DNA from: Synechococcus sp. ROS8604
GTDB taxonomy: Bacteria > Cyanobacteriota > Cyanobacteriia > PCC-6307 > Cyanobiaceae
Reading direction: 5' to 3'
Assembly: GCF_014279655.1 (NCBI RefSeq)
Contig: NZ_CP047946.1
Coordinates: 434,001-498,000, forward strand
Length of the DNA stretch: 64,000 nucleotides
Shown: in pieces, positions 1 through 64,000 of the stretch
Layout of the letters: every line of letters starts with the position of its first letter
How positions within the stretch are numbered: the stretch's first letter is position 1
The notes under the pieces: generated by a model
Database searches by the model: none
What the model saw: only the letters and a program-made list of their open reading frames with translations
What the model was told of the DNA's origin: nothing
Made by a program: the position numbers and the translations under genes

Positions 1-159
1 GGCTTGGCGATCGAGCTTGGCTATCTGACTCATGAGGATGTCTTGTCGGTGTTGGAGCAACGGCCATCCGCCATGGATGTGATTGTGACGGGGCCCGCGA
101 TCCCTGCAGAGATGATGGAGATGGCTGATCAAGTGACGGAACTGCGTCGAGGTTTTTAA
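1..159 (+). CDS. cobO: Corrinoid adenosyltransferase CobO, 3' end only
   Basis: Only the last 52 codons and the TAA stop are inside the window. The visible tail contains DVIVTGPAIPAEMMEMAD and ends VTELRRGF, which matches the C-terminal end of CobO/BtuR-type ATP:cob(I)alamin adenosyltransferases (the family usually reads VEVVLTGR..P.ELIELADLVTEMR). The enzyme transfers the adenosyl group of ATP to the cobalt of corrinoids in cytoplasmic cobamide synthesis. The N-terminal P-loop lies upstream and cannot be checked. The stop overlaps the dcd start as TAATG, so the two genes are probably co-translated. Confidence 0.8.
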   Translation, partial: GLAIELGYLTHEDVLSVLEQRPSAMDVIVTGPAIPAEMMEMADQVTELRRGF

Positions 160-752
160 TGCTGAAGAACGATCGTTGGATTACGGATCAAGCCGATGCA
201 GGCATGCTTGAGCCTTTTCAAAATGGGTTGGTACGCCACTTGGATCCGGATCAACGCAAGAGTCCGGTTCTTAGTTTTGGCTGCTCGTCGTATGGCTACG
301 ACTTGAGGCTCTCGGCTAAGGAGTTTTTGATCTTTCGCCATGTCCCAGGCACGATCATGAATCCCAAGCGATTCAACCCTGACAACCTTGAATCAACGCC
401 TCTTCATCATGATGAGGATGGCGACTATTTCATCCTTCCGGCCCATTCGTATGGCTTGGGTGTGGCCCTTGAAATAATGCGCGTGCCACCCAATATCACG
501 GTGATTTGCCTTGGTAAGAGTACGTATGCCCGTTTAGGCATCATTGTGAATACCACTCCAGCAGAGGCTGGATGGGAAGGACACCTCACCTTGGAATTTA
601 GTAATAGTTCTGGCGCTGATTGTCGGATTTATGCCAATGAAGGGATCTGTCAGTTGTTGTTTTTCGAGGGTGATCCTTGTGAAACCACCTACAGCGACCG
701 GCAAGGGAAATATCAGCATCAGCCAGAGCGGGTAACGCTGGCCAAGGTCTGA
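159..752 (+). CDS. dcd: dCTP deaminase
   Basis: This is a 197-residue protein of normal length for dCTP deaminase, which converts dCTP to dUTP plus ammonia on the way to dTMP. Residues 120-127 (KSTYARLG) and 134-141 (PAEAGWEG) form the conserved nucleotide-binding and catalytic region, with Glu136 the likely catalytic residue. The ATG overlaps the upstream cobO stop by one base. The convergent neighbour thyX encodes the flavin-dependent thymidylate synthase, so two steps of dTMP supply sit side by side. The product is expected to be a cytoplasmic homotrimer by family analogy. Confidence 0.95.
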   Translation: MLKNDRWITDQADAGMLEPFQNGLVRHLDPDQRKSPVLSFGCSSYGYDLRLSAKEFLIFRHVPGTIMNPKRFNPDNLESTPLHHDEDGDYFILPAHSYGLGVALEIMRVPPNITVICLGKSTYARLGIIVNTTPAEAGWEGHLTLEFSNSSGADCRIYANEGICQLLFFEGDPCETTYSDRQGKYQHQPERVTLAKV

Positions 753-763
753 ATGAATGGTTG

Positions 764-1516
764 TTAGGGAGCAAGCCTGGCTTTATGCAGTCTTGTTTTT
801 TCGTACCAGCTTGCAAATTCTGGAGTCCAAGCTTTGAGATGGGGCCACATCAAATCGCAGAGTTCGCGGATTTCTTGCTGGGCATCCAGCTTGGCGCGTA
901 GGTCCATGAAATGCAGGAAGGCCCTGAGCGTGAAGCTCACCACAAAATGTTGTCTGTAATCGAATGGGAGGATGCCGCGGGCATGTTCTTCGGCAAAACC
1001 AGCCTGAAGCAATTCCTGATAGCGAGCGGCACTGATTTTGCAGTGGCTTAAATCTTTTTGCCGCTCAGCTTCGCTGTAGAGGTATTTTTTGCCTTTTCGG
1101 TCGCTGTACTCGCCGACGGGGCGCAAATAAAACACTTCTTCGAGATCGAGTTCTCCGAGGGCAGCCCTGCAGATGCGATCGCCTGTGTAACGCATGGATT
1201 GCACATCAAAACTGACGCCCACCCGGTGCGTTCGTGCCTGTTGCATCACGGAATGGGGAAACCAGCCCACGTTCAACACAATCTGGGCATGCTCCATCGG
1301 TCCGTAATGGCCCCGCTCTCCAGCCAGGAGGCGTTTGACGCAAATTTCGCCAGCTTTGATTTCATCGGGCCATTGCGCGCGATCGGCTGCCACAAAGCCC
1401 TCGCTGTAGTCCTGGTGCATTCCCACGTACACGCACTGTTGCGGATTCGGGGTTGCGGCGATCAGGTCAACTCGAAAACGAGAGTCCATGGGGGTCGTCT
1501 GCGATGAACTGTTCAT
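764..1516 (-). CDS. thyX: Flavin-dependent thymidylate synthase ThyX
   Basis: The protein is 250 residues when started at the ATG at 1516. A longer open frame reaches 1591 but would run into the upstream thioredoxin gene, so I prefer 1516, seven bases after that gene's stop. The ThyX signature is clear at residues 95-109 (RTHRVGVSFDVQSMR), a variant of RHRxxSxNExSxR. ThyX methylates dUMP to dTMP using methylenetetrahydrofolate, FAD and NADPH. The Gln-Ser pair in place of the usual Glu-Ser within the motif is seen directly; I cannot say whether it is typical of marine cyanobacteria. It converges on dcd and probably shares a transcript with the thioredoxin gene. Confidence 0.93.
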   Translation of the reverse strand: MNSSSQTTPMDSRFRVDLIAATPNPQQCVYVGMHQDYSEGFVAADRAQWPDEIKAGEICVKRLLAGERGHYGPMEHAQIVLNVGWFPHSVMQQARTHRVGVSFDVQSMRYTGDRICRAALGELDLEEVFYLRPVGEYSDRKGKKYLYSEAERQKDLSHCKISAARYQELLQAGFAEEHARGILPFDYRQHFVVSFTLRAFLHFMDLRAKLDAQQEIRELCDLMWPHLKAWTPEFASWYEKTRLHKARLAP

Positions 1517-1523
1517 GTTTTGT

Positions 1524-2093
1524 CTAGCTGTGGCTGCGGGGGCCTGGGCTTGAAACCGTCTCCGCAGGGGGCACGCTGCTGGTCGAACCAACGCCAGCCA
1601 GCGCAGGCAACGGCGAATTGTCGATCAAGGCAACCGCCAATGCTTCCAACTCGTCTGCTGTTCGCGCCCCAAGCGAACGGCCGCGCATCACAGCGTCGGC
1701 TGAAAATAAATTGAGCTGTGGAATCCCTGTGACGTCATACAGGTTGATCAAATCGAGCCAGCGTGGATTATCGATATTCACCAAAACCACATCCAACTGA
1801 TCGGCGTGTTTTTGTTCCGTCTGAAGCATCGCTGGCGCCATCGCTTGGCAGGCCTCACACCAATCGGCGTAAAACTCCAGCACGGTGGGCCGGGAGTTGT
1901 TGAGAGCGATCTCCGGATCGAGGGATTGCCTGGCCAGCTGGTCGAGAGGAGCTTCCTGGTTGAGACCATTGCGCAGCAGAAATAATCCAGCTGCGAGGAC
2001 CAGTGCCGTGATGAGCAGCAACCCCTTTTGCAAGGGGGTCAAGGTGGCGGGGGCGGAACTGCCGGTCATGCCGGGAAGAATGGTGTAACTCAC
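1524..2093 (-). CDS. Membrane-anchored thioredoxin-like protein (TxlA/HCF164 type)
   Basis: The protein has 189 residues. A single hydrophobic segment spans about residues 24-41 and is followed by a thioredoxin fold with a WCEAC redox motif at 78-82 and a cis-proline region (TGIPQLNLF). Anchored thioredoxins of this kind (TxlA in cyanobacteria, HCF164 in chloroplasts) pass reducing power across the thylakoid membrane during cytochrome b6f and c assembly; that function here is inferred. Active-site residues EA between the cysteines differ from the classical GP. Met9 is an alternative start. The stop lies seven bases before thyX, suggesting one operon. Confidence 0.85.
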   Translation of the reverse strand: MSYTILPGMTGSSAPATLTPLQKGLLLITALVLAAGLFLLRNGLNQEAPLDQLARQSLDPEIALNNSRPTVLEFYADWCEACQAMAPAMLQTEQKHADQLDVVLVNIDNPRWLDLINLYDVTGIPQLNLFSADAVMRGRSLGARTADELEALAVALIDNSPLPALAGVGSTSSVPPAETVSSPGPRSHS

Positions 2094-2163
2094 TTTGGCA
2101 GGCTGATGGTTGCGCTGTTGCTAGCGTTTGAAAGCCAATACCGTTGTTATGATCAGCTTTCTC

Positions 2164-2190
2164 GCTGATTTCATTTCCAGCTGATTTCAT
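2164..2190. repeat. Pair of 11-bp direct repeats in a divergent promoter region
   Basis: GCTGATTTCAT occurs at 2164-2174 and again at 2180-2190, spaced 16 bases start to start, between the divergent thioredoxin gene and the small membrane protein gene at 2209. The second copy is about 20 bases upstream of the ATG. It could be an operator or chance; no function is claimed. Confidence 0.4.
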
Positions 2191-2208
2191 CAGTCGACCG
2201 TCGGCTAC

Positions 2209-2712
2209 ATGCTGATGTCTCTTTTTCGTTTTCTCTCACTGCCACTGCGGGCTCCCCTGCTGCTTGTGCTGTTTGGTGTGGCCATTTTTCTTGGTCATCA
2301 CTGGTCGATTGAGAGTGAGCATTTGATTGCTCTGCAGAACGTGCCGCCCAGCTTGTTCTGGACGGTGGAGGTGTTGCAATCGCTCGTGATTGTGCTGATC
2401 TGCACGATGCCGGATCTTCTCCTACGTCAGCTGTCGATGCTCATGGCCTCCAGCCGCGTGCTCAGCCTGATCGCGACCCTCCTGCTTGTGATCATGGTGG
2501 GCCTTTATTTGCTCAGTCTGAGCCTGCTTTCCGATGTGCTGATCTTGGCGTCTGCCACCTTGCTGGCCCGGTTGGACCTCACCCGGATCAAGGTGGTGCC
2601 TCCGCCTCAAGTCATGGCTTTTTGGTTGGCGGCGGTGGTGCTGGTGGGCATTTGGTTGGGTCAGGATTTGCCGAACCCGCTGGCTTCAGCTGTCGCAGTG
2701 GTCGCTACCTGA
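2209..2712 (+). CDS. Conserved integral membrane protein, function unknown
   Basis: The 167-residue product is very hydrophobic, with about four predicted membrane spans (roughly residues 12-28, 50-66, 83-112 and 135-150). I do not recognise a domain. Basic residues at the start (LFRFLSLPLR) suggest a cytoplasmic N-terminus. The last 27 bases overlap the 3' end of the convergent lytic transglycosylase gene, so the two transcripts are antisense to one another there. Met3 is an alternative start. Confidence 0.65.
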   Translation: MLMSLFRFLSLPLRAPLLLVLFGVAIFLGHHWSIESEHLIALQNVPPSLFWTVEVLQSLVIVLICTMPDLLLRQLSMLMASSRVLSLIATLLLVIMVGLYLLSLSLLSDVLILASATLLARLDLTRIKVVPPPQVMAFWLAAVVLVGIWLGQDLPNPLASAVAVVAT

Positions 2713-4746
2713 TCCGAGATAGGCCCAGAGATTTCCTAGGACTTTTTTGGTGTAAAGACGTGTTTCTGGGTAGGGGATGCGCTCCACCCATAACTCTGGA
2801 TCTTGCTTCAGATCGGGGGTCACCCACCGACTGGCGGCGCCCGGCCCAGCGTTGTAGCTGGCAACGGCCAACACAATGTTGCCCTGCCATTGCCCCAGCA
2901 ATTGACGGAGGTAACGCGCTCCGAGCTTGGCATTGCGTGTTGGCTCGCGTAGCTGCTCCTGGCTAAGGGAATCGCCAGCCAGTTCTTCCGCCGTGGCTGG
3001 CATCAGCTGCAGCAATCCAATCGCTCCGACGGGTGAGCTCACGCTTGGGGAGAAGCGGGATTCCTGCTTGGCGATCGCCATGAGCAGTTCAGATCGCACC
3101 GCCTCCTGTTGGGAGGCGGTGTCAAACACCTCCGAGAGCAGACGGGGATGCTGGCTGCGGTGCAGGAGCTGACGCTCCTCGCAGGTTTGATTGACCAGTC
3201 TCAAACTGGCGCGCCAAAGGCGACTCAGGCCTGTCCATGCGTCCCCCACGGCCACCCGAAGGCGACCTTCCACAAGTTTTTGGCTTGGATTGGATGGCTG
3301 ATCGGATGGGGGTTGTTGATTCCGCCAGGTTTCCCAGGCTTCCTGGGTTTGGCCGAGGCGCCAGAGACGAGCCACGAATGGATCGCCACTTTTCAATGGC
3401 TCCCAGTGCGCTTGAAACGCATCGCTGAGATCTGCCGAGCGAGCGCTGGAGGCTTGATCAAGATCTGGCAGGTCTCCCCGTCCCAATCTCACCTCGGCGC
3501 GCCAGGTGTAATAACTCCTCGGATGGGTTTTGACCAATCGCTCCCAGATTTGTTTGGCTTGCGCTGTTTGGTCTTGCTTCGACAAGCTGAGCCCCAGCCA
3601 GAACTGCTGCCTTGCGGCCAAAGGTTCAGGAAGATCTGCGCTCGGAATGGCGTTCAGGAGTGCTTCTGCACGCTTCCATTGGTCTTTCAACAGGGCCTCG
3701 CGAGCCAGGTCCCACTGCAGTTGCCAGGCGGCTGGGCTGGTGGGCCAGCGCCTCAGAACGGCCATGGCATTCGCTAAGTCACCAAGGCGCACCCGGGCTG
3801 CTGCAACATCAGCAGAGCGTTCTTGCAAGGCTTTCGGCAGGGCATCCAATAGCGCCGGGTCGGGTCTCAGCGGTTCGCTGAGCAACGCTGCGGCCTCGAG
3901 GGCTTCCGGATCGTCTGGGTGGTTGATGGCGAGCTCGAGCAATTGCTGCTTTCCACGCGCTTGCTGTTCAGCGTTCCCTCGGAGCAGGACTCGACCAATG
4001 GCCAAGGCGCTGGCTGGAGTGGTGGGTGTGCCCTGGAGGCAGGCTTCCGCAGCACGGTTATCTCCAAGGGACGCGAGCCCTTGCGCAAGCGTGAGTCGAT
4101 CGGTTTGCTTCAAGCCAGCGCCGCTGATCCTGTTGCAGGCTTCCCTGATCTGACTGGCAGCTCCTGGCCAGCGGGCACCCCAGCGGGCTAGATGCAAGGC
4201 GGCGATCGTTTGCTTGGGGGAATCCTTGTTGGTTTCTGCTGCTGCTGCCAAGGCGGCCGGATGGCCGGGGTGTTGTTGAAAAAGCTCTGTGTGGAGTGCT
4301 GGGTTGGTTTGCCCGAGGTGATAGCGGGCATCGGCACTGGCCGCACTGTCAGGGAAGCGTTGGAGCAAGTCCTGCCAGCGTTGCTGTGTCTCTGCAGTGC
4401 GCCTGAATTTGGCTGCAATTAACGCCTGCTGTTTCAGTGTGACGGCCGCCAGGGGATCGTTGCCCCAGCCTTGATTGGCCAGCAAGCGCTGGGATCTCTC
4501 CGCTGAATCGGGGCTGCGTGCTGCGAGCAAGAGAGCGGCTTCCCTCCGCTCGCTGGGATTCAGCGACCAGCGATAACGGGTCCAGAGCTCAGCGCTCGAA
4601 AGCGATGGTGTGAGTGGAGTGTGCAGGCGGCGCAAGACGGTCTGTCCGCCGAGGACGATCGCAATGGTGAGGAGTGGAGTTCCAGCCAGAAGCAGAAGGC
4701 CACGGGAGTGTTGAACGGTCAAGACTCGGCCGGAAACTGATGGCAT
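2686..4746 (-). CDS. Soluble lytic murein transglycosylase (Slt family)
   Basis: The product is about 686 residues from the ATG at 4746; a longer start at 4767 is possible. An N-terminal hydrophobic stretch (about residues 13-32) probably acts as signal or anchor. A long alpha-helical, TPR-like superhelix follows. The C-terminal SLT domain has AIAKQESRF near 557-565 with the catalytic Glu near 562, then GLLQLMPATA and SYNAGPGAASRW. Such enzymes cleave the MurNAc-GlcNAc bond of peptidoglycan with formation of 1,6-anhydro-MurNAc in the periplasm. The next gene but one, glmM, makes a peptidoglycan precursor, though on the other strand. Confidence 0.92.
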   Translation of the reverse strand: MPSVSGRVLTVQHSRGLLLLAGTPLLTIAIVLGGQTVLRRLHTPLTPSLSSAELWTRYRWSLNPSERREAALLLAARSPDSAERSQRLLANQGWGNDPLAAVTLKQQALIAAKFRRTAETQQRWQDLLQRFPDSAASADARYHLGQTNPALHTELFQQHPGHPAALAAAAETNKDSPKQTIAALHLARWGARWPGAASQIREACNRISGAGLKQTDRLTLAQGLASLGDNRAAEACLQGTPTTPASALAIGRVLLRGNAEQQARGKQQLLELAINHPDDPEALEAAALLSEPLRPDPALLDALPKALQERSADVAAARVRLGDLANAMAVLRRWPTSPAAWQLQWDLAREALLKDQWKRAEALLNAIPSADLPEPLAARQQFWLGLSLSKQDQTAQAKQIWERLVKTHPRSYYTWRAEVRLGRGDLPDLDQASSARSADLSDAFQAHWEPLKSGDPFVARLWRLGQTQEAWETWRNQQPPSDQPSNPSQKLVEGRLRVAVGDAWTGLSRLWRASLRLVNQTCEERQLLHRSQHPRLLSEVFDTASQQEAVRSELLMAIAKQESRFSPSVSSPVGAIGLLQLMPATAEELAGDSLSQEQLREPTRNAKLGARYLRQLLGQWQGNIVLAVASYNAGPGAASRWVTPDLKQDPELWVERIPYPETRLYTKKVLGNLWAYLGSGSDHCDS

Positions 4747-4771
4747 TCTGTTCCCAGCGCACCGCATTGAG

Positions 4772-4975
4772 ATGGCAAAGGGGCAAGGGCCGTGGCGCCC
4801 AGGGAGCGAGCAACGCCGTCGCTGTGCGATCGCCTGTGGTTTGGCTTTGCTGCTGTGGGGATTGCGTTGGCTTTGGCCCCTCCAGTTCGTGCCTGGCTGG
4901 CTTGTGGCAGGACTGATGGCGTGGGCGTTGTTGGAGGTGGCAGCCCTGTTGCTGGCCCCGCGTCGTTGGCTTTAG
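4772..4975 (+). CDS. Small membrane protein, function unknown
   Basis: The open frame encodes 67 residues: a short basic N-terminus (KGQGPWRPGSEQRRR) and then two hydrophobic helices separated by a turn, ending APRRWL. It starts 25 bases from the divergent transglycosylase start and stops 43 bases before glmM, so it could be the first gene of a glmM transcript. The positive-inside pattern and strand-consistent spacing support a real gene, but no homolog is recognised. Confidence 0.5.
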   Translation: MAKGQGPWRPGSEQRRRCAIACGLALLLWGLRWLWPLQFVPGWLVAGLMAWALLEVAALLLAPRRWL

Positions 4976-5018
4976 AACCAGCGGCCCCGCTTAAGATTGC
5001 ATTCAGAATTGAGTTGTC

Positions 5019-6410
5019 ATGGCTGAAGCTGCCATCCATCCTTTGGGGCATCTCCCGAAGCCAACGCAGATCAGCTTTGGGACGGACGGCTTGCGTGGTC
5101 GGGTCGACACCATGCTCACCCCGGCTTTGGCCCTTCAGGTGGGGTACTGGTGTGGACGGGTGCTTCAGGCAGAGGGACCTGTGTTGATTGGCATGGATTC
5201 GCGCAGCAGCGGCAGCATGTTGGTCGCCGCACTCAGCGCTGGCCTCACGGCATCTGGCCGAGAGGTGTGGACCTTGGGACTGTGCCCCACGCCGGCTGTG
5301 CCCGGTTTGATTCGCCGTTACTCAGCTGCCGGTGGCTTGATGGTTTCGGCGAGCCACAACCCTCCGGAAGACAACGGGATCAAGGTGTTTGGCGCCACTG
5401 GCAGCAAGTTGTCCCCTGAGCGTCAGCAGGCGATCGAAGCAGGCCTTTGTGGTGGAGACGGTTCTGGGATCGCGTTAGCGGCATCAGGAGTGGCCCGTCA
5501 TCGCCCTGAACTTCTCGACGACTACCGCGCCAGCTTGTTGTCCAGCGTTGGGTCGCATCGACTCGATGGTGTCCCGATCGTGCTGGATCTCTGCTGGGGA
5601 TCGGCAACAGCCTGTGGTGCAGAGGTGTTTTCTGCCCTCGGCGCCGATCTCACGGTGTTGCACGGTGATCCGGATGGCACCAAGATCAATGTGAATTGCG
5701 GTTCCACCCACCTGGAGCCTCTGAGCCGAGCGGTGATCGAGAAGGGGGCCGCCATGGGCTTTGGTTTTGATGGCGATGCCGATCGCATGTTGGCGATTGA
5801 TGGCCAAGGACGTGTGGTGGATGGTGACCACGTCCTCTACCTCTGGGGGTCGGTCTTGCAGGCGCAGGAACAACTTCCGGATCAGCGCTTGGTGGCCACG
5901 GTGATGTCAAATTTGGGTTTTGAGCGGGCTTGGCAAGCGCGTGGTGGCCTGTTGGACCGGACACCGGTGGGAGACCAGCATGTGCATGCCGAGATGGTCC
6001 GCACGGGGGCAGCCCTTGGCGGCGAGCAATCAGGTCACATCCTCTCTTCCGTGAATGGGTTGGCCGGTGATGGTGTTTTGACCGCTCTTCAGCTGGCAAG
6101 CCTTTGCCATGCCCAACAGCTCTCCTTGGCCGAGTGGGTGGATCAGAGCTTTCAGGCCTATCCCCAGAAGCTGGTGAATGTGCGCGTCGAGAATCGTGAG
6201 CGCCGAAAGGGTTGGGCGGACTGTGCTCCTCTCTATTCCTTGGTTCAAGAGGCGGAGGCTTCGATGGCAGAAGACGGTCGCGTCTTGGTGCGGGCGAGTG
6301 GGACAGAACCCCTGCTGCGCGTGATGGTTGAGGCTGCCGATCAAGCGGTGGTCGATCACTGGACCTCCCGCTTAGCTGCCGCAGCAGATCAGCATCTCAA
6401 TTCTGCTTGA
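5019..6410 (+). CDS. glmM: Phosphoglucosamine mutase
   Basis: The 463-residue protein has the usual length for GlmM, which isomerises glucosamine-6-phosphate to glucosamine-1-phosphate for UDP-GlcNAc, peptidoglycan and LPS synthesis. Seen directly: the N-terminal FGTDGLRG (20-27), the phosphoserine loop SASHNPPEDNG with Ser112 as the residue phosphorylated in the active enzyme, the magnesium site FDGDADR (250-256), and the phosphate-binding RASGTEP near the C-terminus. The stop codon lies inside the first of four 14-bp tandem repeats that separate it from the convergent sugar kinase gene. Confidence 0.95.
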   Translation: MAEAAIHPLGHLPKPTQISFGTDGLRGRVDTMLTPALALQVGYWCGRVLQAEGPVLIGMDSRSSGSMLVAALSAGLTASGREVWTLGLCPTPAVPGLIRRYSAAGGLMVSASHNPPEDNGIKVFGATGSKLSPERQQAIEAGLCGGDGSGIALAASGVARHRPELLDDYRASLLSSVGSHRLDGVPIVLDLCWGSATACGAEVFSALGADLTVLHGDPDGTKINVNCGSTHLEPLSRAVIEKGAAMGFGFDGDADRMLAIDGQGRVVDGDHVLYLWGSVLQAQEQLPDQRLVATVMSNLGFERAWQARGGLLDRTPVGDQHVHAEMVRTGAALGGEQSGHILSSVNGLAGDGVLTALQLASLCHAQQLSLAEWVDQSFQAYPQKLVNVRVENRERRKGWADCAPLYSLVQEAEASMAEDGRVLVRASGTEPLLRVMVEAADQAVVDHWTSRLAAAADQHLNSA

Positions 6411-6462
6411 TCAGGACGTCTTGATCAGTGTTTTTTGATCAGTGCTTTTTGATCAGCAGCTT
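6407..6462. repeat. Four tandem 14-bp repeats beginning TTGATCAG
   Basis: Units start at 6407, 6421, 6435 and 6449. Each begins TTGATCAG, followed by variable six-base tails (GACGTC, TGTTTT, TGCTTT, CAGCTT). The TGA inside the first unit is the glmM stop, and the last unit lies within the 3' end of the convergent kinase gene. TGATCA is itself a palindrome. The T-rich middle units may help terminate transcription. Confidence 0.75.
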
Positions 6463-7385
6463 TCCAGAGCCAGGGTGAGCGCTCCATCGCAGGCGTCACC
6501 ATTTCGATCCTCCCAGCGCGCATCAACCTGGCGACGGCGTAGGGATGCGTCCACAGCCTGTTGAAGGGGCGCCAGATTTAGGAGTGCGCCACCTCGAGCG
6601 CAGAGCCTGGGTTGGGGGAGCCCCAGGGATAACGCCACGGCTTGAACGGCTTCAGCAAGGGCATTGCCGGAGCGGTTGAGAATGGCCGCGGCTTCAAGAT
6701 TGCCTGCCTCAGCGGCGGCGGAGACGAGGGGTGCCAATTGGGCGAGCTGAGCTGGTTGGAAATCGGGTTGCACAACAAAGGCCTTGATCTCTTCTGCTGT
6801 GCGGCAACCAAGGACTTCCCACAACTGGTTGCGTAGGGGGCTGTCTGGGAGTCGGCCATCGGCCATGCGCAGACTGAGCTGGAGCCCCTGATGGCCGAGA
6901 TCAAAGGCAGCCCCTGCTCCATCCAGTTGCCATCCCCATCCGCCACAACGCTGTTCAAGCCCGCTGTCGTTGCGTCCAACCACGACCATCCCCGTGCCAC
7001 TGATCAGCACAATGCCGGCATCGTTGGGGAACGCTCCGCGCAGGGCTGTGCGCTCATCGCCAGTGGCGATGCAGTGCGCTTTTGGCAGCTCGAGACTGAC
7101 TGCTAACAGATCTCTGGCGCGGTTCTGGAGTGCGGTGCCCTGCTCCACTCCGCTGGCCCCAACGGCCGCAGCGGCGATCTCTAGGCCGCTGGGATTGGCG
7201 GCTTGCAGGCTGCTGCGAATGGCCTCCATGAACCGTGTTTCGCCCCCGGCGGCTTGGAGGTGGCTGACGCCAGTGCCCTTGCCCTCGCCTAGCGGTTGCC
7301 AGGTTCCGTTGTGCCAACGGCTCAGCTTGCAGCGGCAATGGGTTTGGCCAGCATCGAAACCAGCCAAGATCAGGGCATCACTCAT
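6453..7385 (-). CDS. BadF/BadG-type ATPase, probable N-acetylglucosamine kinase
   Basis: The product is 310 residues. An N-terminal phosphate-1 motif (LAGFDAGQTHCRC, normally DGGGTxT) and a central GIVLISGTGMVVVG with a later GGWGWQLDGAG are typical of the BadF/BadG/BcrA/BcrD ATPase family in the ASKHA superfamily, whose cellular members of this size are N-acetylglucosamine kinases. The substitution of Ala and Gln within the first motif is notable. It converges on glmM, which fits a role in amino-sugar recycling, but substrate specificity is inferred only. Confidence 0.8.
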   Translation of the reverse strand: MSDALILAGFDAGQTHCRCKLSRWHNGTWQPLGEGKGTGVSHLQAAGGETRFMEAIRSSLQAANPSGLEIAAAAVGASGVEQGTALQNRARDLLAVSLELPKAHCIATGDERTALRGAFPNDAGIVLISGTGMVVVGRNDSGLEQRCGGWGWQLDGAGAAFDLGHQGLQLSLRMADGRLPDSPLRNQLWEVLGCRTAEEIKAFVVQPDFQPAQLAQLAPLVSAAAEAGNLEAAAILNRSGNALAEAVQAVALSLGLPQPRLCARGGALLNLAPLQQAVDASLRRRQVDARWEDRNGDACDGALTLALESC

Positions 7386-7395
7386 GGGTTGACGC

Positions 7396-8706
7396 TCATG
7401 GGTAGGTCTGGGTGGTCTTGTGGGCCTGACTCAGAGTTGCCAGGCAAAACCAACCGATGATTTGCACTTCTGGCCTGAAGAAAATGGTGTCCGTGGCGCC
7501 TTGGATGACCAGCCCGGCGATGGCGGCCAGGCACCCCAGCCAGGGCAATGCCAGAGCAGCCGATGAGCGCAGAGCTCTGAGACCGTTGCGAAAACTGGCT
7601 CCAGCCAACCCGAGCGCGGCGATTAGGCCTGGAATGCCAGTTTCCACAAGCAGCTCCAGGGGAACGGAATAGGCGCTCAGGGCATTGAACTTGGGCTGTT
7701 GATACAGGGGGTAAATGGCATTAAAGGCAGCGTTGCCGGGCCCGATGCCCAGCCAGGGGCGGTCTTGAATCATCTCCACTGCGGCCAACCACACGTTGAT
7801 GCGGAAGTTGTTGGAGCTATCACCTCGACCAGATAGCAGGCTGGCAACCCGCGTGCGGATGGGATCCACCTGCGTGACTGCGATCGCCAGGGCTACACCA
7901 GCCACCACCAGCAGGGCGATCGGGACGAGACGTCGCCACAGTTTTGGCCAGCTGCGGATGGCACGCAGCACGAGCAGCAGGACCAACACCCCAAGGGCCG
8001 CGAGCATGCCCAGCCAGCCCCCGCGGCTGTAGCTGAACAGGGTGGCTGTGGCTCCCAAGCCCAGTGCAACAGCTGCATAGCAGCGTGCCCCCCAGCCCTG
8101 CCAGCGGATCAAGGCAACGAGTGCCAACGGCAGGATCGGTACCAGATATCCCGCCAGCAGATTGGGGTTGCCAAGGGGGCCGTAGATCCTGATCGTGCCT
8201 GCCGTGATGGAGTTGGGATCGGCCCAGCGCGCCAGCTCCTCGGTGGGTCCGTAAAGCTGGCGCAAGGCCATCACACTGGTGAGGACTTCGCCGGCCAGTA
8301 GCGCGGCCACGAGGCGGTCCCACCACTCGGGGCGCTCGGCCAGCAGCTGTCGCATCAGGGCATAGACGCCGAGGTAGCTGAGCAGCTTGATCAGGCCTTT
8401 CGCTGCTGCGGCTGGAACGGGGGAGAACCCCGTGGCCAGCACGGCGATGCCAAGAAACACGAGCACCCAAGCGCTGATGGCACCGATGCGTTGCGGCTGG
8501 CTCACGCTGGACCAGAGGATCCACAGCGCTCCGCAGGCCAGAACCACAATCCCGAGCCCTGTTCGGGTGAGGAAGGGAAGTCCTGCGAGGAGAACCATGA
8601 GCAGGATGCTTGCCCACCAGCTCAGGCGCCTGCGCTGCTGATCAGTCGCGGGAAGCAAGCCTTGCCAGCGCAGCAACAGGGGTGGTGGGGCCGGAGCCTC
8701 AGCCAT
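7396..8706 (-). CDS. ictB: IctB-family membrane protein (O-antigen ligase-like)
   Basis: The 436-residue protein has around ten to twelve membrane spans and a central [10 protein letters not shown] and later [24 protein letters not shown], typical of the Wzy/WaaL (O-antigen ligase) superfamily. Cyanobacterial members were named IctB after an early claim of inorganic carbon transport; that activity is disputed, and a ligase or polymerase role in surface polysaccharide is an alternative. I chose the ATG at 8706 because it overlaps the trmB stop as ATGGCTGA; an upstream in-frame start at 8739 lies within trmB. Confidence 0.85.
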
Positions 8707-9412
8707 GGGGAGTGGGTGCGGTGTCTTTGGAATTATCAACCTGTTGCCAAGCCAGCTCCAGATCCCTTAATGCTGGAAGCGCGGCATCCGTGCGCTCAAA
8801 CAGCACGCGATAGGTGGGTTGTCCTTGCTCCTGGACGTAGCGCTCCCGTTCCGTCGCCACGGGCAATGGGTTGCTGGTTCGCCATGGCCGTTGATCGTCT
8901 TTCGGGCGTTCAAAGCAGTTTGAGAGCTCCACCAGGCTCACCATCGGTTCGATGACGGCCAACACATCACTTTGCAAAAAAAGCTGTCGGCCGGGATGGA
9001 GGGCTGAGGCGATGGCGAGCAACAGGGCAGGTTGCAGCACGCGGCGCTTGCGATGGCGTTGTTTGAACCAGGGATCGGGAAACTGAATGCTGACCAGGTG
9101 TAACTGGTCTGGTAGCAACGCTGCCATCCAAGCCTCGAGGCTGATATTGGCATTGCAAAATAAAAAATGAAGGTTGTGCTGCTGCTGCCGGTCGCGATCG
9201 CGTTGGGCGGTTTGCACCAGGGGCCGGCGGATCTCAACGCCGAGATGGTTACGCTCGGGTTGCAACGCCGCCAGCTCCAACAGAAAAAAGCCTCGAGCGC
9301 AACCAATATCGAGATGGATGGGCAGGTTGGGATGCTCGAACAGTTCCTGCGGCGCCGGGAGTTCCAGCGGCAACTGAAAAAAGCGGCTGAGGGGATTGAC
9401 GTGCTGGCGCAT
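8699..9412 (-). CDS. trmB: tRNA (guanine-N7-)-methyltransferase
   Basis: The 237-residue protein has the SAM-binding [17 protein letters not shown], the following [12 protein letters not shown] and the catalytic [14 protein letters not shown] of TrmB, which forms 7-methylguanosine at position 46 of tRNA. The gene is packed in a run of minus-strand genes: its ATG overlaps the FIST gene stop (TGATG) and its stop overlaps the ictB start. The product is cytoplasmic. Confidence 0.94.
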
Positions 9413-10672
9413 CAGTCCTCAGCTGACGCCACAAGAGGTGCGTGGCGGAGCAAGCCCCAGCAAGCGGTGTAGCCATGCAGGTAGGTGGTGTTGCTTAAGG
9501 GGCCGATTTCGCCATTGCAGAACGCGCCGGCGATTGGCAGATCGGGCAGAACGTCGCGAGCGATGGAGACATCACCGTTGGCTTCTCCGAATAGCCCACT
9601 GCCTCGGCCGAGGCAGGCAAACAGCAGGCCACAGAGTGGCGGCGGCGAGGGGCAGCGTTCTTGGCTGGCCTCTAGTAGCTGGCGTGCCTCCAGCCTTGAT
9701 GACTGGGCTTCTCTGAGCTGAAACTGCACGTGTTGGCCTGGACGGACCCGCTCAGCCACGGCGACGGCGCCATTGCGTGGGTCGACGCCAATGAGATTGC
9801 GAACCAAGAAATCGCTGGGGCACTCCTGCATCAAATTGCGACGTTCCACACCAAGGAAAAGGGAGTGCTGCACCAGCTCTCTGTCTTCCGCATTGAGATC
9901 GGCCAGGACCCGTTGCAAGCAGGCCACTGGCGTGTCGCGACGATCGCCATCGCTGAGTTCCAATAGGACGTTGCGTTGGGCTTGCTCAATCGCAAACACG
10001 GGACCAATTGGCCGGCAGCCCTGGGCAACGACCGGATCGAGAACCCAGTCGCCGCCGATGCTCACTCCAGCTGCACCGTTGATGATCTGACCATCGAAGA
10101 GCAGGGATCCATGACTGGCGTTGTGGGGGGGCGGCAATCCCCCCGATGATTGCTGCGTTGGGATAGGCGTAATCCAGGCCACTGATCAGGTCATTGATCG
10201 CTCCACAGCTGGGATCGATGAACAGCAGCAGAGATCGGCTGTCTGCCGGGTCAACGCTGACCCAGTCCTGCCAGTTTTGAACCGGCCCATCAAGATCTGG
10301 GAGAGAGCCGGTGTCGAGTTGAAACGGCTTCAGCTGAGCTCCGGGGAGATTTAAGAGGGTGATGCTGAGGGCCGTGGTCTGTTCCAGCTCTTGCGATCTC
10401 CCGGCACTATCCGTTCCAACCACGCCACCTCCAACGAAGCCAATCCAGTGTTCTGCCTGCAGTCGCTGGCTGAGCAGCGGAAGCAACCGTGGCAGATCGC
10501 TAGCGAATTGGCTGGACACAAACACCAGGGCTAAATCGCCTTTCTCCGAGCCGAGTTGATTGGTGACATCTTTCGTTGCCTCTTCCAATGAGGCACAGCC
10601 ACTGAGTGCCGTGCGGCACTTGGCCTGGGCTCCGGAGCCTCGGAACCAATCGAGGGGGTTGAACGGAACCAT
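9412..10672 (-). pseudogene. FIST-domain protein split by a frameshift
   Basis: Two overlapping reading frames together make one protein of about 420 residues. The 5' part (from ATG 10672) has a FIST N-terminal domain and runs in frame to YPNAAIIGGIA. The 3' part continues in another frame from about 10130 down to the stop at 9412, carrying the FIST C-terminal domain, including IAGAFCNGEIGP and FLHGYT-like YLHGYTACWGLL. The break coincides with G7 (10125-10131) and C6 (10139-10144) runs; removing one base restores a single frame. FIST proteins are signal-transduction sensors thought to bind small molecules. It may be a true pseudogene, a slippery-site gene or a sequencing error. Confidence 0.8.
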
Positions 10673-10706
10673 GTGTTGGACCCTACCAATCTTGAGGGCT
10701 AGGTCG

Positions 10707-11354
10707 ATGGCGTCGATAATGGCTCCAACTCGAACCTGCCTGGTGCCTGATCTCCCTTACCGCAGTTTGGTTTGGCTTACCTATCGCTTAGGCGCAACCT
10801 TTGCCCTCGGTGTTCCGCTTGTTCTGTTGATCTGGGCAGGGGTTCGGCGTGAGCCAGCCATGGTGCGCTTGCTGGGTCTCTACTGGAAAGTGGCAAGCCT
10901 GTTGCCCATCAGTGTGTTGCTGCTCACCGATCGGCGTCCGATCGGATATGTGATGGCCTTCATTGCACCGGTGCTGATGGCGGTTTCGGTGTGGTTCTGG
11001 GTGGATCTCAATGAAGAATTGGCCGACAGTGCACCAGGGAGTGCCCTTCCTCTGACCGTTCGTATCTGGCGCTGGGCACTCACTGGATTCGCCTTGCTTG
11101 CGGCGGGAATGTCAGCAACAGCATTGCGCTGTGTGGATCAACTGACAGGTGCTGAGTGCTTGGCCTGGCTGGAAGGTCCCCAGGGACTGCATCGTGTCGC
11201 GGAGCGTGTGTTCGATTTCGTCTTCGGTGGTCAGTGGAGTGAGGCTGTTGCCGCATTCATTGGCTATGTGGCGTTAGTGGCGTATGTGGTGGGGCTCCTC
11301 CAGTGGCTGCTCGTGCGCCTGCCGCGCCAGGGACGGGTGGCTGGTGAGTTCTGA
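10707..11354 (+). CDS. DUF3177 family membrane protein
   Basis: The protein has about 215 residues and five to six hydrophobic segments. The N-terminal LPYRSLVWLTYRLGATFALG and WAGVRREPAMVRLLGLYWKVASL match my memory of the cyanobacterial DUF3177 family, whose function is unknown. The long open frame begins at 10560, but codons before 10707 lie over the divergent FIST gene, and a GAGGG at 10694-10698 is well placed for the ATG at 10707; ATG 10719 is also possible. It overlaps the next gene by 11 bases. Confidence 0.8.
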   Translation: MASIMAPTRTCLVPDLPYRSLVWLTYRLGATFALGVPLVLLIWAGVRREPAMVRLLGLYWKVASLLPISVLLLTDRRPIGYVMAFIAPVLMAVSVWFWVDLNEELADSAPGSALPLTVRIWRWALTGFALLAAGMSATALRCVDQLTGAECLAWLEGPQGLHRVAERVFDFVFGGQWSEAVAAFIGYVALVAYVVGLLQWLLVRLPRQGRVAGEF

Positions 11355-11661
11355 TTCGTTGTCGTTGCTGCCAGCCCTTGAAGCGATCAGTCGCGATCGC
11401 CCCGATCGAGTGTTGCGACTGCGAGGAACGGTGCAGTGTGCTGAAGGTGCGGAAGAAGCGCTGGAAGTGTTGATTTTTCGAGGTTTCAGCAGCTGCACCA
11501 CCCATCCCACAGATTTCGATCCGGATCGAACCGTGCTTCCTGAGGGGGCGGTGATCCAAACCGCTGAATTGCTGCGCGGTCCACTGAACCCTCAGCAGGA
11601 GGAGCTGCTAATTGGGCCCCTACCTCCTGCGCAATTAAGCGAACCAGACCGCTGGATCTGA
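11344..11661 (+). CDS. Small conserved cyanobacterial protein, function unknown
   Basis: The 105-residue protein starts best at GTG 11344, overlapping the DUF3177 stop by 11 bases. No signal or membrane segment is seen. It has a beta-rich look (RVLRLRGTVQCAEG, EALEVLIFRGFSSCTTH, FDPDRTVLP) like a small OB-like or YbaB-sized domain, and I recall similar proteins in other picocyanobacteria and plastids, but cannot name a function. The stop is three bases from the convergent ileS stop. Confidence 0.7.
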   Translation: MSSDSLSLLPALEAISRDRPDRVLRLRGTVQCAEGAEEALEVLIFRGFSSCTTHPTDFDPDRTVLPEGAVIQTAELLRGPLNPQQEELLIGPLPPAQLSEPDRWI

Positions 11662-11664
11662 TTC

Positions 11665-14571
11665 CTAGCGCCGTTCCAGCACGGACACGCAGCGACCGCA
11701 CAAGCTGGGGTGATCGCTGTGCTGACCAATGTCACTTTCGTAGTGCCAGCAGCGCTCACACTTCTCCCCGCGAGACAGAGCTACTTCGATCACGGCGAGC
11801 TCGTTGTCATCACTGGCCAGCAATTCTGCCCAGGGCTCGCCTCCAATCTGCAACTGGGAGACGATGAGCCAATCGCGAAGGCCATCCACCTCTTGATCCC
11901 CCTTGCTTTGGAGCCAGTGGAGGGCGTCTTGCAGTGCGGGGGTGCGCGCTTCGAGGCGGACGGCCGCTTCCAGCGAGGCTCCCAGCTTGCGTTTGCTTCG
12001 GCATTCCTCCAACACCTTGTTCACCGCGGCACGCAGCTCGCGGAGCTCCCGCATCGGCGCTTGAAGGCTGTCATCGCGCCACTCCTCTGGAACGGAGGGC
12101 CAGCCACTTAGAAACACCGACTCAGTCCCGGTGGGATAGGGGATGTTCTGCCAGATGTCTTCCGCCATGTGGCAGAGCACGGGAGCGATGGCCGCGGCCA
12201 GACGTTCGATGATCAAAGCCATGACGGTTTGGCAGCTGCGGCGACGCTTGTCGTTGGGGGCGCTGACGTACAGCCGGTCTTTAGCAATGTCGAGATAGAA
12301 GTTCGAAAGATCGGCGACGCAGAAGTTCTGCAGAAGCTGGAAGAAGCGGAAAAATTCATAGGCTTCAAACGCTTCGCTGATCTGGTCGAGCACGGTTGCG
12401 GTGCGCTGCAACATCCAGCGATCGAGCAACGGCAAATCGCTGATGGCGATCGCATCGCGGCTTGGGACGAAGTCGTGCAGATTGCCGAGCAGGTAGCGCG
12501 AGGTGTTGCGCACTTTGCGGTAGACGTCTGACAGCTGCCGCAAGATGCCAGCACCGATCGGCACGTCGGCTGAATAATCCACAGAACTCACCCATAGGCG
12601 GAGCACATCGGCGCCGTAGGCGGGTTCTTGCTTTTGATTTTTGCCACCCTCGATGATCACCATCGGGTCCACAACATTGCCGAGGGATTTGCTCATCTTT
12701 CGGCCTTTCTCATCCAAGGCAAAGCCATGGGTGAGCACGGTCCGGTAGGGGGCCGTGCCGTTCACGGCCACCGACGTCAACAACGAGGACTGGAACCAGC
12801 CGCGATGCTGATCTGATCCCTCTAAGTACAGATCTGCGGGGTAGCTGAGACCGTCGCGTTGGCTCGATACGGAGGCCCAGCTGGAGCCGGAATCGAACCA
12901 CACATCCATGGTGTCTGTGCCCTTACGCCAGAGATGCGCTTCTGCGCTGTGGCTGGAAGGGAGCAGATCAACCTCGTCTTTTTCCCACCAAATGTCGGCT
13001 CCGTGTTCTGCGATCAGCGCTTTGACATGGGCGATGGAGTCGGCATTGAGCAGAACATCGCCAGTTTCACGCTGGTAAAACACCGGAATGGGAACACCCC
13101 AGGTCCGTTGACGGGAAATGCACCAATCGCCCCGTTCGGACACCATCGATTCAATCCTGTTCCGGCCAGATGCCGGCAGCCATTGCACGCCATCGATGGC
13201 GGTTAGCGCCTCAGTGCGGAAGCCTTCCACAGAGGCAAACCACTGTTCCGTTGCTCTGAAGATCGTGGGCTTTTTCGTGCGCCAGTCGTAGGGATAGCGA
13301 TGGCTGTAGTTCTCTTGAAGAAGCAGGGAACCGGAGTCCTCGAGCGCCGTGATGATCACGGCATTGGCATCCTTGAGCACGTTCAAGCCTTCGAAGGGGC
13401 CGGCCTCAGCGGTGAGGGTTCCGGCCTCATCCACTGGGCAGAGCACGGGTAGGCCATGCTTCCGCCCGGTGTTGAAGTCATCGACGCCATGGCCTGGGGC
13501 CGTGTGCACCAAACCCGTCCCCGATTCCGTGGTGATGTATTCCCCACCAACAACGATGGCGCTGCGGCGCTCGAGCAGGGGGTGGCTGTAGGTGATGCCA
13601 GCGAGATCGGCCCCCTTCACGGTGGCTTTGGCTTGAAGCGGGCGTTCAAGCTTGGTGGCGAGAGAATCGCAGAGTTCCGCGGCCACGATTAGGAGCCGTC
13701 CGTTGCCGTCATCCGCCAGGCAGTAGTCGAGGCGATCGTTGACCGACACCGCAAGGTTGGCGGGCAGGGTCCAGGGGGTGGTGGTCCAGATCGCCACCTG
13801 TAAGCCCTCACTTAGGGCGTTGCTCTCCGCGGGGACGTCCAATCCCTGCTCATTGAGCTTGCTGCGTAGGCCTTCGGGGAGATCCACCACAGGAAAGCCT
13901 ACGTAGACGCTGGGACTGGTGTGTCCGTCGGGATATTCGAGTTCGGCTTCCGCCAGGGCTGTGCGTGAGCTGGGGCTCCAGTGCACGGGTTTGAGCCCTC
14001 GATAGATATGGCCCTTCAGCGCCATCGTCCCAAAGACGTCGATCTGAGCGGCTTCGTAGTCCTTATGCAGCGTGAGATATGGGTGTTCCCAGTCGGCCCA
14101 GATGCCCCAGCGCTTAAAGCCGGCCATTTGGCCGGCAACTTGCTTATGGGCGTAAGCCGCAGCTTTTTTGCGCAACTTGATCGGGGTGAGCGCTTGACGC
14201 TGCTCCTGGCTCATGGCCTGGAGCACTTTGAGCTCGATTGGGAGACCATGACAGTCCCAGCCAGGGACAAAACGCACCTTCCGGCCCTGCATCAGACGGT
14301 GCTTGTTGATGATGTCCTTGAGCACCTTGTTTAAGGCGTGGCCCATGTGCAGGGCGCCGTTGGCATAGGGCGGGCCGTCATGCAGGGTGAACACCGGACC
14401 GGGATTGTTGCGTCCCAACGCCAGGTCGATGCCTTTGTCTTTCCAGAAGGCTTGGAGTTCCGGTTCGCGGTGGATGGCATTGGCACGCATGCCAAAGCCC
14501 GTCTCCAGCAGGTTGAGGGTGTCTTTGTATGACGGGCGCTTATCAGCGTCCTGGCCTGTCTGCTGGGTCAC
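11665..14571 (-). CDS. ileS: Isoleucyl-tRNA synthetase
   Basis: The 968-residue class I synthetase charges tRNA-Ile and edits mischarged valine. Visible motifs are the HIGH signature as HMGH (75-78) following [10 protein letters not shown], an editing-domain region with [12 protein letters not shown], the KMSKS loop ([10 protein letters not shown]), and a C-terminal zinc site with CERCWHYE and CGRC. The zinc-finger C-terminus marks the bacterial type. It is the last gene of a minus-strand block and ends three bases from the small gene at 11344. Confidence 0.97.
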
Positions 14572-14596
14572 GTTGGCGCTGTAGCAAAGAGAATTA

Positions 14597-15418
14597 TCAG
14601 TCTTCGTCGGTGCGTGCTGTGTTGGAAGCTGAGTTGGAAGCGCTGTTAGAGGCAGTGTCCTTACTGCCGTCTTCGCTGCGATCCGTGCTCGCCTCAGCGC
14701 TGGTTCCGTTCAGGGCTTCATCTGGGGCTTCATCGCTGTTGGACGGTGGAGGTGCCTCCTGAGCTTCCAGGGATGGTTCTGGGCTGTCTGGGCGGACCCA
14801 GCGCTTCGGGCGTTTTGGCGTTGTGACTTGTGCTTCCGGTTTGACGGCGTCGTTGCTGTCGCCATCGCCACTGCTGTCGTCGTTGTTGTTGGCTTCTTTT
14901 TTTTCACCCGTTCCAGTTGTTTCCTTGATTTCGCCACCGGCAGGGGCGTCGAGGTCTGCCCCTGTGGATGACTCATCAGGGCGGACCCAGCGTTTGTTGG
15001 TTCCAGTTTTTGCGGCTGGTTTCAGGCTTTTGAGCGTGTCTGCCGTTGCGCTCACAAGGCTGGCCAAGACGGTGGTGAGTTGTTGCAGGCTGGTGGTCCA
15101 GCGTTCCCGGGAGCCAAGTCTTTGTCGTTCCTCATCACTGAGTTGTTGCCAGCGGGCCTGAGCGACTTCTGCTCCGAGGCGGCTGATCAGCAAGCCAGCG
15201 CAGGCCACTCCCAGCATGGGAGCGCCTCGTAGTCGATCACTGCTGGTCACGAGGACCAGGCCAAGCAGAAGAACGATGGCTCCCCAGGCGCCATCGCGGG
15301 GACGACTGAGTTCCGTGGCGAGCAGTGGCAGCAGCAGAACGGCGAGCCCCGCCAGCAAACAGAGATCTCCAGTAAGAGTGGCCAGCATCGATGGATGTGG
15401 GGACGACGTTGTCATCAT
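14597..15418 (-). CDS. Ycf66-like membrane protein with acidic, RWVRPD-repeat tail
   Basis: Started at ATG 15418 (or 15415) the protein has 273 residues. Residues about 15-85 hold two to three membrane helices ([56 protein letters not shown]), resembling the N-terminal domain of Ycf66 proteins. The C-terminal half is low-complexity, rich in Glu, Asp, Ser, Asn and Thr, and contains the motif KRWVRPD twice, about 90 residues apart. A longer open frame to 15604 would cover the opposite-strand tRNA-Leu and is rejected. Function is unknown; the tail looks like a disordered linker with two short binding motifs. Confidence 0.75.
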
Positions 15419-15446
15419 TCTGGGTCGATGTTTAGGATTCGCTTCT

Positions 15447-15528
15447 GCCCATCTGGCGGAATTGGTAGACGCGCTGGTTTTAGGTACCAGTGACTTCGGT
15501 TGTGCGAGTTCAAGTCTCGCGGTGGGCA
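15447..15528 (+). tRNA. tRNA-Leu (anticodon UAG)
   Basis: The acceptor stem GCCCATC (15447-15453) pairs with GGTGGGC (15521-15527) with one G-U pair, followed by the discriminator A at 15528. The anticodon arm CTGGT-TTTAGGT-ACCAG gives anticodon TAG. A long variable arm (TGACTTCGGTTGT region) and the T-arm GCGAGTTCAAGTCTCGC mark a class II leucine tRNA. CCA is not encoded. It lies between the Ycf66-like gene and crtR. Confidence 0.95.
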
Positions 15529-15583
15529 TTCCTTTTCCTAGATTGGTGTTGCTTGTAGCAGCAGGCAACACAGGAATTTTTTG

Positions 15584-16603
15584 ATGACTCAGGCACTCGC
15601 ACAACCGGAGAGCTCGGGATCGACGCCCCGACTTCGGTCAGTGCCTAAGGAGTTTGTCGATCCACCGTCTGCATGGAACCCCACCGTTGGCCTGTTCTTG
15701 GGCGGGTACGGCTTGGCAGCTTTGACGACTTGGGGTTGGTTTGTGGGTGGTTGGCCGTTGCCCCTGCTGCTGATTGGCGGATTTTTAGCGCTCCATTTGG
15801 AGGGCACCGTCGTGCACGATGCCTGTCATAACGCGGCTCATCCAGTTCCTTGGGTGAACCAATTGATGGGGCACGGCTCAGCCTTGCTGTTGGGATTCAG
15901 TTTTCCTGTGTTTACACGGGTGCATCTACAACATCACTCACATGTGAATGATCCCAAGCATGATCCTGATCACATTGTGAGTACATTTGGCCCTCTCTGG
16001 TTAATTGCTCCCAGATTTTTCTATCACGAGTTTTTCTTCTTTCAACGAAAGCTCTGGAAGCGTTGGGAGTTGATGCAGTGGGGCTTTGAGCGCGCCATCT
16101 TCTTTACGATCATCGCTGCAGCGATTCGATTTGATTTTATAACTTTTATTTTTAATTGTTGGTTTGCTCCCGCGCTGATGGTGGGAGTCACGCTCGGTTT
16201 GTTTTTCGACTATTTGCCCCATCGTCCCTTCCTGTCGCGTAATCGTTGGCAGAACGCTCGTGTGTACCCGGGACGTACGATGAATTGGCTGATTATGGGC
16301 CAAAATTATCATTTAGTGCATCATCTTTGGCCTTCTATTCCCTGGTTTGAATACAAGCCTGCTTATGAGGCAACAAAGCCCCTTCTTGATGCAAAAAACT
16401 CTCCGCAAAGGTTAGGAATCTTTGAAACTCGGTCTGATGTCGTCAATTTCTTCTACGACATTTTGATCGGCGTGCGCAGTCACAAGCCGCGGGGAAGCAA
16501 GATGCGGCCGGTCGCCAAGCTTTTGCCCAGCAGGCGCTTGAAGAAAGCCTGGCTTTCGCTGTTGCGACGCACAGCCGTCACTCCGGCACGTATGCGTTTC
16601 TAG
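15584..16603 (+). CDS. crtR: Beta-carotene hydroxylase CrtR
   Basis: The 339-residue membrane di-iron enzyme adds the 3-hydroxyl groups to beta-ionone rings, making zeaxanthin in marine Synechococcus. Histidine clusters of the fatty-acid-desaturase-like fold are visible: VVHDACHNAAH, RVHLQHHSHVND and NYHLVHHLWPS, together with YLPHRPF. Four to five membrane segments surround them. I use the ATG at 15584 rather than the in-frame TTG at 15581. The C-terminus is basic (SRRLKKAW, LLRRTA). Confidence 0.93.
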   Translation: MTQALAQPESSGSTPRLRSVPKEFVDPPSAWNPTVGLFLGGYGLAALTTWGWFVGGWPLPLLLIGGFLALHLEGTVVHDACHNAAHPVPWVNQLMGHGSALLLGFSFPVFTRVHLQHHSHVNDPKHDPDHIVSTFGPLWLIAPRFFYHEFFFFQRKLWKRWELMQWGFERAIFFTIIAAAIRFDFITFIFNCWFAPALMVGVTLGLFFDYLPHRPFLSRNRWQNARVYPGRTMNWLIMGQNYHLVHHLWPSIPWFEYKPAYEATKPLLDAKNSPQRLGIFETRSDVVNFFYDILIGVRSHKPRGSKMRPVAKLLPSRRLKKAWLSLLRRTAVTPARMRF

Positions 16604-16648
16604 CTCGTAACGCGTGCGTGCCGCCTGTGCGGTTGCGGGTTGTGCTTT

Positions 16649-16942
16649 TTAGTCGGCGAGGATCTTGGGCACCCGGAAGAAGTCTCCTTCGCGCTGGGGG
16701 GCCTGGTCGAGCAGCTCTTGGCGCACATCTGTGTCCACAACGGTGTCTTCACGCGTTGCATTGACCACTTCCACAGCACGTGTAGTCGGTAAAACCCCCT
16801 CCGTGTCCACCGCTTGCAGCTGATCCACGTAATCGAGAATGCGCTCAAGCTGCCCCGTATAGGTGGCGATGGTGTCTTCAGGTAGGTCAAGGCGGGCAAG
16901 TTTGGCCACCTTGCGAACGTCGTCAGCGGTGATCTTGCTCAT
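16649..16942 (-). CDS. gatC: Aspartyl/glutamyl-tRNA amidotransferase subunit C
   Basis: The 97-residue protein starts [20 protein letters not shown] and contains the helix [11 protein letters not shown] and a C-terminal [11 protein letters not shown], all features of GatC. GatCAB amidates Glu-tRNA(Gln) and Asp-tRNA(Asn). The ATG overlaps the stop of the upstream creatininase-family gene by four bases (ATGA), so the two are translationally coupled. Confidence 0.93.
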
Positions 16943-17727
16943 GCAGCGGAGAGAAAGGTTTCAAGATCTTCGCGCAGTGCCGAAACCGCCGTGGTCAGCA
17001 ACTCTGCTCCATGTTCTGGTTTGGCGAGAAAGGGGTCAGAGCCCATGCGGCCATCGGGATAGCGGCGCCGAAAATCTGCTGGGCCGTGAATGGCTCCGCA
17101 TGGTGCTGGTTCAGGTAGGGGCCTTTGCTTGGCCATAAGGCTGTCGTGAAGATGGAGGGTCACGGCGATTTCACTGGGAGTGGCATGTTGACCTTCGCGA
17201 TTGCCATAGAGCTCTCGGGCCTGGCGCATCACAGGCCCTGCCATGAACCAGTTGGAGAGTCTGCAGCGCAATTTGGGTGCGACCGGTAGCCCTCTGCTGG
17301 CGGCCGTTCCATAGGCTTGGGCAAAGGCTGCTTTGGTGGTGGCCATGTTTCCTCCGTGGCCATTCACCACAAAGATTCGCTCGAACCCATGGGTGGCTAA
17401 GGACAGCACAAGGTCATGCATGACCGCCATTAGGGTGGCGGGCTGAAGACTCATCGTGCCCGCGAAGCCGAGATGGTGTTCGGCCATGCCATAGGCCTGA
17501 GCCGGGGTGACCAGCACTCCGCTGCGACGACCTAGCTCCAGCGCTACAGCTTCTGCTGTGAGAGCGTCAGTCCCAATCGCTCCAGTGGGTCCATGTTGCT
17601 CTGTGGAACCCAAGGGGATGATAATTCCTTTGCAGCCTTTCAAATAGGCCTCCACATCAGGCCAACTCTGGAGAGCCAAACGAATGGCTTCGGTGTTAGC
17701 TGCTGGGCCAGGCAGGGTGGCGTTCAT
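16939..17727 (-). CDS. Creatininase-family amidohydrolase
   Basis: The 262-residue protein has the metal-binding motifs of the creatininase/MftE family: [20 protein letters not shown] near residues 35-55 and VNGHGGN near 120-126, with [10 protein letters not shown] later. Family members hydrolyse cyclic or linear amides (creatinine, 3-formamidopyrrole in FAPy deformylase, mycofactocin precursor). The substrate here cannot be told from sequence. It overlaps gatC by four bases. Confidence 0.88.
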
Positions 17728-17768
17728 GCCATCTCGATCAGTGGCTTGATGATCGCTCAGCTCGCGAC

Positions 17769-17912
17769 TTAGTGCGCTGTGCCGTTGCCGTCGTACTTGT
17801 CGGTGTTGTAGTAGCCGCCTCTAGTACCGAAGTAAAAGGTGGCAATCACGAACAATCCGCTGCCAAAGACCAACACGGTCCCGAGATTGAAGCCGGAGAG
17901 GGCGGCGTCCAT
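17769..17912 (-). CDS. 47-residue single-span protein, probable NDH-1 subunit NdhP
   Basis: A short ATG frame encodes 47 residues: an N-terminal stretch MDAALSGFNLG, one membrane helix at about 11-29 (TVLVFGSGLFVIATFYFG) and a hydrophilic tail GGYYNTDKYDGNGTAH. The single span followed by a GYY..D.Y.GNG.AH tail resembles what I remember of the small NDH-1 subunit NdhP (about 4.9 kDa), which stabilises the respiratory/cyclic-flow complex. The identification is from memory and tentative. It lies alone between the creatininase-family gene and the transporter gene, same strand as both. Confidence 0.6.
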   Translation of the reverse strand: MDAALSGFNLGTVLVFGSGLFVIATFYFGTRGGYYNTDKYDGNGTAH

Positions 17913-17999
17913 GGTTGGTAGGTCACTTCCCTAATCATGCCAACGTCTTGCCCGCTGAGTCGCCTTGGTGAGCTGATCGTCACCCAAGTAGCGCTGATT

Positions 18000-18731
18000 T
18001 CAGGGCATGATCTCCTTGCCATCTCCCTGAATATCCAACCAATCGCGCAACCAGGCGGTGAGCCAGATGAAGGGAAGGGTGTCAGCAAAAGCGGCAAGGG
18101 CTTTGAACAAATAGCCGCTGGCGATGAAAGCTCCCAGCTGAGGAAGAACGGCCTCTCCGGCGCGGATGGGCAACACATGCGCGGCGTAGTGGCTGATCAA
18201 CACCACGGCACTGGTGTCCACCAATTGGCTCACCAAGGTGGAGCCGTTGTTGCGGAGCCAGAGGGCTTTGCCATTGGTGCGTTGTTTCCAAAAGTGGAAC
18301 AAACGAACATCCACAAATTGGGCCGTGAGGTAAGCCGCCATCGACGCGCCGATGGAGCCAAAGGCCAGGCGTTGAATCTCGAAAAATGTGGATTCTGGAG
18401 CGCCATTCAGGCCTGGCATCAGGCCTCCAATCCACAGGATCAAAACCACCCATCCATTGAGCAAGAGGCCCACCCACACCACCTGAGTGGCCCTTTCCTC
18501 GCCCCACAATTCACTAATGAGATCGGTGCACAGAAAGGTCACGGGATAGGGGAGGGCGCCAACGGCCACCACGATCGGGAAGGACCCGATCTGCCCCAGA
18601 GCCAGAAACCTCGTTAGGCCAAGGATGTTGAGCATCCCCAGGGTGCCGAGAAAGAGCCCGGCCAGCACCAGAAACACCAGGTCTCGCCTGGCTTGGATTT
18701 GGCTTGTGGTGGTTGTGGGTGATGCCGACAT
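18000..18731 (-). CDS. yhhQ: Queuosine precursor transporter (YhhQ/DUF165 family)
   Basis: The 243-residue protein has six or so hydrophobic helices and the family's conserved FLCTDLISELWGEERA near 66-81 and the intramembrane STLVSQLVDTS near 165-175. YhhQ-type (VUT, ECF-like) carriers import preQ0, preQ1 or queuine for tRNA modification. The start ATG at 18731 gives a polar N-terminus (SASPTTTTSQIQARRD) before the first span. It follows a truncated VanW gene by ten bases. Confidence 0.88.
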   Translation of the reverse strand: MSASPTTTTSQIQARRDLVFLVLAGLFLGTLGMLNILGLTRFLALGQIGSFPIVVAVGALPYPVTFLCTDLISELWGEERATQVVWVGLLLNGWVVLILWIGGLMPGLNGAPESTFFEIQRLAFGSIGASMAAYLTAQFVDVRLFHFWKQRTNGKALWLRNNGSTLVSQLVDTSAVVLISHYAAHVLPIRAGEAVLPQLGAFIASGYLFKALAAFADTLPFIWLTAWLRDWLDIQGDGKEIMP

Positions 18732-18741
18732 GGATTCGTTG

Positions 18742-19425
18742 TTAACAGGGGTTGTAATCGCTGAAAGACAAATAATCCTGCCGCCAGTTTCGATCTGTTT
18801 GTTTTTTAGTCAAACGGCTTGTGCTGACACTCCAGCCTGGATGTTTTTGGCTTCCTGATGAAGGCTGACGTTCCAGCACAACGGATTGAACAATGGTTTG
18901 GATGGGTTTAGACCCAACTCCAATTAATTCACTATGAATGGAGTGATTCCTGAGAGTCAGTTTCAGTAGTAAGGGTTGTGCAAAAGGATTACGGATGACG
19001 AGGTCTTTGGTTGTGTAAGCGATCGCCGCATCTTCACCGAGCGCATAAAAGCGCTCTTCTCCGTAGGCATCGATGCTGTGATTGTGACGCTCAAGGATTG
19101 TGCAGCCACTGTGCAGAAACAGCTGATAGAGGTTGGTTGCGATCAGGCAAAGGCCCCCTCCGGCATCGGAGAGAACCTGCCCTTGCTTAAACACTGGTCC
19201 TGACCGATAGCCGTTTGCTTCTGATGGTTCGCCTAGGTGCTGAGAAAGGCTGAAGGCCTCCCCTGATTTCAAAAAGCGATTGTTAATTGCCTTGATGGCT
19301 AGGTGGAGATTGTGAAGGCGGTTGGTGCAGGTGATCTCATCCCCACGCGTTGGAATCGGCGTTGAGATTGTCTGCCAGCACGATGCTTTTAGTACGTGAT
19401 TAAACAGTGAACAAGACCCTGAAAA
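18742..19425 (-). pseudogene. VanW-family protein, 5'-truncated
   Basis: The frame encodes a clear VanW-like domain: TCTNRLHNLHLAIKAINNRF, SGEAFSLSQHLGEP, SDAGGGLCLIATNLYQLFLH and ILERHNHS. VanW-type proteins of unknown role usually have a further N-terminal 80-100 residues. Here the frame is open back to a TGA at 19426-19428 but contains no ATG, GTG or TTG before the TTG at 19270-19272, which would remove the conserved start of the domain. The Nif11-type peptide gene ends only about 20 bases further upstream, so no room remains for the missing region. I read it as a degraded remnant; translation from CTG 19405-19407 cannot be excluded. Confidence 0.65.
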
Positions 19426-19444
19426 TCAGTGACTTAACTTTAAG

Positions 19445-19705
19445 TTATCCTAGCGTGGTTGTCCCAGTTCTTCGCCCATGCGGGTCGAATAAACTGCCAG
19501 CACCAGTCACATTTCCTACCGCCTCGTCTGAAAGCTCGGTAATCACGGATTGAGCTTTGTTGATGTCATCAGCAGAAATCATAAATCCCGCCTCTTTGGC
19601 AATGGCAATAACAGCATTGTCATCTGCAGCTGCTTTGTGCTTCTTCTGAAGACTGCTGTCGCCTTTGACCTTTTCGAGGAACGCTTTGAGTTGCTCTTCT
19701 GACAT
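19445..19705 (-). CDS. Nif11-like leader peptide family protein without core cysteines
   Basis: The 86-residue protein starts MSEEQLKAFLEKVKGDSSLQ, has the central AIAKEAGFMISADDI and ends its leader-like part with ELSDEAVGNVTGAG, the pattern of Nif11-derived leader (N11P) peptides used for prochlorosins in marine cyanobacteria. Prochlorosin cores carry Cys, Ser and Thr for lanthionine rings; here the 16-residue tail (SLFDPHGRRTGTTTLG) has Ser and Thr but no Cys. No lanthionine synthetase or peptidase/exporter gene is in the window. It could be a substrate for an enzyme elsewhere or a Nif11 protein with another role. Confidence 0.8.
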   Translation of the reverse strand: MSEEQLKAFLEKVKGDSSLQKKHKAAADDNAVIAIAKEAGFMISADDINKAQSVITELSDEAVGNVTGAGSLFDPHGRRTGTTTLG

Positions 19706-19879
19706 CAGGGAAAGAATGTAGATAATTCAATTGTCTCTTATTCAAGCAGCATTGTCAGACTTAGGTGAAGAAAGGTTGTCCCTCCAGCCACGCCTATAGC
19801 CACCCTGCGCATCGCCAAGGATTTCCCAGCTCTACCCAAATCCTTCTTCTGCCGTCCTGCAGAAGTTGTTGGACCTGAG

Positions 19880-20434
19880 TTGATTGGCTGTTTATTAGTG
19901 AAACGCCAACTTTCTGGGGAGTTGTTGTGGGGCGTGATTGTGGAGACGGAGGCGTATTCCCAGGATGAACCTGCCTGTCACGGCTACCGCCGCCGCTCAC
20001 CGCAAAACGAAACGCTGTTTGGAGAGCCTGGGCGGTTTTATGTGTATGTGAGCTATGGCATCCACCACTGCGTGAATGTGGTGACGGGTCGCGCTGAATG
20101 GGCCAATGGGGTATTGCTTCGCGCTGTTGCCATGCCTGGCGAGCCTGAGCGGATAGCGGCAGGGCCTGGTTTGCTGTCTCGGCACTTTCAAATCAGCCGC
20201 CTTCATGACAACAGCTCCGCCTGTGGCGAGAATGAACTGTGGTTGGCCTCCAGGCCCTCCGTTCTCAACAGCCTTGAGCTTGTGACCACCACGCGGATCG
20301 GAATCACTCAGGCCCAGGATTTGCCCTGGCGTTGGTACTTGCGGGCCTCCCGCAGCGTGAGCCGGCGTGCCAAAGGTGATCGGATGCCTGCTATCAGTCA
20401 GGCCTTCATTCCAACCCTGGAGTGCAAGCGATGA
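19880..20434 (+). CDS. DNA-3-methyladenine glycosylase (AAG/MPG family)
   Basis: The conserved regions are [20 protein letters not shown] (the catalytic-Glu region of human AAG), [20 protein letters not shown] and [18 protein letters not shown]. The enzyme removes alkylated purines from DNA in base-excision repair. The TTG at 19880 gives 184 residues, but the homologous N-terminus continues upstream in frame ([20 protein letters not shown], from about 19832), with no ATG, GTG or TTG back to a TGA at 19766-19768. A CTG at 19805 could be the true start, or an upstream frameshift may exist. The stop overlaps the pyrB ATG (ATGA). Confidence 0.85.
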
Positions 20435-21480
20435 GTGGTTGGTCGCACCGGCATGTGCTCGATTTGGCGGCGTTCTCGCGAGACGACTACGCCACCGTGC
20501 TCGAGCTTGCCCATCGTTTTCGCTCGATGCCGGTGACGGGCGCTCGCAAACTCCCGGCGTTGCAAGGGCGACTGGTTGCCACCTTGTTTTTTGAGCCCAG
20601 CACGCGCACGCGCAGCAGCTTTGAGCTTGCCGCGAAGCGCTTATCTGCTGATGTGCAGAGTTTTTCCCCGTCCAGCAGCTCTTTGAGCAAGGGCGAATCT
20701 TTGCTCGATACAGCGCGCACCTATGTCGCGATGGGGGCAGATGTGTTGGTGGTTCGCCATCGCTGCACCGATGTCCCCGCGCAGTTGGCCCATGAGCTTG
20801 ATCAAGCAGGAGAGCGCACCGTTGTGCTGAATGGTGGGGATGGTCAGCACAGCCACCCCAGCCAGGGCTTGCTCGATCTCTATACACTCGCTCACCATTT
20901 TGATTCCCATCGCCCTCAACCCGAGGCCTTGCAGGGCAAGCGCATCGGGATTGTTGGCGATGTGTTGCATTCGCGCGTCGCGCGCTCCAACCTCTGGGCT
21001 CTCAGTGCCTGCGGCGCGGATGTGGTGCTGTGCGGGCCGCCCAGTCTTGTGCCCGATGCCTTCGCAGACTTCTTGGAAGCTCCGCCGCCTGGCCAAGCAG
21101 CTGATCCTCTCCCTCAGCGTGGAAGGCTGCAGATCAGCCGCAAGCTGGATGAATGCTTGTCGGGTGCGGACGCTGTGATGACGTTGCGTCTACAACAAGA
21201 ACGCATGACCGATCATCTGCTCACGGATCTGGATCGCTATCACCGTGACTATGGGCTCACCCATGAGCGGTTGCGACGCTGCTCTTTTTCAGGCCCTGTA
21301 CTGCATCCAGGCCCTGTGAATCGTGGGGTTGAAATGAGCGGTGCCCTTTTGGACGACCGCTCGATTTGCTTGGTGGAGGATCAAGTTCGCAATGGAATCC
21401 CGATCCGGATGGCGCTGCTTTATTTGATGGCGGCGTCTGATCCTGTGGCGGATTCATCGCGGGCTGCTTCGCCATCCTGA
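20431..21480 (+). CDS. pyrB: Aspartate carbamoyltransferase catalytic subunit
   Basis: The 349-residue enzyme condenses carbamoyl phosphate and aspartate in pyrimidine synthesis. The carbamoyl-phosphate motif [13 protein letters not shown] is at about 53-65, and [17 protein letters not shown] and [13 protein letters not shown] are also typical. I prefer the ATG at 20431, which overlaps the glycosylase stop, to the GTG at 20422. The last 61 bases run antisense to the 3' end of the convergent NADH dehydrogenase gene; the C-terminal tail after LLYLMAA is longer than most PyrB and lies in that overlap. Confidence 0.95.
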
Positions 21481-22934
21481 ACACGCACACCAGACACGGA
21501 CTTGGAGTAGTAATCCATGGCTGCTTTCAGTGCCGCATCTGGAGCGGCAATCGAGGGGCCACTGCCGCTGTTCATTGGGAACGGTGCGTCTGCAGAGTCG
21601 AGACCGATGTGCTGACATGGCATGCCTGTGAGCAGCATCGATGAACGTTGCTGCGACAGCACAGCGAACATCCACTTGATCAGCAAGGACCAGCGATTTT
21701 CCCGATCGGGCATGAAGGCCAGGTGTGCGGCGGCCCAAACCGCCCAACCTGGGCTCCCGCTGAATTTGAAGCCGTGGAGATCAGCAACGGCGGCAACACG
21801 ATCCAGCACAGCCATGCTTCCGAAATCAAACCATTTGAAGTTCGGGCGCTGGCGTTCACCGATGATCGCGGCGATGTCCTTGCCGACGAAGCCCCCAGCT
21901 TGCGTTGCTGGGCCGGCCATGCCCGGTAGCGGATTGCCCGTGGAGGTGTGTTTGTAGCTGCAGAGATCGCCCACGACCCGAATCTCTGGATGGTCTTTCA
22001 CGCTGAAGTCGGGTTCAACGATGACCCGACCGCCACGATCCAATGCACAATCGATCGAGGCGGCAAGGGTCTTGCCAAGGTGAGACGGGCGCACCCCGGC
22101 CGTCCAAATCACGGTTGCCGCTTGGATCGTTTGCTCCCCATCTGGAGTGCCAACGGTGACCTCTCCCGGCTGCATGCTCTGAACCCGCCCTTTGAAGAGG
22201 GTTTCTACCCCAAGAGATTCCAGTGTCTTTTGGGCAGAGGCCGATAGCGACTCAGGCATCGCCCTCAGCAAGCGATCGCCCGGGTCGATCACAATGATTC
22301 TTGAATCATCAGGATCGAGCTGTTTGAACTCACGGCGCATGGCATTGCGCATTAATTCGGAGGTGGCACCTGCCATTTCGCACCCCGTAGGGCCCCCTCC
22401 CACAATCACCACGGTTTGAAGAAATTTGCGCGCCGCTGGATCAGGTGTTTGCTCTGCCTGCTCCATGGCCATTAGCAAGCGACGACGAATCTCCTGGGCA
22501 TGCTCAAGAATTTTCATCGGTGGCGCAAAGGTGCGCCATTCTTCATGGCCGAAATAGGTGCTGCCTGAGCCCGATGCCAGCACTAAATGGTCGTAGCTGA
22601 TGACCTTTTCGCTGAAATTGATTTGTCGCTTCTTGGCATCTAATCCCTTCACTTCCCCGAGCAGGACCTGAACATTGCGCTGCTTGCCAACGAGCTGTCG
22701 TAGGGGTGTTGCCACATCTCCGGGAGCGACGAGCCCCGTTGCCACTTGATAGAGAAGCGGCTGGAACAGGTTGAAATTGCGCTTGTCGATCAAGGTGATG
22801 CGCACCTCTGCCTGGGCAAGTGCTTTGCAAGCGCGAACTCCAGCAAAGCCTCCTCCCACGATCACCACATGAGGGGCGTTGCGAAGACGTTCTTCTGGTG
22901 GTTCGAGCTCGAGGAAGAAATGCTCAGCAGTCAT
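21420..22934 (-). CDS. Type II NAD(P)H dehydrogenase (NDH-2)
   Basis: The 504-residue flavoprotein has two dinucleotide-binding Rossmann motifs, [17 protein letters not shown] near 23-39 and [16 protein letters not shown] near 172-187, and NDH-2 features [12 protein letters not shown] and TVIWTAGVR. These single-subunit enzymes oxidise NAD(P)H and reduce quinone without pumping protons, or act as redox sensors in cyanobacteria. No transmembrane helix is needed; the C-terminal region ([12 protein letters not shown]) probably touches the membrane. The C-terminal 20 codons overlap pyrB on the other strand. Confidence 0.9.
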
Positions 22935-23004
22935 GGTCCACTCAACAGCAGAACTGTAGTCAGGCTATGAATGCCTATCAAAATTGTCTGGATTTGTACG
23001 TTCT

Positions 23005-23346
23005 TTAAAGCAACTTGAATCCTTCCAATAAAAGGCCGTACAGCAAGCCAATGCGTGCCATATCCAACAGATCACGTCCCAGATGTTTTTGTTGATCTCG
23101 CGCCCAATGCCGTCTGGTTCGGACCATCAGCTCCCAGATCGCCACAGTGATGAGAGCGGCCACTGGATCCATCAAGGCCAAAGCACCAGCAATGGCTCCA
23201 ATGCTGTTACCTAAGGCAAAGCTGGCACCAAGAGCGATCAGCATCAACGATGCTCGCCGCCATGGATTTTCAGCCCACCGATCAAGCCTTGAAGTGGCTT
23301 CTCCGAAACTGATTTGAAGTCGAGTCTTTTGCAGTCGAGCGGTCAT
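23005..23346 (-). CDS. DUF565/Ycf20-family membrane protein
   Basis: The 113-residue protein carries the DUF565 pattern: TRLQISFGEATSRLDRWAEN followed by NPWRRASLMLIALGASFALG and a second span ending in MDPVAALITVAIWE. Two central membrane helices are flanked by charged ends. Plant Ycf20 homologs influence non-photochemical quenching; the cyanobacterial role is not settled. Intergenic space on both sides is short. Confidence 0.82.
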   Translation of the reverse strand: MTARLQKTRLQISFGEATSRLDRWAENPWRRASLMLIALGASFALGNSIGAIAGALALMDPVAALITVAIWELMVRTRRHWARDQQKHLGRDLLDMARIGLLYGLLLEGFKLL

Positions 23347-23530
23347 GAATGGAACCCCTCAAGCCTCATCATCACAGGTGTGCCACCAATTGATCCCCAT
23401 CACCCGGCCGACAACCTGCCACGAACGAAAATACTCGATACTTATTAGTTTCCTGTATCAATTGCTGGTTTTTGAGCATTTCCTGTTGAATCAAGATTTG
23501 CTTCAAGTTGGCCACCCAGCAGGACCGCAT

Positions 23531-23731
23531 TCAGTCGGAATCTGCTTTCGCTTTGCGAGATGATTTGCCCTCCAGTAGCTCAAGCAAGGCCTCCATCTGG
23601 GCCATGACCCCTCTTACCTCACCTGCTTCAGGGAGGAGTCCGTCCTCCATCACGCCTTGATGCATTTCGCGCAGCTCTTGGCGGATATAGCGCAGGTGGC
23701 TAACCACCTGTTCTCGTTTGGATTGCGACAT
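23531..23731 (-). CDS. Small conserved protein with helical, coiled-coil-like sequence
   Basis: The 66-residue product is soluble and mostly helical: QVVSHLRYIRQELREMHQGV and VMAQMEALLELLEG have heptad-like leucine spacing, and the C-terminus is basic then acidic (SRKAKADSD). No function is recognised. The 184 bases upstream of its stop to the DUF565 start show no gene or clear signal. Confidence 0.6.
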   Translation of the reverse strand: MSQSKREQVVSHLRYIRQELREMHQGVMEDGLLPEAGEVRGVMAQMEALLELLEGKSSRKAKADSD

Positions 23732-23784
23732 CGTTTATAGGCTCAGCTCACATCCCTTTTACCGCATGGTCGTTCCGACTGGCG

Positions 23785-23931
23785 TCAGCGACGGCTCAGC
23801 CCACCAGCCAGGGCGATCAGGCCATAGGTGATCAAGGCACTGGGTCTGGCTAATATCGAGGCTAAAACAAGAACAAAAAGGCCTGCAAACAGGGGCAAAT
23901 GTCTTGTGAATTGAGTGCTTGTCGGGACCAT
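23785..23931 (-). CDS. Possible 48-residue membrane protein
   Basis: An ATG frame encodes 48 residues with a polar N-terminus (VPTSTQFTRH), a hydrophobic stretch of about 35 residues with a proline near its middle, probably two short helices, and a basic end (GGLSRR). It lies between two minus-strand genes on the same strand. The amino-acid composition is convincing for a small membrane protein, but length and lack of a recognised family keep confidence low. Confidence 0.45.
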   Translation of the reverse strand: MVPTSTQFTRHLPLFAGLFVLVLASILARPSALITYGLIALAGGLSRR

Positions 23932-24086
23932 CAGCAAGACTCCAGCGCCGAGGGCTGGACGTCCTGTACGCCGACAGCCCTCACGATGAATGGATGCATG
24001 TCAAGGCCCCAGGCCATGGCTGTCCTTGGCATGGCTGACCCTGAAACTGGATTCAATTGTAAGGCAATTTTCTGAGAGGCTGTCTG

Positions 24087-24782
24087 TCAGAAGCCTCTCG
24101 CTCTTGGTCGCTGACTCGAAAGAGAAATGTTGGGATTCTGGTCAGGGGGCTGTGGATGCGAGGAAACGGGCTGAGCAACGACGTTAAAAGCGAGAGACCA
24201 GCGTTCTCCGCTCCCCCGGAAGGGCATGACGGAATGAGGTTGCCAGGCTGGAAAAATATAAAAATCGCCCGGTTTGGGAAGCACATACCTTGTCATTCCT
24301 GTGCGGAATGATTGAAGGTGATAGTCCTCCGGACCGTGAAAACACAGTTGCCCGTCAAAACTGCTTCCATTGATCTGTGGGGGGACTTTTAAAAAGACAA
24401 CTCCCGAAAAACTTCCTCCATGGGTGTGCATGGGGTTGTAATCGCCCTCCATTTGGCAATTCAGCCAGATGTCAATCAGCCTTAGTTGGTAGCGACCTGG
24501 CACCCATGGGCCACGTCCCTGAGGTGGCTGCTTGTCAATCACGTGACGGATCCAGCGCTCGCAGCCTTCGAGCAGGACCGATTCACAAAGTTCCCTTACA
24601 GTGGGTTGTGTTGGATTCAGTTCTCGTTGTTGGTTGAGTTGACCAGCGAGCCGCGTCGAAGCGTCGGGATTCGCTTCTGGATTGTGGAGGACCTCCTCAC
24701 AATGGAGGAGCAGTTGATTGCGTATTTTGAGTTCAAGCTCTCCTTGCACGATGGAGCGTGGAAAGAGGTCAATGACGTCCAT
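24087..24782 (-). CDS. Putative 2OG-Fe(II) oxygenase
   Basis: The 231-residue protein has the double-stranded beta-helix signature of the putative 2OG-Fe(II) oxygenase family seen in marine cyanobacteria and cyanophages: WLNCQMEGDYNPMHTHGG, FSGVVFLKVP, a later GDFYIFPAWQPHSVMPF and GERWSLAFN. His in the HTH stretch and His in QPHSV are likely iron ligands, and Arg in GERWS the 2-oxoglutarate anchor. The substrate is unknown. The C-terminal tail (QPPDQNPNISLSSQRPRARG) is polar and probably disordered. Confidence 0.8.
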   Translation of the reverse strand: MDVIDLFPRSIVQGELELKIRNQLLLHCEEVLHNPEANPDASTRLAGQLNQQRELNPTQPTVRELCESVLLEGCERWIRHVIDKQPPQGRGPWVPGRYQLRLIDIWLNCQMEGDYNPMHTHGGSFSGVVFLKVPPQINGSSFDGQLCFHGPEDYHLQSFRTGMTRYVLPKPGDFYIFPAWQPHSVMPFRGSGERWSLAFNVVAQPVSSHPQPPDQNPNISLSSQRPRARGF

Positions 24783-25271
24783 GTTCTGATTGATTGATGA
24801 ATCCTTTGAAGCTTTTTGATCTTGGATGGATCACCCTTGAGCTCAACATTGTTCTGAGTACTGCACCCTTGAAATGCAAAGATCCTTCTGTCTAAAAGGA
24901 ACGTGGGTTTTGGGTTGTTTCTTTCGCTACAGCGGCTGGGGCGTTGTCGTCTCGCCAATGCATCGGCAATTATTCGTTTCCAGCGTTTGAGTCAAGCCCT
25001 CCTGTGCTCGAGCTTCTCTTTGCTTTCAAGCTTTGCTTTCGCCAAGGGGATGTTAAAGGGCTTGTATAATTCTCTTGTTTGATTGTTGTTGTTGATGGCC
25101 ATCAAGGGTTGTCTTTAAAGTGACGTGACCAGTCTTTGCAAGTGAAAGCTGGGGAGGTGAAAAATCTTCGTTTTGAAACTATTCCCCGTGATGGTTTTAT
25201 GGCGCACAAAGTTGACCTGAAAAAGCTCATTCTTTTTGCTTAAAGCTGAAAACGAAGCCTTTTCTCGACGA
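24783..25271. other. 489-bp region with no convincing gene
   Basis: The stretch is lower in GC than its surroundings and contains many stops in all frames. A TATAAT at 25067-25072 could be a -10 element directed to the right, toward a short ATG frame of seven codons (25095 onward). A small RNA is possible but no known cyanobacterial sRNA motif such as ACTCCTCACAC was seen. The 5' leader of the oxygenase gene occupies the left end. Confidence 0.5.
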
Positions 25272-25344
25272 TGGAGACTAGGGGATTCGAACCCCTGACC
25301 TCTGCGGTGCGATCGCAGCGCTCTACCAACTGAGCTAAGACCCC
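25272..25344 (-). tRNA. tRNA-Ala (anticodon CGC)
   Basis: Read on the minus strand, the acceptor GGGGTCT pairs with AGTCTCC, including the G3-U70 pair that is the alanine identity element. The D-arm is GCTCAGTTGGTAGAGC, the anticodon arm CTGCG-ATCGCAC-CGCAG gives CGC, and the T-arm is AGGGGTTCGAATCCCCT, followed by discriminator A. Position 5-68 is a U-U mismatch. CCA is not encoded (the next bases are TCG). Confidence 0.93.
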
Positions 25345-25416
25345 GTCGCTCGAAACTTAGCGTCAGCTCTAACGCTTGCCCGAGGCAGAATGGGGCCTTC
25401 GCTTCAGGGAACCAGC

Positions 25417-25620
25417 ATGCCGATCACGCCGGAATCTCTGGACGCGTTTGATGACGACAAGGTGGCTTTGCTCGCGCAGCGCCTGGAAGACGACGATTAC
25501 CCCACTCCTTTTGATGGCTTGAGTGATTGGCATCTGTTGCGTGCCTTGGCGATCCACCGACCGGAGCTCACCGGCCCATACGTTCACTTAGTTGATCAGG
25601 AACCATTCGATGAAGATTGA
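25417..25620 (+). CDS. DUF2555 family protein
   Basis: The 67-residue protein begins at ATG 25417 (MPITPESLDAFDDD); an upstream in-frame ATG at 25390 lacks similarity. The conserved core LAQRLEDDDYPTPFDGLSDW and HLLRALAIHRPELTGPYVHL matches my memory of DUF2555, a small cyanobacterial family of unknown function. It is acidic and soluble. The stop overlaps the coaBC ATG, so the two are translationally coupled. Confidence 0.8.
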   Translation: MPITPESLDAFDDDKVALLAQRLEDDDYPTPFDGLSDWHLLRALAIHRPELTGPYVHLVDQEPFDED

Positions 25621-26920
25621 GGCCCCACGGCCTCTGGAGGGGCGTCGCCTCCTCGTCGCCGCATCGGGAAGCATCGCCGCGGTGAAGACGCCTCTTCTTG
25701 TGAGTGCCTTGGTGAAGGCGGGTGCCGAGGTGCGTTGCGTTATTACCCCAAGCGCCTCACGCCTTGTCAGCCCTGTGGCACTCGCAAGCCTGAGTCGACA
25801 CCCCTGTTTGCAAGATCAGGACCAGTGGGCGCCATCGCAACCGCGGCCGTTGCATGTGGAGCTCGCGGAATGGGCGGATCTTGTGGTGGTGGCTCCCTTA
25901 AGCGCCACAAGTTTGGCCCGCTGGACTCAGGGACTTGGTGATGGATTGCTGGCCTCCTTGCTGTTGGCCTGCGAACGGCCTGTGGTGGCAGCCTCAGCCA
26001 TGAATACAGGGATGTGGGGCAACCCTGCAGTCCGGCGCAATTGGGAGCTTTTGCAACGGGATGAACGGGTGCTCTGTCTCGGACCGGAGCCTGGTTTGTT
26101 GGCTTGTGATCGAATCGGAGAGGGGCGAATGGCTGATCCCGCTTTGATTCAATTGGCGGTTCTCCATGCGCTTCAGCAAGGGAGCCAGGAACGCCAGTTG
26201 AGGCGTGATTGGAGCGGTCGTTCCTTGCTCGTTACCGCTGGCCCAACGGTGGAAGCGCTCGATCCTGCCCGGATCATGAGCAACCGCAGCAGCGGGCGCA
26301 TGGGCGTGATGCTCGCTCAAGCTGCCCGGTGGCGGGGCGCCAGGGTTGACTTGATTCACGGCCCCCTTCAGGTGTCAGACGCCTGGCTTGAAGGCTTGTC
26401 TTGCCACCCTGTGGAGTCGGCGCAAGCGATGGAGTCGGCACTGATTGATCTGCAGCCGGGTGTTGATGCGGTGGCGATGGCCGCGGCGGTGGCCGATCTG
26501 CGTCGTCGTGGTGGAACGCTGCCTCACAAACCGGCGAAGGCCGCCTTGGCCAGTGTTCTTGGGGCCGAGATGGAGCCTGTCCCCGATCTTTTGGCCGGTT
26601 TGGCTGAGCGCCGACCCCCTGGTCAAGTGCTCCTGGGATTTGCGGCTCTCACTGGGCAGGCTGATTCGCTTCTGGAACGCGCACGTCAAAAACGTCTTGC
26701 CAAACAATGCGACCTGTTGTTTGCCAACCCCATTGATCAGCCCCATCAAGGGTTTGGCTCTCACCTCAATGGTGGCTGGTTGCTCAGACGCGATGGCAGC
26801 CAAGAGCAGTGCTTGCCCCAATGCAAGCTCGAGCTCGCCAATCGCTTGCTGGATGAGATCTTCATGCAACTGCCTGGCCTTGATGCCCTTGATTCGCTGG
26901 GCGATGTCTCAAACGGGTAA
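25610..26920 (+). CDS. coaBC: Bifunctional phosphopantothenoylcysteine decarboxylase/synthetase
   Basis: The 436-residue protein has an N-terminal flavoprotein decarboxylase domain (RLLVAASGSIAAVKTP, VVVAPLSATSLARW, AMNTGMWGNPAVRRN) and a C-terminal phosphopantothenate-cysteine ligase domain (LLVTAGPTVEALDPARIMSN, NRSSGRMG, VAMAAAVADLR). It makes 4'-phosphopantetheine from phosphopantothenate and cysteine for coenzyme A. ATG 25610 overlaps the DUF2555 stop. Downstream, 186 bases lead to psbO. Confidence 0.93.
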   Translation: MKIEAPRPLEGRRLLVAASGSIAAVKTPLLVSALVKAGAEVRCVITPSASRLVSPVALASLSRHPCLQDQDQWAPSQPRPLHVELAEWADLVVVAPLSATSLARWTQGLGDGLLASLLLACERPVVAASAMNTGMWGNPAVRRNWELLQRDERVLCLGPEPGLLACDRIGEGRMADPALIQLAVLHALQQGSQERQLRRDWSGRSLLVTAGPTVEALDPARIMSNRSSGRMGVMLAQAARWRGARVDLIHGPLQVSDAWLEGLSCHPVESAQAMESALIDLQPGVDAVAMAAAVADLRRRGGTLPHKPAKAALASVLGAEMEPVPDLLAGLAERRPPGQVLLGFAALTGQADSLLERARQKRLAKQCDLLFANPIDQPHQGFGSHLNGGWLLRRDGSQEQCLPQCKLELANRLLDEIFMQLPGLDALDSLGDVSNG

Positions 26921-27106
26921 TTCTCTGAGAGTCGCCTCTGTCACTGTTTAATGGCGCCGTTGATCGGTTTCGTGACGCCCCCTTTGGGGCCCGCAACGCG
27001 AAGGCTTGTTGAGAGCTGCAAAAGGCTTGCCGGAACGCACGTTTTCGCCTTGTAAGATCGAAAAATCGGTGGATACCGTCCTCGTCCGGCTAATCAGTCT
27101 TCTTCT

Positions 27107-27928
27107 ATGCGCATCCGTCCTCTGCTGGCCATGGTGCTAGCCCTCTGTCTCTTTGTTGTAACCGCCTGCAGTGGTGGTGCTGAGGCCATAGATCGATCCA
27201 ACGTCACCTATGACGACATCCGCAATACGGGCAAGGCCAACGACTGCCCCAGCCTGCCTGACTCCGCCCGTGGCTCCATCAGCCTGACGGCTGGCTCGGC
27301 CTATGAACTGCGTGGGATCTGCATGCATCCCTCCCAGGTTTTCGTGAAAGGCGAACCAGCTAATAAGCGTCAAGAAGCCCAATTCGTTGAGGGCAAAATC
27401 CTCACCCGCTACACCTCAAGCTTGGATGAAGTCTTTGGTGATCTCATCGTTGGTGAGGACGGACTGAGCTTCAGCGAAAAAGGAGGGATCGATTTCCAGC
27501 CGATCACCGTCTTGGTTCCTGGTGGTGAGGAATTCCCCTTCACCTTTTCAAGCAAAAACCTTCAAGCCACTGCTGAAGGTTCTGCACTCACCACCAGTAC
27601 CGACTTCAACGGCACCTACCGCACACCTAGCTACCGCACCAGTAATTTCATCGATCCCAAGGGTCGTGCGCTAACCACTGGTGTGGACTACCCCCAGGGC
27701 TTGATGGCATTGGGTGGTGACTATGAAGAGCTTGAAAGCGAAAACGTCAAGCGCTACATCGATGGCACTGGCATCATGAGCTTCTCAATCACCAAGGTGG
27801 ACCCTGACACGGGTGAGTTCGGCGGTGTGTTCACAGCGATCCAACCCTCTGACTCCGATATGGGTGGCAGGGAGATCGTTGACGTGAAGATCAGCGGAGA
27901 GGTCTTCGGTCGTCTTGAGGAGGCTTGA
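27107..27928 (+). CDS. psbO: Photosystem II manganese-stabilising protein PsbO
   Basis: The 273-residue precursor has a signal peptide with basic start, hydrophobic core and a Cys at 21 in VVTAC, so it may be exported either by cleavage near AEA-IDRS or as a lipoprotein. The mature part has the PsbO signature VTYDDIRNTGKANDCPSL and EFPFTFSSKNLQATAEGS, and two cysteines (in NDCP and GICMHP) that form the conserved disulfide. PsbO sits on the lumenal face of photosystem II and protects the Mn4CaO5 cluster. A TAAGAT at 27054-27059 could be the -10 element. A strong terminator follows. Confidence 0.97.
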   Translation: MRIRPLLAMVLALCLFVVTACSGGAEAIDRSNVTYDDIRNTGKANDCPSLPDSARGSISLTAGSAYELRGICMHPSQVFVKGEPANKRQEAQFVEGKILTRYTSSLDEVFGDLIVGEDGLSFSEKGGIDFQPITVLVPGGEEFPFTFSSKNLQATAEGSALTTSTDFNGTYRTPSYRTSNFIDPKGRALTTGVDYPQGLMALGGDYEELESENVKRYIDGTGIMSFSITKVDPDTGEFGGVFTAIQPSDSDMGGREIVDVKISGEVFGRLEEA

Positions 27929-27953
27929 TCCTTCTGTTCAGACGCATTGATGC

Positions 27954-27983
27954 AAAAGGAGGGCTGAGGCCCTCCTTTTTTCT
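27954..27983 (+). terminator. Rho-independent terminator of psbO
   Basis: AAAAGGAGGGC (27954-27964), loop TGAG and GCCCTCCTTTT form an 11-bp hairpin followed by further T residues. It lies 25 bases after the psbO stop. Confidence 0.9.
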
Positions 27984-28030
27984 GTCTTCTGGGAGAATCT
28001 CGTCATCCCTGACCCAGACACGAATCGCCG

Positions 28031-29200
28031 ATGACTGCCAGTTCCTCTTCCCCGCAGCGCTCCGGGGTGATTGCTCCTTACGGAGGCACCTTGGTGGATT
28101 TAATGGTGTCTGCCACGGAGCATGCCGCGCTGAAGGCCTCTGCCACCACAAGCATTGAATGTTCCGATCGCAATGCCTGTGATGTTGAGCTGCTTGTGGT
28201 GGGTGGATTCTCTCCAGAGCGAGGATTCATGCATCAGGCCGACTACGACTCCGTGGTGGCCGGGCACCGCACCACATCTGGATACCTGTTTGGCTTGCCG
28301 ATCGTGATGGATACCGACCGTGAGGACGTGGCGGTTGGAGACAAGGTCTTGTTGACTTACAAAGGTCAGGACCTCGCTGTTCTCACAGTTGGCGATAGGT
28401 GGGAACCCGACAAGGTTGTTGAGGCCAAAGGTTGTTACGGCACCACCTCGCTAGAGCATCCGGCGGTGCGCATGATTGCCACAGAGCGCCGTCGTTACTA
28501 CCTCGGTGGTTTGATTCAGGGCTTGCAGCTTCCGGAGCGTGTCTTCCCCTGCAAGACGCCTGCTGAGGTCCGAGCCGGGCTCCCTGACGGCGAAGACGTG
28601 GTGGCATTCCAGTGCCGCAATCCCATTCATCGCGCTCACTACGAGCTTTTTACCCGGGCCCTGCATGCTCAAAACGTCAGTGAGAACGCTGTCGTGTTGG
28701 TGCACCCCACCTGCGGCCCCACCCAGCAGGACGACATTCCTGGCTCCGTTCGCTTCCAGACCTATGAACGCCTGGCAGCAGAGGTGGATAACGCGCGCAT
28801 TCGCTGGGCCTATCTGCCGTATGCCATGCACATGGCTGGTCCCCGCGAAGCCCTGCAGCACATGATCATCCGCCGGAACTACGGCTGCACGCACTTCATC
28901 ATTGGCCGCGACATGGCTGGATGTAAGTCCTCTCTCTCAGGGGATGATTTTTACGGTCCCTATGACGCGCAAAATTTCGCCAAAGAGTGTGCTCCTGAAT
29001 TGACGATGGAGACCGTTCCCTCCTTAAACCTCGTCTTTACCGACGAAGAGGGGTATGTCACTGCGGAACATGCGGAGGCCCGCGGTCTGCATGTCAAAAA
29101 GCTCAGCGGCACCCAATTCCGCAAGATGCTGCGCAGTGGTGAGGAGATCCCGGAGTGGTTTGCGTTCCGCAGCGTGGTTGAGGTCCTTCGGGCCTCCTGA
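28031..29200 (+). CDS. sat: ATP sulfurylase
   Basis: The 389-residue dimeric-type sulfurylase converts sulfate and ATP to adenosine 5'-phosphosulfate, the first step of sulfate assimilation. The active-site motifs are VAFQCRNPIHRAHYEL near 195-210 (QxRNPxHxxH), the conserved GRDMAGCKS in the middle and LSGTQFRKML near the C-terminus. No kinase domain is fused. It follows the psbO terminator by about 50 bases and so probably has its own promoter. Confidence 0.96.
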   Translation: MTASSSSPQRSGVIAPYGGTLVDLMVSATEHAALKASATTSIECSDRNACDVELLVVGGFSPERGFMHQADYDSVVAGHRTTSGYLFGLPIVMDTDREDVAVGDKVLLTYKGQDLAVLTVGDRWEPDKVVEAKGCYGTTSLEHPAVRMIATERRRYYLGGLIQGLQLPERVFPCKTPAEVRAGLPDGEDVVAFQCRNPIHRAHYELFTRALHAQNVSENAVVLVHPTCGPTQQDDIPGSVRFQTYERLAAEVDNARIRWAYLPYAMHMAGPREALQHMIIRRNYGCTHFIIGRDMAGCKSSLSGDDFYGPYDAQNFAKECAPELTMETVPSLNLVFTDEEGYVTAEHAEARGLHVKKLSGTQFRKMLRSGEEIPEWFAFRSVVEVLRAS

Positions 29201-29246
29201 TTTTTTCGATTTCTATTAACATTCCTTCATCAAGAGGCGAAGAACC

Positions 29247-31100
29247 TTGAACAAGCGTTGGCGCAATGTGGGGCTTTACGTCCTGCTCGTGGTGGTAGTG
29301 ATCGTTGTGGGTACGGCGTTCCTTGACCGTCCCGACCCTGCAACTGCAGCTCGTACGCTGCGGTACAGCGATTTTGTTGAGTCTGTTCAGGAGGATCAGG
29401 TCAGCAGAGTTTTGCTTTCTCCTGACCGTGGAACCGCTCAGATCGTTGAGACCGATGGCCGTCGTGCGGAGGTCAACCTCGCTCCAGACAAGGATCTGCT
29501 GAAGATGTTGACAGACCACAACGTTGACATTGCTGTGCAGCCATCTCGCCAGCCAGGCGCCTGGCAGCAAGCGGCGTCCAGCTTGATCTTCCCGTTGTTG
29601 CTTCTCGGAGGTCTTTTCTTCCTGTTCCGCCGTGCTCAGGGTGGTGGCGGCGGCGGCGGTAACCAAGCCATGAATTTCGGCAAGAGCAAGGCCCGCGTTC
29701 AAATGGAGCCCACCACCCAAATCACCTTTGGGGATGTGGCCGGAATTGAAGGCGCCAAGCTTGAACTCACCGAGGTGGTTGATTTCCTCAAGAATCCCGA
29801 TCGCTTCACCGCTGTAGGCGCGAAAATCCCCAAGGGTTGCTTGCTTGTGGGCCCTCCGGGTACAGGTAAAACGCTGCTTGCTAAAGCCGTAGCTGGCGAA
29901 GCAGGAGTGCCCTTCTTCTCGATTTCCGGTTCTGAATTCGTTGAGATGTTCGTTGGTGTGGGTGCCAGCCGTGTTCGCGACTTGTTTGAACAGGCCAAAA
30001 AGAATGCACCCTGCATCGTGTTCATCGATGAGATCGATGCTGTAGGTCGTCAGCGTGGTGCCGGCCTTGGCGGCGGCAATGACGAGCGCGAACAAACCTT
30101 GAACCAGCTCCTCACCGAGATGGATGGTTTTGAAGGCAATACCGGCATCATCATCATTGCGGCCACCAACCGCCCAGACGTCCTGGATTCAGCCTTGATG
30201 CGTCCAGGTCGTTTCGACCGTCAGGTCACGGTTGATCGTCCTGATTACGCCGGTCGTCTTCAAATTCTTGGCGTTCACGCCCGCAGCAAAACCCTGTCGA
30301 AGGATGTGGACCTCGACAAGGTGGCTCGCCGGACCCCTGGTTACACAGGTGCCGACCTGGCCAATCTTTTGAATGAAGCGGCCATCCTGGCTGCCCGTCG
30401 CCAACTCACCGAGGTGAGCAACGACGAGATCAGTGATGCCATCGAGCGGATCATGGTGGGCCCCGAGAAAAAAGATCGGGTGATGAGCGAGCGACGCAAG
30501 CGTCTTGTGGCTTATCACGAGGCCGGTCACGCCCTGGTGGGTGCCCTGATGCCTGATTACGACGCCGTCCAGAAGATTTCGATCATTCCCCGCGGTAATG
30601 CGGGTGGTTTGACCTTCTTCACGCCTAGCGAAGAGCGGATGGAATCTGGCCTTTATTCACGCACCTATCTGCAGAACCAAATGGCTGTCGCGTTAGGCGG
30701 TCGGGTTGCAGAAGAGATCGTCTACGGAGAAGACGAGGTCACAACGGGTGCCTCCAACGATCTCCAGCAGGTGGCTTCAGTGGCCAGGCAGATGGTGACT
30801 CGTTTTGGAATGAGCGACAAGCTTGGCCCCGTAGCGCTTGGCCGTGCCCAAGGAGGCATGTTCTTGGGGCGTGACATCGCTGCTGAGCGAGATTTCTCAG
30901 AAGACACCGCAGCCACGATTGACTCCGAGGTGTCTGATCTTGTTGATGCGGCCTATCACCGTGCCACCAAGGTGCTGAACGACAACCGTTCCGTTCTGGA
31001 TGAACTCGCTGAAATGCTCGTTGAAAGCGAAACTGTTGATTCCCAGGAACTTCAGGATCTCTTGATCCGACGCGATGTACGAATTGCTGAGTACGTCTGA
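29247..31100 (+). CDS. ftsH: ATP-dependent zinc metalloprotease FtsH
   Basis: The 617-residue thylakoid/plasma-membrane protease degrades damaged membrane proteins, including photodamaged D1 in photosystem II repair. It starts at a TTG (29247) preceded by AAGAGGCGAAG; no upstream ATG is in frame. Two N-terminal spans (about 9-26 and 109-127) flank a lumenal domain. Walker A GPPGTGKT is at 202-209, Walker [12 protein letters not shown] follows, and the zinc site HEAGH is at 424-428. The sequence is of the FtsH2 type. In this window it is about 13 kb from the psbA array. Confidence 0.96.
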
Positions 31101-31725
31101 TCGTCAGCAGTGGTTGATGGCCTCTCTGCGCCGTCAGCCACTCATCATTGTTTTGCGGCCCAGGGAGAGTGATCTCCTTGGGCCGTTTTTGCAGTCATTG
31201 TTGTGTCAACGCCTGGATCAGTTGATCGATCTTGGTGTCCAGCACATCGAAATTGCCTGGGTGGATCACGCTCGCTGGAGTGCCCTGATCGCGGCGATTC
31301 GTCTTCGCCATCCCACCCTTCAGCTGGGAGTGGCGTCTGTGACGTCTCAACGGGGGCTCCAGGCCGTGATCGATCTCGATCTTCCCTATGCCATGTCTCC
31401 ACTGTTGGATCAGGGCCTGGTCTCGATGGCTCATCAACACCACTGTTGTCTCGTCCCTGGTGTGATGACGCCAACCGAAATTCGGCAGGCATGGGTTCTT
31501 GGTTGCCATGTGGTGAAACTGTTTCCAGCGGTGGTGCTTGGCCTCGATTACTACAGGCAGATTTCGGCGCCGATGGGAGATCTGCCTTTCGTGATTGCCG
31601 CCGGTGGGTTGAGTGTGGCCGATTTGGATCCGTGGTTATCGGCTGGTTACGACGCGATTGCTCTCGGCCGTGCCGTCTTGAGCACAACGGACGCCATCGC
31701 CGAACTACGCGATTGGTTGATGTGA
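31075..31725 (+). CDS. eda: KDPG/KHG aldolase-like protein
   Basis: The 216-residue TIM-barrel protein matches 2-keto-3-deoxy-6-phosphogluconate aldolases: HIEIAW (catalytic Glu region), [13 protein letters not shown] and [18 protein letters not shown] with the Schiff-base Lys. The enzyme splits KDPG to pyruvate and glyceraldehyde-3-phosphate in the Entner-Doudoroff pathway, or decarboxylates oxaloacetate. The ATG 31075 overlaps the ftsH stop by 26 bases; ATG 31117 would lose 14 residues before the conserved domain and is an alternative. The TSQRG in place of GSPG-like sequences near residue 85 is unusual. Confidence 0.83.
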
Positions 31726-31764
31726 GTCTTGTCTGCTACAGATGGGATAGTGATTTGATTTCGG

Positions 31765-32373
31765 ATGTCTCAGTTATCCATCAAGCTGAGCGACAAGGCG
31801 GATGCTCTGATCGCGCAATTGCAGAAAGAGATCTTCAATCGTCGCCGTAAAAAAGTCACGGCAGCTGGCGTTGTCGAGACGTTGGTTGAGAGTGGCGCGC
31901 GGTCTCAGTCCGACAAACGCTTTGCCACCTCTTGGGTCAATTTGATCGAAGACATTGAGAAGGCGGCCAAGCTGGCTACGGCGCACGGAAGCAAGCCCGC
32001 ATCCCTAACGGATGAGGAATGGGTGATGGTGTTGAGTCATCGCAACCGCCAAGTCTCCAAACCGCGTCAAGCGAGCAAAACAGCGAAAACAAGCAAAGCT
32101 GCCAAGGCTGATAAGCCTGCTGCTGCCCGTACAACGACCTCTAGTAAAACCAAGCGAGCCTCTACGTCCACGCGGGTGGCGAAAGCTCGGGTGGCCAAGA
32201 CATCGGAAACGTCTACCACCTCCTTGGCGTCCGTTGGCAAACCTCGTAAGGCGCGCCGTGCCCGTAAGTCGAGTGCTGAGTCCACGTCTGCTCGTTCCAC
32301 GGCGGGTCGCATGGCCAAAGCGGCAGCACAGTTGGCGAGCAGCAATGGGATCCAGTCACCGGCCAGAAGCTGA
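31765..32373 (+). CDS. Protein with histone H1-like basic tail, possible DNA-binding
   Basis: The 202-residue protein has two parts. Residues 1-95 look folded and mostly helical (LSIKLSDKADALIAQLQKEI, RRRKKVTAAGVVETLVESGA, SWVNLIEDIEKAAKLATAHG). Residues 96-202 are low-complexity, rich in Ala, Lys, Arg, Ser and Thr, with repeated KTSKAAKA- and RVAKARVAKT-like stretches, similar in composition to histone H1 tails and bacterial Hc1-like proteins. I do not recognise a named family. Nucleic-acid binding is inferred from composition. It converges on aroC 15 bases away. Confidence 0.7.
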   Translation: MSQLSIKLSDKADALIAQLQKEIFNRRRKKVTAAGVVETLVESGARSQSDKRFATSWVNLIEDIEKAAKLATAHGSKPASLTDEEWVMVLSHRNRQVSKPRQASKTAKTSKAAKADKPAAARTTTSSKTKRASTSTRVAKARVAKTSETSTTSLASVGKPRKARRARKSSAESTSARSTAGRMAKAAAQLASSNGIQSPARS

Positions 32374-32387
32374 AGCTGGGGGGCCGA

Positions 32388-33476
32388 TCACCAAAGGCTG
32401 CACTGCCCTTGCTGTCTGAGCAGGTGATCGGCAAGCACCATGGACACCATGGCTTCCACCATCGGAACGGCTCTTGGCAAGACACAAGGGTCGTGGCGTC
32501 CTTTCGCTGAGAGCGTGGTGGCCTCCCCTGACGCGTTGATCGTCTGTTGCTCCTTGCGGATGGTGGCCGTTGGTTTGAAGGCCACGCGGATCACAATTGG
32601 TTCCCCATTGCTGATCCCTCCCTGAATGCCTCCGGAATAGTTGGTGGCCGTATGGAGGCTTCCATCCTGTGTGGGCAGGAAGGCATCGTTGTGGGCACTG
32701 CCCTTGAGGAGAGTTCCGGCAAAGCCCGATCCGATTTCAAAGCCCTTGGTGGCGGGCAGTGACATCACGGCTTTGGCTAGATCGGCTTCCAGCTTGTCGA
32801 ACACGGGCATCCCCAGCCCTGTGCTCGCATGCCTCACCACGCACTCAATCACCCCGCCGCAGGAATCTCCCTCCTGGCCGATCGCTTCAATGCGTTGGAT
32901 CATCTGTTCTGCCATCGCCGCATCAGGGCAGCGCACGATGTTGCTTTCCACTTGCTCAGGTGTAACGGCGCTGGGATCCACGCTCGCTTCGAGGTCGTGG
33001 ATGCGCTTCACCCATGCGATGACTTCGGTGCCATTGGCTTTTCTGAGAAGTTGCCTGGCGATAGCCCCTGCCGCAACGCGTCCAATCGTTTCCCGCGCGG
33101 AAGCCCTGCCGCCGCCGCTGCGGGCCTGGATGCCGTACTTCGCATGGTATGTGGCATCGGCATGGGAGGGGCGAAAGGCCACTTCCATGTCTTTGTAGTC
33201 CTGAGGGCGTTGGTCCTTGTTGCGCACCACCATCGCGATCGGTGTGCCCAGGGTCACCCCATCGAGCAAGCCGCTGAGAATCTCCACTTGATCGGCTTCT
33301 TTCCTGGGGGTGGTGATCCGGCTTTGACCCGGTCGTCTGCGGTCGAGATCTGCCTGAATGGCTTCCAGGTCTAATTCCAGCCTGGGCGGGCAGCCATCCA
33401 CGATCACGCCCACGCCTCCGCCGTGAGATTCCCCAAAGGTGCTGATGCGAAACAGTTTCCCGAAGCTGCTACCCAT
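32388..33476 (-). CDS. aroC: Chorismate synthase
   Basis: The 362-residue protein converts EPSP to chorismate with reduced FMN. Conserved AroC motifs are visible: [18 protein letters not shown] near 15-32, [15 protein letters not shown] near 48-62, [10 protein letters not shown] near 120-129 and [13 protein letters not shown] near 280-292. It is last in a minus-strand group and is separated from the upstream cupin gene by a small repeat region. Confidence 0.96.
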
Positions 33477-33520
33477 GCTGTCTCCCTGTTGGGATGAGCG
33501 TAATGAGTCGGGTTCACTGT

Positions 33521-33560
33521 TGAGCTCTTATGAGTTCTGCTGAGCTCTGCCGAGAGCTCA
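33521..33560. repeat. Three 10-bp direct repeats and an 8-bp hairpin
   Basis: TGAGCTCTTA, TGAGTTCTGC and TGAGCTCTGC follow each other at 33521, 33531 and 33541. The last forms a perfect 8-bp inverted repeat with AGAGCTCA (33553-33560) across a GCCG loop. The stop codon of the DUF985 gene (33558-33560) is inside the hairpin. No T-run follows on either strand. Confidence 0.7.
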
Positions 33561-34034
33561 GATCAGCTCAGCAAGCGCCGCGGCTGGCCGTTCGCTTTCT
33601 GGAAGATCTCTGAGCATGGTGAAATCTTCAAAGCTGAATCCAGGCCCAACACAGCAACTCACCAGGCTGTAGGGGCCTTCGGCCTTGGCGGCCTGCCAGT
33701 GATCCGCAGGAATCACTTGAACAGGGTTGTGCATCGACAACACCTCTCGAGTGGCCTGATCGGCCTCTGGCTTGAGGCACCACAGACTCAGAGGTGCTCC
33801 TTGTAGGTGCGTCCAAACCTCATCGGCATGGCTCACCCTGTGCCAGCGACTGAGCGATCCCGCATCCAAGAGATACAAGATTGTGCTGATGGCACAGCGT
33901 TGCTGCTGATCCGATCGAACCACCGGCAGAGAGCTGCGATGCAGCTCGCGATACCAGCCGCCTTCTGGATGGGGTTGCAGTGTCCATTCCTCCACCAGCT
34001 TCTCGACGACTTCCGATGGGTTGCGTTCGTTCAT
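33558..34034 (-). CDS. DUF985 family cupin
   Basis: From ATG 34034 the protein is 158 residues; ATG 34043 is also in frame. The sequence LQPHPEGGWYRELHRSS, the central STILYLLDAGSLSRWHRVSHADEVW and the later CCVGPGFSFEDFTMLRD are typical of the DUF985 (cupin_5) family. Cupins of this type are small beta-barrels with a metal or sugar ligand; function is unknown. Its start overlaps the 3' end of the bsmB gene, so it may be part of that transcript. Confidence 0.85.
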   Translation of the reverse strand: MNERNPSEVVEKLVEEWTLQPHPEGGWYRELHRSSLPVVRSDQQQRCAISTILYLLDAGSLSRWHRVSHADEVWTHLQGAPLSLWCLKPEADQATREVLSMHNPVQVIPADHWQAAKAEGPYSLVSCCVGPGFSFEDFTMLRDLPESERPAAALAELI

Positions 34035-34900
34035 GGCCAGCATTCTTCTGGTTTGCGATAGCGCATCAGGCCCCAGCAGAGCCTGCCGGCATTGCCTCCT
34101 TCAACCCAGTGCTGGAGACCCGCGTCCATTTTTGAGAGATAATTGGGGCTAATGCTCAGTTTCAACTCGTCATGGCGCCGTTGGAGCTCGTCTCGAACAC
34201 GGCTGTAGTGACGGATCAGCATGGGGGTGCGGTCATCCCAAACATCGCGTTGGAGCCCAGCGTTGTTCGCCCAGTCTTTGTATCGCTCCGGAGATCCCAG
34301 ATCGGAGAGATGAATCCGCTCAAGGATGGCGGAGAGTGATGAAGACGGAACTCCGTCGCTGGCCATCGGATCTGTCATCACCATCACGCCACCGGGCTTG
34401 AGCAGCCTTGCGGCCTCCTTCATCACCTGTTGCCGATCGCCCGAGTGGAGGATGGCATCCTGGCTCCAAACCACATCGGCGCAGGCATCCTCCAGAGGGA
34501 CGGCCTCAAAAGAAGCGTCGTGCACCTGGATCTGACGGTCCAAGCCAGCTGCACGATTGAGTTCACGATGACGCGTGTTCTCAACGGCAGAGATATTGAT
34601 GGCTTCCACCTTCACCAGGGGGTTTTGGCAGAGGTGGCGAGCGGCTCCGCCGTAGCCCGAGCCAAGGTCCACAACGCAAGAGCTCTCCATAGGGCTATCT
34701 GTTTGCGGCGCTTGGATCAGTGCTGCCAGTGCTTCCACCGTGCGACGACTCGCGCTGGCAATGGGTTCATTCACCGCGTTGTAAAGGCCGATATGAATAT
34801 CTTCTCCGCCCCAAATTTCGGCGTAAAAGCGATCGGCATCGTTGCTGTCGTAATAACCGGCTGCAGTGGAAGCAGCCGTTGAAAAGGCAGAGTTGGTCAT
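34031..34900 (-). CDS. bsmB: Dimethylglycine N-methyltransferase (glycine betaine synthesis)
   Basis: The 289-residue SAM-dependent methyltransferase has motif I VVDLGSGYGGAARHL, DVVWSQDAILHSGDR and LLKPGGVMVMTDPMASDG, and a C-terminal MDAGLQHWVEGGNAGRLCWG characteristic of sarcosine/dimethylglycine methyltransferases. It carries out the last methylations from sarcosine through dimethylglycine to glycine betaine. The bsmA gene for the first steps is upstream, three bases away, and the betaine importer proVWX is divergent, so synthesis and uptake sit together. Confidence 0.9.
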   Translation of the reverse strand: MTNSAFSTAASTAAGYYDSNDADRFYAEIWGGEDIHIGLYNAVNEPIASASRRTVEALAALIQAPQTDSPMESSCVVDLGSGYGGAARHLCQNPLVKVEAINISAVENTRHRELNRAAGLDRQIQVHDASFEAVPLEDACADVVWSQDAILHSGDRQQVMKEAARLLKPGGVMVMTDPMASDGVPSSSLSAILERIHLSDLGSPERYKDWANNAGLQRDVWDDRTPMLIRHYSRVRDELQRRHDELKLSISPNYLSKMDAGLQHWVEGGNAGRLCWGLMRYRKPEECWP

Positions 34901-34903
34901 GCT

Positions 34904-35746
34904 TTAAATCGCAGTCATGTCGGTGTCAAAGCGGTATTCCTTTTCCGCAACATGCACATAGAAGTCAGGATCGTCATGCCCCTGTTGGTAGTCGCCAAAG
35001 GTATTGATTCGTTGAAATCCCACTTCACGCATGAGGCGCCTCACGTAGCCATGACGCAAAGGGAACATATTTAAGTGATAGGTACTCCCGTCGCTGAAGG
35101 CGTAGCGAAAGCGAGCGAGGCCGTCGTCGACATGCTCTGGCCCAACTTCAACATCTTTGCCGCAGTAAACATTGCTTTTGCCACTTTTGGAGTTTCCTTC
35201 CAGCAAGCGATCGTAATTTCTGTGATCCAAAATCAGTACACCGTTATGTTTCAGCACGGCGTAGTACTCCGCTAACGCTTTGCGTCGATCTTGCTCTCTG
35301 AACAGGTGGGTGAAGGAATTGCCTAAGCAGATCACTGCATCGAAAACACCATGCACATCGCGGTTAAGGAAGCGCCAGTCGGCATGCACGGTGCGCATTA
35401 ATAAGTCGCGTTCACGGGCATTCTTAAATGCACGCGCCAGCATGTTTGGACTTCCGTCCACACTGACAACATCAAATCCTTCTCGTAATAAGCGAACAGA
35501 GTGAAATCCTGTTCCAGTTGCGACATCAAGGACGGATTTGGCTCCGTGCTGATGCAATAGCTTGATAAAGAAATCTCCCTCTGCTTTTTCGCGCGCCTCC
35601 CAATCAATTAATCGATCCCATCGGTCAACAAATTGTTCAATGTATTCTTGCTCATAGTGATCGGTTTCACGAACCCGTTCAGGTGAATCTCCGAACCGTT
35701 GGGCATCACTCTGTTCAATGGCAGAGGGGTTCGTGAACGATGACAT
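34904..35746 (-). CDS. bsmA: Glycine/sarcosine N-methyltransferase (glycine betaine synthesis)
   Basis: The 280-residue enzyme has RVRETDHYEQEYIEQFVDRW near the N-terminus, SAM motif I VLDVATGTGFHSVRLL near 71-86, and DAVICLGNSFTHLF and HNGVLILDHRNYD, typical of glycine sarcosine N-methyltransferases that methylate glycine to sarcosine and dimethylglycine. It opens the bsmAB transcript. The 275-base divergent region to proV (35747-36021) probably holds both promoters. Confidence 0.92.
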   Translation of the reverse strand: MSSFTNPSAIEQSDAQRFGDSPERVRETDHYEQEYIEQFVDRWDRLIDWEAREKAEGDFFIKLLHQHGAKSVLDVATGTGFHSVRLLREGFDVVSVDGSPNMLARAFKNARERDLLMRTVHADWRFLNRDVHGVFDAVICLGNSFTHLFREQDRRKALAEYYAVLKHNGVLILDHRNYDRLLEGNSKSGKSNVYCGKDVEVGPEHVDDGLARFRYAFSDGSTYHLNMFPLRHGYVRRLMREVGFQRINTFGDYQQGHDDPDFYVHVAEKEYRFDTDMTAI

Positions 35747-36021
35747 AGATGTCTTCTTGTTAAGGAACTGGAGTTTCGAAGATCTGTTATCAGCGCATTG
35801 ACAGATGCAGGCTCACTCCAAAAGCGTCCGAATTTTGGGTGGCTGTTTGATAGATCGTTTTTTAACGCTAACGCTCATGATCGAAACTGTCAGCAAAATC
35901 CACCTTTTTGACCTGTGTCAGCAAGCGGTGGATTCTGCTTTCTGTCGTTTTCGTGAAGGAATGCTTTGAGATGCGTATGTGGTAGCTAAGTTTTAATCCT
36001 TAATGTTGGGACGGATCCGAT
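35747..36021. promoter_or_regulatory. Divergent control region between bsmA and proVWX
   Basis: The 275 bases contain no convincing gene. They separate the betaine synthesis genes from the betaine import genes, which read in opposite directions, so salt-responsive promoters for both are expected here. I could not settle -35/-10 pairs by eye. Confidence 0.5.
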
Positions 36022-37161
36022 ATGAGTTCGGAAATCTGTCTCGATTCTCTTTGGAAGATATATGGAGGATCTGCAGATTTAGCGATCAAGCAACTGCGTT
36101 CCGGAATAGATCCGATTGATTTGTATCAGCAAGCAGGTCTTCGTGCTGCTGTTCGTGATGTCTCATTAGAGATCCAAGCGGGGGAAATCTTTGTTGTGAT
36201 GGGCCTCTCAGGGTCGGGCAAATCCACCTTGTTGCGCCTTCTCAATGGTTTGATCAAGCCCTGTTCGGGTGAGGTGAGCGTTCAGGGGCGGCAGCTGTCT
36301 TTGTTGAACCCCATGGAGCTCAACAAGCTTCGCCGTGAGCAGATGGGGATGGTGTTTCAGTCCTTTGCGCTCTTTCCGCATCGAACCGTGATCGATAACG
36401 CCGCTTTCGGTCTTGAGGTGGCCGGTGTGCCCCGGAAACAGCGCAGGGATCTCGCGCTTAAAGCTCTCGAGCGCGTCGGCCTCGGAGATGAATGTCGTAA
36501 ATACCCGCATCAGCTGTCTGGGGGGATGCAGCAGCGGGTTGGTTTGGCGCGCGCCCTGGCACTCGATCCACCGATCTTGCTGATGGATGAGGCCTTCTCA
36601 GCGCTTGATCCCTTGATTCGCAGCGATATGCAGGAGTTGCTTTTGCAGTTGCAGGCTGAGCGCCAACGCACCATCGTTTTTATTTCCCATGACCTGGATG
36701 AGGCGATCCGTCTGGGCGATCGGATTGCCCTGATGAGGGACGGTCAAGTGCTCCAATGCGGAACAGCTCAGTCCCTGCTCCGTGATCCCGCGAGCGAGGC
36801 CGTTCGTCATTTCTTCCGTGATATCGATACTGCAGCGGTTTTGGACGTTGCTGCCATTGCGTCCCCGCCACGTTGCCTGGTCGTTCACGCTGTGGACGAT
36901 CTCCCTGCGCTGGATCCGTCCATGGGCGATCCGCTGTATGTCATTGATGGGCGGCAGCAGTTGCTGGGTGTGCGCATCGGTTCTGAGGATTGGATCGGGG
37001 CCGATCAGCTGGTAACCCTGCGCGCCGGGATGCGGGTTCGTGAGGCCATCTCACCCGTGGCGACCCTTCCGTACCCACCGCCTGTTCTTGATGGGGAAGG
37101 TTGCTTTTTGGGTGTGATTACTCCCCGTCAGCTGTTGCAATCTCTGGAGGTCAACCTTTAG
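36022..37161 (+). CDS. proV: Glycine betaine/proline ABC transporter ATP-binding protein
   Basis: The 379-residue ATPase has Walker A GLSGSGKST (61-69), Q-loop Gln113, signature LSGGMQQR (165-172), Walker B ILLMDE (185-190) and the H-loop in FISHDLDEA. An N-terminal extension (SLWKIYGGS..AIKQLRSG) and a C-terminal CBS-like region (about 275-379) are typical of ProV/OpuAA, where the tail senses ionic strength. It drives ATP-dependent betaine uptake. The stop overlaps the proW GTG as TAGTG. Confidence 0.93.
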   Translation: MSSEICLDSLWKIYGGSADLAIKQLRSGIDPIDLYQQAGLRAAVRDVSLEIQAGEIFVVMGLSGSGKSTLLRLLNGLIKPCSGEVSVQGRQLSLLNPMELNKLRREQMGMVFQSFALFPHRTVIDNAAFGLEVAGVPRKQRRDLALKALERVGLGDECRKYPHQLSGGMQQRVGLARALALDPPILLMDEAFSALDPLIRSDMQELLLQLQAERQRTIVFISHDLDEAIRLGDRIALMRDGQVLQCGTAQSLLRDPASEAVRHFFRDIDTAAVLDVAAIASPPRCLVVHAVDDLPALDPSMGDPLYVIDGRQQLLGVRIGSEDWIGADQLVTLRAGMRVREAISPVATLPYPPPVLDGEGCFLGVITPRQLLQSLEVNL

Positions 37162-38084
37162 TGATTCACTCCTGGACGTTTGGCTTTCTTCCCTCTTTGG
37201 CTGCCGTGCATCAAGCTGGCGCCATCGGCTTAGCTGTTGATGGTGCGGTGCTGTGGTTGCTCACCCACGTACAAAGCCTCTTCGACGTCGTCAATGCTGG
37301 AGTCCTGTCGCTTGCTGTCTGGATTGAGCAAGTGCTCCGAGCACCTTCACCATGGAGTTTTGCTCTGATCGTGGCTGGTCTTGGCCTCTGGCGAGTGAGC
37401 GGTGGATTTGCGTTGTTCGCACTGCTCGGTTTGAACTTGGTCCTGGCGATGGGCCTTTGGGACCCGATGATCTCCACCCTTGCCCTCGTGTTGGCGGCGT
37501 CATTCCTGGCCTTGCTGCTTGGTCTGCCGATGGGGGTGTTGTCAGCTCGTTTGCCATGGGTTTGGCGGCTGCTTCGGCCTTGTTTAGACCTGATGCAGAC
37601 CATGCCTGCTTTTGTTTACCTGATTCCAGCAGTGATGTTGTTCAGCACAGGCGCTGTTCCGGCGATCATCGCCACCTTGGTCTTTGCGATGCCTCCCGTG
37701 GTCCGTCTGACCCATCTCGGACTTCGTCAGGTCCCCTTGGATCTGATGGAGGCTGGGCGTGCCTTTGGCTGCAGTGAGTTGCAATTGCTCTGGAAGGTGC
37801 AGATGCCAAGTGCGTTGCCCACGGTGATGAGTGGGGTCAATCAAACGATCATGTTGGCTTTGTCGATGGTGGTGATTGCCTCAATGATTGGAGGTGGTGG
37901 CCTCGGCGACGTCGTGCTGCGCGGGATTCAGCAACTGGATGTGGGCCTTGGTTTTGAGGGTGGGATAGCGGTTGTGATTCTTGCGGTCATCCTCGATCGA
38001 CTCAGTCAGAGCTTGATGCTGGAGGGTGAGAGAACGGTGGAAGCGCGCTCCCGCCGCTGGCGCTCGCTATGGAGAACACCATGA
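37161..38084 (+). CDS. proW: Glycine betaine/proline ABC transporter permease
   Basis: Started at GTG 37161 the protein has 307 residues and six to seven membrane spans. The permease EAA-type loop is seen in LMEAGRAFGCSELQLLWKVQMPSALPTVMSGV, here described in parts: EAGRAFGCSE and KVQMPSALP. FVYLIPAVMLFSTG and MIGGGGLGDVVLRGIQQLDV are also characteristic of ProW. A longer frame to 37101 would overlap the proV end and shows no similarity. It overlaps proX by four bases. Confidence 0.93.
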   Translation: MIHSWTFGFLPSLAAVHQAGAIGLAVDGAVLWLLTHVQSLFDVVNAGVLSLAVWIEQVLRAPSPWSFALIVAGLGLWRVSGGFALFALLGLNLVLAMGLWDPMISTLALVLAASFLALLLGLPMGVLSARLPWVWRLLRPCLDLMQTMPAFVYLIPAVMLFSTGAVPAIIATLVFAMPPVVRLTHLGLRQVPLDLMEAGRAFGCSELQLLWKVQMPSALPTVMSGVNQTIMLALSMVVIASMIGGGGLGDVVLRGIQQLDVGLGFEGGIAVVILAVILDRLSQSLMLEGERTVEARSRRWRSLWRTP

Positions 38085-39073
38085 CCGCTCCCCTTTGGCG
38101 CCGACGTGCTGTTTTGCTGTCCGGCCTTGGCTTAGCGGCGGCTTCCCTCTCCAGTCAGGTGCGCTTGAGCTGGCAGCGCCAGGCCGACTCGACAGCATCC
38201 ACCACATCCTCAACCACGTCTTCCACGCAACAAGACTTGGCCTCACAAGCGGGCACTGGGACCTCTCCATCGAGTGTCACGGGGCCGTTGCGCTTGGGAT
38301 GGTCTCCATGGGCTGATGCGGAAGTGATGAGTTTGATCGCTCAGCGAGTGATTCAACAGGCTTACAACCTTCCCGTGGAACGGGTCATGGCCGACATCGG
38401 CATTCAATACGCCTCTGTAGCGCGAGGAGATCTCGACCTGATGTTGATGGCCTGGTTGCCGTTAACGCACAAGGACTATTGGACTCGCGTGCGCGACCGG
38501 GTGCTTGATTTCGGCTCGATGTATTCCGGCCGTCTTGGTTGGGTGGTCCCTGATTATGTGGATGCCGCGGAGGTTCGCTCGATCACTGATTTGCGAAATC
38601 CTGAAGTGGCGGCGCGTTTCCAAAACACCGTTCAAGGCATTGATCCAGGTTCAGGCCTGAATCAGGCCTCTGAGCGAGCACTGCTTGATTACAACTTGAC
38701 TGACATGCGTTTGGTTGCGTCCAGCAGCGCCGCCATGACGGCGGTTCTTGATAAGGCGATCCGTGAGCGTCGTTGGGTGATGGTCACGAGTTGGACTCCC
38801 CATTGGATGTTTGCTCGCTACAAGCTCCGCTTTTTGGAAGACCCTCAGCTCGTGTTTGGAGGTGTGGAGTGGATTCATGCTCTGGGCCGACAGGGCTTGG
38901 ATCGCGACCATTCAGACCTGGCCGCCTTCCTATCGCGTTTTCAGATTCCTGATCGTGAACTGTCTGATTTGCTGCTCATGGCCAATGAGCGATCGGCACC
39001 CGAGGCGGTCGAGGATTACCTCGATCGCCATCCTGCCCGCATTCGCTACTGGACAACGGGGATGATCGGCTGA
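38081..39073 (+). CDS. proX: Glycine betaine-binding protein of the ABC transporter
   Basis: The protein has 330 residues from ATG 38081, which overlaps the proW stop (ATGA); ATG 38069 is an alternative. The N-terminal RRRAVLLSGLGLAAASLSSQ looks like a twin-arginine-like or Sec signal, followed by a Ser/Thr-rich linker (STASTTSSTTSSTQQ). The binding domain begins LRLGWSPWADAEVMSLIAQR, with DLDLMLMAWLPLTHKDYW and VMVTSWTPHWMFARYKLRFL; the tryptophans would form the quaternary-ammonium cage. It captures betaine in the periplasm for ProVW. Confidence 0.9.
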   Translation: MTAPLWRRRAVLLSGLGLAAASLSSQVRLSWQRQADSTASTTSSTTSSTQQDLASQAGTGTSPSSVTGPLRLGWSPWADAEVMSLIAQRVIQQAYNLPVERVMADIGIQYASVARGDLDLMLMAWLPLTHKDYWTRVRDRVLDFGSMYSGRLGWVVPDYVDAAEVRSITDLRNPEVAARFQNTVQGIDPGSGLNQASERALLDYNLTDMRLVASSSAAMTAVLDKAIRERRWVMVTSWTPHWMFARYKLRFLEDPQLVFGGVEWIHALGRQGLDRDHSDLAAFLSRFQIPDRELSDLLLMANERSAPEAVEDYLDRHPARIRYWTTGMIG

Positions 39074-39089
39074 CGCGCAGACGCTGGAT

Positions 39090-40373
39090 TCAGGCTGCTG
39101 CTGCGGGACGTCTTGGTGGGCAGGCCATCAGGGGGCGATGGTGATGACGTCGTGGCGTTCTGTTAGAAGCTGCAGGAAGGGTTCGTTGCTGGCCTGCTTC
39201 GGCGAGGTCGGCTTGCAACCGTTCCGTGCAGCACAGCAACCTCGACCAGCTCGGTAGCTGATGGGCCACAGGTGCTGCCATCAACTCCTCAACTTTTGGA
39301 CGTAACAACGTTGCGAAGCTCTGGACAGCAAGCTCTTCGCTGTGTCGGTTGTAAGGAAGACGATTGATGGCTGAATCCAGTCCAAACTGCTGGACACGGT
39401 CTTCGCCTACACGCCGGAACAGCACTTCGAGTGTGGGGATCTGGTCTGGAGACAACATCCGACCTTCATGCTCCATCAGTCCACGAAGCACCGTGGCAAA
39501 AATCTCACCGGCCATGCGCTGCAACCCCTCTGAGGGAGTATTGCCAAGGGTTTTGTGCTTGTGATCAAACAGTCCGAGATCCACTTGGGCGATGCGTCGA
39601 GGCGCCACATGGCGATACACCTCTGAAAGCAAGCCGATCTCGAGTCCCCAGTCGGAAGGAATGCGCAAATTCATGGCGAGATCCCTTGTGAACGCGAATT
39701 CGCCGGCTAAGGGGTAGCGAAATGATTGGAGATAGCGCAAATACGGCATGGGGCCAAAGATCTGCTCCAGGCTGGTGAGGAGTGGACCGACAAACAGGCG
39801 TGTCGCTCGTCCATGGAGCGATTGGGTCTCGAGAGAAAGGCGGCTGTAGAACGCTTTTACATAGGCCACACCGAGCGAGGGATCCAGCAACGGTCGCAGC
39901 ATCCGTTCTGGGTAGGCCGGAGAAAAGGTGCGGATGTCGGCATCGAAGAGTCCAACAATCTCAGCGTTTCTGCATGCCACACCAAGCCCCTGCCATACAG
40001 CCCAGCCTTTCCCAGGTGGTCCGGTCACATTGAGGCCAAGGGTCTGCAGTGACTGAAGTGATTCGGCAACGGCGGGGCCATTCGTCCAGTGGACGCGCAC
40101 AGGAAATGGCATGTCAGCAAAGAAAGCTTCCGCTGCGGCGACATCGTCGCTGGTCTCAGCGGATAAGGCGATCACGAGTTCCTGCAGTCCGCTTAGCTCC
40201 GAAAGAACCTCACGGATGAGCCTGAGCGCAGGACGGCTGAATTCCTCCATGAGGCACGGGATCAGCAAGGACGTGGGGCGTTGTCTCAGCTGACCTTGAA
40301 AGTCTGAGCGATCCAGCTTCCCGAGTCCGTAATCATGAATCGTGGCGATTAATCCCTGCTGAAAATCCATGCG
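39090..40373 (-). CDS. gpgS: Glucosyl-3-phosphoglycerate synthase, 3' end probably frameshifted
   Basis: The GT-A glycosyltransferase makes glucosyl-3-phosphoglycerate from NDP-glucose and 3-phosphoglycerate. ATG 40373 (MDFQQGLIATIHDYGLGKL) is preferred over longer frames that cover the opposite gene. Visible are TSLLIPCLMEEFSRPALRLI, VGLFDADIRTFSP with the DxD metal site, and the GEFAFTRDLAMNLRIPSDWG region. The last 35 codons (from about 39200 down to 39090) are Arg/Pro/Ala/His-rich with unusual codons; in the +1 frame the sequence reads ASNEPFLQLLTERHDVITIA and stops at 39128, which looks native. A frameshift near 39190-39215 is likely. Confidence 0.85.
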   Translation of the reverse strand, partial: RMDFQQGLIATIHDYGLGKLDRSDFQGQLRQRPTSLLIPCLMEEFSRPALRLIREVLSELSGLQELVIALSAETSDDVAAAEAFFADMPFPVRVHWTNGPAVAESLQSLQTLGLNVTGPPGKGWAVWQGLGVACRNAEIVGLFDADIRTFSPAYPERMLRPLLDPSLGVAYVKAFYSRLSLETQSLHGRATRLFVGPLLTSLEQIFGPMPYLRYLQSFRYPLAGEFAFTRDLAMNLRIPSDWGLEIGLLSEVYRHVAPRRIAQVDLGLFDHKHKTLGNTPSEGLQRMAGEIFATVLRGLMEHEGRMLSPDQIPTLEVLFRRVGEDRVQQFGLDSAINRLPYNRHSEELAVQSFATLLRPKVEELMAAPVAHQLPSWSRLLCCTERLQADLAEAGQQRTLPAASNRTPRRHHHRPLMACPPRRPAAAA

Positions 40374-40452
40374 GTGATCAATGCGACAACAATTTTCGGA
40401 GCTCTGTTCCATACCTGTTGCACTTGGCAAAGGCATGGTGTCGAAGCAATTA

Positions 40453-42201
40453 ATGGCGCATGAGTGGTTGCCATCGCTTCTGACGGAACTCTATGAACAC
40501 CATTCTTCGGAGGATCTCAATCGCTTGTCGTCGCAATTGCTGCATTCCGAGCGGTCCGCCTCAGCGATTCCCGTTTCAGAGACGGTGGATGCTGGGATTG
40601 CGGATGGAACGGCAACGGGCGCGCGTTGGGATTCCTCGAGTTGTGTGTTGATTGCCTATGCCGATTCGGTGATTGCCGATGACCAGCCAGGACTCCGTTG
40701 TTTACAGGCGCTTCTGCATCGCCACTTCCAAGGACTCTCATCGGTTGTGCACGTGCTGCCCTTTTTGTGTGCCACGAGTGATGGAGGCTTTGCCGTTGCC
40801 AGTCATGAGCAGATTGACCAACGCTTCGGTGATTGGAATGACCTGGCCGCGTTGGCTGAAGGTCGCCAGTTGATGGCTGATTTGGTTCTCAATCACATTT
40901 CCGCGTCCCACCCCTGGGTTCGGGCTTTTTTGAAGGGAGAACAACCTGGAGCGCGATGTGTGTTGGCTGCGGCTCCCAACCCTTGTTGGGACAACGTGGT
41001 GCGCCCCCGTAGTTCGGCTCTATTCACCACGCTGGCGACAGATCGTGGTCCAGAAATGGTCTGGACCACGTTTGGGCCCGACCAAGTGGATGTGAACTGG
41101 CGAGAGCCTGAAGTGTTGCTTGGATTCACCCGGCTGCTCGATCTTTTCTGCCGTTATGGCGTCCAATGGTTGCGCCTGGATGCTGTGGGGTTTGTTTGGA
41201 AACAGCCTTTTACGGATTGCATCCATCAGCCTCAGGCCCACCGCTTGGTTGAAGTGTTGCGCCTTCTCTTGGAATCGCGATGTCCGCAGGGGGTGGTGGT
41301 GACGGAAACGAATGTTCCCGAGCAGGAAAATCTCTCTTATCTGACCACTGGCGCTGAAGCGCACCTCGCCTACAACTTTCCCTTCCCCCCCCTTGTTCTC
41401 GAGGCCTGTCTCAGTCGTCGTGCGGATCTGCTGAATGCCTGGCTGGCGCGTTGGCCCCAGCTCCCTGAGGGGACAGGCCTGCTCAACTTCACGGCCTGTC
41501 ATGACGGGATTGGTTTGCGGCCCCTCGAAGGATTAATGGAATCGGATCGATTGCTCCAGTTGTTGAAGCAATGCGAGCAGCGGGGTGGTTTGGTGAGTCA
41601 CCGGCGATTGGCCGATGGGCTGGAGGTTCCCTATGAAATCAACATCAGCTGGTGGAGTGCCATGGCGGCTCCAGGGCGGGATCCATCGCACCATCAACGA
41701 GCACGATTTTTGTTGACGCAGTTGCTGCTGCTGACGGTTCCCGGCGTGCCCGCGTTCTACCTGCCGGCCTTACTGGCAACCCCCAATGACAACGCTCGCT
41801 TTCGCCTCAGCGGTCATCGCCGTGATCTCAACCGCCCTCAGTTTCAACGCGACCGTCTAGAGCGTTTGTTGGCTGATCCCGAAAGCGATACCAATCAGGT
41901 GGTGGCGTCGTTGCAACAAGCGATGGCGGTCCGTCGTGGGCAGGCGGCGTTAGATCCCTTTGCCCCGATGAAGGTCCTGAGTGAAGACCGCTCGGATGTG
42001 GTGATTCTGCAGAGGGGAGAAGGGGCAAGCATGCTGTTTGCGATTCACAATTTCAGTGATGTTCGCCTTAGCTTCCCTTTGAGCATGCTTGCTGAGTCCA
42101 CAGGGTCTGTTTGGCATGACGTCTTGAATGGGCACTCTCTCGTTGCGGGCCAAACGGCTCTCGACCTTGAGCCGTTTGCAGTGCATTGGTTGATTCGATG
42201 A
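40453..42201 (+). CDS. GH13 sucrose phosphorylase-like enzyme, possibly glucosylglycerate phosphorylase
   Basis: From ATG 40453 the protein is 582 residues (ATG 40435 also possible). It has the four GH13 regions: MADLVLNH, the nucleophile WLRLDAVGF with Asp243, the acid/base VVTETNV with Glu285, and TACHDGIG with Asp351. The layout is that of subfamily GH13_18 (sucrose, sucrose-6-phosphate and glucosylglycerate phosphorylases). Its place between gpgS and the phosphatase gene suggests it acts on glucosylglycerate rather than sucrose; this is inference. It diverges from gpgS and overlaps the next gene by four bases. Confidence 0.82.
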   Translation: MAHEWLPSLLTELYEHHSSEDLNRLSSQLLHSERSASAIPVSETVDAGIADGTATGARWDSSSCVLIAYADSVIADDQPGLRCLQALLHRHFQGLSSVVHVLPFLCATSDGGFAVASHEQIDQRFGDWNDLAALAEGRQLMADLVLNHISASHPWVRAFLKGEQPGARCVLAAAPNPCWDNVVRPRSSALFTTLATDRGPEMVWTTFGPDQVDVNWREPEVLLGFTRLLDLFCRYGVQWLRLDAVGFVWKQPFTDCIHQPQAHRLVEVLRLLLESRCPQGVVVTETNVPEQENLSYLTTGAEAHLAYNFPFPPLVLEACLSRRADLLNAWLARWPQLPEGTGLLNFTACHDGIGLRPLEGLMESDRLLQLLKQCEQRGGLVSHRRLADGLEVPYEINISWWSAMAAPGRDPSHHQRARFLLTQLLLLTVPGVPAFYLPALLATPNDNARFRLSGHRRDLNRPQFQRDRLERLLADPESDTNQVVASLQQAMAVRRGQAALDPFAPMKVLSEDRSDVVILQRGEGASMLFAIHNFSDVRLSFPLSMLAESTGSVWHDVLNGHSLVAGQTALDLEPFAVHWLIR

Positions 42202-43007
42202 ATAAAACAGAGTCTCTGTCTTCCACTCCCTGGTGGGTTGTCACCGATCTCGATGGGACCTTGATGGACCATGCCTACAACTGGGCGCCGGCACGGGAGG
42301 CAATTCGTGGCTTGCAGATGCAGGGAATTCCCGTGATTCCGTGTACGAGCAAAACAGCTGAGGAGGTGAAAAGTTTTAGGGCTGCAGCTGGTTTGAAGGA
42401 CCCATTCATTGTTGAAAACGGAGGGGCCGTTCATGGGGAAACGAGCGATGGCGAGTCATGGGAGCTGGCGCTGGGATGCCCTATTGCTGAGCTTCGTCCG
42501 GTCTTGCGTGAGCTTGCCGAGTTGCTCAGTGAGCCGTTGCAACCCATCGATGCACTCTCAGATCAGGAGGCATTCGACCTGCTCGGTTTGCAGGGCGAAG
42601 CGCTGCAGTTGGCTTGCACGAGGCGTTGGAGTTTGCCATTTGTTCCTCCTTCCGCTTCTGCGCGGCAACGGTTGCCAGACCTTGCCAACCGGCTTGGTTT
42701 TGCAGTTGTTCAGGGCAATCGCATGAGTCATCTGCTCGGCGCAGAGGTCAGCAAGGGTCGAGCCCTCGAGGTTTTGAAGCAGCACAGGGGTGGCGCTCCC
42801 GTGCGGGTGCTCGCCCTGGGGGACTCACCCAACGACGAGCCCCTCCTTGAAGCGGGTGATCTTTCCGTTGTGGTGCCTGGTTCGAATGGCCCCCATCCGG
42901 TCTTTGCTGACGCCATCGCTCAAGGCCGCTATCAGTTGGCGCAGGCTTGCCATGCTCAGGGCTGGGCTCAGGCGGTTTTTCAGTACGTTCTCAATGAATC
43001 GTGCTGA
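42198..43007 (+). CDS. Glucosyl-3-phosphoglycerate phosphatase (MPGP-like HAD)
   Basis: The 269-residue HAD hydrolase starts at ATG 42198, overlapping the GH13 stop. Motif I VTDLDGTLMDH, motif II VIPCTSKTAEE, the later KGRALEVL and motif IV LALGDSPNDEPLLEAGD identify the Cof-like mannosyl/glucosyl-3-phosphoglycerate phosphatase group. It would dephosphorylate the GpgS product to glucosylglycerate, a compatible solute that accumulates under salt stress and nitrogen limitation. The pairing with gpgS supports this strongly. Confidence 0.85.
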   Translation: MNKTESLSSTPWWVVTDLDGTLMDHAYNWAPAREAIRGLQMQGIPVIPCTSKTAEEVKSFRAAAGLKDPFIVENGGAVHGETSDGESWELALGCPIAELRPVLRELAELLSEPLQPIDALSDQEAFDLLGLQGEALQLACTRRWSLPFVPPSASARQRLPDLANRLGFAVVQGNRMSHLLGAEVSKGRALEVLKQHRGGAPVRVLALGDSPNDEPLLEAGDLSVVVPGSNGPHPVFADAIAQGRYQLAQACHAQGWAQAVFQYVLNESC

Positions 43008-43096
43008 TCCTGAACACCTCACACGTTTCCTCAAAGACCGCGTGAATCTCTCTCCAAATCGGGAGCAGACTTGATCAGAGGAATGATCAGGGACTG

Positions 43097-43519
43097 ATGA
43101 CAGCGATTCAATGTCGATACACCGGTGATTTGCATTGCACCGCTCAGCACGGACCGTCAGGGTCCGTCTTGAACACAGATGCACCCACTGATCATGATGG
43201 TCTTGGCGAAAGCTTTTCGCCAACGGACCTGCTGGCGACAGCCCTTGGAACCTGCCTTTTGACCATCATGGGGATCACTGCACGGCGCCGCGGCTGGGAC
43301 CTCGCCGATGCCTCAGTGATCGTTGAAAAAACAATGACAAGCGAGGGACCACGGCGCATTCAAAGGCTTGAAGCTCAGATCACTCTGCCTGTCTCCCTGA
43401 GTCAGCAACAGAAGGCCTTGTTGAAGCGCGTCGCAAATGATTGCCCCGTGAAACGAAATCTCGACTCTTCAATGACAATTGATTTGATCTGGAGCGATGC
43501 CAGTCCCACGGCCGATTAG
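43097..43519 (+). CDS. OsmC-family protein
   Basis: The 140-residue protein has the OsmC/Ohr fold signature: SFSPTDLLATALGTCLLTIMG with the reactive Cys in GTCLL near 54, and a C-terminal VANDCPVKRNLDSS with the second Cys. The cysteine pair reduces organic hydroperoxides in this family. The domain lacks a thioredoxin partner gene nearby. Start ATG 43097 is 89 bases from the phosphatase stop. Confidence 0.88.
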   Translation: MTAIQCRYTGDLHCTAQHGPSGSVLNTDAPTDHDGLGESFSPTDLLATALGTCLLTIMGITARRRGWDLADASVIVEKTMTSEGPRRIQRLEAQITLPVSLSQQQKALLKRVANDCPVKRNLDSSMTIDLIWSDASPTAD

Positions 43520-43555
43520 TTGATTTAGCAACGCCAACGAGGCGAGGAGGTTTCG

Positions 43556-44041
43556 ATGAGACTCCAATTCATCCCGATTCACGTCTTTCGCGAAACACCG
43601 GCTGTCACCTTTTTTGATGCCGGTGTGTCCGGAACCAACGGAACAGATGTTGTGGTTCACCGGGGTGCGGCCACGTCACCACCCGATGCCAATGGATTTG
43701 AGCAGTACTACGTCCATCAGCATCAGGTGGACCACAACTTGGTGCTCGAGGGACAACGCACCTTCATCCTCTTGAATCCTGCTTGGGACCAGTCCCATCA
43801 CGTCATTCATTTGATTCGGGAGATGGGTGCGCTTCAGATACCGGTAGGCACCTATCACCGCTCAACGTCCGGTGAAACCGGGAGCATGGTGTTGAACCAA
43901 TCGCTGCGTGATCCCGAATTTGATTTCAAAACTGAGTTCATTCCTGTGAGTTTGGAGGCTCGTGAAGACCTCCGTCAGGCAAAAGCGTCTATCCCATGGG
44001 TTTGGAGTTGGAAAGACGGCCACATTTGCCGCTCGCACTGA
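43556..44041 (+). CDS. Conserved hypothetical, possible cupin-like protein
   Basis: The 161-residue protein has no membrane segment or signal. The central YYVHQHQVDHNLVLEG, then RTFILLNPAWDQSHHVIHL and VGTYHRSTSGETGSMVLNQS, has the HxH..H spacing and beta-strand pattern of a cupin or sugar-isomerase-like barrel, but I cannot name a family. It starts 37 bases after the OsmC gene and converges on the last psbA copy; its stop touches the left edge of the psbA repeat. Confidence 0.7.
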   Translation: MRLQFIPIHVFRETPAVTFFDAGVSGTNGTDVVVHRGAATSPPDANGFEQYYVHQHQVDHNLVLEGQRTFILLNPAWDQSHHVIHLIREMGALQIPVGTYHRSTSGETGSMVLNQSLRDPEFDFKTEFIPVSLEAREDLRQAKASIPWVWSWKDGHICRSH

Positions 44042-44104
44042 GGCGTCCTTGTTTGTTTGTTGTTGAGGACCCAGCAATCAACAATCAAACTTTCCAATGC
44101 CAAC

Positions 44105-44132
44105 AAAAAAGCCCCCTCTTTGAGAGGGGGCT
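44105..44132 (-). terminator. Terminator of psbA copy 1
   Basis: AAGCCCCCTCT/AGAGGGGGCTT with a TTG loop is an 11-bp hairpin; on the minus strand it is followed by six T residues. It lies 40 bases after the psbA stop and also converges on the gene ending at 44041. Confidence 0.92.
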
Positions 44133-44171
44133 TCCTCGTTCAGTTGATCTGAACGTTGGATGGATTCCAGA

Positions 44172-45251
44172 TCAACCGATTGCAGGTGCTTGGAGAGCCA
44201 CAGGTGTGGACTCAGCAGCTGCCAGGTCGAGGGGGAAGTTATGAGCGTTGCGCTCGTGCATCACTTCCATACCAAGTCCAGCTCTGTTAAGAACATCGGC
44301 CCAGGTGTTCAGGACGCGGCCCTGACCATCAAGGATGGACTGGTTGAAGTTGAAGCCGTTCAGGTTGAAGGCCATGGTTGACACGCCAAGGGCGGTGAAC
44401 CAGATGCCGACAACAGGCCAGGCAGCAAGGAAGAAGTGAAGGCTACGGCTGTTGTTGAAGGAGGCGTATTGGAAGATCAAGCGACCGAAATAGCCGTGAG
44501 CTGCAACGATGTTGTAGGTCTCTTCTTCTTGGCCGAACTTGTAGCCGTAGTTCTGGGACTCGGTCTCGGTTGTTTCACGAACCAAGGAAGAGGTCACCAG
44601 TGAGCCGTGCATGGCGGAGAACAGTGAACCACCGAAAACACCAGCCACACCAAGCATGTGGAAGGGGTGCATCAGGATGTTGTGCTCAGCCTGGAAGACC
44701 AACATGTAGTTGAAGGTTCCAGAGATGCCCAGGGGCATGGCGTCAGAGAACGAACCCTGACCGAAGGGATAGACCAGGAAGACTGCAGATGCAGCAGCAA
44801 CAGGTGCGCTGTAGGCAACACAGATCCAAGGGCGCATGCCCAAGCGGTAGGAAAGTTCCCACTCACGTCCCATGTAGGCGTAGATGCCGATCAGGAAGTG
44901 GAACACAACCAGTTGGAAAGGACCGCCGTTGTAGAGCCACTCGTCGAGTGAAGCAGCTTCCCAGATGGGGTAGAAGTGCAAGCCGATGGCGTTGCTGGAA
45001 GGAACAACAGCACCAGAGATGATGTTGTTGCCATACATCAGAGAACCTGCAACAGGCTCGCGGATGCCGTCGATATCAACCGGAGGTGCGGCGATGAAAG
45101 CGACGATGAAGCAAGTGGTAGCGGCAAGCAGGGTGGGGATCATCAGAACACCGAACCAACCGACATAAAGACGGTTGTTGGTGGAGGTGACCCACTCACA
45201 GAACTGCTGCCAGCCGTTAGCGCCGGAGCGCTGCTGGATGGTGGTAGTCAT
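44172..45251 (-). CDS. psbA: Photosystem II D1 protein, copy 1 (D1:2 form)
   Basis: The 359-residue D1 subunit binds P680, pheophytin, QB and part of the Mn cluster. Five spans are visible; the residue at position 130 is Glu (MGREWELSY), the feature of the high-light D1:2 isoform that alters pheophytin hydrogen bonding. [20 protein letters not shown] contains His198, and the C-terminal extension after NFPLDLA (residues 345-359) would be removed by CtpA. The encoded protein is identical in the three copies. It is the last-transcribed copy in the array. Confidence 0.98.
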
Positions 45252-45558
45252 GAGAACGGAAAAGAGCCTGTGGGACGAATCCCGGTGGCGAATAAAGAAG
45301 GTCGGTTAACCCGACAAAGGCAATGTAACGGAAGTTTGCGGAGCTGACACGGAATGGGCGCGGAGACTTTCTGATCCCTCCGATCAGCTCAGCTGATCAC
45401 GCTTGCCCTGGAGTGGGTTGATGGCCTGAAGGCGATGCCTGAAGCCAAGACCTGAGGGGCAGGGCGATGCTGGAGTCCTTGGCAAGCGGCCATAAAAAAA
45501 CACCACGCGCTGGTGGTGTGATCCTTGCCGATGGCAGCAAGGCGTTGAGCATCAGGGT
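45252..45558 (-). promoter_or_regulatory. 307-bp psbA copy 1 upstream region with promoter
   Basis: No gene is present. On the minus strand a core CCGCAAACTTCCGTTACA (45324-45341) is followed by TACATT (45322-45327) as a likely -10, giving a leader of about 60-65 bases. A short palindrome GTCGG-TTAAC-CCGAC (45301-45315) lies at the expected transcript start. The left part of the region carries the terminator of the gene at 45559. Confidence 0.6.
45494..45519 (-). terminator. Terminator after the 60-residue protein gene, copy 1
   Basis: ACACCAC (45500-45506) and GTGGTGT (45513-45519) form a 7-bp hairpin, with seven T residues after it on the minus strand (A-run 45494-45500). It separates the small gene from psbA copy 1, so the latter needs its own promoter. 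Confidence 0.85.
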
Positions 45559-45741
45559 TCAGATGGCTCCGGTGGCGGCCACCGGCTGCATCATGCCCCC
45601 ATCGCCATTGCCGAAATCATCATCATCTGAGTTTTCGTTGGGTTGGCTCAGGGCATAGGCCCCAATAAAAATGCTTCCAACGATGCTGATAACAAGTTGG
45701 AACGGAAAGTTGATGCTTTCAGAGACGACGTATTCGCCCAT
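45559..45741 (-). CDS. 60-residue single-span Asp-rich protein, copy 1
   Basis: The protein starts at ATG 45741 (a TTG one codon earlier is ignored). It has a short polar N-terminus (MGEYVVSESI), one membrane span at about 13-31, then NENSDDDDFGNGDGGMM with four consecutive Asp and a hydrophobic end. I do not recognise a family. It lies 155 bases downstream of the psbA copy 2 terminator and upstream of psbA copy 1, on the same strand. An identical copy is at 47351-47533. Both are inside the psbA repeat. Confidence 0.7.
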   Translation of the reverse strand: MGEYVVSESINFPFQLVISIVGSIFIGAYALSQPNENSDDDDFGNGDGGMMQPVAATGAI

Positions 45742-45896
45742 CAATGAATCTCTGTTACTTTTCTAAATATAGTCGTGAAGCCTGGTTTTGTCAGCTGATT
45801 AGTCAGTTTTTTCAACTGGAATAGGAGAGATTTGGCGTCCTTGTTTGTTTGTTGTTGAGGACCCAGCAATCAACAATCAAACTTTCCAATGCCAAC

Positions 45897-45924
45897 AAAA
45901 AAGCCCCCTCTTTGAGAGGGGGCT
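45897..45924 (-). terminator. Terminator of psbA copy 2
   Basis: It is identical to the copy 1 terminator, an 11-bp GC-rich hairpin followed by six T residues on the minus strand. Confidence 0.92.
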
Positions 45925-45963
45925 TCCTCGTTCAGTTGATCTGAACGTTGGGGAGATTCCAGA

Positions 45964-47043
45964 TCAACCGATTGCAGGTGCTTGGAGAGCCACAGGTGTG
46001 GACTCAGCAGCTGCCAGGTCGAGGGGGAAGTTATGAGCGTTGCGCTCGTGCATCACTTCCATACCAAGTCCAGCTCTGTTAAGAACATCGGCCCAGGTGT
46101 TCAGGACGCGGCCCTGACCATCAAGGATGGACTGGTTGAAGTTGAAGCCGTTCAGGTTGAAGGCCATGGTTGACACGCCAAGGGCGGTGAACCAGATGCC
46201 GACAACAGGCCAGGCAGCAAGGAAGAAGTGAAGGCTACGGCTGTTGTTGAAGGAGGCGTATTGGAAGATCAAGCGACCGAAATAGCCGTGAGCTGCAACG
46301 ATGTTGTAGGTCTCTTCTTCTTGGCCGAACTTGTAGCCGTAGTTCTGGGACTCGGTCTCGGTTGTTTCACGAACCAAGGAAGAGGTCACCAGTGAGCCGT
46401 GCATGGCGGAGAACAGTGAACCACCGAAAACACCAGCCACACCAAGCATGTGGAAGGGGTGCATCAGGATGTTGTGCTCAGCCTGGAAGACCAACATGTA
46501 GTTGAAGGTTCCAGAGATGCCCAGGGGCATGGCGTCAGAGAACGAACCCTGACCGAAGGGATAGACCAGGAAGACTGCAGATGCAGCAGCAACAGGTGCG
46601 CTGTAGGCAACACAGATCCAAGGGCGCATGCCCAAGCGGTAGGAAAGTTCCCACTCACGTCCCATGTAGGCGTAGATGCCGATCAGGAAGTGGAACACAA
46701 CCAGTTGGAAAGGACCGCCGTTGTAGAGCCACTCGTCGAGTGAAGCAGCTTCCCAGATGGGGTAGAAGTGCAAGCCGATGGCGTTGCTGGAAGGAACAAC
46801 AGCACCAGAGATGATGTTGTTGCCATACATCAGAGAACCTGCAACAGGCTCGCGGATGCCGTCGATATCAACCGGAGGTGCGGCGATGAAAGCGACGATG
46901 AAGCAAGTGGTAGCGGCAAGCAGGGTGGGGATCATCAGAACACCGAACCAACCGACATAAAGACGGTTGTTGGTGGAGGTGACCCACTCACAGAACTGCT
47001 GCCAGCCGTTAGCGCCGGAGCGCTGCTGGATGGTGGTAGTCAT
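45964..47043 (-). CDS. psbA: Photosystem II D1 protein, copy 2 (D1:2 form)
   Basis: The encoded 359 residues are identical to copies 1 and 3, including Glu130. Its upstream 307 bases are the same as for copy 1, so both should respond to the same signals. It lies in the middle of the array, so most of it could recombine with either neighbour. Confidence 0.98.
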
Positions 47044-47350
47044 GAGAACGGAAAAGAGCCTGTGGGACGAATCCCGGTGGCGAATAAAGAAGGTCGGTTA
47101 ACCCGACAAAGGCAATGTAACGGAAGTTTGCGGAGCTGACACGGAATGGGCGCGGAGACTTTCTGATCCCTCCGATCAGCTCAGCTGATCACGCTTGCCC
47201 TGGAGTGGGTTGATGGCCTGAAGGCGATGCCTGAAGCCAAGACCTGAGGGGCAGGGCGATGCTGGAGTCCTTGGCAAGCGGCCATAAAAAAACACCACGC
47301 GCTGGTGGTGTGATCCTTGCCGATGGCAGCAAGGCGTTGAGCATCAGGGT
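47044..47350 (-). promoter_or_regulatory. 307-bp psbA copy 2 upstream region with promoter
   Basis: Sequence is the same as that upstream of copy 1. The core CCGCAAACTTCCGTTACA is at 47116-47133 and the likely -10 TACATT at 47114-47119; the palindrome GTCGG-TTAAC-CCGAC is at 47093-47107. No gene is present. Confidence 0.6.
47286..47311 (-). terminator. Terminator after the 60-residue protein gene, copy 2
   Basis: It is identical to the hairpin at 45494-45519 with a following T-run on the minus strand. Confidence 0.85.
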
Positions 47351-47533
47351 TCAGATGGCTCCGGTGGCGGCCACCGGCTGCATCATGCCCCCATCGCCAT
47401 TGCCGAAATCATCATCATCTGAGTTTTCGTTGGGTTGGCTCAGGGCATAGGCCCCAATAAAAATGCTTCCAACGATGCTGATAACAAGTTGGAACGGAAA
47501 GTTGATGCTTTCAGAGACGACGTATTCGCCCAT
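47351..47533 (-). CDS. 60-residue single-span Asp-rich protein, copy 2
   Basis: Identical to the gene at 45559-45741. It is flanked by the psbA copy 3 terminator upstream and its own terminator downstream, so it is probably a single-gene transcript. Whether it was originally a lone gene between two psbA genes, then duplicated with them, is inferred from the layout. Confidence 0.7.
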   Translation of the reverse strand: MGEYVVSESINFPFQLVISIVGSIFIGAYALSQPNENSDDDDFGNGDGGMMQPVAATGAI

Positions 47534-47688
47534 CAATGAATCTCTGTTACTTTTCTAAATATAGTCGTGAAGCCTGGTTTTGTCAGCTGATTAGTCAGTT
47601 TTTTCAACTGGAATAGGAGAGATTTGGCGTCCTTGTTTGTTTGTTGTTGAGGACCCAGCAATCAACAATCAAACTTTCCAATGCCAAC

Positions 47689-47716
47689 AAAAAAGCCCCC
47701 TCTTTGAGAGGGGGCT
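47689..47716 (-). terminator. Terminator of psbA copy 3
   Basis: It is identical to the terminators of the other two copies: an 11-bp hairpin and six T residues on the minus strand. Confidence 0.92.
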
Positions 47717-47755
47717 TCCTCGTTCAGTTGATCTGAACGTTGGGGAGATTCCAGA

Positions 47756-48835
47756 TCAACCGATTGCAGGTGCTTGGAGAGCCACAGGTGTGGACTCAGC
47801 AGCTGCCAGGTCGAGGGGGAAGTTATGAGCGTTGCGCTCGTGCATCACTTCCATACCAAGTCCAGCTCTGTTAAGAACATCGGCCCAGGTGTTCAGGACG
47901 CGGCCCTGACCATCAAGGATGGACTGGTTGAAGTTGAAGCCGTTCAGGTTGAAGGCCATGGTTGACACGCCAAGGGCGGTGAACCAGATGCCGACAACAG
48001 GCCAGGCAGCAAGGAAGAAGTGAAGGCTACGGCTGTTGTTGAAGGAGGCGTATTGGAAGATCAAGCGACCGAAATAGCCGTGAGCTGCAACGATGTTGTA
48101 GGTCTCTTCTTCTTGGCCGAACTTGTAGCCGTAGTTCTGGGACTCGGTCTCGGTTGTTTCACGAACCAAGGAAGAGGTCACCAGTGAGCCGTGCATGGCG
48201 GAGAACAGTGAACCACCGAAAACACCAGCCACACCAAGCATGTGGAAGGGGTGCATCAGGATGTTGTGCTCAGCCTGGAAGACCAACATGTAGTTGAAGG
48301 TTCCAGAGATGCCCAGGGGCATGGCGTCAGAGAACGAACCCTGACCGAAGGGATAGACCAGGAAGACTGCAGATGCAGCAGCAACAGGTGCGCTGTAGGC
48401 AACACAGATCCAAGGGCGCATGCCCAAGCGGTAGGAAAGTTCCCACTCACGACCCATGTAGGCGTAGATGCCGATCAGGAAGTGGAACACAACCAGTTGG
48501 AAAGGACCGCCGTTGTAGAGCCACTCGTCGAGTGAAGCAGCTTCCCAGATGGGGTAGAAGTGCAAGCCGATGGCGTTGCTGGAAGGAACAACAGCACCAG
48601 AGATGATGTTGTTGCCATACATCAGAGAACCTGCAACAGGCTCGCGGATGCCGTCGATATCAACCGGAGGTGCGGCGATGAAAGCGACGATGAAGCAAGT
48701 GGTAGCGGCAAGCAGGGTGGGGATCATCAGAACACCGAACCAACCGACATAAAGACGGTTGTTGGTGGAGGTGACCCACTCACAGAACTGCTGCCAGCCG
48801 TTAGCGCCGGAGCGCTGCTGGATGGTGGTAGTCAT
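47756..48835 (-). CDS. psbA: Photosystem II D1 protein, copy 3 (D1:2 form)
   Basis: The protein is identical to copies 1 and 2; the only nucleotide difference I see in the gene is at 48452, which changes a Gly codon from GGA to GGT. It is the first copy in the direction of transcription, and its upstream sequence differs from the other two beyond 14 bases before the ATG. It is divergent from a radical SAM gene 163 bases away. Confidence 0.98.
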
Positions 48836-48998
48836 GAGAACGGAAAAGAAGGTCTCTCAAGGAGACGGTTACGGAAGGGCAGGACGCCCTGCCTGTTCAA
48901 TTGTAAAGCAAGTTTGCGGTTTGTAACCGCTTCTTGATGAAGCAATCCTGAAGCCCGGGGTCGGGCGTTGCAGCGGATGCAGTTGTTAGCGTCCGCTG
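48836..48998 (-). promoter_or_regulatory. psbA copy 3 promoter and leader, differing from copies 1-2
   Basis: On the minus strand CCGCAAACTTGCTTTACA (48902-48919) matches the copy 1-2 core at 16 of 18 positions although surrounding sequence is unrelated. TACAAT (48900-48905) is the likely -10, closer to consensus than in copies 1-2. The leader of about 57 bases has a 6-bp hairpin GGCAGG/CCTGCC at 48878-48893. The radical SAM gene starts divergently at 48999. Confidence 0.6.
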
Positions 48999-50603
48999 AT
49001 GAGCAACGCAGCACCGATCGCGACGTCAAGGGCAGCAGGTGAAAGGGTCCTGTTTGTGCGCTTGCCATGCAATCCAATCTTTCCGATCGGCCCGATTTAT
49101 CTGGCCGATCACTTGCACAAGTGTTTTCCGGAATTGCCCCAGCGCATTCTTGATCTGGCGGCCCTTCCGGTTCTTGATGTTGAAGGTGTTCTGCTCAACG
49201 TGGTGGATCAGTTTCGGCCCACGTTGTTGGTCTTCTCTTGGAGAGACATTCAGATCTATGCGCCTGTGGATGGCCGAGGCGGGAATCCACTTCAAAATTC
49301 CTTTGAAGTGTTTTATGCACGCAACCCTCTGAAGCGAGTCAAGGGGGCCTTGGGTGGATTGCGCTTGATGACCAGTCATTACGGCGAACTTCATCGCAAT
49401 CAAAAATTGGTGCGTCGTGGTTTGAAACGGGCGCGTCGCCATCGTCCAGAAGCGCGTGCCGTTTTAGGTGGTGGTGCCGTCAGTGTTTTTTACGAACAGC
49501 TGGGCCGGTCCTTGCCGAAGGGAACCATCATTTCCATCGGGGAGGGTGAGCCACTTCTGGAAAAGCTGTTGGCTCAGCAACCGCTTGATGGAGAGAGATG
49601 TTTTGTTGTGGGAGAGGCGCCTCGCCGGGGTTTGATTCATGAGCAACCCGAGAGCAGGCCAAAGACAGCGTGTGATTACAACTACATCGCTTCGATTTGG
49701 CCGCAGCTGGATTGGTACTTAGAAGGTGGAGACTTTTACGTTGGTGTTCAGACCAAGCGAGGGTGCCCTCACAACTGTTGCTATTGCGTCTACACCGTTG
49801 TGGAAGGCAAGCAGGTAAGGGTCAATCCTGTGCAGGAAGTTGTCGCTGAAATGCGTCAGCTTTATGACCGTGGGGTGCGGGGCTTCTGGTTTACCGATGC
49901 GCAGTTCATCCCCGCTCGGAAATACATCGAGGATGCAAAGGAGCTGTTGCGTGCGATCAAAGCGGAAGGTCTAACGGGGATTCGTTGGGCGGCCTACATC
50001 CGTGCCGACAACTTGGATCCTGAGTTGGCCCAGTTGATGGTTGAGACCGGCATGAGTTATTTCGAAATTGGCATTACTTCAGGTTCCCAGGAGCTTGTGC
50101 GCAAGATGCGTATGGGGTACAACCTGCGCACTGTTTTGGAAAGTTGCCGGATGCTTGCCGACGCGGGCTTCCGTGATCACGTGTCGGTGAATTACTCCTT
50201 CAATGTGATCGATGAAAGGCCTGAAACGATTCGGCAAACCGTGGCGTATCACCGGGAACTCGAAACGATTTTTGGTGAAGATCTGGTTGAACCTGCCATC
50301 TTCTTCATCGGCTTACAGCCGCATACTCACCTCGAGCAATACGGCTTTGATCAAGGCTTGATCAAGCCTGGCTACAACCCGATGAGCATGATTCCCTGGA
50401 CGGCGCGCAAACTCCTTTGGAATCCTGAGCCGATGGGCAGCACGTTTGGTCGGGTTTGCCTTGAAGCGTTTGATCGCGATCCCAGTCATTTCGGTAAAAC
50501 GGTGATGGGGCTTCTCGAACGCGACTACGGCACAGCTCCGCTTGAAGAAGCCCTGCGTGCTCCCGTTGAAGGCCGCAAGGCTTTGGCGACGGCGACCCGC
50601 TAG
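48999..50603 (+). CDS. B12-binding-type radical SAM protein, function unknown
   Basis: The 534-residue protein has an N-terminal cobalamin-binding-like Rossmann region (VLFVRLPCNPIFPIGPIYLA; GGAVSVFYEQLG; ISIGEGEPLLEKLL) and a radical SAM domain with the cluster motif CPHNCCYC, Cys256, Cys260 and Cys263. YFEIGITSGSQELVRKMRMG and FNVIDERPET follow in the usual barrel positions. The DxHxxG motif of true B12 binders is not obvious. Similar cyanobacterial proteins occur but I cannot give a reaction. It shares a 163-base divergent region with psbA copy 3, which may link its expression to light. Confidence 0.8.
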   Translation: MSNAAPIATSRAAGERVLFVRLPCNPIFPIGPIYLADHLHKCFPELPQRILDLAALPVLDVEGVLLNVVDQFRPTLLVFSWRDIQIYAPVDGRGGNPLQNSFEVFYARNPLKRVKGALGGLRLMTSHYGELHRNQKLVRRGLKRARRHRPEARAVLGGGAVSVFYEQLGRSLPKGTIISIGEGEPLLEKLLAQQPLDGERCFVVGEAPRRGLIHEQPESRPKTACDYNYIASIWPQLDWYLEGGDFYVGVQTKRGCPHNCCYCVYTVVEGKQVRVNPVQEVVAEMRQLYDRGVRGFWFTDAQFIPARKYIEDAKELLRAIKAEGLTGIRWAAYIRADNLDPELAQLMVETGMSYFEIGITSGSQELVRKMRMGYNLRTVLESCRMLADAGFRDHVSVNYSFNVIDERPETIRQTVAYHRELETIFGEDLVEPAIFFIGLQPHTHLEQYGFDQGLIKPGYNPMSMIPWTARKLLWNPEPMGSTFGRVCLEAFDRDPSHFGKTVMGLLERDYGTAPLEEALRAPVEGRKALATATR

Positions 50604-50604
50604 C

Positions 50605-51420
50605 TCAGCGCCACCAGCGGCGGCGCACCAGGATTAATCCCGCCAGCCCGACCCAGCCCAGGAGGCCTCCGATCGGGTTGGGATTGGCCCCGCCAGGACC
50701 CAAGAGCCAAACCGGCCCTGTCGCCGGCACGCTGATCAGGCCGGATTGCAGGGCAAACCAGCCCCCAACCAGTCCGCCGTGAAGTCCAACCGATCCCCAG
50801 AGCGCACCATGATCGGCCCGCCGTTGCAGCGCTAGGGCCAGCCCCAAGAGCGTCAGCCCTACCAGCAGACCAATCGCTTCGATCGCGGGCAGCTGGTACC
50901 AGGGATGCACCAGAGCAAAGAAGGCAGCCTGCAAGCAAATGGCCTGTTGACGGCCTGCCATCAGCTCCAATTCACCCCAGAGCCAACCACGAAAGAGCAG
51001 TTCCTCAGCGAATCCCAATCCAAGCAGCAGGGCGATGGCGTTAAGGAGTTGTCCGGCTGAAAGTTGCCCCTGCCATTGGCTTTGGCCACTGAGCAGTAGG
51101 ACCACAACCACGCCAAAAAGAAGTGCAGCTGCCTTTAAGAATCCGCGAAGGAAGGCGCGTAGCCCCGCAGCGGCAGGGACGACAACCCCCAGCTTTTGCC
51201 AAGGATGTTCGACGCCCCAGCTGCGTCGCAATCGCCAAGGCAGGGTGAGCAACAGCAGCAGCAACGCCACCACCACTCCAGCCAGGTTCACCTGGTCCGG
51301 GCGCCATTGGGGGAAGATCAGCGCTAGAGGTCGTGCGCTCAGCCAACCCAGCCCGTAGAGCACCGGTACATAGAAGAGCGTTCCCCACCAGTGCAACGTT
51401 GATCTGGGGGGGGGCTGCAT
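50605..51420 (-). CDS. CPBP-family intramembrane metalloprotease
   Basis: The 271-residue protein has seven or eight membrane helices and the CAAX-protease/bacteriocin-processing motifs: EELLFRGWLWG near 140-150, FFALVHPWYQ near 168-177 and GLHGGLVGGW near 215-224, the metal and catalytic residues being the EE pair and two His. The ATG at 51420 overlaps the clpS stop as TGATG. Cyanobacterial substrates are unknown. Confidence 0.87.
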   Translation of the reverse strand: MQPPPRSTLHWWGTLFYVPVLYGLGWLSARPLALIFPQWRPDQVNLAGVVVALLLLLLTLPWRLRRSWGVEHPWQKLGVVVPAAAGLRAFLRGFLKAAALLFGVVVVLLLSGQSQWQGQLSAGQLLNAIALLLGLGFAEELLFRGWLWGELELMAGRQQAICLQAAFFALVHPWYQLPAIEAIGLLVGLTLLGLALALQRRADHGALWGSVGLHGGLVGGWFALQSGLISVPATGPVWLLGPGGANPNPIGGLLGWVGLAGLILVRRRWWR

Positions 51421-51731
51421 CAATCTTCTGGTTCGATGGTGCTGGTGAGGCCCTTGTTCTTCAAGGTTTCGCAGTAGAACTCTGCGGGCTCAATGTCGCA
51501 AACGATCACCAGACCGACCCCCGTGTTGTGGGTTTCCAGCATCACGGCCATCGCGTCCTGTTCACTGAGCTGGGGAACCACCTGCTGAAGCGTGACGACG
51601 ACGTACTCCATGCTGTTAACAGGGTCGTTATGAAGCAAAACCTTGTAGCGGGGCGATGTCTTACGCACCCGCTCGGTTTGCTTATCAAGAACCGCAGCCC
51701 CACCGGGGCTACGGCTGGGTGTATCCACCAT
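51420..51731 (-). CDS. clpS: ATP-dependent Clp protease adaptor ClpS
   Basis: The protein is 103 residues from ATG 51731 (MVDTPSRSPGGAAVLDK). The ClpS core is YKVLLHNDPVNSMEYVV, HNTGVGLVIVCDIEPAEFY. It binds N-degron substrates and hands them to ClpC/ClpA for degradation. In-frame alternatives are ATG 51776, which overlaps the dapL stop by four bases, and GTG 51737, which has AAGGAG nine bases upstream; the start is therefore uncertain. It is the middle gene of dapL-clpS-CPBP. Confidence 0.93.
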   Translation of the reverse strand: MVDTPSRSPGGAAVLDKQTERVRKTSPRYKVLLHNDPVNSMEYVVVTLQQVVPQLSEQDAMAVMLETHNTGVGLVIVCDIEPAEFYCETLKNKGLTSTIEPED

Positions 51732-51772
51732 TGCCACTGATTCCCACTCCTTCCAATCTAGGAGTGATGAGG

Positions 51773-52999
51773 TCATAGGTTGCGGATGCGGGTCATCGCT
51801 TCGTCCACGTTGCTGCGGCTGTTGAAGGCGGAAAGGCGGAAATAGCCCTCTCCTGCAGCCCCGAAGCCACTGCCGGGAGTTCCCACCACGTTGGCCTTCT
51901 GAAGGAGGTGATCGAAGAAGCTCCAGGAGTCCATTCCGGAAGGGGTTTTCAGCCACACATAGGGCGCGTGCTGTCCTCCATGCACTTCGATGCCTGCGGC
52001 ACTGAGCTCGCCCCGGATGATGGCAGCGTTCTCCATGTAAAAGCTCACAAGCGCCTTCACCTCCTGTTTCCCTGCGTCGGAATACACCGCTTCCGCACCG
52101 CGTTGAATGATGTAGCTCACACCGTTGAACTTGGTGCTCTGCCGACGGTTCCAAAGCCCCCAAAGCTCCACCTCTGAACCATCGTCGGCTTGGCCTTTGA
52201 GCCCTTTGGGAACAACGGTTAGGGCGCAACGGGTGCCTGTAAATCCGGCGTTTTTGGAGAAGGAGCGGAATTCGATCGCACACTCGCGAGCGCCCTCGAT
52301 CTCATAGATGGAATGGGGTAGCTCGGGATCCTGAATGAAGGCTTCATAAGCGGCATCAAACAGAATCAAGGCTTTGTTGGCACGGGCGTAGTCCACCCAC
52401 GCTTTGAGTTGAGCCTTCGTCGCGACAGCGCCCGTGGGGTTGTTGGGATAACAGAGATAGATCAGGTCCACAGGTTCACTGGGAATCTGCGCTGCAAAGC
52501 CGTTGTCGGCAGTGATCGGCAGGTAGGTGAGGCCGCCATAACGGCCGTCATCGCCTGCTTCGCCTGTGCGACCAGCCATCACATTGCTATCGACGTAGAC
52601 CGGATACACCGGATCGGTGACTGCAATGCGGTTACCACTCCCGAGGATGTCGAGGATATTGCTGCTGTCGCATTTGGAGCCATCCGACACAAAGATCTCC
52701 TCTGCGCTGATCTCACAGCCCCTGGCTTGGAAGTCATCGCGGGCAATCGCCTCACGAAGCCAGGCATAACCCTGTTCTGGTCCATAGCCGTGGAACCCTT
52801 CCGCCGTCCCCATCTCGTCGATGGCTGATTTCATGGCGTTGCGACAGGCCAACGGTAGGGGCTCTGTGACGTCTCCGATGCCGAGACGAATCAGCTGGGC
52901 CCCGGGGTTGGCGCTGCTAAAGGCCTTCACCCTGCGGCCAATCTCCGGGAACAGATAACCCGCTTTGAGTTTCAGGTAATTGCCGTTGACCTTGACCAC
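51773..52999 (-). CDS. dapL: LL-diaminopimelate aminotransferase
   Basis: From GTG 52999 ([20 protein letters not shown]) the protein is 408 residues, the usual DapL length; a longer frame to 53107 overlaps the divergent gene. Motifs: [29 protein letters not shown], and [12 protein letters not shown] with the PLP-binding Lys. It makes LL-diaminopimelate directly from tetrahydrodipicolinate and glutamate in lysine and peptidoglycan synthesis, the pathway of plants and cyanobacteria. Confidence 0.95.
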
Positions 53000-53056
53000 G
53001 AATGACTGGGGTTGCTGCGGGCATCCTGCTACATACGATGAAAGAAGCAGGGCCTG

Positions 53057-55750
53057 GTGGTCGTGATTGTCGCCCCGTCCCACTCGAAGCAGGATCCGGA
53101 TCCCCACGCTGTCGTGGCGTTTGACCAGCTTGTGGATGCCTCAATCAATCGCCCCGCCCGCTACATGGGCCATGAGTTGGGGGTGGAGCCACGGGATTGG
53201 GAGGCGGCGCGGGTTCGCTGGGCTCTGACCTACCCCGAGATTTACGAGGTGGGCTCCAGCAACCTCGGCCACATCATTCTCTATTCCATCCTCAATGCTG
53301 TTCCCGGTCAGCTCTGTGATCGGGCCTATCTCCCGGAGGCTGATCTATCCGAGAGGCTGAAAGAGCGGAATCAAGCGCTGTTTGCGGTGGAGAGCAGGAG
53401 GCCGCTCCCCGCCTTCGACATTCTTGGCTTCAGCCTCAGTTACGAGCTGGGTGCGACCAACATTCTCGCCATGTTGGATTTGGCGAAAGTGCCGCTTTAT
53501 GCGGCAGAGCGAGGCGACTTGCCCCTCTCTCACCCTGAGTCCCCGCCTCTGATTTTTGCTGGCGGTCCCACCGCCACCAGCAACCCTGAGCCCTATGCAG
53601 CTTTTTTCGACTTCATTGCTTTAGGGGACGGGGAGGAACTTCTCCCTGAGATTGGATTGGTGGTGGCCGAAGCCATAGCGGCGGGTTGGTCGCGAACGGA
53701 CTTGCTCCGTGATCTGGCTCTTGTCCCAGGGGTTTATGTGCCCTCGCTCTATGGACTGGATCCGCAAGGGATCAGCGTGGCGCCGCTGGAGCCTGGTCTC
53801 CCGGCGCGCCCGTTGAGGCGCGTGGCCACTCCCATGCCACATTACGCGATGGGACTCGTTCCCCATGTCGAAACCGTGCATGACCGATTAACGGTGGAAA
53901 TTCGGCGTGGCTGCACCCGCGGCTGTCGTTTTTGCCAACCGGGAATGCTGACGAGGCCAGCAAGAGACGTGGAGCCTGAGGCCGTCATTGAGGCGATTGA
54001 AACGGGAATGCAGCGAACGGGTTACAGCGACTTTTCGTTGCTGTCGTTGAGCTGCAGCGATTATTTGGCGTTGCCCGCTGTGGGCGTCGAGCTTCGTAAC
54101 CGTCTCGCCGATCGCAATGTCACGCTTCAGTTGCCGAGTCAGCGGGTGGACCGGTTTGATGACGATATCGCTCACATTCTTGGGGGTTCCAGGCAGTCAG
54201 GGCTCACGTTTGCACCGGAAGCCGGCACCCAGCGGCTGAGAGACATTGTGAACAAAGGCCTGACGGATACCGACCTTGTGGATGGAATCCGCACGGCCAT
54301 GCAGAACGGCTTCCGAAAGGTGAAGCTCTATTTCATGATCGGGCTGCCTGGTGAGACCGATGCCGATGTGCTCGGCATCGCCGAGACCTGTCGGATGTTG
54401 CTCGATCGCTGCCGCGATTTGGGTCGCCTCAATCTCAACATCACCATCAGTAATTTCACCCCAAAACCGCATACGCCGTTTCAGTGGCACAGCGTTTCGA
54501 CGGCAGAGTTTTTAAGGCGTCAGCAGTTGCTTCGGGAGGCCGGGAAGCGCCTCCGTGGTGTCCGCTTCAACTTCACGGATGTGAGGCTCTCGGCCATGGA
54601 GGACTTCGTCGGTCGTGGGGATCGGAGCCTGGCGCCTGTCATCGAAGCGGCATGGCGTGCGGGGGCAGGGATGGATGCCTGGTTCGAGGCCCTCGATCGC
54701 ACCTATGAGGCTTGGACGGGCGCGATTGCCGCAGCAGGCCTTGAAGGTCGCTACCGGGCTCTTGAGCTCGGCGGCTGGGGACGGGCGAATGCGCTCAGCG
54801 AGGAGGGGTTGGATGCCTTTTGTGCTCAGCCGCTGCCTTGGGATCACATCGATACCGGGATTGAGAAGCGCTGGTTGGCTGAAGACCTCAAGCGAGCGCT
54901 CGACGCGGCTGTGGTTCCGGATTGTTCGTTTGATGGATGCAGCAGTTGTGGGGTCTGTGGCCCTGACCTAGGCCACAACGTGGTGATTCCTGCTCCTGAG
55001 ATCCCGGTTCAGAAGCCAAGGCAAGCTCCACCGAGTGATCGGGTCTGCCGGATCAGGTTTCGTTTCAGCAAAACAGGCGCGATGGCCCTGCTCAGCCATC
55101 TGGATTTGGTGCGCTTGTTTGAGCGTGCGCTTCGACGGGCTGAATTGCCGGTGAGTTTCACCGGTGGCTTTCACCCCCTTCCCCGGCTTCAGCTCGCCTT
55201 GGCGCTGCCACTAGGCGTGCAAGGGGAGGGGGAATGGATGGATTTGGAATTCATCGAACAGGTGGAGGCGCTTCAGGTTTTGAAGCGTTGGCAGCAGACC
55301 CTTCCGCCAGGTCTTGAGTTGATGGAGGCCCATGAAGTGCCCGTGTCTGGCCAGAGCCTCTCGCAGCAACTGGAAGCAGCCCGATGGAGCTTTGAGCTGA
55401 AACCTCAAGCGGGCGACCCTTCGATTTCGTTGGCGCGCTGGAAGCAGGGCGTGGATGATTTGTTGTCGCGTGACACGCTTGTTTGGCATGACACCGATAA
55501 AAAAGGTCGTCCTCGTCAGCGCGATTGCAGACCTGCTTTAGAGAGGCTTGAGATTGTTGCCCCAGGCAATGGAGGCTTGGTTGATGGAGGGTTGGCTGAT
55601 GGGGTGACGCTTGCCTTCTTCGCCCATATCGATAACCAAGGACGGAGCCTGAAGCCCGCTCAGTTGCAGCACTGGTTGTCTGAAGCCTTGGAGCAGTCTT
55701 TACATCTTCACAATGTTCGGCGCCTCGAGTTACGGCTTGTGCGGTGCTAA
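53057..55750 (+). CDS. Large B12-binding-type radical SAM protein with C-terminal DUF2344
   Basis: The 897-residue protein starts at GTG 53057 (or GTG 53063). Residues about 50-230 resemble the cobalamin-binding part of this family ([45 protein letters not shown]). The iron-sulfur motif CTRGCRFC is at 286-293. A cysteine-rich patch [13 protein letters not shown] and a DUF2344 domain ([40 protein letters not shown]) end the protein. Families with this layout are commonly encoded just before RNase E/G, as here; the substrate is unknown. Confidence 0.88.
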
Positions 55751-56011
55751 ATTGATAACAAGACGACAATCCACGGGCCTGCGCCACGGTTTCGTCCCGA
55801 CCTTCTTGCTCCCACATCTTGCGGAATAAGAGGCCAGAGCCTCCCGTTTCAAACAATTCTCAGGCATTGCAGTCGAGCTCCAAATCAAAGGAGTTATTCA
55901 CTCCGAATGTTTAGGCCGAATCGGTCACCTGAATTCATTCCAATCCCGTGCGACATGCCGGCTGGCTGTTGATCGGGTTCCAATCCTGACGGGCGTCGTC
56001 AGTCATTGTTT
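55751..56011 (+). promoter_or_regulatory. rne upstream and leader region
   Basis: The 261 bases contain no gene. Long rne leaders are known targets of RNase E autoregulation in bacteria, including cyanobacteria; whether this one is used that way is inferred. The part near 55850-55925 is AT-rich. No clear promoter was picked out by eye. Confidence 0.4.
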
Positions 56012-58021
56012 ATGCCCCAACAAATTGTTATTGCTGAGCAACTGCGCATTGCCGCAGTTCTCACAGATGAGTGTGTTGATGAATTAATCGTTGCCCAAGG
56101 GCGTTACCAGATCGGTGATGTCTATTTGGGCACCGTTGAAAATGTTCTTCCAGGGATTGATGCTGCTTTCGTCAATATTGGGGAAAGCGAAAAAAATGGC
56201 TTCATTCATGTCACCGACTTAGGCCCTTTGCGCCTTAAAAAAGGTGCCGCCGGCATTACAGAACTGCTCGAACCACGCCAAAAAGTGCTGGTTCAGGTGA
56301 TGAAGGAGCCCACGGGCACCAAAGGTCCACGCTTGACAGGCAATCTGGCGCTGCCAGGTCGGTACCTGGTGCTTCAACCCAGTGGTCAGGGAGTCAATAT
56401 CTCCAGGCGCATCGGTTCAGAAGGAGAGCGGAACAGGTTGCGTGCGCTTGGTGTGTTGGTGAAGCCCCCAGGTGCGGGGCTGCTGATTCGTACGGAAGCC
56501 GATGGAATCAGCGAAGAATTGCTGATTGACGACCTCGAATCGCTGTTACGTCAATGGGAGGCGATCCAAAAAGCGGCTGAGACGGCGTCCCCTCCGGTGC
56601 TTCTCAACCGCGATGAGGATTTTATTCATCGCATTCTTCGCGATCACACCGGCTTGGATTTGGAGCGTGTGGTGGTGGAGTCTTCCGCTGCTGTGGAGCG
56701 GGTGCGCTCGTTCCTCGGAGAGGAGGGAAGTCATGTCGTGGTGGAGGCCCACCCCGAGCCCTCTGAGCTGCTCGAGCACTACAAAGTCAATGGCGCCATT
56801 CGTGATGCCCTCAAGCCAAGGGTTGATCTCCCCTCTGGTGGCTACGTGATCATCGAGCCCACCGAGGCGCTCACGGTGATTGATGTGAACTCTGGTTCGT
56901 TTACCCGCTCGGCGAATGCCAGGGAAACGGTGCTCTGGACCAACTGCGAGGCGGCCATTGAGATCGCGCGGCAGTTGCGTTTGCGCAACATCGGTGGGGT
57001 GATCATCGTCGACTTCATCGACATGGACTCCCGTCGTGATCAGTTGCAGTTGTTGGAGCATTTCACCAGCGCGATTCGTGATGATGCCGCTCGCCCTCAA
57101 ATTGCCCAGCTCACAGAACTCGGTCTTGTGGAGCTGACGCGCAAGCGTCAGGGCCAAAATATTTATGAGCTGTTCGGGCGAGCCTGCCCCAGCTGCGGGG
57201 GGCTTGGCCATGTTGCCGTGCTTCCTGGAAAGGATCTGATGCAGCCTCTCGCCACCGCCACGGGGATGGTGCGCTCTGCAGCGTCAGCGCGTGCTGAAGT
57301 CCCTCAGTCTGGAGAGGCCTCGAATGCCCGACGTCGTCGCGGTGGCCGAGGGAAGGTTGTGGCGGCTTCTGGTCCTGTCGATAGCAGCGATGCGCCTTTG
57401 GATGAGGTGGAGATTGCAAGCGCTGCATCGACGCCTGCTGCCATTGAGCCCGCAAGCGTGAGCCGACGTCAGGATCCTGAGCTGGTTGCGGTTCCTATGG
57501 ATGAAGAGGAAGAGCAGGTCTACGGATGGCTCGGCCTGAATCCCGGCTTACTGCTGGAGTCTCAGCCCGAGCTGGACAACCTGATGGTGCGCATCGTTCG
57601 TCCCGGCGAAGACGCAGAGCAGGTGCTTGAGCAGGCTCGACAGCAAATGTTGGCGAACGCAGGTCGCCGCCGCCGCCGTGGGCCGAGGGGAAATGGTCGT
57701 AGCGCAAGTCCTGGCACGGGCCGTCCCGTTGCTTCAGTTGCTGGAGACGATTCAGCACCCACAACCGTCGTCACTCCCCTAGAGCCGGACGACCATTCAC
57801 AACCGTTGCTTGTGGAGATCACGCCTTTGATTGAGACCCCACGACTGGAGATCTCAACTGAGCCGGAAGCTGTCTCCGTTGTGGAATCTGTCTCTGTATC
57901 CATTTCTGAACCGGTCGCTAGCTCTGAGCCGGAGGTCAGAGCTGAGCCCGCAGACTCCTCTGATTCAAGGCCTGGTCGCCGTCGTCGTCGTTCGTCTGCA
58001 TCGACTTCCGATATCGACTAA
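56012..58021 (+). CDS. rne: Ribonuclease E/G
   Basis: The 669-residue protein (ATG 56012; an in-frame TTG at 56006 is ignored) has an S1 domain (IGDVYLGTVENVLPGIDAAF), the RNase E catalytic core with metal ligands in TVIDVNSGSF and IVDFIDM, and the zinc link CPSCGG. The C-terminal half is mostly disordered, with GRRRRRGPRG and an end reading GRRRRRSSASTSDID. That arginine run followed by SSA is the PNPase-binding nonapeptide described in cyanobacterial RNase E. It initiates mRNA decay and processes rRNA; rnhB follows within four bases. Confidence 0.95.
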   Translation: MPQQIVIAEQLRIAAVLTDECVDELIVAQGRYQIGDVYLGTVENVLPGIDAAFVNIGESEKNGFIHVTDLGPLRLKKGAAGITELLEPRQKVLVQVMKEPTGTKGPRLTGNLALPGRYLVLQPSGQGVNISRRIGSEGERNRLRALGVLVKPPGAGLLIRTEADGISEELLIDDLESLLRQWEAIQKAAETASPPVLLNRDEDFIHRILRDHTGLDLERVVVESSAAVERVRSFLGEEGSHVVVEAHPEPSELLEHYKVNGAIRDALKPRVDLPSGGYVIIEPTEALTVIDVNSGSFTRSANARETVLWTNCEAAIEIARQLRLRNIGGVIIVDFIDMDSRRDQLQLLEHFTSAIRDDAARPQIAQLTELGLVELTRKRQGQNIYELFGRACPSCGGLGHVAVLPGKDLMQPLATATGMVRSAASARAEVPQSGEASNARRRRGGRGKVVAASGPVDSSDAPLDEVEIASAASTPAAIEPASVSRRQDPELVAVPMDEEEEQVYGWLGLNPGLLLESQPELDNLMVRIVRPGEDAEQVLEQARQQMLANAGRRRRRGPRGNGRSASPGTGRPVASVAGDDSAPTTVVTPLEPDDHSQPLLVEITPLIETPRLEISTEPEAVSVVESVSVSISEPVASSEPEVRAEPADSSDSRPGRRRRRSSASTSDID

Positions 58022-58024
58022 CGG

Positions 58025-58633
58025 GTGGTGTCAGGTTCGATGGTCGACGGCGATGGCCTGGGCATCGCTGGGGTGGATGAAGTGGGTCGAGGCTGCTTGT
58101 TTGGGCCCGTCTTCGCGGCGGCCGTTGTGTTGAGCGATCAAGCCGCAGCGCATTTGCAAGCGGCTGGCCTCACCGATAGCAAGGCATTAACACCGCGTCG
58201 TCGCGCCGCACTCGTTCCTCTGATTGAGGAGCATGCCCACGCTTGGGGATTGGGTCAAAGCTCTGCTCGGGCGATTGATCACTACGGCATTCGCACCGCG
58301 ACGGAGCAGGCCATGTTGTGTGCTCTGCAGCGACTGCCCAGCCCGCCCCAGCTGGTCCTTGTGGATGGAGTGCTCCCGTTGCGTTTGTGGGCGGGCTCTC
58401 AACGCACCATCGTGCGTGGGGACAGCAGTCATGCAGCCATAGCTGCTGCGAGTGTGTTGGCAAAAGAGGCTCGCGACGCTTTGCTTCGGCGCCTGTCCCA
58501 TCGATTTCCAGGGTATGGACTGGAGCGACATGCCGGATATGGAACGGCTCAACATCGAGCAGCGCTGCTGGCGGGTGGCCCAACCCCCCTGCATCGGCAC
58601 TCGTTCTTGAGGAAGCTATTCGCTACCGGGTAG
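58025..58633 (+). CDS. rnhB: Ribonuclease HII
   Basis: The 202-residue protein has the RNase HII active site [17 protein letters not shown] (Asp and Glu of DEVGRG), [11 protein letters not shown], and the later LVDGVLPL and KGDSSH-like [17 protein letters not shown]. It removes ribonucleotides and RNA primers from DNA. GTG 58025 is given as start; ATG 58040 is equally possible. The last 18 bases overlap the convergent DUF1997 gene. Confidence 0.93.
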
Positions 58634-59191
58634 GGCGGACTCACTGGCGGGAGGGCTGTCCAAATCCTTGGCCCAAGACTGAAAATCAGCCACCAACTGA
58701 CGACCTACTCGGCCTTTGATCGTGAGCAGAATTCCATTCAAGATGGACTCCCCGGTGCTCTCCAACACGCGCTTGGGAATAAGGCGTAGCAGGGGAGGCT
58801 GGCTGACTTCCACGCTCAACATGGCCTCCCCTTGCAGTCCCCTTGGAGTGGCTTCGAGCAAGGCTTCAAGGCTCAGTTGAAAATCATCCACTAATCCCAA
58901 ACCCTCGAGGTCCGCATCAAGAGCTCGGATCCGCAGTTGTCCGCTCACTTCATCGACTTCTAGCGACACCACTGGTTTGACATGCAGTTGGAACACATTG
59001 AGTGTTGTCACGGTGTAGCGATAGTGCCCCGGTGCCAAGGCGGTGAGCTGGCTGGGGTCGAGCAACGCTTTGACAACGCGGTCGTGCTCATGCAAATAAG
59101 CCCGCAGACGTTCTGACTCATCTGCGATGGGTAGATCGAGATGCTGACTGGCTCGAAAGGCCAGGGGCATGACCGTGTCCTGACGCGGCAT
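58616..59191 (-). CDS. DUF1997 family protein
   Basis: The 191-residue protein has the [40 protein letters not shown] and [18 protein letters not shown] patterns I associate with DUF1997, a cyanobacterial and plastid family with lipid-binding-like (START/SRPBCC-type) beta strands. It is soluble without a signal. Function unknown. Its start is 32 bases from the divergent pheA start. Confidence 0.78.
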
Positions 59192-59222
59192 GATCCTATC
59201 GATCGATGTGTGTCTTGATCCG

Positions 59223-60062
59223 ATGCCGATGCGTGTGGCTTTTCTCGGGCCGGAAGGGACCTATGGGGAGCGGGCTGCTCGCAGCCTCATGAAACTTGAG
59301 GCGATCGAGAATCCAGAACTGGTGGCATGTTCGGGGCTTCGGTCCGTGGTGGAGCATGTTGCCGATGGTCGCTGCGAATCGGCCGTCGTGCCTGTGGAGA
59401 ACTCCGTTGAGGGGGGGGTTACGGCAAGCCTTGACGCTCTCTGGTCTTATTCGAACTTGAGAATTCGTCGCGCTGTTGTCCTGCCGATTCGTCATGCGCT
59501 GCTGAGCAGCGGCTCTCTTGAGGGAATTTCGGAGGTCTTGTCCCATCCCCAAGCTTTAGCCCAATGCAGCGGCTGGTTGGCGCGTCACCTACCGCAGGCT
59601 GTGCAGCTTCCAGCCAGCTCCACCGCTGAAGCGGCCAGGATGGTGCGAGGCAGTCACTTCCGAGCAGCCATTGCCGATCGCTCCTTAGCGGGGCAGCAGG
59701 GACTCCAGGAGTTGGCCTATCCAGTGAATGATGTCCCCGGCAACCGCACTCGCTTCTTGTTGCTTCAGAACGGTGAGGTGAGTTGCGAGGGAGATATTGC
59801 CAGTCTTGCCTTTTCACTGCATCAAAATGCTCCTGGGGCGTTGATTGAGGCCTTGGAAGCAATCGCCCAGCTCGGACTGAACATGAGCCGAATTGAATCG
59901 CGTCCCTCGAAGCGTGAGCTTGGTGAATATGTGTTTTTTGTGGATGTGGAGCTGCCGGGGCAAAAAACGGCTGAGTACCTCGACAAGCTGACCACAAGCC
60001 TTCAGCCGCTGTGTGAACACCTTCTCCAATTCGGGGCTTATCCCAGTTCCGTGTTGGAGTGA
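59223..60062 (+). CDS. pheA: Prephenate dehydratase
   Basis: The 279-residue enzyme (ATG 59223 or 59229) makes phenylpyruvate from prephenate. Motifs: AFLGPEGTYGERAA, VVPVENSVEGGV, the catalytic DVPGNRTRFLLL (Thr in NRTRF), and the ACT regulatory domain with GALIEALEAIAQLGLNMSRI and ESRPSKRELGEYVFFVD, which binds phenylalanine for feedback. The frame back to 59190 is open but overlaps the divergent DUF1997 start. Confidence 0.95.
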   Translation: MPMRVAFLGPEGTYGERAARSLMKLEAIENPELVACSGLRSVVEHVADGRCESAVVPVENSVEGGVTASLDALWSYSNLRIRRAVVLPIRHALLSSGSLEGISEVLSHPQALAQCSGWLARHLPQAVQLPASSTAEAARMVRGSHFRAAIADRSLAGQQGLQELAYPVNDVPGNRTRFLLLQNGEVSCEGDIASLAFSLHQNAPGALIEALEAIAQLGLNMSRIESRPSKRELGEYVFFVDVELPGQKTAEYLDKLTTSLQPLCEHLLQFGAYPSSVLE

Positions 60063-60092
60063 TCTCAACAGCTTGCGTTCAAAAGCTTGCTC

Positions 60093-61036
60093 TCAAGCGT
60101 GATCAGTTTTAAACACACCGAATTGCATCATTCCTCGGGCAAAAGCCCAACGCATTAAGAGCAGCGTTGGTGTTTCGCGTAGGCCCTGCAGAACGGCCTT
60201 AGGGCCAAGGCGGAGAATCGCATTGGGCCTGCGAATCCCCTCAAGGATGGAGTCACTCCAAGAGGGCAAGGTGGCGTCTGTCCAATCGTCGGTGCTGATC
60301 GTGCCGCGTTGATGGGGGCTGATTTCAAGGTTCTGACGAAAACCGCGGATGCTGGCGAATTCAGGATGCGCCCACTGCGTGAGCAGTTGATGCATCACCC
60401 AGCGTTCGCGTCGGTCAAGGGCACCATCCACTGGATCGCGACGGTTCCAGTCGGCTACGGCCAGGCGACCGCCAGGTTTCAGGACGCGTAGGAGTTCGTC
60501 GGCGAACCTCTGCTTGTCGGGCATGTGAGGACCGGCCTCGACACTCCAAACGGCGTCAAACGTTTGATCCTCAAGCTGCAGGTTGAGGGCATCCATGACG
60601 GCGAAGCGACAGGACAATGTGTCGGGGGTGAGCTGGGTGGCTCGGTTGATCTGAGCCGGGCTGATGCTGATCCCCAAGACATCTAAACCGTAGTCACGGG
60701 AAAGGATCCTGGCGCTTCCTCCGATACCGCAACCCACATCCAAGACGCGGGATCCCGGGGGTAATTGATCGAAGCCACTCCATCGGACCAACTCATGAAC
60801 GAAGTCGGCTTTGGCCTGCCTGAAGTCTCGAGGCTTTGCTGGGGTTCCGTAGTGCCCAAGATGAACATGCTCACCCCACAGCGATTCCAGTAACTGGTCA
60901 TCGGTCCAAGCGTCGTAGGCGGCGGCAACGCTCTCACTGGAGTGATAGGCGCGGTTGCGTCGATTCCAAAGCTGGTAGGCGCAACCCAAGAGCAGCAAAG
61001 CGGCTGCTGTTGGTATGAGGACTGTCGTTGAAGGCA
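60093..61036 (-). CDS. MPBQ/MSBQ methyltransferase (plastoquinone and tocopherol synthesis)
   Basis: The 314-residue protein has an N-terminal membrane segment (about 5-20, LIPTAAALLLLGCAYQLW), AAYDAWTDDQLLESLWGEHV, HLGHYGTPAKPRDFRQAK, SAM motif I VLDVGCGIGGSARILSRDYG, and WSVEAGPHMPDKQRFADELLRVLKPGG. It closely resembles Synechocystis Sll0418, which methylates 2-methyl-6-phytyl- and solanesyl-benzoquinol. ATG 61036 overlaps the intact LON-domain stop in the alternative frame (TAATG). In this sequence a two-base loss upstream makes the two genes one open frame. Confidence 0.88.
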
Positions 61037-61697
61037 TTAACCATTGCTCGGATCGGTCTCTGACAGGGTGTCGCGTAAAACTGTGCGGGCAGCGAGCTGA
61101 CGTCGGGTCTCGTCCAACATTTCGAACTCCTGCTCCAGGCGCGCGCGTGCTGGTGAGCTCTAAGAGATCCTGTTGTTGGTCGGCGACTGGACCCCCTAGG
61201 TGTGCTCCAATCCAAAACGAGAGCTCGCGTGGAAGGTCTGGAAGGTCGTCAGGGAGTGAAGATTTGGAGTCGGTCAGTTTGCCCGTCAGTTCGACCACAT
61301 CTTTCAACGCTTGCGTCACGGTCGCCGCTAAAGACTCCAATTCGCTGGTGTTGTCGACCGGCTCGTCTTCGATCCAGCTGACCATTGCTGAGCGAAAGGG
61401 GGTCTCCCTGGTGACGTTGAGGACGCGAAAACGCTGTTGTCCAAGGGTCACAATGTTGCTGCGGCCATCGTCTCCGGATTGATGCTGAATCACCTCAGCG
61501 CAACAGCCAACAGCGGCCATTGTTTGTTGATTTGGATCCCAACGCACGACTCCAAATCGACGATCCGTTTCCAGGACGCTCTGCAACATCATTCGGTAAC
61601 GCGACTCGAAGATATGCAGCGGCAGAACGTCGCTTGGGAAAAGAACCACATCCGGCAGAGGAAACAGAGGGAGTTCTCTGACGGACAGATCAACCAC
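61036..61697 (-). pseudogene. LON substrate-binding domain protein, frameshifted into the methyltransferase frame
   Basis: From ATG 61697 the frame encodes a LON N-terminal (PUA-like) domain: VRELPLFPLPDVVLFPSDVLP, LHIFESRYRMM and a substrate-binding beta core. It is the stand-alone cyanobacterial form without ATPase or protease. The frame reads ELTSTRAPGAGVRN near 61130-61160; with two bases added in the GC repeat at 61139-61147 it would read ELTSTRARLEQEFEMLDETR and stop at TAA 61036-61038. In the given sequence it instead reads through into the methyltransferase. Real deletion and sequencing error are both possible. Confidence 0.8.
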
Positions 61698-61754
61698 GCA
61701 GGATTTAAGCGAAGACCGAAATACTAGGCAGCTGATCGTGGTATGGGGCCTCGA

Positions 61755-62075
61755 TCAGAGCTTGACCTCGATGTCGACTCCACTGGGGAGGTCGAGCTTC
61801 ATGAGCGCGTCGATGGTCTTCGCAGAAGGGCTGTAAATATCGATGATGCGTCGATGGGTCCGCGTTTCAAAGTGCTCGCGTGAATCCTTATCCACGTGGG
61901 GTGAGCGCAGAACGCAATAAATTTTCCGCTTCGTTGGCAGTGGAATCGGGCCAATGGCCGTTGCTGCCGTGTTGTCGGCAGTCTCAATAATTTTGTCGCA
62001 GGAGAGATCCAGCATGCGGCGATCAAACGCCTTGAGGCGAATGCGAATCTTTTGCTGAGCGATTGCGGTGGACAT
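61755..62075 (-). CDS. rpsJ: 30S ribosomal protein S10
   Basis: The 106-residue protein has the S10 sequences [35 protein letters not shown] and [16 protein letters not shown]. It sits on the small subunit head and doubles as NusE in antitermination by family knowledge. It ends the str-type cluster (fusA, tuf, rpsJ) on the minus strand. Confidence 0.97.
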
Positions 62076-62133
62076 GGAAGCGCGAGAAAGTCCCTAAAAG
62101 AGACGGAGAGGATGGATTTTCGAGGTTCGGACA

Positions 62134-62162
62134 GCAAGAGCTCCAGAGGTTGGAGCTCTTGC
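62134..62162. repeat. Perfect 12-bp inverted repeat between tuf and rpsJ
   Basis: GCAAGAGCTCCA (62134-62145) and TGGAGCTCTTGC (62151-62162) pair perfectly across a GAGGT loop. No T-run follows on either strand, so it is not a standard terminator. It may be an RNA processing or regulatory hairpin. Confidence 0.85.
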
Positions 62163-62173
62163 ACTCAAGAACT

Positions 62174-62211
62174 GTAAGGGACGGCCTCAACGCAGTCAGG
62201 CTGTCCCTTAC
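62174..62211. repeat. 14-bp inverted repeat after the tuf gene
   Basis: GTAAGGGACGGCCT (62174-62187) pairs with AGGCTGTCCCTTAC (62198-62211) with one G-U pair; the loop is ten bases. It lies 18 bases after the tuf stop on the minus strand and 12 bases from the second hairpin. T-runs are absent. Confidence 0.85.
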
Positions 62212-62228
62212 AGGGATTGAGCATTAGG

Positions 62229-63428
62229 TCATTCGACGATCTTGGAGACCACGCCAGCACCGATGGTGCGACCACCTTCGCGGATCGCGAAGCGCATGCC
62301 CAATTCCATGGCAACGGGGCAGATCAACTCACCAGTCATCTGGATGTTGTCACCAGGCATCACCATTTCAACGTTGGAGCCATCTTCCGCTGTGAATGCG
62401 GTGATCTGGCCGGTCACGTCCGTGGTACGGATATAGAACTGCGGGCGGTAGCCAGCAAAGAAAGGAGTGTGGCGACCACCTTCTTCTTTCTTGAGAACGT
62501 AAACCTGGCCCTCAAACTTGGTGTGAGGAGTGATCGAGCCGGGCTTCACAAGCACCATGCCGCGCTCGATGTCTTCCTTCTGAATGCCGCGAAGCAGAAG
62601 CCCCACGTTGTCGCCGGCCATGCCCTCATCGAGCAATTTGCGGAACATCTCCACACCAGTAACGGTGGTTTTGCGGGGCTCTCGAATGCCCACGACTTCG
62701 ACTTCTTCGCCAACTTTGACGATGCCGCGTTCGATACGACCCGTTGCGACGGTGCCGCGTCCAGTGATGGAGAACACATCTTCGATGGCCATCAGGAATG
62801 GCTTATCGACTTCACGCTCGGGTTCGGGGATGCTTGCATCCACCGCTGCCATCAACTCTTCAATTTTGGCTTCCCATTCTGCTTCGCCTTCAATGGCTTT
62901 CAGGCCAGAGACTTGAACAACAGGGATGTCGTCGCCAGGGAAGTCGTAGCTGGACAGCAACTCGCGGATCTCGAGTTCAACGAGTTCGATGATTTCCTCG
63001 TCGTCGACCATGTCGCACTTGTTCAGTGCAACAACCAAGGCGGGAACGCCAACTTGCTTGGCGAGAAGGATGTGCTCCTTGGTTTGGGCCATAGGACCGT
63101 CGGTGGCTGCGCACACAAGGATGGCGCCATCCATCTGAGCAGCACCCGTAATCATGTTCTTCACGTAGTCCGCGTGACCAGGGCAGTCAACGTGGGCGTA
63201 GTGGCGGGTATCGGTTTCGTACTCAACGTGAGCAGTATTGATGGTGATGCCACGCTCGCGCTCCTCAGGAGCACCATCAATGTCGGCATAGTTTTGAATC
63301 TCAGCCTGACCTTTCTTGGCGAGCACATTTGTGATCGCAGCGGTGAGGGTGGTTTTGCCGTGGTCAACGTGGCCAATGGTACCGATGTTGACGTGGGGCT
63401 TGTTCCTTTCGAACTTCTCGCGAGCCAT
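62229..63428 (-). CDS. tuf: Elongation factor Tu
   Basis: The 399-residue GTPase delivers aminoacyl-tRNA to the ribosome. Motifs: GHVDHGKTT (P-loop), the switch I region with [13 protein letters not shown] in switch [10 protein letters not shown] and the C-terminal [13 protein letters not shown]. Domains II and III are complete. The start is 41 bases after the fusA stop. Confidence 0.98.
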
Positions 63429-63469
63429 TTTGGTAAAGAATCTAGGGTTGAATTAAGGAAGTGTAGAGA

Positions 63470-64000
63470 TCAGGAATTGCCCTGATTCTTGGAGATGATG
63501 GCCTCAGCGACATTGCGAGGAACATCCTCGTAATGACTGAACTCCATCGAGAAAATACCCCGACCCTGGGTCATGGATCGGAGTTCGGTGGCATAGCCGA
63601 ACATCTCGGCCAAGGGCACCTTGGAAGAGACTTTAGACGTTCCGTCGTCGACGGATTGGCCCTCCACCTGTCCCCTGCGGGAGGACAGGTCGCCGATGAC
63701 CGAACCGAGGAAATCCTCGGGGACTTCGACTTCGACCTTCATCATCGGCTCAAGAAGCACAGGGTTGCACTTCTTGACCGCATCCTTGAAGGCCATAGAG
63801 CCAGCAATCTTAAATGCCATCTCCGACGAGTCCACATCGTGGTACGAACCATCAATAATCGTGCATTTGACATCAATCAGGGGATAACCAGCAATCACGC
63901 CTGACTCGCAGGTCTCCTTCATGCCTTGCTCTGCTGGCTTGATGTACTCCTTGGGTACGGTGCCACCAACAACTTTGTTGATGAATTCAAATCCTGATTC
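63470..64000 (-). CDS. fusA: Elongation factor G, C-terminal part only
   Basis: The reading frame is open to the right edge of the window, so the 5' part of the gene is missing. The visible 176 residues include [40 protein letters not shown], the domain IV tip [20 protein letters not shown] and domain [21 protein letters not shown] and RGQVEG. It catalyses translocation on the ribosome. Downstream is tuf, the normal order. Confidence 0.97.

Follow-up and report, generated by a model that had tools for sequence, protein, structure and literature searches.

A probable relict prochlorosin-type precursor with a cysteine-free tail in Synechococcus sp. ROS8604

Prochlorosin-type precursors carry a Nif11 leader. 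In LanM-positive relatives of the strain described here, this leader should bring in a ProcM-type LanM, whose role is to dehydrate Ser and Thr residues and link them to Cys; cleavage behind the double glycine and secretion of the ring peptide would then fall to a C39 ABC exporter. According to PMC10783134, the large precursor families of marine picocyanobacteria are the prochlorosins and synechococsins (ProcA/SyncA), and their leaders end in the motif D/E-E-L-E-x-x-x-G-G.

A 2010 paper (PMC2887384) states that N11P genes (prochlorosin-type Nif11 precursors) occur in species that have neither LanM nor TOMM enzymes, and a 2023 survey (PMC10783134) places LanM in 9 of 12 procA/syncA strains. Cys-free substrates of the prochlorosin synthetase are also in print (PMC11251773). 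Neither orphan precursors nor Cys-free cores are new to the literature; a literature search, with Cubillos-Ruiz 2017 outside its scope, found no publication tracing Cys loss at one site.

Here, we describe an N11P gene in a 64,000-nucleotide stretch of the Synechococcus sp. ROS8604 genome (the window; positions below are those of the window unless a genome is named), a genome of 2,876,904 bases (2.88 Mb) in a single contig. The gene shares with ProcA/SyncA (TIGR03798 N11P) the leader sequence, the size and a location away from any LanM, but it lacks the core Cys and reads GAG for GG and AVG for ELE, in a genome where neither LanM nor a C39 exporter of the usual size was found. Like the orphan N11P/procA genes of LanM-less genomes noted in PMC2887384 and PMC10783134, it is a precursor without a modifying enzyme, and it differs in being compared, at one site, with Cys-bearing alleles of LanM-positive relatives. 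As in the Cys-free prochlorosin cores of LanM-positive genomes (PMC11251773), its core is unable to form lanthionines, whereas those genomes keep LanM and the 15 such leaders sampled here end in GG. We consider it likely that the gene is a relict, a decaying orphan precursor left behind after the loss of ProcM and the exporter.

The precursor gene, its junction and its tail

The ORF (19445..19705, minus strand) starts with ATG and encodes 86 residues, MSEEQLKAFLEKVKGDSSLQKKHKAAADDNAVIAIAKEAGFMISADDINKAQSVITELSDEAVGNVTGAG followed by SLFDPHGRRTGTTTLG. Its leader, residues 1-70 up to GAG (19496..19705, minus strand), covers positions 1-65 of the 66 in a profile built from 160 full leaders out of LanM-positive genomes; the ORF scored 99.8 bits against this profile, which matched nothing else at E <= 1 when all six frames of the window were scanned. 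Pfam Nif11 matches residues 1-47 (E 9.9e-17, 61.4 bits), and NCBIfam TIGR03798 (leader_Nif11) matches residues 1-68 (E 1.4e-23) at 82.9 bits against a cut-off of 32.3, which places the protein in that family.

The window protein was matched at E <= 1e-4 in 22 of the 31 genomes of the genus, with counts from one per genome to 101 in G028 and at least 150 in G008, for which the scored candidates numbered 150 out of 249. The ten best matches outside ROS8604 share 65-74% identity over the leader, all in LanM-carrying genomes. This identity bears out the original prediction that the leader matches prochlorosin precursors, and each element it had read from the letters, namely a Nif11-type leader, a GNVTGAG junction and a Cys-free tail of 16 residues, was confirmed. 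Phage records gave no match to the protein at E <= 1, and the only matches among solved structures were a Nif11 entry, 9zn4, at a weak E of 0.026, and two unrelated entries that were weaker still.

The end of the leader departs from the family motif, reading DEAVGNVTGAG, with both ELE and GG altered. Residues 62-64 (19514..19522, minus strand; profile columns 59-61) are AVG at the family's ELE position ahead of the double glycine, columns in which the 160 LanM-positive leaders hold E in 151, L in 156 and E in 155, and GAG takes the place of GG, so the label "GG-like" given to this junction was generous. Four leader residues are rare (below 1%) among those 160, the H in column 23 and the A, V and G in columns 59-61. 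Their number itself is not unusual, as at least four rare residues also occur in 20 of the 160; their clustering on ELE stands out, though it was spotted post hoc.

The 16-residue tail, SLFDPHGRRTGTTTLG (19448..19495, minus strand, by translation), holds five Ser/Thr and no Cys, that is, it lacks the Cys that (methyl)lanthionine rings require alongside Ser/Thr, and no homologue of it was found among the 31 genomes. Since the 141 bases of tail and spacer DNA, besides matching themselves, gave only matches of at most 28 bases in those genomes (best E 0.015), a tail borrowed from another precursor was ruled out. A frameshift masking a Cys core was likewise rejected, given that the other two frames contain no Cys from the junction through the tail DNA; one alternative frame has CDWCW just ahead of the junction, reachable only by a shift inside the leader. 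By our own uncomputed estimate, most random 16-residue tails are Cys-free, so that the absence of Cys is informative only against relatives.

The VanW to MPG-pyrB site and its mobility

In G029, G010 and G005, the stretch from VanW to MPG-pyrB also holds a precursor in the same orientation; inserted genes put it about 2 kb from VanW in G010 and about 13 kb away in G005. The cores at this site are AVSEFCTAQDCVSVQRC in G010 and EKTNFYCSNWNHTCAWNC in G005, both LanM-positive and each core with three Cys, and RAFSWGVGNSGL in G029, which has no LanM and whose core is Cys-free as in the window gene. The window gene is 86% identical to that of G010 over 332 bases of 5′ flank and leader. In the leader, 127 of 159 bases are identical over 53 codons, and the upstream flank (19706..19880, minus strand), which runs into the 5′ end of MPG, agrees at 157 of 174 aligned bases. 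This flank contains one weak sigma-70-like match (19758-19730).

Past the junction, no alignment of the window gene to its site relatives was seen. The stop codon and a short spacer up to the truncated VanW gene occupy 19378..19447 (minus strand, by sequence inspection), and no terminator-like site was found behind the gene, with no counterpart of the hairpin with a T-run seen by eye after the G010 and G005 precursor genes. The adjoining VanW-domain gene (18742..19377, minus strand) shows homology only from about 19370 on, lacks the N-terminal part found in its G029, G010, G005 and G030 counterparts and has no ATG, GTG or TTG before 19272, making it probably a 5′-truncated pseudogene. One deletion or rearrangement between the precursor end and VanW would explain the lost 3′ part, the lost hairpin and the missing VanW 5′ end.

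The MPG (methylpurine-DNA glycosylase) reading frame (19808..20434, plus strand) has a 5′ end that is an apparent hotspot in relatives. In each of the four site genomes, the distance between the precursor start and an MPG 5′ end, either the real one or a relic, is about 80-90 bases. G010 and G029 are 94-97% identical around the precursor segment and about 74% identical at the precursor, which rules out strict vertical orthology of the four site precursors and indicates that alleles have been exchanged there. Relics of the MPG 5′ end lie ahead of the real MPG (L114:8755-17242, L112:4828-5003), as four segments, perhaps three copies, in G005, of which the freshest is 97.6% identical and adjoins a phage-integrase-family gene (L114:13366-14394), and as one, at 78%, in G029. 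The start of MPG may thus be an integration hotspot that exchanges precursor cassettes. IS200-like (Y1) transposase genes also adjoin the precursor in G010 (L113:5660-6445) and G005 (L114:15604-16389).

Enzymes, exporters and precursors across the genus

The absence of a modification enzyme near the gene, as originally predicted, extends genome-wide for LANC_like, LanM, YcaO and SPASM, the families that our maturase search covered. The same PF05147 search that detected no LANC_like domain in ROS8604 picked up the domain in 12 of the 31 genus members, where the frames measure 1063-1138 aa. The LanM protein of G010 retrieved nothing in ROS8604 at E <= 10, so that no LanM remnant was found, with the PF05147 run over the 31 genomes serving as control for the cyclase domain in place of a positive control of the query's own. 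The suggested search for LanM-type enzymes in the genome therefore returned none, and genome searches for YcaO and SPASM came back empty.

Regarding export, a C39 domain (PF03412) in an exporter-size frame is present in 12 of 12 LanM-positive genomes, mostly at 104-130 bits, and in some LanM-negative ones (G002, G011 and G029 among them). In ROS8604, the PF03412 search found no exporter of the usual size and gave two weak matches only, at 36.3 and 25.3 bits (cut-off 22), in frames of 1021 and 996 aa. Neither of these two parts of the prochlorosin system, the ProcM-type LanM and the C39-peptidase ABC exporter, was thus found in this genome. Meanwhile, the LanM-less G029 has an export cluster (L223:12023-19534, on its contig C3) in which two ABC genes, one of them a C39-ABC, lie with genes read as HlyD (HlyD_3 at 21.5 bits, slightly below cut-off) and TolC (by eye); in G010 (L192), LanM directly adjoins the matching ABC gene, a place where G029 has, by eye, an alanine dehydrogenase-like neighbour.

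Further N11P genes, which the original prediction had proposed to look for, exist in ROS8604 as three damaged copies and one intact tail-less leader. The copy at 833006 has a leader without ATG (ATT instead) that runs into a Cys-free tail, NRIRALNIISLDK; 833497 is a weak leader fragment (29.6 bits) after it; and 2421036 lacks the first part of its leader and has a TGA inside. Among these and the window gene, four prochlorosin-type copies, only the last keeps an intact frame. The gene at 1030115 (minus strand, L118) has an intact prochlorosin-like leader (76.8 bits) that ends in ELEGGD with no tail, so not all such leaders of this genome are broken. The remaining Nif11 matches listed for ROS8604, at 25-41 bits, lack a GG junction plus core, as in 982148, which ends in GEYN.

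Two observations stand apart. A tail-less ELEGGD leader is intact in two LanM-less genomes, at 1030115 in ROS8604 and at G001:C1:1456416 (L167), each read from its sequence as a leader without product. Besides, a 205-aa frame of ROS8604 (608446-608973, L117) contains two Nif11 domains and no GG junction.

Tail composition differs with LanM status. Cys-bearing tails account for 149 of 164 precursors sampled in 12 LanM-positive genomes, taken from hand-picked regions around window-protein matches out of at least 469, and for two of nine in LanM-negative genomes, the window gene counted, one in G011 and one in G003. The difference (Fisher p ~6e-6) is uncorrected for kinship, and the effective sample is five LanM-negative genomes with precursors, since precursors from one genome are kin to each other and LanM may have been lost in a common ancestor. 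For the LanM-negative set, we took all 18 matches of at least 51.8 bits among 180 TIGR03798 matches and a few weaker ones; a filter of 60 bits and a full leader retained eight distinct ORFs, to which the window gene was added, with G002 364729 dropped as a repeat of 365002 and the ELEGGD leaders of ROS8604 (1030115) and G001 (1456416), tail-less and short of the profile end, left out of the tail count. The 15 Cys-free tails of LanM-positive genomes all follow leaders terminating in GG and, as such prochlorosins are also in print, missing Cys alone proves nothing.

The LanM-less genomes do not behave uniformly. In G011, the leaders are conserved and one core holds two Cys, so LanM absence is not always followed by decay; the same genome has tandem Nif11 genes (G011:C1:1866665 and 1867023, L171) whose Cys-free tails, rich in Ala and Gly, are nearly identical (TATALAAAVVGAGAGV...). 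In G029, two diverged Nif11 leaders (L112:4494-4736 on C8, and G029:C3:61489-61686, L164) carry nearly the same Cys-free core, RAFSWGVGNSGL and RAYGNGVGNSGL, with 17 identical bases running near the 3′ end.

The terminal-branch N/(N+S) of the window leader is 0.65, a value reached by 11 of 111 LanM-positive leaders (median 0.49, n=111) and lying below the value of about 0.78 given by site counts without constraint. It is 0.69 for the second ROS8604 copy, 0.66 and 0.71 in G029, 0.66 in G002, and 0.31 and 0.33 for two well-conserved leaders of the LanM-negative G011. These fractions give modest support to relaxed constraint, not neutrality. The pairwise dN/dS of the window leader over codons 1-53, 0.16-0.23, partly reflects older selection, yet it is unlike that of a free-running pseudogene.

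A probable decaying orphan and its rivals

For a relict, the record of the window gene is mixed, an intact frame and an N/(N+S) of 0.65 standing beside an unalignable 3′ end and an adjoining VanW gene without its 5′ end. In the decay that we favour, the gene retains its upstream flank and the greater part of its leader, in a genome where no LanM and no C39 exporter of usual size were found. It lacks the Cys core, the 3′ hairpin and the ELE-GG motif, and a deletion or rearrangement in which the VanW 5′ end also went is the probable cause. If translated, it would most likely yield an unprocessed 86-aa cytosolic peptide with no lanthipeptide function. Counting against this are the intact ORF, the leader dN/dS of 0.16-0.23, the 15 of 164 Cys-free tails in LanM-positive genomes, and the two similar Cys-free cores of G029, which look maintained. 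The original prediction had offered a decayed precursor, a substrate for another enzyme or a Nif11 protein with an unrelated role, of which the evidence favours the first and the other two less so; as a whole it is partly supported, its prochlorosin match standing and its junction overstated.

The best-placed rival, itself unlikely, is that the gene still works as a precursor and yields a secreted peptide that is Cys-free and unmodified; the leader would be cut at G-A/G and another ABC transporter would carry out the export, leaving SLFDPHGRRTGTTTLG or GSLFDPHGRRTGTTTLG outside the cell. The intact ORF and the upstream flank shared with G010 at 157 of 174 bases agree with this, as does the LanM-less G029, which keeps its C39-ABC, second ABC and putative HlyD and TolC genes and places nearly one core, RAFSWGVGNSGL or RAYGNGVGNSGL, behind two differing leaders. 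However, ROS8604 has no C39 exporter of the usual size, the ELE ahead of the cleavage site is altered, the tail is unlike any other by DNA, and three other copies in this genome are damaged.

We hold as doubtful a broader version in which, after ProcM loss, some marine Synechococcus lineages use precursors as carriers of unmodified Cys-free peptides, the window gene being a divergent member. Such carriers would continue to depend on the Nif11 leader and, in genomes that retain it, such as G029, on the C39 exporter. The best case for a maintained Cys-free class is G029, with its C39-ABC cluster and one core behind two diverged leaders, and ROS8604 has no such exporter.

It is quite improbable that ROS8604 modifies the product with some other enzyme encoded elsewhere in the genome. 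The tail does hold five Ser/Thr, and procA/syncA genes elsewhere are scattered across the genome, away from the enzyme (PMC10783134), but LANC_like, LanM, YcaO and SPASM have no match in ROS8604. A Nif11 protein with an unrelated cytosolic role is very unlikely. Several Nif11 genes of this genome lack a GG junction and core, 982148 among them, 1030115 ends in ELEGGD, and a core-less Nif11 type is reported in PMC10783134; against this, the window gene scores 99.8 bits on the prochlorosin-type profile, above core-less types, and its site houses precursors in three relatives. Homologues without a GG-like junction and never near precursor peptides had been named as the observation that would overturn the original prediction, and the close homologues carry GG and core-like tails, which also makes an unrelated role unlikely. 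Least probable of all is a recently arrived stray precursor, recombined in at the MPG hotspot and never with an enzyme here: the 5′ flank and leader are 86% identical to G010 over 332 bases against 73-75% in larger surrounding blocks, and the site in relatives has MPG 5′-end relics and a phage-integrase-family gene, but the three other damaged copies suggest an older family in the lineage, and the functional verdict is the same as for a relict.

Read as a decaying orphan, the window gene suggests, at one site, how a combinatorial lanthipeptide precursor fares without its sole enzyme: it loses the Cys core and the motif for cleavage, and the leader lingers. Dead precursors may be tallied as natural products when genomes are mined by leader profile. 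The hotspot at the MPG site, in turn, offers one concrete route by which precursor cassettes may travel from strain to strain.
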